A stretch of 25,011 nucleotides of DNA from a virus. The stretch is taken from the IMG/VR virus record IMGVR_UViG_3300042691_022473, positions 1 to 25,011 of that record, one strand, 5' to 3'. Below the pieces are notes generated by a model. The model searched no databases and had not been told where the DNA came from. It saw only the letters and a list, made by a program, of their open reading frames with translations. Of the stretch, positions 1-25,011 are shown piece after piece. Position numbers and translations under genes: made by a program. The number at the start of each line of letters is the position of its first letter. Position 1 is the stretch's first letter.

Positions 1-1408
1 TTTGTGTATACGCAGTAGTTGCGTTGATTCTTCTCCATCCGTTGTAATCCCAACGTAAGTTCCAAGCCGCGCCTTTTCTAAGGTCTCTTAAGATTTCACG
101 GTCGATTTCAGCCGCAACTTGCTCAGATAATAAAGCCGTTAATTCAGCTTCAGCATCGATGTTGTGGAATGCCGCTACGTCTTGAGCTAATTCAGGTGAC
201 CATTGAGCTCTTAGTTTTCTTTCAGTCACAGAAACTGTTACAGATTCTAAGTCGAAAGAAACCTCACCGATTTTATCTTCGAACTCAAGTTCTTTGTAAC
301 GTCTGAACACCGCAGTGAAGTCATTAAGACCTAATGTTGTAATTGTTGTACCTGTGTAACCATCTAAAGATGTTGCATTACAGTTAGCACATACAGGACA
401 AGATAAGTCAACTTCTAAATAGATACAACCTGTTGGGTCACAAATATCGTTAAAGTATCCACCATTTCCTTCAGTTGGCCAAGGTGCTTGTGTTCTTTTT
501 GTTAAATCAGAAACAATTCCTTGTCCGTATTGTTGTGTAACTACACGGAACAATAAAGAATTTGGTTTAGTTTTAGCATCGTCAGCCCAAACAACGTTAC
601 AAGGTGAAGCGTCGTCAGTAAAGTCTGCGTTAGCGAATACTCTTAAATCAGCCAAGAAAGATTCTGAGTCATACTCATTTCCATCAGGTCCGATTAATTT
701 ACCATTACCTGTGTTAGCGAAACCACACATTTTAACGATAACTTTTCTAACGTTTTGACCATCGTACTCAGTACCTGCGTCAACTAAGTTAGAACCATTC
801 CAAACTTGTACGTCTGTAGTAACTGTGATAGCTGACCACTGACCTTTAGAATAGTCAAATAATCCTGGAGGGTCTAATTGACCTTCATTACCTTCATAGA
901 ATAAATCATAAAGACTTTTCTTGTAAGTAGGATTATAAGTACCTGTACCTGTCGTGTAACCCGCGCCAGCTTTAGCGTCTGCAGCAGTTGACCCGTCTAC
1001 CGCTCCAACAGGACCGTAGTGTTCTCCTGAACCGCCTTCATAAGTTGCGAAATCATAGTCACCATTATTATACCCTTGGATTTTAGGTACGAAGTAGAAC
1101 AATTTACCGATAGGTAAGTTCATAGCTTGTACAGAAACGATGTCGTTTGCTAACAACTTAGAGAATACACGTCTAACGATTGGGAAAACTACAGTTTCAA
1201 AAGAACCTGATGAACCGTCAGAAGTTGCTTCGTTAATTAGGTGAGACGCTTGGTTCTCATATAACTGAGCTACGTTCTCTTTTAAATGTCCTTTTAGACC
1301 TTCTAGGAATCCTAATCTATCCCATTTGTTAATTGTATCTTCTTTGATAACTTTAAGGTGCTTAAGACCAATGTTACCAACAAGACCTGATTCTAATAAT
1401 GCTCCCAT
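1..1408 (-). CDS. 23: Major capsid protein, T4 gp23-like (C-terminus cut off by window edge)
   Basis: This is the main capsomer protein of the phage head. Reading the minus strand from the ATG at 1408 gives an open frame of 469 codons with no stop before the window edge, so the C-terminus is missing. The N-terminus begins MGALLESGLVGNIGLKHLK. A diagnostic gp23 segment, SPELAQDVAAFHNIDAEAE followed by LTALLSEQVAAEIDREIL, lies close to the left edge and matches the conserved T4 gp23 region. The order gp17-gp20-gp21-gp22-gp23 on the same strand supports the call. An unusual cysteine cluster, CPVCANC, lies at 380-400. No Shine-Dalgarno sequence precedes the ATG; the 42-nt gap to the upstream gene is A/T only in character. 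In T4 the N-terminus of gp23 is cleaved by gp21; the cleavage site here was not determined. Confidence 0.95.
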   Translation of the reverse strand, partial: MGALLESGLVGNIGLKHLKVIKEDTINKWDRLGFLEGLKGHLKENVAQLYENQASHLINEATSDGSSGSFETVVFPIVRRVFSKLLANDIVSVQAMNLPIGKLFYFVPKIQGYNNGDYDFATYEGGSGEHYGPVGAVDGSTAADAKAGAGYTTGTGTYNPTYKKSLYDLFYEGNEGQLDPPGLFDYSKGQWSAITVTTDVQVWNGSNLVDAGTEYDGQNVRKVIVKMCGFANTGNGKLIGPDGNEYDSESFLADLRVFANADFTDDASPCNVVWADDAKTKPNSLLFRVVTQQYGQGIVSDLTKRTQAPWPTEGNGGYFNDICDPTGCIYLEVDLSCPVCANCNATSLDGYTGTTITTLGLNDFTAVFRRYKELEFEDKIGEVSFDLESVTVSVTERKLRAQWSPELAQDVAAFHNIDAEAELTALLSEQVAAEIDREILRDLRKGAAWNLRWDYNGWRRINATTAYTQ

Positions 1409-1450
1409 TTTTTTGGTTTTTTATTTGCTTTTTTGTTTATTTATTTTTAT

Positions 1451-3139
1451 TTATCTTAATTTTGACATTAAGTCTTTCATTCTTAAGAATTGTGGATTCT
1501 CATATGTCTTAGACTCAATCAAGTTAACCGCTGAACCTGTAGAAGGAGCTTTTTCAATTACTCTTTCAAATGATTCATTAATTGGTGATTGGTTTGATGA
1601 CACTGACAATTCATCCTTAATTTGGTGATATAAATTCTTAGACTCTTTAATAGTTTCTACAGAATCAAATCTTCTTAATATATTGATTTTTTCTTGTTTA
1701 GATGTTGAGTGTTCTGTAAACAAACGTGTAGCGTAAGCTAAGTTTGAATTAAACACCGCAACTTCATTCAATTTATTTCTGAAGATATTTAATGCTTTTC
1801 TGTATTCTTCATTCTTTTCTCTAAGGATTTGTATTTCTCTTCCGTCAACACTTTCATTTACACCTTTTCTAAATGTAAGATTTCTATTTGGTGTGATTCC
1901 TTTTCTTAGTCCTCGACTTTTATCTTTTGAACCATTACCGTAAGTACGTGCTGCTTCTTTTGTTTCAACTTTCTTAGGTTTAACTCTAAATTCACCATCC
2001 ATTTGACCGTTGTCTTTATCTGCGTCAAACTTAGATGCTTTTTTAGCGTTACCAAATCCAATACCTTTACCTCCATAACCTTGTTTTTTCTTTGGTAGGT
2101 CTTGGTTAGGTTTGCTATCATATTTAAATTTAGGTCTACCCATTCCAACTCCAGGTGCTTTACGAGACATTTTTTTACTCTCCATTACAGGTTCTTCTGA
2201 ATCTTCATCAATGTCGAATTCAAATTCTTCTTCATCCTCTTCTTCGTCATCAAATTTAGAATAAGGTCTTCTTGGCATTTCCTTTTTGTCAAATGGACCA
2301 AATTCAGCATCCATATCTAACCATTCTCTACCATATTCATCAAGTTCAAGATTATCACCTTCACCATCAAATTCAATTTCGTAAACAATGTCAGAATCAT
2401 CTTCACCTAATTGGTCTACGCCAGCATCACCCATCATGTCTTCATTAAGACCGTCTAAATCGTCCTCGTCTAAATCGAATTCGCCCATATAATCAGAACC
2501 ATAGTCGTCAATTTCAGCTTCTTCTTGAGAATCATCACCGAACACTCTTTCAACAAGAGATTCAATAGTTTCTTCCTCTTCTAAATCACCTGTTGACCAA
2601 TCATCGTCTTCACTTAAATCTGCAACTTCGTCAGAGAAATCCTCTTCGTCTAAATCAGAGTATTCAGATAAGTAATCGTCTTCTTCGATGTTTTCACCTA
2701 CTATCATATATTCTTTGTTTGTTTCGTTATCTTTTAGGTTTATGTTTCCATTAGGGTCCTTAGTAACCACGATTTGGTCTTCAGGCCCAAGTAACTGAAA
2801 CACTTTAAGAACTTCAGAACTATCTTGTCCTGTAAGGTCAATAACATCTTCAGAATCAGTATCCATGTTCATACCCATATCAACTTCTTCTTCATCACCT
2901 AAGTCGTTATCTGTATCAGTATCGTCTTCCACATCGTCTTCAACGTCTGTGTCGTCTTCAACATCAACTTCTGTTTCAACCTCATCCTCATCTTGTTCTG
3001 AAAGAGATTCTTTTACTAAGTCTTTGATTTCTTGCTTCATTGTTGATGCAAGTATTCCTTTTGCATTCTCGGCAACCGCCTCCTCCAAATTTTTCATTTG
3101 GATGATTGCTTCTTCTACTAATGATTTTTCTTTTGCCAT
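1451..3139 (-). CDS. 22: Prohead core scaffold-like protein (gp22 position), very acidic
   Basis: A 562-residue protein whose first two thirds are extremely rich in Asp and Glu, with runs such as DEDEVETEVDVEDDTDVEDD. It then changes to a Lys/Gly-rich linker and a helical C-terminus. The C-terminal part (roughly residues 430-520) contains LNEVAVFNSNLAYATRLF followed by KQEKINILRRFD, a pattern I associate with phage prohead core scaffolds. It sits exactly where T4 has gene 22, between protease and capsid genes. It is about twice the length of T4 gp22 (269 residues), so the acidic part is an expansion. A TATTTATA box lies 22 nt upstream of the ATG, and a terminator separates it from the upstream gene. 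The scaffold role is inferred from position, acidity and C-terminal pattern. Confidence 0.75.
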   Translation of the reverse strand: MAKEKSLVEEAIIQMKNLEEAVAENAKGILASTMKQEIKDLVKESLSEQDEDEVETEVDVEDDTDVEDDVEDDTDTDNDLGDEEEVDMGMNMDTDSEDVIDLTGQDSSEVLKVFQLLGPEDQIVVTKDPNGNINLKDNETNKEYMIVGENIEEDDYLSEYSDLDEEDFSDEVADLSEDDDWSTGDLEEEETIESLVERVFGDDSQEEAEIDDYGSDYMGEFDLDEDDLDGLNEDMMGDAGVDQLGEDDSDIVYEIEFDGEGDNLELDEYGREWLDMDAEFGPFDKKEMPRRPYSKFDDEEEDEEEFEFDIDEDSEEPVMESKKMSRKAPGVGMGRPKFKYDSKPNQDLPKKKQGYGGKGIGFGNAKKASKFDADKDNGQMDGEFRVKPKKVETKEAARTYGNGSKDKSRGLRKGITPNRNLTFRKGVNESVDGREIQILREKNEEYRKALNIFRNKLNEVAVFNSNLAYATRLFTEHSTSKQEKINILRRFDSVETIKESKNLYHQIKDELSVSSNQSPINESFERVIEKAPSTGSAVNLIESKTYENPQFLRMKDLMSKLR

Positions 3140-3161
3140 TTTGCGTTTTATTATTTTTATA

Positions 3162-3169
3162 TATAAATA
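3162..3169 (-). promoter_or_regulatory. TATTTATA box (candidate late promoter) before scaffold gene
   Basis: Exact sense-strand TATTTATA, 22 nt upstream of the ATG at 3139, in the context AATATTTATATATAAAA. It follows the terminator at 3257-3287, as expected for a fresh transcription start. The promoter role is inferred from recurrence. Confidence 0.5.
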
Positions 3170-3256
3170 TTACCAATTGTTAAAAAAGTTTTATTTTTAA
3201 CTATTTCAACAATTAGTTTTTTATATTGAATAAATATTTCCGTTTTGACAAAAAAC

Positions 3257-3287
3257 AAAAAGGAGGTCTTTTGAACCTCCTTTTTTT
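3257..3287 (-). terminator. Intrinsic terminator downstream of the 69-aa gene
   Basis: The hairpin has GGAGGT (3262-3267) pairing with ACCTCC (3275-3280) around a 7-nt loop. It is extended by A-tract/T-tract pairing on both sides, so it carries a T-run in either direction. On the minus strand it ends the transcript of the gene at 3314-3523. It is not an SD site for a plus-strand gene, as no plus-strand reading frame follows. Confidence 0.8.
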
Positions 3288-3313
3288 ATGTTAATTAAAC
3301 TATTGAAATCTAA

Positions 3314-3523
3314 TTATTCTATCACCTCATCTATTTTACTTTCAACAATAGCGGTTATTCTCCAATCCTGAGTATAGTTCTCAAATACCTTTGTAACTTT
3401 AGCCTCAACGTCAGTTGGATTGTAACCTTTAACTAACTTTTCTTCTTTTTGTTTTTTTACTTTACCTGATTCTGAATCTACCATATCAATAGTAACTCGT
3501 GCAATGAAATACTTTTCGTCCAT
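3314..3523 (-). CDS. Small conserved-type phage protein, 69 aa, unknown
   Basis: A 69-residue charged protein starting MDEKYFIARVTIDMVDSESG. The layout is a beta-strand start, a Lys-rich middle (KVKKQKEEKLVKGY), a helix (NPTDVEAKVTKVFENY) and a final strand. The arrangement is reminiscent of the small Bacteroidota DUF4494 family, but that is a weak impression from pattern only. It lies between the protease and scaffold genes in the head cluster, 13 nt from the protease stop. Its ATG overlaps a one-base variant of the recurrent upstream box (TATTTATG), so its leader may be very short, or it may be transcribed from the protease promoter. A terminator follows it. A head assembly role is plausible from location only. 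Confidence 0.7.
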   Translation of the reverse strand: MDEKYFIARVTIDMVDSESGKVKKQKEEKLVKGYNPTDVEAKVTKVFENYTQDWRITAIVESKIDEVIE

Positions 3524-3536
3524 AAATAATTTTTTT

Positions 3537-4262
3537 TTAATATCCTAAATAATCGGATAACTTTTTCATTAAGTCAAGAGACTTATTTCCTGACTGACCA
3601 ATATTTCTTTCAACTGACATTCTTTTTTCCTCATCAAGATTTTCTTCAAAATTATCTCTATCTTCAGGATTTAAAAATAAATATGCCCCAGGTGTTGATG
3701 GTGAGGATACAAGGTCAAAACAAATTAATTCAAAATCATCTTGTACTTCATTTTGTTCCCCAACTTTTTTTAATGACCCAACTCCACGAGAAGAAATACC
3801 TAAAGTAACACCTTGTCTTAAATAATTTGCCGCCATATCTCCTTTAGTGGAAACAATTCCTCTTTCATGAAAACCTGGACTTGTTAATAATTTTAACTTA
3901 CCCATTAATATAGGACCGTCCCACCATATTTCCGTAATAATATGTGAAACTCTATCTAAATCTATTAATGAAGATTCGGGGTGATTTAATTCAGAAAGAG
4001 AAGTTCCTTTTTCAATCATTTTTTTATAATTATCCGCCTCTCTCTTTAATATTCTTTCAGGATATATTCTACCGTTTCTATTTGGGGTATTATATTTTTG
4101 TAGAACCGCATAAAACTCAAATGGTTTAGTATGGTCCATAAAATTTTTAGATTCTTTAATTATGTCAGAATTATGCTTGTCTTTAGGATTTATAAACCCC
4201 GCATCATATTCGATAAGAATCCCTTTACCAACTTGGCCTGGTTGTATTATTTGTAAACTCAT
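3537..4262 (-). CDS. 21: Prohead core protease, T4 gp21-like
   Basis: A serine protease that matures the prohead by cutting scaffold and capsid proteins. From the ATG at 4262 the product is 241 residues; a TTG two codons upstream is in frame but less likely. Visible motifs are NTPNRNGRIYP (about 58-68), ELNHPE with the probable catalytic His94, GISSRG (155-160) with the probable nucleophile Ser157 or Ser158, and CFDLVSSPS with Asp183 as the likely third residue. These match the herpesvirus-type protease fold of T4 gp21. The gene lies between portal and capsid genes as in T4. A TATTTATA box lies 14 nt upstream of the ATG, and there is no Shine-Dalgarno sequence. The length is close to T4 gp21 (212 residues). 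Confidence 0.93.
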   Translation of the reverse strand: MSLQIIQPGQVGKGILIEYDAGFINPKDKHNSDIIKESKNFMDHTKPFEFYAVLQKYNTPNRNGRIYPERILKREADNYKKMIEKGTSLSELNHPESSLIDLDRVSHIITEIWWDGPILMGKLKLLTSPGFHERGIVSTKGDMAANYLRQGVTLGISSRGVGSLKKVGEQNEVQDDFELICFDLVSSPSTPGAYLFLNPEDRDNFEENLDEEKRMSVERNIGQSGNKSLDLMKKLSDYLGY

Positions 4263-4276
4263 TGTCAATTTTTTAT

Positions 4277-4284
4277 TATAAATA
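4277..4284 (-). promoter_or_regulatory. TATTTATA box (candidate late promoter) before gp21
   Basis: Exact sense-strand TATTTATA, 14 nt before the ATG at 4262, in the context AATATTTATAATAAAA. The flanking bases are nearly identical to those of the boxes at 5763 and 7784. Confidence 0.55.
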
Positions 4285-4299
4285 TTAAAGTGATTGAGT

Positions 4300-4746
4300 T
4301 TATACCTTTACTTTATCTCTTTTACTTAAATAAAAGGTAAAATACTTGTTTTCTAAAAATCCGTTTTGAAACACATCTTTAGCCATTTTTTTTAATGTAT
4401 CTCGTAAAGTGTTTGATTTAAAATCCATACCCTCATCTTTTAAGTACAAATTTATCTCAAGGTTTAGAAATGATTTTTTACCTAATGTTAGTCCGCTAGA
4501 CCTTAAATCTAAGTCTACTATAAATTTATCATCGAAAATTGTTTTATCCAAGGACTCTAAAACAACATGTTTTATTGTTCTACTTAAATTTTGAACTACC
4601 CTGTTCCAATTTTCAGAATCTTTAATTGGTTCTACCCATGTTTGAATGTTTAAATACAACGACCTAAAATTAAACGAATCAACTGTACCATAAATTACTT
4701 TGGCCGTTTTGAATCCTGCGATTTTCGAGGTTTTCCCCTTTTTCAT
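4300..4746 (-). CDS. Unknown head-cluster protein, 148 aa
   Basis: I do not recognise this protein. The frame stays open upstream to 4911, but that extension is hydrophobic and overlaps the bS21 gene on the other strand. I therefore start it at the ATG at 4746, which begins MKKGKTSKIAGFKTAKVIYG. The product is basic at the N-terminus with alternating strands (IVDLDLRSSGLTL, FLNLEINLYLK) and a helix near the end; no membrane segment or catalytic motif is evident. It lies between bS21 (divergent, 94 nt away) and the protease gene. It occupies the region where T4 has small prohead core genes (67 and 68), but no similarity to them is claimed. No TATTTATA box precedes it, so it may depend on read-through from the gene at 5032-5748. 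Confidence 0.65.
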   Translation of the reverse strand: MKKGKTSKIAGFKTAKVIYGTVDSFNFRSLYLNIQTWVEPIKDSENWNRVVQNLSRTIKHVVLESLDKTIFDDKFIVDLDLRSSGLTLGKKSFLNLEINLYLKDEGMDFKSNTLRDTLKKMAKDVFQNGFLENKYFTFYLSKRDKVKV

Positions 4747-4767
4747 TAAATTCCATATTTTTTTAAG

Positions 4768-4796
4768 TTTATTTTTTAAAAAAATAGGTATATTTG
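4768..4796 (+). promoter_or_regulatory. Bacteroidota-type promoter for bS21
   Basis: The -7 element TATATTTG (4789-4796) matches TAnnTTTG exactly. A weak -33 element TTTA (4768-4771) lies 17 nt upstream. Transcription would begin near 4803 and give a leader of about 38 nt. No strong Shine-Dalgarno sequence is visible in that leader. Confidence 0.6.
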
Positions 4797-4840
4797 TATC
4801 AATAGTCAAAAAAAGGTAAAAACCGAGATATATGTAATAT

Positions 4841-5035
4841 ATGATAATAGTTAAAGTAGATAATAAGAACTCAATCGAGAAAGCGTTAAAGCAGTACAAA
4901 AGTAAAATCATTAAGACAAGACAAATGTCGGAATTAAATGATAGAAAAACTTTTGTTAAAAAATCAGTTAAAAGAAGAAAACAACTTCAGAAAGCGAAAT
5001 ACGTACAGAAAACATTTAAATCTAATTTAGATTAA
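4841..5035 (+). CDS. rpsU: Ribosomal protein bS21, phage-encoded
   Basis: A 64-residue bS21 protein of the 30S subunit. It begins MIIVKVDNKNSIEKALKQYK and continues with FVKKSVKRRKQLQKAKYVQK, which follows the Bacteroidota bS21 pattern nearly along its whole length. Tyr54 is present. In the Flavobacterium johnsoniae ribosome, the equivalent bS21 tyrosine helps hold the 16S 3' tail so that the anti-Shine-Dalgarno sequence is hidden (as I recall the published structure). The gene runs against the head genes, has its own host-type promoter, and its TAA overlaps the opposing TAA of the gene at 5032-5748. It could replace host bS21 on ribosomes during infection. Phage bS21 genes have been reported before; this one in a T4-like head cluster is notable. 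Confidence 0.92.
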   Translation: MIIVKVDNKNSIEKALKQYKSKIIKTRQMSELNDRKTFVKKSVKRRKQLQKAKYVQKTFKSNLD

Positions 5036-5748
5036 AGATTTTCTTTTAATTTTTTTAACTTAAATAAAGTAAATTTATCGCATTTTTCTGATGAGACTTT
5101 TTGGATTGTTTCATTTATTCGAGATAATGTCTCAGAATCAGAACCCTCTTTAAGATTTGTTAATTTAGTAACGACTTCTTGTTTAACATTATTAAAATCA
5201 TCTACCAATGACGAATCGTTAGTATTTAAAAAATCAATCAATTCTTTTTTTTCAGACTCATTTAAACTTTCAACGTAATTCGAGATTGTTTTGTTAGCAA
5301 TTCCAACCATAGTACTTAGAGGTAACGAAACGTATTCTTTTTGGATTGGTCTTGGTTTTGTTATAGATTCTTTAATTAATTTTTTACTTTTAATTTTAGA
5401 CTCAATAGTTAATACATCATTAGAAAATAAATTATCAATATTAGAATACTCATTTTCAGTTTTGATTGTACCAACCCAATTTTTTAATTTTAAAATATCT
5501 TTTTCTTTAATTTTATTAATTGTATTTTCATATATTGTAATACATTCATTAATATAATCATTAGCGATTAAATCATTTAAACCTCGTTTAGAGTTTAACT
5601 CATCGTAAAGATAAAATAATTTACTTATGTTTTTATTTTCTAAAACATTAATTTTAAATCTTTTTAATTCTTCTTTAAATGTATTATTTGCATAAGACTC
5701 AACTAATACCTTTTCTATTTTTGATTTTAATAATCCAAACTTAACCAT
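5032..5748 (-). CDS. Unknown helical head-cluster protein, 238 aa
   Basis: I do not recognise this protein. It is 238 residues, Lys/Asn/Glu-rich and predicted mainly helical by eye, beginning MVKFGLLKSKIEKVLVESY and ending FTLFKLKKLKENL. A basic segment with prolines (ITKPRPIQKEYVSLP) sits near the middle. No signal peptide or membrane segment is seen. It lies immediately downstream of the portal gene (22 nt apart). The region matches that of T4 genes 67 and 68 (prohead core proteins), so a core or scaffold accessory role is a reasonable guess from position. A TATTTATA box lies 14 nt before the ATG. Its stop codon overlaps the stop of the convergent bS21 gene. Confidence 0.7.
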   Translation of the reverse strand: MVKFGLLKSKIEKVLVESYANNTFKEELKRFKINVLENKNISKLFYLYDELNSKRGLNDLIANDYINECITIYENTINKIKEKDILKLKNWVGTIKTENEYSNIDNLFSNDVLTIESKIKSKKLIKESITKPRPIQKEYVSLPLSTMVGIANKTISNYVESLNESEKKELIDFLNTNDSSLVDDFNNVKQEVVTKLTNLKEGSDSETLSRINETIQKVSSEKCDKFTLFKLKKLKENL

Positions 5749-5762
5749 TTTCTATTTTTTAT

Positions 5763-5770
5763 TATAAATA
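5763..5770 (-). promoter_or_regulatory. TATTTATA box (candidate late promoter)
   Basis: Exact sense-strand TATTTATA, 14 nt before the ATG at 5748, abutting the portal stop codon. The sense context is GATATTTATAATAAAAAA. Confidence 0.55.
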
Positions 5771-7582
5771 TCAATCCCCTAAAAGTTTATTCAATCTTTC
5801 TTCCATTTCACCTAAAGAATTTTTTGCTTTAGATAAATCTATGTAAGAATCCTCATCAGTTAATGAGTCAGATTCTAATAATATTTTTAAGTTATCTCTA
5901 CCAAATGATTCAGGAGTAACTCCCGCGTCACCACCTGGTTCAGGACCTGGAGGTGGAGGAGGACCTCCCATATCACCACCACCTGGAGGTGGAGGAGGTG
6001 CTCCGCCCGCAGTATCACCTGATTTAGCACCACCGTAAAGTTTGTCCACATTATCAAATAAACCTGTACGTGTTATTATTGTTGCAGTATTTGTTAGTTC
6101 CGCACCAACCGCCTTTTCAATTCTTTGTTGTTGTAAATCAAGTTTAATTTCTTCATCAGAAAATCCTAAAATATGTTTTTTAGCCCACGATATTGAAACA
6201 GGTGCGACCCCTTCAATAGCGGTTACCGCATCTTTGTATAGTAATATTTTTTCTTTCCAAACATCAACTTTTAATAAATCCGCTTGTGTTGACGGGTTAG
6301 TTAAACCTAAAGTAAAATTACTTAACTCATCCTCAAAACCTAATAGAAATAAATGAATAATTGCAATTTTATTCATTTCTGCAATCATACATTTTTGTAT
6401 TCTGTTGATTGTTCTTGCAAAACGAATATCTTGTAGTGATAAGTTTTTACCTTCTCCAACAACTTCTTCAAACCCTAAAAATGCTTTAGGTACTCTTAAT
6501 GCGGTTAAAAGTTTTTTCTGAATATATTCAATATCCGCGATTTCTGCCAAGTTTTGAGCTCCAGGTAAAGTATCTATCGGAGAAGCTTGTGCTGGGTCAC
6601 GAACAGGAATGAAATAGTCTTGGTCAACCGCCATTTGATTAAACCTTAAATCAACATTACCTGTTTTATCGTCAACAACTTGATTTCTTTTAAATTTATT
6701 AGCGACTCTTTGTACGTATGCCTCAACATCTTTATCATCCATATTACCAACAAAAACTTTAAATACTCTTCTTTCAGGAGCTCTTGAAGTTCTGTATATT
6801 AACATGGCATCTTCAGACAATAAAAGTTGTTTCCAAATACGTCTTGCTTTTTCTAACATAGATGTACCATAGGGAAGTTTTCTATCGTCACCTAATAATC
6901 TAAAGTGAGCAATTTCCCATGAATTAAATTCCATGTCTTTAATTTTCCATTTAAATCTTAACCCTTTATTTTCTGCGGGTTCATCAACATTTTGTCTTGT
7001 GGCTTGTGCAGGCATCCCCCTTTCCAACCTTTCAATTTCAATGTTAGGTAATTGCATACACCCAACAACTCCTTTTTCAGAATCTAATTTTAAATAAACA
7101 AAATTATCACCATATTTACATGTGTTTCTTGTCCACATAGGTAAATTGGTGTTAATATCTAAAACATTATTAAATAAATCGGCTAATATCCCTTTTATTC
7201 GTTTAGACTCTGAATAAATCTGTAACATATAACCGTTTTGGTCTACTGTAGTTGATTCCTCACCGTATATATCCAAGGCGGCTGAAATCTCAGGAGTATA
7301 TTCCATAGATTCATAATCATAAAATGATGCCAATCTTGTTGGTTCATAATAAACCGCTTGAGTATATAAGTTACTTTCAATTTTAGTCCATTGATTGCCC
7401 AAATACATTGTTTGTTGGGCTTGTAACAATTCCCTTTCGTATTCTTGTTTTGAAGTTGTTTTTAAAAGGTCTTTCTTATCAAATTTAAATGTTGGGTAAT
7501 CTTGATTTAATAAGGCGTTAGGTCCAAAAGCATGGGACAATCTTTGCCAAACAGTAAGATTATTATTGTTATTATTTTCCAT
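5771..7582 (-). CDS. 20: Portal vertex protein, T4 gp20-like
   Basis: The portal forms the dodecameric ring at the head vertex through which DNA enters and leaves, and it nucleates prohead assembly. The 603-residue product is close in size to T4 gp20 (524) plus an extra C-terminus. Recognisable stretches include TRNTCKYGDNFVYLKLD, the segment FNSWEIAHFRLLGDDRKLPY, EDAMLIYRTSRAPERRVF, and YIQKKLLTALRVPKAFLGFEE-like sequence, all typical of gp20 portals. A Pro/Gly-rich tract (around residues 522-552) precedes a short acidic helical tail; this insert is not a T4 feature. The gene follows a 49-codon gene and the terminase. A TATTTATA box lies 29 nt upstream of the ATG. Confidence 0.95.
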   Translation of the reverse strand: MENNNNNNLTVWQRLSHAFGPNALLNQDYPTFKFDKKDLLKTTSKQEYERELLQAQQTMYLGNQWTKIESNLYTQAVYYEPTRLASFYDYESMEYTPEISAALDIYGEESTTVDQNGYMLQIYSESKRIKGILADLFNNVLDINTNLPMWTRNTCKYGDNFVYLKLDSEKGVVGCMQLPNIEIERLERGMPAQATRQNVDEPAENKGLRFKWKIKDMEFNSWEIAHFRLLGDDRKLPYGTSMLEKARRIWKQLLLSEDAMLIYRTSRAPERRVFKVFVGNMDDKDVEAYVQRVANKFKRNQVVDDKTGNVDLRFNQMAVDQDYFIPVRDPAQASPIDTLPGAQNLAEIADIEYIQKKLLTALRVPKAFLGFEEVVGEGKNLSLQDIRFARTINRIQKCMIAEMNKIAIIHLFLLGFEDELSNFTLGLTNPSTQADLLKVDVWKEKILLYKDAVTAIEGVAPVSISWAKKHILGFSDEEIKLDLQQQRIEKAVGAELTNTATIITRTGLFDNVDKLYGGAKSGDTAGGAPPPPPGGGDMGGPPPPPGPEPGGDAGVTPESFGRDNLKILLESDSLTDEDSYIDLSKAKNSLGEMEERLNKLLGD

Positions 7583-7611
7583 ATATTTAATTTAACCACA
7601 AATAGGAATAA

Positions 7612-7619
7612 TATAAATA
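7612..7619 (-). promoter_or_regulatory. TATTTATA box (candidate late promoter) before portal
   Basis: Exact sense-strand TATTTATA, 29 nt before the portal ATG at 7582. It lies just downstream of the stop of the 49-aa gene. Confidence 0.5.
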
Positions 7620-7620
7620 G

Positions 7621-7770
7621 TTATTGATTATTACCCTTACTATCACTACCTTTTTGTTGATTTATTTTATTATCACCGCCAGGTTTAACAGTGCTAATCC
7701 CTTGGCCTGGAACGTTTAATTTACTTCCATTAAATTTTTTACCCGACCTTTTTCTACTTATTAGACCCAT
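7621..7770 (-). CDS. Small basic protein, 49 aa, between terminase and portal
   Basis: A short reading frame of 49 codons plus TAA. It starts MGLISRKRSGKKFNGSKLN and ends KGSDSKGNNQ, and is basic at the N-terminus and Gly/Asn/Ser-rich after that. It has its own TATTTATA box 13 nt upstream, with the same flanks as the boxes before gp21 and gp17, and fills the gap between the terminase and portal genes. The upstream box and the tight packing argue that it is real, although the sequence is too short and too low in complexity to assign. T4 has the tail genes 18 and 19 at this place; this protein is not one of them. Confidence 0.6.
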   Translation of the reverse strand: MGLISRKRSGKKFNGSKLNVPGQGISTVKPGGDNKINQQKGSDSKGNNQ

Positions 7771-7783
7771 AGTTTTGTTTTAT

Positions 7784-7791
7784 TATAAATA
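7784..7791 (-). promoter_or_regulatory. TATTTATA box (candidate late promoter) before 49-aa gene
   Basis: Exact sense-strand TATTTATA, 13 nt before the ATG at 7770 and directly after the terminase stop. The sense context is AATATTTATAATAAAA. Confidence 0.55.
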
Positions 7792-9558
7792 TTATCTACC
7801 ACCAAATAACCAAGCGTGTTTCATATATTCTTCTTTCGGTATATGACCTGAATTAAATTGTGATATCCTTTCGTTGTAATGCGGTATAACAGGGTTAAAA
7901 GACATTTGTTGTGAGACATTTTCATTATTACTAACTGACCATGAATCTATCATGGCTTTAGCTTGTTCAGTAACTTTTGTTAATTTATTAAATGATGTTT
8001 CACCGACATAAGTGGCCATGGCAATTGACATAATTAAATCATCATGTCTACCTTTTTGATGGTCAGGCCTACCATTAATATACACAAACGAATCCATTTC
8101 ATTATATAATCTATGACTATAAATTTTAAATTCATGTCTCATAGCCTCCTCGTAAGATGCGATTATCTGAACACGTTTATTATTAAAGTTAATTCCTGGT
8201 ATTTTATCCGCCGCTTTTGGATTGTATTTCCAACTATTTGAGATATCTTCTCCATCAACGTATAAATTTTTATAACCTAATTCTTGTAATTTACGAGAAG
8301 TTGACACACCCATTCCACCCGTAATATCAATCACTATAAAAGTTGAATACATATTCGCCCATTTATAACATATTTCCGCCATTGTATCGGGAGGAAGCTT
8401 ACCAACAAATTCGGCAACTTGTTCACGGGTATCAAAGTCAATTATTTGAAAACAACTAAAGTCTTCACTATCTCCTCGACTGACATCAACCCCCATTATA
8501 TATTTGTGACCCATAATAGGTTCTTTCCAAATCCATAACTGGTTACTCATCATTTTATTTACAGGTTCTCTAAGATAATTTTCTTTGATTTTCATCATCA
8601 ATTTAGAATCAAATACATTATCACCTGAACCTAAGAAGTTACATTCTAATTCTTGAGAAACTTTACGCTTATCGTACTTAAGTTTCTTTACCATTTTTTC
8701 AAACCAATCTGAACAAGGTTTATATCCTTGTTTAATTAATTCCTTAGCATCTTCAAAATTTCTATCTTTAAAATCAATATCTACCCAACTAATATTTTCA
8801 CTTTGATTATAGTCTTCTTTATTTAATAGATAATGTACAATATCATCAGTTTTAACAAAATATAAATCTTTAGTATAACGTGGGTCTCGGTACCAAAACA
8901 TTTCCGTAATTTTAAAGTCGTTCATATTACGTAATGCTTGGTCATAAATTTCATAATAAATCGGGTCATTACCGTTAGGTGTTGAAATAACGATTACTTT
9001 ACCCCCTGTCGATAATGAAGCCATACATGCAGACCAAAAATCACTATCAGCTTCAATAAACGCGGCCTCGTCAAATATTAATATTGTAGGAGTAAAACCA
9101 CGTAAAGCATCTTTTGATGTTGCCACCGCCTTTACTTCACAACCGTTATTTAATTTCCAATGTTTAGTTGATTTTTTATTGGGGTCAATTTGAACGTTAA
9201 CCCAACTAGGCCACTGAGTAACAAAGGCTCTGATTTTATTTGCCATCTCAATCGAGGTATCTAATTTGTTGGCAATTATCAATATTTTTTCAGGTTTTTC
9301 TTTTTTGGCAAATGCTAATTTTTTTGAGACCCAAGCCGATGTTACTGTTGATACCCCTGCTTGGCGATATTTTAACGCAATGTTTTCATTATATTCTTCA
9401 TAGTCGTTTAATAATGTTATTTGGTCAGGAAATAACTCTAATGGTACGTATTTTGAAACTGTATTATCATATGTTTGTAGATATGTATTTAGAGCATAAG
9501 GTGTGTCCCTCATACATCTTACATACTCCAATAGAAGTTGTTCTTTAGTTAAACTCAT
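7792..9558 (-). CDS. 17: Terminase large subunit, T4 gp17-like
   Basis: The packaging motor ATPase and nuclease, which pumps DNA into the prohead through the portal and cuts concatemers. The product is 588 residues. The ATPase domain shows a Walker A-type loop KYRQAGVST (63-71), Walker B TILIFDEA (158-165, Asp163/Glu164) and the coupling motif ISTPNG (191-196). The RNase H-like nuclease shows IMGVDVSRGDSEDF with Asp357, IVIDITGG with Asp410, and GRHDDLIMS with Asp506/Asp507, a complete acidic triad. The length is similar to T4 gp17 (610). A TATTTATA box lies 13 nt upstream, right after a strong terminator, so it likely heads the packaging/head operon. No small terminase was recognised. Confidence 0.97.
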   Translation of the reverse strand: MSLTKEQLLLEYVRCMRDTPYALNTYLQTYDNTVSKYVPLELFPDQITLLNDYEEYNENIALKYRQAGVSTVTSAWVSKKLAFAKKEKPEKILIIANKLDTSIEMANKIRAFVTQWPSWVNVQIDPNKKSTKHWKLNNGCEVKAVATSKDALRGFTPTILIFDEAAFIEADSDFWSACMASLSTGGKVIVISTPNGNDPIYYEIYDQALRNMNDFKITEMFWYRDPRYTKDLYFVKTDDIVHYLLNKEDYNQSENISWVDIDFKDRNFEDAKELIKQGYKPCSDWFEKMVKKLKYDKRKVSQELECNFLGSGDNVFDSKLMMKIKENYLREPVNKMMSNQLWIWKEPIMGHKYIMGVDVSRGDSEDFSCFQIIDFDTREQVAEFVGKLPPDTMAEICYKWANMYSTFIVIDITGGMGVSTSRKLQELGYKNLYVDGEDISNSWKYNPKAADKIPGINFNNKRVQIIASYEEAMRHEFKIYSHRLYNEMDSFVYINGRPDHQKGRHDDLIMSIAMATYVGETSFNKLTKVTEQAKAMIDSWSVSNNENVSQQMSFNPVIPHYNERISQFNSGHIPKEEYMKHAWLFGGR

Positions 9559-9571
9559 AAAACTATTTTAA

Positions 9572-9579
9572 TATAAATA
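9572..9579 (-). promoter_or_regulatory. TATTTATA box (candidate late promoter) before terminase
   Basis: Exact sense-strand TATTTATA, 13 nt before the ATG at 9558. It lies immediately downstream of the terminator of the preceding gene, the clearest terminator-then-promoter arrangement in the window. Confidence 0.6.
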
Positions 9580-9582
9580 TCA

Positions 9583-9614
9583 AAACCCTCACTTAAATGT
9601 TTAAATGAGGGTTT
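9583..9614 (-). terminator. Intrinsic terminator after the 447-aa gene
   Basis: AAACCCTCA (9583-9591) pairs with TGAGGGTTT (9606-9614), with additional TTAAA/TTTAA pairing inside the loop. On the minus strand a short T-run follows the stem. It separates the 9635-13703 operon from the packaging operon. Confidence 0.85.
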
Positions 9615-9634
9615 ATAGTTGTAGGTTTAATGTA

Positions 9635-10978
9635 TTATAGTCCTAATTGTGACAAATCAATATCATCTAAATCATCATCATCGTCATCATACTTATCCAT
9701 ACTTCTTTCGTATTCTTGTTTTTTTAATTCAGATACAATTTCATCTACCATTCTTTGTATAAATTGTTGTCCTTTAGGGTCTCCTTGTAATATAAGTTTC
9801 GCAACTCTAAAGAATTCATTTGCATCTAATTTAGAAAATCTCATAAATAGATAATGCTGAATATGTTTCATATCATCCTCAAACAATTCCATTGGGTATG
9901 TTGATACAAATTTCTCCCAAAATATAGGTCCTAATCTTGAATCCCAAATCTCAGCAGGTAATGTATCCTCAGCACCCATAACCATTTCTTGTTGTCTTGG
10001 GTCATCAGGTAATCCATGAGTACCAAATACTTCATAAACACCTTTTACCAATTCATGAATTAATAATGGAAAAGTTCCTGCTCTTGCTTTAACTGTTGGT
10101 GGGTCTGTCTCATCATCTACTTCACTTTGACCTAACTGACCACCTCCTGAACCAGCCATATTTTCCATATCAGGGAATACCCAATATAAATGTTCCATTA
10201 AAGATTGGTTAACACCATATAACTGTAATAATCTTGGGTCAATATTATTTATTTCTTCACCCGCCAAAACGTACATGTGACCACCTTTAAACGCGGCTCC
10301 TTGAATTAATGAATTAATGAATCTTCTTTTCGCCTTTTCTAAATTAAACTGCTCAAACTCATCAACAAAGTTTTCTAAATCTTCAGTATGTTTTTCACCT
10401 TGTTTAAAGACATCTTTTACTTCTTCTTCCGAAGGATTTTGTGATTGAGTTTGCATCCCTTGAGCCGCACTCATAGGTCCACTAACTAATTTAGCGTCAA
10501 ACTGTAAAGAACCTTCAGGAATACCCATTTCTTTTTTAACTAACTCAACGGCTAATTGCTCAAGTCTTTGTTTGTTTCTTGATTCAATAGATGAGATTTG
10601 TTGTAATGATTGCATACCCATCATCATAAGATTCATAAAAGAATTTGGACCTTGTAATGGTTGGGTATTACCCAAAAATCTTCTTACTTTATCAACAGAG
10701 TCTTTAAATCTTTTAGAAGCGATTACTTCAATAAAATCCCTCTGTTCTTGTGGTATTGCTGGGTGACCGTGGAATGGTGTTTCTCTTTGAGTGATTTTTC
10801 TCTCAACGTCTTGACCCATTCTTTCAGGACCTTCGTAATCTATTGGGGCTTCGGATAAATTTTTATTTATCTCATTTAGTAAAGAATTTTCTCTGTGAGT
10901 TAAACCTTCCCTAACTAATTTTTTTTCTAAATTAGTTTTTGTTCTCAATATTTTTTCCATTTTATAATTAACACTCAT
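9635..10978 (-). CDS. Unknown virion/assembly-type protein, 447 aa
   Basis: I do not recognise this protein. It is 447 residues, mostly helical by eye. It has a charged N-terminus, a Met-rich patch (FMNLMMMGMQSLQQ, about residue 115), a conserved-looking central part (ALEKAKRRFINSLIQG-like and HMYVLAGEEINNIDPRLL) and an Asp-rich tail (DKYDDDDDDLDDID). The start at 10978 gives MSVNYKMEKILR; the Met six codons later is an alternative. It is the last gene of a four-gene operon (1 nt from the gene upstream) and is followed by a terminator and then the terminase. Position directly upstream of gp17 suggests a neck, connector or packaging accessory, but this is inference only. Confidence 0.75.
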   Translation of the reverse strand: MSVNYKMEKILRTKTNLEKKLVREGLTHRENSLLNEINKNLSEAPIDYEGPERMGQDVERKITQRETPFHGHPAIPQEQRDFIEVIASKRFKDSVDKVRRFLGNTQPLQGPNSFMNLMMMGMQSLQQISSIESRNKQRLEQLAVELVKKEMGIPEGSLQFDAKLVSGPMSAAQGMQTQSQNPSEEEVKDVFKQGEKHTEDLENFVDEFEQFNLEKAKRRFINSLIQGAAFKGGHMYVLAGEEINNIDPRLLQLYGVNQSLMEHLYWVFPDMENMAGSGGGQLGQSEVDDETDPPTVKARAGTFPLLIHELVKGVYEVFGTHGLPDDPRQQEMVMGAEDTLPAEIWDSRLGPIFWEKFVSTYPMELFEDDMKHIQHYLFMRFSKLDANEFFRVAKLILQGDPKGQQFIQRMVDEIVSELKKQEYERSMDKYDDDDDDLDDIDLSQLGL

Positions 10979-10979
10979 C

Positions 10980-11984
10980 TTATTTTAAATTAATTCCAAT
11001 AGCGTCAAATGTTAACCAATTAGGTAATTCACCTTTACCCGCTTTTGGCGCTGGTTTAACTTTAGGTTTATACGGATTGTCATAATCAGGTTTACCAGGT
11101 TTTGTAGGAGTTTTTGGTTTAACAGGTGCGGTCTTAGTGTCACCCGCCTTTGGTCTTTTCTTTGGCCCTGGCTTAGGAGAATATGGATTATCGTGTTCAG
11201 GACTTTTAGTTTTTTCTTTTTCTTTGGTTCTTTCTTTTTCTTTGGTTCCTTGCTCAAACACTAAATTTAATAAGTCTTGTTTACTCATTTTAGGGGTTAT
11301 GTGTCTTTCAACCAAAGACATAATACCCTTCTCTAATTCTTTTTTATTAATACTTTCTTTTGCCATTTTACTTAATTGACCTTTCATATTATTGGCATAT
11401 GCGCTACCTACTTTGTCTAAGTAATTTTTCATTGTAAATTCTTCTTTAGTTTCTTTCTTTTTAGTTTTAGGTAGTTTTTTAAAATTTGTCTTTTTAGCAA
11501 ATTCGTCAGCCATTTTACACCATTTTTTTTCTTCTTTTGTTTTTCCATCACCACATTTCGCAAAAAAATATTTTTGTTGTTTTTGTGATGCGAATTTTTC
11601 CATTAATTCTTTTTCCTGTATTGAATCAGGGTCACCGTCTCCTGTGGGTCCTTTTTGAATCGGTTCTTGGTCATGACCTGTTAACTCCCAATTAATATCA
11701 GACTCTTCATCTTCACTTAATTCAGACTCCATAGGAGTTAATTTCATTGAGCCGTCAGGATTTGTTTCTGCTTTATAACCATTCGGATTCTTTAACATTT
11801 GTGGTGTTAACGGTCCTCCTTGTTTACCCACTACTACTACATCTTTAGCGGGTTCTTTTTGAAGACTAACTTGTTCTAATAACCTACTATATAATGAATT
11901 AATTTGAGTTTCATTTAACTTGTTAAGTAACGAACCTTTAAACCCATGGTTTAACAAAGATAGTATTTTTTTATTATTTTTCAT
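10980..11984 (-). CDS. Unknown Lys/Pro-rich low-complexity protein, 334 aa
   Basis: A 334-residue protein of unknown function. The N-terminal half holds acidic and polar segments, including a Cys-containing stretch with FFAKCGDGKTKEEKKWCKMAD near residue 140. The C-terminal third has KEKERTKEKEKT repeats, then two related Pro-rich units, DNPYSPKPGPKKRPK and DNPYKPKVKPAPK. It overlaps the upstream gene by 11 nt and is followed at 1 nt by the 447-aa gene, so the four genes from 13703 to 9635 are probably cotranscribed and translationally coupled. The charged, repetitive tail suggests a flexible linker or DNA-facing internal virion protein, but no family is recognised. Confidence 0.65.
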   Translation of the reverse strand: MKNNKKILSLLNHGFKGSLLNKLNETQINSLYSRLLEQVSLQKEPAKDVVVVGKQGGPLTPQMLKNPNGYKAETNPDGSMKLTPMESELSEDEESDINWELTGHDQEPIQKGPTGDGDPDSIQEKELMEKFASQKQQKYFFAKCGDGKTKEEKKWCKMADEFAKKTNFKKLPKTKKKETKEEFTMKNYLDKVGSAYANNMKGQLSKMAKESINKKELEKGIMSLVERHITPKMSKQDLLNLVFEQGTKEKERTKEKEKTKSPEHDNPYSPKPGPKKRPKAGDTKTAPVKPKTPTKPGKPDYDNPYKPKVKPAPKAGKGELPNWLTFDAIGINLK

Positions 11985-12384
11985 AAACTACTTTCTTTTC
12001 AAATTCAAGAACGAAATCTCGTTCATATAATTTATCTTTTACAGAGTCTTCAGTTTGACCAAAACTAAATACCAATCTTTTAACTAAATCAAAATTGACC
12101 ATTTCAGTTTCATTCTCCCAGGATAGTGCAATGACTCCATCAATTGCATCAACCATTGAAAAGTAATCAGAGTTTTGAATAACCGATAATGTTGTTTTAT
12201 CCGTTTTCAAAACTCCAACTTTTTCTATGTAATCTAAATCAGGTGGTGATGGGTAACCATTCGATGGTTTCGATTCCCAAGAATCTCCCCATACATTTTC
12301 CAAACTGTTAGAAAAAATAAATTCGTATGTTATTTCTCCTTTATAGTTTGCACCTAATTCATTTACATAAATTAAATAACTCAT
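11974..12384 (-). CDS. Unknown protein, 136 aa
   Basis: A 136-residue acidic protein starting MSYLIYVNELGANYKGEITY. It looks like a compact alpha/beta domain with several aromatic residues (NVWGDSWESKPSNGYPSPPD) and a well-formed C-terminal strand/helix. There is no signal peptide, metal site or known motif that I can name. Its ATG overlaps the TGA of the upstream gene in an ATGA arrangement, and it overlaps the downstream gene by 11 nt. Both point to translational coupling within the operon starting at 13703. The context (between two virion-like, highly charged proteins) suggests a structural accessory. Confidence 0.7.
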   Translation of the reverse strand: MSYLIYVNELGANYKGEITYEFIFSNSLENVWGDSWESKPSNGYPSPPDLDYIEKVGVLKTDKTTLSVIQNSDYFSMVDAIDGVIALSWENETEMVNFDLVKRLVFSFGQTEDSVKDKLYERDFVLEFEKKVVYEK

Positions 12385-13703
12385 AAAATACTTCCTTTAG
12401 GAGTTACTTTAATTCTTCTGTTATTGTTTTCAAATATTAAGTTATTTTGTTGTGATTTTCCAATAAATTTTAAGTTAGGATATTTTTTCAATAACTTAGT
12501 TGATGAAATTTCTTGTGCGACTGTTTCAGACAAATTTTTAATTCTAACAACATTTTTATTATGTTTTTCAGTTAAAACAGTTTTTTGTTTTTTCTTTTCT
12601 TCTAAAATAGCTCTTTCTCTTTCGTCAACTCTAAAATATTTTTTTAAAATATTATCAACTTTAGATTCATTAAATAACCCCTCAATCATACCTTCAACCG
12701 CTCCTGACTCATCTTCACCTAATTCTTTGAATCTGTGTTTTCTTCCTCTATAACCACGCTCATTCCCGTAGTTATCCTCAAAGTCCTCCTCTTCACCAAA
12801 AATATCATCAACGAAATCTTTACCCGAATCTAAATCACCATATTCTGCAACCTCACCTGTAGCAGGTGCTGCAGGAGGTGCAGGAGCCACTTCACCTTCA
12901 GGTGCTGGCATTTCAGGTGCAGACATTTCTTCCCCACCTTCTTCAGTACCTTCTTCTCCTTCTTCTTCCTCACCTTCTAATTTAGCAATAATTTCATCTA
13001 AATCATCCTCATCTAATAAATCTAAATCGATTGCGGAAACAATAGAATTTATAACATATTTAATATCTTTAGATGACATTTCATTTTCTTCATCCTCTAA
13101 GAAAGTTCTAATTTTTTGAGCTAATTTACCCGTTAATTTTTGTATCATTTTAAATGATACATCTTCATCTTCTTCGTCACCCATATCTTCTTCGTCACCC
13201 ATGTCTGTGTCTACAGGCATTTCAGGTGCGGGTTCTGCAGTTGGTTCAGCCATAGGAGCTGGAGCAGGTGCTGGTGCGGGTGCCGCATCTTGTTCAGTAG
13301 TTTCACCTTCTTCAGGATATTTTAAATAATATCTTTCATCAGCAACATCCTCACTTTCAAACAAAGACATATTTTTTAAGTACCCTTCAGAAGAATTAAC
13401 TTCTTTAGCGATAACATTTAGTCTTTTAAGTGCCTGAGAATATGAAGAGTAATATTTTCTACCTTTCATTGGTTCCATGTAATCAGCAACTGATTCATTT
13501 AAACCTTTTTTAATAATATATCCGTTAGTCTCTTTAACAATCACATAAGTATTACCATCAGATAATATTTTTTGATACTCTAAAGATTTGTTCTCATTTA
13601 TAGGAGCTGGGATGTGTTCATTGTATCTTGCAATTTGTAAAATACGATTTATCTTGTCCATTCCTTGTAGTTTTTCACTACCAATCGGTTTCAAATTTCC
13701 CAT
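12381..13703 (-). CDS. Unknown acidic Ala/Pro-rich protein, 440 aa, operon leader
   Basis: A 440-residue protein of unknown function. An ordered N-terminal part (about 1-135, with KILSDGNTYVIVKETNGYII) is followed by an Ala/Pro linker (PAPAPAPAPMAEPTAEPAPE). Next come acidic segments around a helical core, a second Ala/Pro/Gly linker, and a basic C-terminal domain (FIGKSQQNNLIFENNNRRIK). The alternation of acidic, linker and basic parts resembles scaffold or internal head proteins, and its composition is similar to the gp22-like protein at 1451-3139. It heads a four-gene operon, with a TATTTATA box 31 nt upstream. No enzymatic motif is visible. Confidence 0.7.
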   Translation of the reverse strand: MGNLKPIGSEKLQGMDKINRILQIARYNEHIPAPINENKSLEYQKILSDGNTYVIVKETNGYIIKKGLNESVADYMEPMKGRKYYSSYSQALKRLNVIAKEVNSSEGYLKNMSLFESEDVADERYYLKYPEEGETTEQDAAPAPAPAPAPMAEPTAEPAPEMPVDTDMGDEEDMGDEEDEDVSFKMIQKLTGKLAQKIRTFLEDEENEMSSKDIKYVINSIVSAIDLDLLDEDDLDEIIAKLEGEEEEGEEGTEEGGEEMSAPEMPAPEGEVAPAPPAAPATGEVAEYGDLDSGKDFVDDIFGEEEDFEDNYGNERGYRGRKHRFKELGEDESGAVEGMIEGLFNESKVDNILKKYFRVDERERAILEEKKKQKTVLTEKHNKNVVRIKNLSETVAQEISSTKLLKKYPNLKFIGKSQQNNLIFENNNRRIKVTPKGSIL

Positions 13704-13734
13704 TTTATTTTGTTTTTGTTTAAATTATTTTATA

Positions 13735-13742
13735 TATAAATA
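13735..13742 (-). promoter_or_regulatory. TATTTATA box (candidate late promoter)
   Basis: Exact sense-strand TATTTATA in the context ATATATTTATATATAAAA, 31 nt before the ATG at 13703. It lies in the gap after the 779-aa hydrolase gene. Confidence 0.5.
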
Positions 13743-13769
13743 TATCGTTTAACTTAATAATTGTTTTAT

Positions 13770-16109
13770 TTATGCGATATTACTATCTAATGAAAATTTT
13801 TCGGACGCCGCAACCGCATTTGCCCTATGACTACTAACACCACCTCCAGCATTTATATCCGCAAAATAATTGGCCGCTTCCACTTTGTTTTTAAATTTAG
13901 GGAATGTATTTGCTGACTTTCCTTTAGTGAAAAATTTAATAGCCACTTCAGCTGCGACATTAGGGTCATTTACTAAATCAGGATTATTTACCAAATCTTT
14001 ACCAATCATATTCCCGTATTTTTCATAATTTTTCTTACCTGTTAATTGATTAAAACCTCTACCTCGATATTTCCAACCATCGCCACCTCCTTGATTTCCT
14101 ACAGTTTTTGCGTATACAACATTAAAAAATTTCTCTTGGTCTTTTTTTAGATTGTCTAATTCACTATCCGAGTACTTTGCAACTCTCGAACCAAAAATAC
14201 TTCTAATTCTTGAATTGGATGTTCCTGCGTATGATACTTCTGATTTTGGTTTGAATCCTGACTCTTTAGAAATGACTGATAATATTCCTATTTGAGTTAA
14301 CGGGTCAGTTATACCCGATTTATTCATATAATTAATCATTAAGTTAATGTTCTTTTTTTGTACGTCATCAAAATTACCTGTTAATTTAACTTTACCTGTT
14401 GATACATTTCCTCCATCTTCTAATCCAGGGTCCTCATCTTTTTTAATTGATGACATATTTGAATCATTAAAATCTTTTAACACTAAAATTGAAAACAACT
14501 TTGTTAAATCTTCACTTGACATAGTTCCGTCTTCATCTAATCCATATTTCTTTTGAAATTCCTTAACCGCCATTTCAGTTTCAGGCCCAAATTTACCGTC
14601 AACTCCCCATTTAGGTAATAAAAATCCTAAAAATTGTAGAGCAATTTGTAGTAATTCTACATCTCTATCTACAGGTATACTACTCTCAACACCCTTAAGA
14701 TTTTTGAGTTCTTTTTTTGATTGAACTAATTTATAAAATTCGCTTAGAATTTTATTTTCACCTTTTTCTGCTTTTTCTAAAGTGGTAATAACATTTTCTT
14801 TTTTAGTGTCAACAAACTCAGGATTATTTTTTATTAAATCGTTTGCCGAATCTACAATATTCTTATCAATTTCACTATCTCTTTTTAGAGGTGATGAATC
14901 ATCAGTAGGTGATGGTATATTTTCTCCAGTACCTCCTGCTGCACCTACAAATATTTTATCAGAATTTTTTAATAAATCTCTTAAATGTTTACCCCTTGGT
15001 AATCCAATATGTACATGGGTCATGTTATCATGACCGACCCATTCAGATATTTGTCCGATAACATCACCAACTTTAACTTTATCACCTTTTTGTAATTTAA
15101 CGTTTTTTAAGTGGGTATAGAAAATATCAGGATAACCATTGATACCACTAATTGACACTTGAGTACCAAATACTTTACCTGAATTTTTACCTGTGTCTCT
15201 AATTTTTTTTACCGTTCCTTCAGTGTATGAATTTACTATAGTTCCTGCAGGCGCAAAAATATCCCAAGCATTGTCAGATTCCCAATTACCAAACGCTCTT
15301 TTTCCGTGATTGGATGGACCATTTTCAATGTCAACTTTAAATTTACCACCTATAGTAGTTGTGGCTTCTTTTAGTGATAATCTTTTATCAACTAATTTAT
15401 TTTTCATATCCTTTATCTTTTCAAGATAACCATTTCGTCTAAGTATTTTAAATACTAAATTTTCTTCAGAATATTCACCACCTTTTTCTAAACCACATTC
15501 ACGATATTTTCTGATTTTATTTACATATTTTTTAATTAATGATTTGGCAGTATCAATATCTTCGTCTTGGATATTGTCATAAACTCCGTCTATGATTTTC
15601 ATCCATTGTCTTGCTTTTTCACTAATATTTTTTTTATCTATGTCTATAGATTCTTTTTTAGGTGACTCAATCCATTCATCATATAAAATGGAATATCTGG
15701 CATTATTTTTAACCTCCTCATTTTTTGATTCGTCCTCAACATATAATTCCACTTCATATCCAAAAATTTTAATATCATGTTTATGACCATATAATGTTTT
15801 TTTTAAGTGAAATAATTCATCGTACAAATTTTTAACATTTTCAGGAAATTGATTAAAATCTGCAATGATATGTAAGTCAACATCAGAATAATTAGACCAA
15901 TTAAAATTAGATAATGAACCTGTCATTACTATATCTGTAATAACAATATCAACATCTAAAAAACCAATAAAATCATTTGCAATTTCAATCAAGGTTTCCC
16001 TAACTTTAGGAACCATTTTAGAATTAGACGATTTTGGGTTAACCCATATTTTTGGATTAAGTGTGTCTTTTAGATTAAAACTTTTTAAGATGGATTGTAA
16101 ATTGCTCAT
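13770..16109 (-). CDS. Multidomain cell-wall hydrolase: nucleotidyltransferase-like + M23 + PG-binding + GH19-like
   Basis: A 779-residue modular protein. Residues 55-125 resemble a Pol-beta-type nucleotidyltransferase: GS at 64-65, DVDLH at 76-80, and a possible third carboxylate at Glu121. Residues 255-375 are an M23/LytM endopeptidase: HGKRAFGNW with His268, Asp283, YTH with His333, and the HVH pair 365/367. Residues 482-540 are a peptidoglycan-binding_1 domain (VDGKFGPETEMAVKEFQ). Residues 580-775 resemble GH19 lysozyme/chitinase: KESGF with probable catalytic Glu616, and GDGWKYRGRGFNQLTG (675-690). There is no signal peptide, so a tail- or baseplate-borne lysin is more likely than a secreted endolysin, although lysis is possible. 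The N-terminal nucleotidyltransferase-like part is unexpected. The ATG is preceded by a variant box (TATTTATG). Confidence 0.88.
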   Translation of the reverse strand: MSNLQSILKSFNLKDTLNPKIWVNPKSSNSKMVPKVRETLIEIANDFIGFLDVDIVITDIVMTGSLSNFNWSNYSDVDLHIIADFNQFPENVKNLYDELFHLKKTLYGHKHDIKIFGYEVELYVEDESKNEEVKNNARYSILYDEWIESPKKESIDIDKKNISEKARQWMKIIDGVYDNIQDEDIDTAKSLIKKYVNKIRKYRECGLEKGGEYSEENLVFKILRRNGYLEKIKDMKNKLVDKRLSLKEATTTIGGKFKVDIENGPSNHGKRAFGNWESDNAWDIFAPAGTIVNSYTEGTVKKIRDTGKNSGKVFGTQVSISGINGYPDIFYTHLKNVKLQKGDKVKVGDVIGQISEWVGHDNMTHVHIGLPRGKHLRDLLKNSDKIFVGAAGGTGENIPSPTDDSSPLKRDSEIDKNIVDSANDLIKNNPEFVDTKKENVITTLEKAEKGENKILSEFYKLVQSKKELKNLKGVESSIPVDRDVELLQIALQFLGFLLPKWGVDGKFGPETEMAVKEFQKKYGLDEDGTMSSEDLTKLFSILVLKDFNDSNMSSIKKDEDPGLEDGGNVSTGKVKLTGNFDDVQKKNINLMINYMNKSGITDPLTQIGILSVISKESGFKPKSEVSYAGTSNSRIRSIFGSRVAKYSDSELDNLKKDQEKFFNVVYAKTVGNQGGGDGWKYRGRGFNQLTGKKNYEKYGNMIGKDLVNNPDLVNDPNVAAEVAIKFFTKGKSANTFPKFKNKVEAANYFADINAGGGVSSHRANAVAASEKFSLDSNIA

Positions 16110-16121
16110 TACCCATAAATA

Positions 16122-16364
16122 TCATAGTTTTTTATATTTAAAGGTTTTTGAAATTTTAGAGTTAAAAAATTTACCTTGTGATTCAGATATTCTAAATTGA
16201 GTATACAACTGATGAGGTATTTCATCGTATTCATATTTAGCTCCGTTTTTAAATTCAACAACTAATTTTTTTGTTTCAGTATCGTATTCAGTTCTAACTA
16301 AATTTGATGATTGGACTTCATTAATAATCTTCGTCCCCTTGATTTCTTCTTTCAGTATCGCCAT
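16122..16364 (-). CDS. KTSC-domain protein, 80 aa
   Basis: An 80-residue protein. The C-terminal 60 residues match the KTSC domain pattern: RTEYDTETKKLVVEFKNG, then YEYDEIPHQLYTQF, then SQGKFFNSKISKTFKY. KTSC domains are small single-domain proteins common in bacteria and phages, with no firmly established function. The frame overlaps the 3' end of the upstream gene by 44 nt, which is long for this phage. The real start could be a later non-ATG codon, but the ATG at 16364 is the only ATG before the domain. It ends 12 nt before the hydrolase gene. Confidence 0.75.
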   Translation of the reverse strand: MAILKEEIKGTKIINEVQSSNLVRTEYDTETKKLVVEFKNGAKYEYDEIPHQLYTQFRISESQGKFFNSKISKTFKYKKL

Positions 16365-16665
16365 CTTCTAACGGTATTTCTAAATTTATTTTTTTTAATT
16401 TATCTTGAATGTAGTCTACAAATTCATTATGGTCAATATCAAAAAAACTTTTTAATTCAAAAAATAATTTATCTCTTTGACTACTAAATTTTTGAAAGTT
16501 TCTCATAATATCATTAGGATAATACGGTGGTCTTTCCAAATCTTTTTCAGTCCACCCTTCTCTTTGGAACGCTCTTCTTAAATCACGATAAGTTTCTAAT
16601 ATATCTTTATCGGCACCTAATGTCTCAACGTATTTATCGTAATGTTTTCTTAAACTCATATTCAT
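16321..16665 (-). CDS. Unknown small helical protein, 114 aa
   Basis: An unrecognised 114-residue, charged, mainly helical protein. It starts MNMSLRKHYDKYVETLGADK, or two codons later at the second ATG (16659). A central motif, YRDLRRAFQREGWTEKDLERP, is followed by PYYPNDIMRN. The C-terminus is acidic. The first ATG is part of a variant of the recurrent upstream box (TATTTATG), so its leader would be very short unless transcription begins elsewhere. It is the first gene of the minus-strand run that leads into the KTSC and cell-wall hydrolase genes, and is divergent from the clp gene with 65 nt between start codons. A virion or assembly accessory role is only a guess from position. Confidence 0.65.
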   Translation of the reverse strand: MNMSLRKHYDKYVETLGADKDILETYRDLRRAFQREGWTEKDLERPPYYPNDIMRNFQKFSSQRDKLFFELKSFFDIDHNEFVDYIQDKLKKINLEIPLEDGDTERRNQGDEDY

Positions 16666-16682
16666 AAATATAATTTAATTGA

Positions 16683-16715
16683 GTTGAAAATAGCGAATTA
16701 AACATTATATTTTTG
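16683..16715 (+). promoter_or_regulatory. Bacteroidota-type promoter for the clp gene
   Basis: The -7 element TATTTTTG (16708-16715) matches TAnnTTTG. A -33-like GTTG (16683-16686) lies 21 nt upstream. The start of transcription would fall near 16722, leaving a leader of only about 9 nt before the ATG at 16731. Confidence 0.55.
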
Positions 16716-16730
16716 AAAAACGTAATTAAT

Positions 16731-18782
16731 ATGATAGAATCTAAAGATGGTAGTAATCAAAACAAAGGTAAGGGTAATGAAAATTCGTCAACCCCTGTTT
16801 TGGACAATTTTAGTAGAGATTTGATAAAGTTAGCGGAAGAAGGTAAATTAGACCCTGTAATTGGTAGAGAACGTGAGATAACAAGAATTGCTCAAATCCT
16901 TTCAAGAAGAAAAAAGAATAATCCGATTATTATTGGTGAGCCAGGTTGTGGTAAAACCGCAATTGCTGAAGGATTAGCAATTAAAATTTTTAATGGTGAA
17001 TGCCCAAGAAATTTGACAGATAAAAGAATTGTTTCTTTAGATATGACATCTATTGTTGCGGGAACAAAATATAGAGGTCAGTTTGAGGAAAGAATGAAAG
17101 TAATTATTGACGAACTTCAGAACAATTCAAACATTATCGTTTTTATTGATGAAATACATACTATTGTTGGGGCAGGTAATTCATCAGGTTCCTTAGATGC
17201 GTCAAACATATTTAAACCCGCATTAGCGAGAGGTGAAATACAATGTATTGGGGCAACAACACTTGATGAATATAGAAAAAACTTTGAGAAAGATGGCGCT
17301 TTAGAAAGAAGATTCCAAAAAGTTATTGTTGATTCCGCAACTAAAGAAGAAACATTAGAAATTTTAAAACACGCCAAGGATAAGTATGAAACATATCATA
17401 AAGTGGCATATACCGATGAGATATTAAATTTGTGTGTTGATTTGGCGGAAAGATATATTACCGATAGAGAATTTCCTGATAAGGCTTTTGATATTATAGA
17501 TGAGGTAGGTGCGAGAAGTCAAGTAGATATAAAAATGCCTGAGATTATTGAGAAATTAAAAATGCAGGCTCAAGATATTAAACAAGAAAAGATTGAGGTA
17601 GTCAAAAAACAAAATTATGAAGAGGCCGCAAATTTAAGAGATAAGGAAAGAAGGATTTTAGATAGGTTGGATGCGGAAAAGAAAAAATTTGAGTCCGAAT
17701 TACAAAATCAAAAACGAGAAGTTAATATCGAGTTAGTATATGAAGTAGTGTCCAACATGACTAAAATTCCAATATCAAAATTAAATTCAGACGAGACCCA
17801 ATCTTTAGCTAAATTAGAAGAAAGTTTAGGAAATAAAGTTATTGGTCAATCTGAAGCGGTATCGAGAATTGCTAAATCCATTAGAAGAAATAGATTAGGT
17901 ATTAAGGACCCTAACAAACCAATCGGTTCATTTATTTTCTTAGGTTCAACAGGTGTTGGTAAAACATATTTGGCAAAACAATTGGCTAAGGAAATTTTTG
18001 GTAGTGAAGATAATCTAATTCGTGTAGATATGTCAGAGTTTCAAGAAAAACATACTATATCAAGATTAATTGGGGCTCCTCCAGGATATGTAGGTTATGA
18101 TGAAGGAGGTCAATTGACAGAACAAGTTAAAAATAAACCATATTCGGTAATCTTATTTGATGAAATTGAGAAGGCTAATAAAGATATATTCTCGTCTTTA
18201 TTACAGGTTTTAGATGATGGTCATATTACGGATGGTCTTGGTAGAAAAATAAACTTTAAAAACTGTGTAATTATAATGACTTCAAATTTAGGGGTTAAAA
18301 AGTTACAAGATTTTGGTTCAGGAGTTGGGTTCAAGAGTAATAACAACACTTATATTGAAGAGGAATATAAAAGGGACATGTTAAAGAAAGAACTTCAAAA
18401 ATTCTTTGCTCCTGAATTCTTAAATAGGATTGATGAGATTGTAATCTTTAACTCGTTGAAAAAAGAAGAAGTTAAATCTATCGTTAAATTAGAACTTGAT
18501 AAATTATTTACTAGACTAACTAATTTAAAATATCAAATATCTTATGATGAAACTATTTTAGAATTAATTTCTGAAGTAGGATTTGACGAGACTTATGGAG
18601 CAAGACCAATTAAAAGAGCAATCCAAGATAAAATTGAGGACTTTATTTCTGAAGAAGTGTTAAAGGGAAATATTTTAGAGGGGGTTGACTATACAATGAC
18701 AGTAGTCGATAAGGAAATTAAAATTGATGTTCTTATAGACAACAAACCCAAAAAAGGTAGAAAGAAAAAAGGGAGTGAGTAA
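16731..18782 (+). CDS. clpC-like: ClpC-like AAA+ unfoldase lacking the N-domain
   Basis: A 683-residue, two-ring Hsp100 ATPase that would unfold proteins and thread them into a protease. I use the ATG at 16731; an in-frame TTG at 16713 lies inside the -7 element. D1 shows Walker A GEPGCGKT (69-76), Walker B IVFIDE (136-141) and pore-loop KYRG (113-116). A ClpC-type UVR middle segment (about 280-315, NYEEAANLRDKERRILDRLD) follows. D2 shows GSTGVGKT (405-412), VILFDEIE (473-480), pore-loop GYVGY (452-456) and sensor-2 GARP (623-626). A VGF tripeptide (532-534) sits where ClpC carries its ClpP-docking loop. The usual two-repeat N-terminal Clp_N domain is absent; only a 20-residue polar tail precedes D1. 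No clpP is in the window, so host ClpP is the likely partner. It ends at a strong terminator. Confidence 0.93.
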   Translation: MIESKDGSNQNKGKGNENSSTPVLDNFSRDLIKLAEEGKLDPVIGREREITRIAQILSRRKKNNPIIIGEPGCGKTAIAEGLAIKIFNGECPRNLTDKRIVSLDMTSIVAGTKYRGQFEERMKVIIDELQNNSNIIVFIDEIHTIVGAGNSSGSLDASNIFKPALARGEIQCIGATTLDEYRKNFEKDGALERRFQKVIVDSATKEETLEILKHAKDKYETYHKVAYTDEILNLCVDLAERYITDREFPDKAFDIIDEVGARSQVDIKMPEIIEKLKMQAQDIKQEKIEVVKKQNYEEAANLRDKERRILDRLDAEKKKFESELQNQKREVNIELVYEVVSNMTKIPISKLNSDETQSLAKLEESLGNKVIGQSEAVSRIAKSIRRNRLGIKDPNKPIGSFIFLGSTGVGKTYLAKQLAKEIFGSEDNLIRVDMSEFQEKHTISRLIGAPPGYVGYDEGGQLTEQVKNKPYSVILFDEIEKANKDIFSSLLQVLDDGHITDGLGRKINFKNCVIIMTSNLGVKKLQDFGSGVGFKSNNNTYIEEEYKRDMLKKELQKFFAPEFLNRIDEIVIFNSLKKEEVKSIVKLELDKLFTRLTNLKYQISYDETILELISEVGFDETYGARPIKRAIQDKIEDFISEEVLKGNILEGVDYTMTVVDKEIKIDVLIDNKPKKGRKKKGSE

Positions 18783-18793
18783 CTCCCTTTTTT
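18764..18793. terminator. Bidirectional terminator between clp and peptidase genes
   Basis: GGGAGT (18771-18776) pairs with ACTCCC (18782-18787), and an A6 tract pairs with a T6 tract outside, giving T-runs on both strands. The clp stop codon lies inside the hairpin and the convergent peptidase stop is 2 nt beyond it. Confidence 0.85.
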
Positions 18794-18794
18794 C

Positions 18795-19622
18795 TTATCC
18801 AAAAATCATGTATTGAGATTTTTTCTTGGATTTAAAAGTATATTTTTTATTACCCAGCTTCTCAATGATTTTTTTACCCGCATCAATTCCGTTGTAAACA
18901 TCCTCAACAACAACATACTCATCTCTTGTGTGGTAGTTATAATAACCTATTGAGAAATTAATACAAGAAAAATCAAAGATTTCTTTTAAAGCGTAAACAT
19001 CGGTAAATGGGTGTGATTGATATTTGTTACGTCTTTTAAAGTTCTCAGTTAAAACTTCGTCACATAATTGGAAGAACTCTCCATCCTTCTCATATAACTG
19101 AGTACCCATACAGTATTCCGTAACCATCCAATTACCAGGGGCATCAAATTCAATTGCATAACCTACATTAGAGAAAAAATCTTTATCGGCCTTTCTTGAA
19201 CCATGGCAACCTGTTTCTTCAGATACAAAAAATCCTGCCTTTAGATTTGGAATTACCTTCAATAATTCTAAACAAGCATAGATACCACACTTATCATCAC
19301 CACCAATACCTGTTGGTTGTCCATTATCGTTATACGCTTTAAGAGCGAGTTTTAGTTCTTTTTGAGCGTTAGGTAATTGTTCTTCTCTAACATTGATAGT
19401 GTCAATCTCATGAACTGTGTCAGTATGTGCAACTACACATGGGAAAAACTCTACGTTTTCATCAGTTTGTTTTGTTGCATATATGTTCTTGTGAGTATCG
19501 ACAACATATGGAATATTATTATCACTTAACCATTTAGTGATAAACTCAACCATCAAATCCTCTTTATAAGTTTTACTCGGAATTGATAGGACATTTTTTA
19601 AAAGTGTGTAATCTCTTTGCAT
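18795..19622 (-). CDS. Zinc aminopeptidase-like protein (M20/M28/M42 clan MH)
   Basis: A 275-residue cytosolic metallopeptidase of the two-zinc clan. All five metal ligands expected of the fold can be assigned: His66 and Asp68 in VVAHTDTV, Asp109 in GIGGDDKCG, Glu135/Glu136 in SEETGCHG, Asp160 in EFDAPGN, and His231 in YHTRDEYV. The GIGGDDKCGI segment resembles peptidase T and other M20B enzymes. Only about 70 residues separate Asp160 from His231, leaving no room for the M20 dimerisation domain, so it is a single-domain form. Likely reaction: removal of N-terminal residues from short peptides. It is convergent with clp across a shared terminator and 9 nt downstream of the 461-aa gene. The specific family is uncertain. 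Confidence 0.85.
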   Translation of the reverse strand: MQRDYTLLKNVLSIPSKTYKEDLMVEFITKWLSDNNIPYVVDTHKNIYATKQTDENVEFFPCVVAHTDTVHEIDTINVREEQLPNAQKELKLALKAYNDNGQPTGIGGDDKCGIYACLELLKVIPNLKAGFFVSEETGCHGSRKADKDFFSNVGYAIEFDAPGNWMVTEYCMGTQLYEKDGEFFQLCDEVLTENFKRRNKYQSHPFTDVYALKEIFDFSCINFSIGYYNYHTRDEYVVVEDVYNGIDAGKKIIEKLGNKKYTFKSKKKSQYMIFG

Positions 19623-19631
19623 ATTACAAAG

Positions 19632-21017
19632 TTACAACTTTTTTCGAGATTTCAAAGTTTTTCGTTCAAATAATTCCAAATTATATAAAAAAGAATTAAA
19701 CTCATCAAGAGTTAAACTTCTGTTTTTAGTACCCTCAAATTGTTTTTGAGTTACAATATGTATTTTATTTGTTTTGGGGTCAATATACCTAATATTAAAT
19801 TTAAGGTTTTTATCTTTTGGTGTTGGGTACCATTTGTCAAAGTCATATTTTTTAGTTACTTCACCACTAACTTTTTTAAACTCTTCTAAATTACTGAATC
19901 TGTCACTCTCCTCTATTTCCTCTATTATTTTATTTAATTGGTGTAATGCGTAATTGTTAAAGGATTCCGAATCAAAATCATTACAACCATATTCATACAT
20001 ATATTCTTCATAAGGACCGACGCTAAATTCATGAGCTAACTTACTTAACAATTCTTGTATTGTTAAATTATGGTTACCGTACATCTTGTAAAGAGATAAT
20101 AAAACACTTACTGTTGTGACATATTTATTAAACATATTTTTTTCAAAAATACCATAATTAATAAATTTGTCTTTTAACTCATTAGTTATTTCTTCTTTAG
20201 CAGCCCTTGACATACATTGTTCTTTTTCTGACTGATAGTCATCAACTATATTTTCAATTTGTCTCGGGAATGTACTAATTAATAGTTTAGCAATTTGTGG
20301 GTTAGTCGAGTCTTCCATCCTATTTAATTTTGGGTCGAAGTACGTCATTATTTCTAAAATTTTACGTCTGTTTTCATCATTAAGTTCATATAATAAATAA
20401 CCTTCATTCCAATCTTGATAAGCATAGTCAGAATGGTAAAACCCCATGTCACTATCATAGTATGAAAATAAATTCCTTAAAAACCAAATATCACCTTCCC
20501 CTAAATCAAATATTTTAAAATAGTCTTCGTCATAGTCAAATGTTAATTGTATCATACTTTTTCCTGGTGAAGTTTTATTAAAACGAAAACCACTAATTAA
20601 CTCATCATACCTGTTTAATGTATGGGCGGGGTATTCTTCACCATTTTGTATTTTTCTTAATATTTGGTATATATTTTGGGCGGGTATTGTTTTATAAACA
20701 AGATTTTCTATTTGGGGAAACCAATGGAAAAAAGTTGATGTTTCTATTTCTTGGTCTTCATCGTCTAAATAATGTACTCCATAATCACTCACACTAATAA
20801 CATAAGATTTAGTAGGTACCCAATCATTACCTTTTTTGTCAACAACTATAAATGTATCACCATATTTATGAGTGTTCCATTGTTTCCATAAAAAAGGAGG
20901 TCCAAAATATTTTGCGGATTCATATGAAAGACATTTTAGGAAGATAATATTATCATCTTCATATAAGATTTTACTACCCTTGTAGGCTTCGTTCTTTAAT
21001 TCTTCCTGTTCTGACAT
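19632..21017 (-). CDS. Unknown protein, 461 aa, between peptidase and tmRNA
   Basis: I do not recognise this protein. The frame is open back to 21125, but that extension overlaps the tmRNA gene and its promoter, so I start at the ATG at 21017 (MSEQEELKNEAYKGSKILYE). The N-terminal part (SKILYEDDNIIFLKCLSYES, then GDTFIVVDKKGNDWVPTKSY) resembles a beta-rich module I have seen in phage proteins that carry a TKWCTA motif, but the Cys is absent here. The middle is acidic and aromatic. The C-terminus is basic (ERKTLKSRKKL). No signal peptide is seen. It is probably cotranscribed with the peptidase gene. AT-rich sequence with a box-like TATTTATT lies upstream. Confidence 0.7.
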   Translation of the reverse strand: MSEQEELKNEAYKGSKILYEDDNIIFLKCLSYESAKYFGPPFLWKQWNTHKYGDTFIVVDKKGNDWVPTKSYVISVSDYGVHYLDDEDQEIETSTFFHWFPQIENLVYKTIPAQNIYQILRKIQNGEEYPAHTLNRYDELISGFRFNKTSPGKSMIQLTFDYDEDYFKIFDLGEGDIWFLRNLFSYYDSDMGFYHSDYAYQDWNEGYLLYELNDENRRKILEIMTYFDPKLNRMEDSTNPQIAKLLISTFPRQIENIVDDYQSEKEQCMSRAAKEEITNELKDKFINYGIFEKNMFNKYVTTVSVLLSLYKMYGNHNLTIQELLSKLAHEFSVGPYEEYMYEYGCNDFDSESFNNYALHQLNKIIEEIEESDRFSNLEEFKKVSGEVTKKYDFDKWYPTPKDKNLKFNIRYIDPKTNKIHIVTQKQFEGTKNRSLTLDEFNSFLYNLELFERKTLKSRKKL

Positions 21018-21042
21018 ATTTATACAAATAAATATCCAAAAA

Positions 21043-21073
21043 TTTGATAATAAGGATTTTCTTTGTATATTTG
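21043..21073 (+). promoter_or_regulatory. Strong Bacteroidota-type promoter for tmRNA
   Basis: Perfect -33 TTTG (21043-21046) and -7 TATATTTG (21066-21073) separated by 19 nt. This is the best match in the window to the Bacteroidota primary-sigma consensus. Transcription would start about 15-20 nt before the mature tmRNA 5' end. Confidence 0.8.
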
Positions 21074-21097
21074 TAAAACAAAAGTTCTTTAACATAT

Positions 21098-21495
21098 GGG
21101 GGTAACCTTGGAAATTGACTGGCATAGTTAGTTACTCGGGGCACGTCAAGGATGAATCTAACCTTGTTAAAATGGTTCAAAATCGATAAACGGCAACGTT
21201 ATCAACAAACTTTCTGCAGTAGGACTTGTTCGTACTGAGGAAGTGGCGGTAGCTTAATCAGATTAGGCGAAACCTTCGGGTCGGTGGACATATAACCCAG
21301 GAACAGAAGTCTTTACAAAGGTGTGGTTTCTACCCGAAAAGGAACAAGTGGAGGATTAGTTCTCAGTAAACCGAACCACTTTAAAAATAAGGGAATTGTG
21401 AAATTTCGGAACATTAGCTCAAATGTTGACCTAAGCGTGTAGTCCTTAGTAGGTGATGTGAGCAGGACGCGGTTCGACTCCGCATACCTCCACCA
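21098..21495 (+). ncRNA. ssrA: Transfer-messenger RNA (tmRNA)
   Basis: tmRNA rescues stalled ribosomes and tags the nascent chain for proteolysis. The 5' GGGGGTA (21098-21104) pairs over 7 bp (one G-U) with TACCTCC (21485-21491), followed by A and an encoded CCA. The tRNA-like half has GGAAATTGACTGGC near the 5' end and a T-arm with GCGGTTCGACTCCGC. Helix 2 pairs GCACGT with GCGTGT. A first pseudoknot forms from CAAGG/CCTTG and TGAATC/GGTTCA. Downstream, CTTTC..CAGTA pairs with TACTG..GGAAG as a helix-5 equivalent. The tag is ambiguous: a GCA-started frame reads ATLSTNFLQ then TAG inside helix 5, while a GGC-started frame reads 21 residues beginning GNVINKLSAV and ending EEVAVA then TAA. SmpB is not encoded in this window. 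Confidence 0.92.
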
Positions 21496-21501
21496 ATTAA
21501 A

Positions 21502-21538
21502 AAACCCCACCTTTTTAGGATGGGGTTTATTTTTTTTT
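21502..21538 (+). terminator. Intrinsic terminator after tmRNA
   Basis: AAACCCCA (21502-21509) pairs with TGGGGTTT (21521-21528), followed by a long T-run. It sits 6 nt after the tmRNA CCA end. It may also serve the convergent gene ending at 21562. Confidence 0.88.
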
Positions 21539-21561
21539 ATTAAAATTTTATTAAAATTTTA

Positions 21562-22380
21562 TTAATTTACTGCTTTAGCACCTCCCGATAATAAAACCCA
21601 AATACTTAAATCACCATCTTGTCTGTCAACATCAAAAGCAACAAACCCTAAACCTAAACTTAATCTTATCGTTGTTTGGAAATCCATTACTTGTGTAAAA
21701 TACATTGTCTCACCACCGTTTGATATTCCCGAATCTGATTTAGGGAATACTTTAATTGGTGACTCAGGTTGAGGTACATCTCCAACAAATATGTCTTCCT
21801 GTACAAAAATAGATTTATAATCAATTGATTTAATAGTACCTACAAATTCTTCCGCAGTACCTAATTTAGATAATTTCATATACACATTACCCGAATCAAC
21901 AGACCTTAGATATTCAAGTCTTTGACCTTGATTAACAGTTAATGATATAGTATCAGCCCCACCTAAAATTTGAGAGATGTTTGTAAGTCTAACTACAGTT
22001 TTAGAAGCTCTAATTTTTAACGATTCTTCATATTTTAACGACTCCGCTAATTCTTTCTTTAAACTTTCTAATTCAGAATTTAATTTTTCAATACTAATTT
22101 CAGCTTCTTTTACTTTCTGCTCTAATTCTCGTGTAATTGATTTTTTTATATTATCGTATTGAGATGATAATGACTCTAATTGTCTTTTTAATCTTGCAAC
22201 AATTCTGTCATCCTTTTCCTCCTCAATTCGTCTCTTTAACTCGTCCATTTGTTTTTGTAAACTACTTAAAGTAACAAAAGGTCTTCTTAAAGTCTCTAAA
22301 GTTTTGTTAGCTGAGGTAATTTGAGATTCTTTTAATAAGATATCCTTTTTAATTTCAACCGATGGTCTAATTTCTGCCAT
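21562..22380 (-). CDS. Coiled-coil protein with beta-rich C-terminal domain, 272 aa
   Basis: An unrecognised protein. Residues about 10-125 form a long heptad-rich coiled coil (QKQMDELKRRIEEEKDD, then KKELAESLKYEESLK). The rest looks beta-rich and Gly-containing (ADTISLTVNQGQRLEYL; IWVLLSGGAKAVN at the C-terminus). The layout of helical stalk plus compact beta domain is common in phage tail, neck or fibre proteins, and no signal peptide is present. A TATTTATA box lies 33 nt upstream, consistent with late expression. It converges on tmRNA across a terminator. It is downstream of the secreted-protein genes but has its own candidate promoter. Confidence 0.7.
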   Translation of the reverse strand: MAEIRPSVEIKKDILLKESQITSANKTLETLRRPFVTLSSLQKQMDELKRRIEEEKDDRIVARLKRQLESLSSQYDNIKKSITRELEQKVKEAEISIEKLNSELESLKKELAESLKYEESLKIRASKTVVRLTNISQILGGADTISLTVNQGQRLEYLRSVDSGNVYMKLSKLGTAEEFVGTIKSIDYKSIFVQEDIFVGDVPQPESPIKVFPKSDSGISNGGETMYFTQVMDFQTTIRLSLGLGFVAFDVDRQDGDLSIWVLLSGGAKAVN

Positions 22381-22413
22381 TTTTAATTTTTTTTTTTAAA
22401 TTTATTATTTACT

Positions 22414-22421
22414 TATAAATA
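22414..22421 (-). promoter_or_regulatory. TATTTATA box (candidate late promoter)
   Basis: Exact sense-strand TATTTATA, 33 nt before the ATG at 22380, in the gap after the secreted-protein gene. Confidence 0.45.
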
Positions 22422-22448
22422 TTTTCTATTATTTAAAAGTCTTAAAAT

Positions 22449-23015
22449 TTATCTTAAAATTACAACATGACCGTTATCATCGATTCTACCATCATTACCA
22501 AAAACATTGAATTGTATTTTCCAAGAATAAATACCATCTTGACATATATTACCCCCGTATGAACCATCCCATTTTCCATTAGGGTCATGAGACTCCCAAA
22601 TAATTTCGCCCCATCTATTAAAAATTAAAAATGTAAAATTATCAACATCAAATCCCTCAGTCATTATAGGTCCGAATAATTGGTTATGTTCATCACCATC
22701 AGGGGTAAATGTATTAGGTACCCAATAAGTGACTGAAGGACACTCACTAATAACAACTTGAAATGTTTCTTCAACATAACAAGGTCCATTTTCTCTTTTT
22801 AAAACTATATTATATGTTCCTTCATCACTAAAAGTGTATGTTAATTCTTCACTAAAATAAGGTAAACCATTAACTGTCCAAGTATTAGTACCGTCACTTG
22901 TTGATGTGGAAAAATAAGTAACGGTTTTAGATTCACCAGCACAAAGTTCTATTAACTGTTGTGCTGAAGAAACTAAGGACACTAACAAAAATAATATGAA
23001 AAGAGATATTCTCAT
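22449..23015 (-). CDS. Secreted protein with T9SS type B C-terminal sorting domain
   Basis: A 188-residue exported protein. A signal peptide (residues 1-18, ISLFILFLLVSLVSSA) is followed by an Ig/PKD-like domain (about 20-90). The C-terminal domain (about 97-188) belongs to the gliding-motility-associated / type IX secretion type B sorting family (CHU_C type). Its markers are WVPNTFTPDGDEHN, FNRWGEIIWES, the segment WDGSYGGNICQDGIYSWKI and the ending GHVVILR. In Bacteroidota this domain sends Sec-exported proteins through the outer membrane to the surface or medium. It is the last of three adjacent genes for signal-peptide proteins; its ATG directly follows the TAA of the gene upstream. A phage-encoded host-surface or released protein is implied; its target is unknown. 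Confidence 0.88.
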   Translation of the reverse strand: MRISLFILFLLVSLVSSAQQLIELCAGESKTVTYFSTSTSDGTNTWTVNGLPYFSEELTYTFSDEGTYNIVLKRENGPCYVEETFQVVISECPSVTYWVPNTFTPDGDEHNQLFGPIMTEGFDVDNFTFLIFNRWGEIIWESHDPNGKWDGSYGGNICQDGIYSWKIQFNVFGNDGRIDDNGHVVILR

Positions 23016-23597
23016 TTAGTTATGTTGTATTGGAGACAATGTTGGTGTTCCATAAACAGGTACAACAACTTGTGTTGAGAATGTACATCCTCCAGCAGTT
23101 ATTGTATATGTAACCGTGGAAGTTGCGTTTGTTCCATTAGCCACGTTGTCAGGACAAAATTGATTCCCAACAACACCTGTACCTGACCATGTACCACCTG
23201 CAGGGGTACCAACTAAATTAACACAAGGGTCTGATTCACAAAATGGTCCTAACGCAGTTATTGTAGGAATAACTTGATATATTAACACATTTAAATTCAC
23301 AGGTGTTGCGGGACAGTTTGCAGGTGCGGGAGAACTGTATGTCACTGAAACTCCGTTAGTAATTAACCCAGGAGATGCGGTTGACCAATTGACACTGATG
23401 GAGTTGGTTCCTTGACCCGCAGTAATAACACCTGGTGACGTGACAGTCCATGTATATGTTCCCGAACCTACTGAAGGTACTGTGTAAGTAGATAATGCAG
23501 TTGACTGATAACATACCGTATCAGGGTTAACTGTTGTTAGTTGTGAAAATGAAATCCCCGAAATCATCATCATCATTAAAAATAAAACCCTTTTCAT
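23016..23597 (-). CDS. Secreted PKD/Ig-like protein, 193 aa
   Basis: An exported protein with a clear signal peptide (MKRVLFLMMMMISGISFS, cut near residue 19). Two Bacteroidota-style PKD/Ig-like units follow. The first contains GTYTWTVTSPGVITAGQGTN and ISVNWST; the second contains GGTWSGTGVVGNQFCP and VTYTITAGGC. Several cysteines suggest disulphides. It has no T9SS sorting domain of its own. It ends with SPIQHN, very similar to the end of the gene upstream (GPINHN). It abuts the T9SS gene without a gap and lies 11 nt after the upstream gene. It may be a surface partner of the T9SS-type protein; no function is known. Confidence 0.8.
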   Translation of the reverse strand: MKRVLFLMMMMISGISFSQLTTVNPDTVCYQSTALSTYTVPSVGSGTYTWTVTSPGVITAGQGTNSISVNWSTASPGLITNGVSVTYSSPAPANCPATPVNLNVLIYQVIPTITALGPFCESDPCVNLVGTPAGGTWSGTGVVGNQFCPDNVANGTNATSTVTYTITAGGCTFSTQVVVPVYGTPTLSPIQHN

Positions 23598-23608
23598 TTT
23601 TCTTTTTT

Positions 23609-24205
23609 TTAATTATGGTTTATAGGACCCAATACTATTGGGGTTGCATTTATTGTTCCGTTAAACACCGTAAGTGGTGTAACAACATCACAAGAATTAT
23701 TATTATAACTACCCCATAATCCATCAGGACCTGCGGTAACTTGTAAAAGTAAACTTTGTGGGGTACATACATTTGCAACAACTAATGTGACACAAAAAGT
23801 CCAAGTACATGAACCTGAGTCCCCAAAGTCATTACCTGGGTTGCCGTCTATCGACAAATCAAAAAAATATCCAGGACCTACCGTTACAATAGGTGTTGTT
23901 GTTGATGTAACTGATGTTTTCCACACCCATTGTCCACCTGTAGAATTTCCACCACAATTAGCGGGTGCCGTTTGAGGTGATACCGATGCCCATCCCGCAC
24001 CTAAAGTTAAATCAAATCCCTCAATCCAATTAGTACCCGCTTGAGTATAACCAACCATGGTATAACACATGGTAACTGTTTGTCCAGGTTGGTAAGTTCC
24101 TCCTACGGGAGGTGGAGTTAATGTAAATGACTGAGTACCCGTACATTGTGAATGGGTTAATGTCATCAAAGAAATAAAAAATAATGTAATTACATATTTT
24201 ATCAT
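23609..24205 (-). CDS. Secreted beta-rich protein, 198 aa
   Basis: An exported protein with a signal peptide (MIKYVITLFFISLMTLTHS, cut before QC or after S). The mature part is Gly/Thr/Pro-rich and likely beta-sandwich, with GGTYQPGQTVTMCYTM near the start and CTWTFCVTLVVANVC in the middle. An SQC at the cleavage site could alternatively mark a lipoprotein, but the lipobox is poor. It is the first of three consecutive signal-peptide genes. Its C-terminus IVLGPINHN resembles that of the next gene. A one-base variant of the upstream box (TATTTATT) lies a few nt before the ATG. The family is not recognised. Confidence 0.75.
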   Translation of the reverse strand: MIKYVITLFFISLMTLTHSQCTGTQSFTLTPPPVGGTYQPGQTVTMCYTMVGYTQAGTNWIEGFDLTLGAGWASVSPQTAPANCGGNSTGGQWVWKTSVTSTTTPIVTVGPGYFFDLSIDGNPGNDFGDSGSCTWTFCVTLVVANVCTPQSLLLQVTAGPDGLWGSYNNNSCDVVTPLTVFNGTINATPIVLGPINHN

Positions 24206-24288
24206 ATCAATAAATACGAATTTATTTATTGAAAAGTTGTTAATGTGTAATACGTAATGAGCAAAGTATTGAATTATTTTAACATAAT

Positions 24289-24332
24289 AAAAAAAGGGGA
24301 AGAAAATAACACTACGTTATATCTTCCCCTTT
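24289..24332 (-). terminator. Strong intrinsic terminator of the RNA region
   Basis: AAAGGGGAAGA (24293-24303) pairs perfectly with TCTTCCCCTTT (24322-24332), with further ATAAC/GTTAT pairing inside, and a T7 run follows on the minus strand. It ends a minus-strand transcript that comes from the tRNA-Met and non-coding region. That is evidence that the non-coding region is transcribed. Confidence 0.88.
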
Positions 24333-24707
24333 GTTTGACCTAGGAATCTAAACCTACCGAGTTGTTAGTGAGACAACTACAGACGCCTATAACGTTGGGC
24401 GGTGACTAGTATTTCACGACTATCTTGTTTATTTTGTTTTCCGTTTTAAGACCTAAACACTGTGGTTATCATAGTTCCCACATCTAAAAAGAGGTCCCTT
24501 TCCAATTTTTTTCTCAAACTCCTTCTGTCTTTGGTTGACACCTCAAGGTAGTACTCATTTTTTATTAATTTTTAAGGATTAAAATTGGTCGTTATCTACT
24601 ACTGAACAATCACCAAAAACCTTTACGAAAATTTTGAAGGTTAGTTTATACTCATAACTTCACGGACTATCGTTAATTACCGACCTATCATGTTTGGAGT
24701 CACTTAG
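24333..24707 (-). other. Non-coding stretch, apparently structured, function unknown
   Basis: There is no plausible reading frame on either strand. On the minus strand the stretch lies between tRNA-Met and a strong terminator. Two hairpins are visible near its 3' end: AGTTGT/ACAACT with a 7-nt loop (24360-24378) and CGCC/GGCG with a 10-nt loop (24384-24401). The phrase GATAGTC(C)GTGAA occurs twice, near 24410-24424 and near 24658-24671. I found no intact tRNA, RNase P, 6S or group I intron core by eye. Confidence 0.45.
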
Positions 24708-24779
24708 TAGCGGGAGAAGGATTCGAACCTTCGACCTCAAGGTTATGAGCCTTGCGAGCTTCCTCTGCTCTATCCCACA
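24708..24779 (-). tRNA. trnM: tRNA-Met (anticodon CAT)
   Basis: A cloverleaf of about 72 nt on the minus strand. The D-arm is GAGC/GCTC and the anticodon arm CAAGG/CCTTG around CTCATAA (CAT anticodon, complement at 24745-24747). The T-arm is GAAGG-TTCGAAT-CCTTC. The acceptor pairs TGTGGGA with TCCCGCT, with a mismatch at the outermost position and one G-U. CCA is not encoded, unlike in the tmRNA. Elongator Met is more likely than initiator, because the initiator's three G-C pairs in the anticodon stem are absent; a CAT tRNA modified to read Ile (ATA) is an alternative. Confidence 0.88.
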
Positions 24780-25011
24780 ATATTGGCTAAGGTTGAGATT
24801 ACACCTGTTATTTGAGAACCTTTTGAGTCATTATTGTTTCTACTCGTATCCACTTCCTTTTGAGAAGTATTTCTCAGTGACGGTTATTTAGGTGAACCAC
24901 TCCTTGAGGTCTAATCTACTCTCCTATTACTCAACTCTCTTTGAGGATGCCTCCCCAACTAGTCCTTGCGGGATTAGAGGTCTTTGGTAAAAATACACTC
25001 AGCCTTGGGAG
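24780..25011. other. Non-coding stretch to the window edge
   Basis: No reading frame or second tRNA is seen up to the edge. The minus strand is purine-rich, with short self-complementary pieces such as GAGGCATCCTC and CTAATCCCGCAAGGACTAG. It is probably the upstream part of the same RNA transcript as the tRNA-Met. Confidence 0.4.

Follow-up and report, generated by a model that had tools for sequence, protein, structure and literature searches.

A one-piece tmRNA gene with a long tag in a group of T4-like phages, its ClpC-like neighbour and its linkage to GOLLD RNA

In trans-translation, SmpB brings alanine-charged tmRNA to ribosomes that lack a codon in the A site, and a tag is added before normal termination. 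The tags of Bacteroidota are nine residues long and follow the pattern GExNYALAA. In the tmRNA database the commonest tag length is 10 residues, and phages are the source of 79 of the 97,179 unique sequences (PMC11915505). Known phage tmRNAs include those of the mycobacteriophage Bxz1 group, Wildcat, Bacillus phage G and the OM43 phage Melnitz (PMC4131195, PMC9004378), and there are huge phages that encode tmRNA together with SmpB (PMC7162821). An RNA with only the tRNA-like domain, like the one of mycobacteriophage DS6A, acts as an inhibitor of tmRNA, possibly through titration of SmpB (PMC4131195, PMC11915505).

The gene described here was found in a window of 25,011 bases, a linear fragment that is a whole IMG/VR record. 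The phage had been taken to be T4-like from the sequence, and Pfam searches agree, with a T4-type portal (Portal_T4, E 6.7e-77), a large terminase (Terminase_6N, E 4.4e-13) and an S77 prohead protease (Peptidase_S77, E 7.6e-23). As in the Bxz1 group, Wildcat, phage G and Melnitz, the tmRNA is phage-encoded, and SmpB, also found in huge phages, is present in some relatives. The Melnitz tmRNA is two-piece and of alphaproteobacterial type, while that of the window is one-piece. The tag-less RNA of DS6A has a phage-encoded tRNA-like domain in common with it, to which the window tmRNA adds a selected tag frame and pseudoknots. A shared phage-specific long tag, a ClpC neighbour and a linkage to GOLLD RNA are not described for the phage tmRNAs of PMC4131195, PMC9004378 and PMC7162821. 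What sets the gene apart from the catalogued phage tmRNAs is the long group-specific tag and the gene block around it. The sequence-only reading had called tmRNA uncommon in phages, which is true of the catalogued ones by the database count above but not of this group, where the gene was present in 43 of 43 ClpC-anchored loci extending at least 7.5 kb past ClpC.

The tmRNA gene and its relatives

A complete tmRNA had been proposed at 21098-21495, with a covariance score below threshold named as one of two results that would speak against it. With the tmRNA model RF00023, cmscan returned exactly these coordinates (plus strand) with a score of 78.5 bits (E 3.5e-29; gathering cut-off 47), matching positions 1-374 of the 374 of the model, and this was the sole tmRNA found in the window. 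ARAGORN, the other check suggested, did not call a tmRNA in the window, though it called seven relatives; it missed the gene because of its divergence, and the covariance model and the relatives back the assignment. This program is used in phage surveys and has a blind spot here, with 7 loci called versus dozens of tmRNA genes found by BLAST.

The pairings that had been drawn by hand for the acceptor stem, CCA, T-arm, helix 2, first pseudoknot and helix-5 hairpin agree with the covariance model. The 5' strand of the acceptor stem (GGGGGTA, 21098-21104) pairs with 21485-21491, the first part of a segment at 21485-21495 (TACCTCC, discriminator A and CCA), so that the stem reads GGGGGUA/UACCUCC with a G3-U70 pair, followed by encoded ACCA. 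The T-arm (GCGG-TTCGACT-CCGC, 21469-21483), taken from the cmscan alignment and paired in relatives despite their differing T-stems, has a loop TTCGACT that fits TTCRA; its fifth, outermost pair is C-A and open. Helix 2 is long and was aligned by the model with a few mismatches. Pseudoknot PK1 (21147-21179) is formed by CAAGG (21147-21151) with CCTTG (21162-21166) and TGAATC (21153-21158) with GGTTCA (21174-21179). A hairpin of six pairs, AACAUU/AAUGUU (21410-21427), in the region of helix 5 or the last pseudoknot, stands just before the conserved CCUAAGCGUGUAG. Judged by every sequence-level feature of the family, the gene is a member of the one-piece tmRNAs.

Relatives were collected as 177 IMG/VR loci through searches with the ClpC-like protein, the terminase and a GOLLD pattern, many of the records being near-duplicates or fragments, so that counts among them are not independent events and the absence of a gene from a record is not proof that the phage lacks it. 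BLAST detected homologous tmRNA genes in dozens of these loci, and 51 distinct regions were aligned; a DNA search of the INPHARED phages found no related tmRNA. The acceptor stem occurs in 20 forms among 102 distinct related genes (GGGTCCG/CGGATCC, GGGCCTA/TAGGTCC, GGGAGTG/CACTTCC and GGGGAGT/ACTCTCC among others), and compensatory changes are numerous. All but one of the 102 retain G3-U70, the 5' end having probably been picked wrongly in the exception (L350). By inspection of the alignment, both sides of the PK1 stems, of the T-stem and of the AACATT/AATGTT hairpin change while the pairing stays. In an attempt at consensus folding of the whole gene its middle aligned badly among relatives.

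At the 3' end, the T-stem and the sequence past the acceptor stem vary widely even among close relatives, as though a recombination or integration site lay here, and the full CCA is encoded in 50 of the 102 genes. A few genes (L310, L311, L314, L341 and possibly L293) have the T-loop GGCRGYA in place of TTCRA. This loop was accompanied by a change of the D-loop GG to AG in 4/4 cases, while GG was present in 86/86 genes with TTCRA and was retained with other odd T-loops (AGTCGGA, ATCGTGA, CTCGGA). The GGCRGYA/AG pair has the appearance of a tmRNA elbow that was exchanged and compensated.

The host-type promoter that had been seen upstream is TTG-N19-TATATTTG (21044-21073, plus strand), of the Bacteroidota type, and its motif precedes the gene in 73 of 86 distinct relatives versus 1.1 expected from shuffles. 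Between it and the mature 5' end we place a leader (21074-21097, plus strand) that is presumably removed by RNase P. The terminator was also recovered, at 21502-21538 (plus strand), as a terminator-like hairpin of 10 pairs (21502-21528) with a T-run after it, and it probably serves both strands.

The tag and its candidate reader

The tag frame (21192-21257, plus strand) encodes the 21 residues GNVINKLSAVGLVRTEEVAVA followed by a TAA stop, when read in the frame of the homologous tags called by ARAGORN in relatives (GNVINKLSAVGLIRTEESVAVA, GNIFNKLSAVGLIRTEENISVA, GNVINKLSAVGLVRTEETVEVA, GNVINKLSAVGLIRAEEAVVA and GNVLNKMATIGLIREDAAVAA; seven loci). This frame is open over 21-22 codons in 51/51 aligned distinct regions. 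The DNA pattern of the tag matches at least 119 IMG/VR contigs, and among the matches listed 79 of 80 contigs have a tag of 21-22 residues, the exception being cut by the contig end. In 34 distinct tag frames that were selected by homology, and hence not by the frame pattern itself, G11, L12, R14, the final alanine (A22) and the stop are invariant, and the inner motif GNVxNKxxxxGLxR is conserved across divergent phages. The pN/pS ratio in these 34 genes was 0.43 for the tag frame and 0.85 and 2.6 for the other two; within the tag it was 0.33 and 0.39 for the first 14 codons and 0.63 for the last 8. These ratios show purifying selection on the tag. The alternative frames ACGGCAACG...TAG and CGGCAACGT...TGA were rejected, as they are unconserved and carry stops in 27-28 of the 34 relatives.

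For comparison, the pattern GExNYALAA was used to retrieve 12 IMG/VR contigs, which stand in for Bacteroidota and are not the true host. ARAGORN called tmRNAs in eight of them, with the tags GENNYALAA, GETNYALAA and GEENYALAA, and a ninth contains GESNYALAA in an evident tmRNA. The window gene resembles the one-piece ssrA of Bacteroidota in domain order, in the initial glycine of the tag, in a CCTAAGCNTGTAG-type core, in its similar length and in its Bacteroidota promoter. The tags themselves are unlike: those of the phages, with 21-22 residues against 9 in these stand-in contigs, are over twice as long, contain an inner GLxR that has no counterpart in the short ones and end in VxA rather than ALAA. 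The window tag GNVINKLSAVGLVRTEEVAVA thus departs from GExNYALAA, and the earlier impression that it does not match the ALAA-ending tags was correct; a different routing of the tagged proteins, which had been put forward with it, is plausible. The start of a divergent phage tag, GETIAKLSAVGLIRSEEVVTA (L079), resembles that of a host tag, and the long tag may thus descend from a Bacteroidota tmRNA by lengthening.

The gene order in the window is a ClpC-like AAA+ unfoldase (plus strand), an M20-like peptidase and an orphan protein of 461 residues (both minus), and the tmRNA (plus), followed by several minus-strand genes and then by tRNA-Met and GOLLD RNA, also minus. The unfoldase (16713-18782; Pfam AAA_2, AAA_lid_9, UVR and ClpB_D2-small; PHROG 4871) has the build of a ClpC, with two AAA modules, a middle UVR motif and the tripeptide VGF for ClpP. 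No Pfam match to Clp_N, the adaptor-binding domain at the N terminus, was found in it, and the protein begins just ahead of the first AAA module. The loop VGF, IGF or LGF docks ClpC on ClpP, and one of the three is kept in 65/65 distinct ClpC-like proteins examined. The tmRNA gene lies 2.0-7.1 kb downstream of ClpC in the 62 loci that contain it, and 2.3 kb off on the same strand in the window, with two opposite-strand genes between them, so there is no operon. Shared ancestry alone can explain the constancy of this neighbourhood. A search of GTDB genomes with the window ClpC returned only bacterial ClpC proteins of at most 51% identity and gave no host clue.

The M20-like peptidase (18795-19622, minus strand; PHROG 4191, E 2.5e-41; Pfam M20 just under the cut-off) belongs to the conserved block and has 209 related loci. 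The orphan protein (19632-21017, minus strand), divergent from the tmRNA, has 217 related loci at about 22-100% identity; it evolves fast and yet stays beside the tmRNA in over 200 loci. Its predicted fold is confident (pLDDT 89), but neither Pfam and PHROGs nor a comparison of the fold model with the PDB gave any match. A fold like that of a Clp adaptor or of SmpB was sought for it without a match; it could be a regulator or adaptor.

Taken together, the locus probably encodes a working tmRNA through which the phage conducts trans-translation itself, with a private degron that is dealt with by a Clp protease, and we hold this reading with fair confidence. Host alanyl-tRNA synthetase would charge the phage tmRNA, which during infection would bind SmpB, the host's or in some relatives the phage's own, and enter ribosomes that have stalled on broken mRNA. 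It would then append GNVINKLSAVGLVRTEEVAVA to the unfinished proteins. The tag would be read by a Clp protease, the first candidate being the neighbouring phage ClpC without N domain, working with host or phage ClpP, and the payoff would be the recycling of ribosomes and amino acids under phage control while host mRNA is destroyed. The tag is most likely a phage-specific degron, since it differs from the nine-residue Bacteroidota type (as represented by the IMG/VR contigs rather than by the true host's ssrA) and is common to the phage group, and since its alanine end is invariant. We hypothesize that the phage ClpC degrades the tagged proteins, in view of its neighbourhood, its lost adaptor domain and its kept ClpP loop. 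If this is right, a widespread group of phages sets the fate of proteins in infected cells through a degradation signal of its own instead of the host's, and the tag and the neighbouring ClpC would be an orthogonal degron and unfoldase. Against a private degron stands the fact that SmpB or ClpP was seen in a minority of records (ClpP in 7 of 46 related records), many of them fragments.

The same scarcity of SmpB and ClpP agrees with another, though unlikely, explanation in which the phage gene rescues ribosomes only as a supplement to the tmRNA of the host, host ClpXP degrades the tagged proteins, nothing reads the long tag specifically and the neighbouring ClpC serves another task. The V-x-A end might be readable by host ClpXP, the C-terminus being small and hydrophobic, with alanine last in 34/34 tags. 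ClpC and tmRNA are also in separate transcription units. Nevertheless the conservation of GNVxNKxxxxGLxR exceeds what a plain C-terminal signal for ClpX needs, and nine residues are enough in the tmRNAs of the Bacteroidota type. The inner GLxR is the part of the tag most in need of a reader.

That the phage tmRNA acts as a competitor, taking SmpB and stalled ribosomes away from the host tmRNA while host proteases read its tag poorly, seems to us improbable. Unfinished phage proteins would then be spared or the quality control of the host blunted. An inhibitory tRNA-like-domain RNA like that of DS6A is a precedent (PMC4131195, PMC11915505), and a tag departing from ALAA would suit such a role. 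However, the tag is under selection although a pure competitor could do without one, its alanine end never varies, and the SmpB of some relatives would undo the titration. A decayed relic of an acquired host gene, to which the open C-A pair of the window T-stem and the unusual T-loops of some relatives could point, is hardly credible, being contradicted by covariation with compensatory changes in all stems, by purifying selection, by the conserved tag and promoter and by the presence of the tmRNA in all informative contigs.

GOLLD RNA and SmpB next to the tmRNA

GOLLD forms an RNA cage of 14 copies, has no known function and is often found near tRNA genes; ribosomes have been reported bound to it in pull-downs (PMC12286853). 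The window ends within such an RNA and contains its 3' part (24790-25011, minus strand), which scored 184 bits with RF02032 (cut-off 150, E 1.5e-50) despite being cut by the contig end. A tRNA with a CAT anticodon (24707-24779, minus strand; ARAGORN and RF00005) follows 11 bases downstream, so that the RNA is like the GOLLD of PMC12286853 both in matching the covariance model and in its adjoining tRNA. In the nearest relatives (G032-G034) GOLLD is full length and at the same place, and its score exceeded the cut-off for 37 of 46 records and for 11 of 15.

In 42 of the 44 IMG/VR records that contain both RNAs, GOLLD and tmRNA are convergent with 123-3400 bases between them, and in the window this distance is 3.3 kb. 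Chance linkage was rejected for these 42, and the arrangement may reflect one ancestral gene order. The two exceptions are G047 and G048, with distances of 121 and 194 kb. Nine records have a tmRNA without GOLLD, four of which (G017, G018, G020 and G028) belong to one tag subgroup.

A gene for SmpB was detected in 11 of 46 records and in 4 of 15. It lies between tmRNA and GOLLD, on the strand of GOLLD, in 10 of the 13 records with all three. In G021, G023-G026 and G048 it follows GOLLD on that strand at a distance of 91-95 bases; in the last of these it stands 95 bases past GOLLD even though the tmRNA is 194 kb away.

Two huge phages of 635 and 642 kb, LR745206.1 (near 420875-425251) and LR756502.1 (near 434685-442574), have GOLLD 1.9 and 5.4 kb, respectively, from a ClpC 57% identical to that of the window. 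Their SmpB is elsewhere in the genome, their terminases are unrelated, and no one-piece tmRNA above the cut-off was found in a search for this form only. The linkage of GOLLD to tmRNA is therefore not universal, and the proximity of GOLLD to ClpC in these two genomes fits a loose functional neighbourhood and chance equally well.

The literature searched seems to contain no description of GOLLD being linked to tmRNA and SmpB: tmRNA is unmentioned in the GOLLD study of Kretsch et al. 2025 (PMC12286853), and GOLLD and tmRNA are treated apart in PMC6582537. For an RNA of known structure and unknown function, so steady an association with tmRNA and SmpB is a concrete lead. The whole block might be a phage-owned system for ribosome rescue and proteolysis, made of a tmRNA with a private degron, SmpB, the ClpC without N domain and sometimes ClpP, in which the GOLLD nanocage is a working part, for example by holding or staging tmRNA, SmpB, tRNAs or ribosomal particles. 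We regard this extension as quite doubtful; if true, GOLLD would for the first time be placed in a functional context.

The minus-strand genes between tmRNA and GOLLD in the window include three for secreted-looking proteins (22449-23015, 23016-23597 and 23609-24205), and in the first of them there is a type IX secretion domain (CHU_C), which points to a Bacteroidota host. On the other side of the block, also on the minus strand, a single protein (13770-16109) joins M23 peptidase, peptidoglycan-binding and chitinase-like (GH19) domains and probably serves to degrade the cell wall, either in the virion or in lysis.
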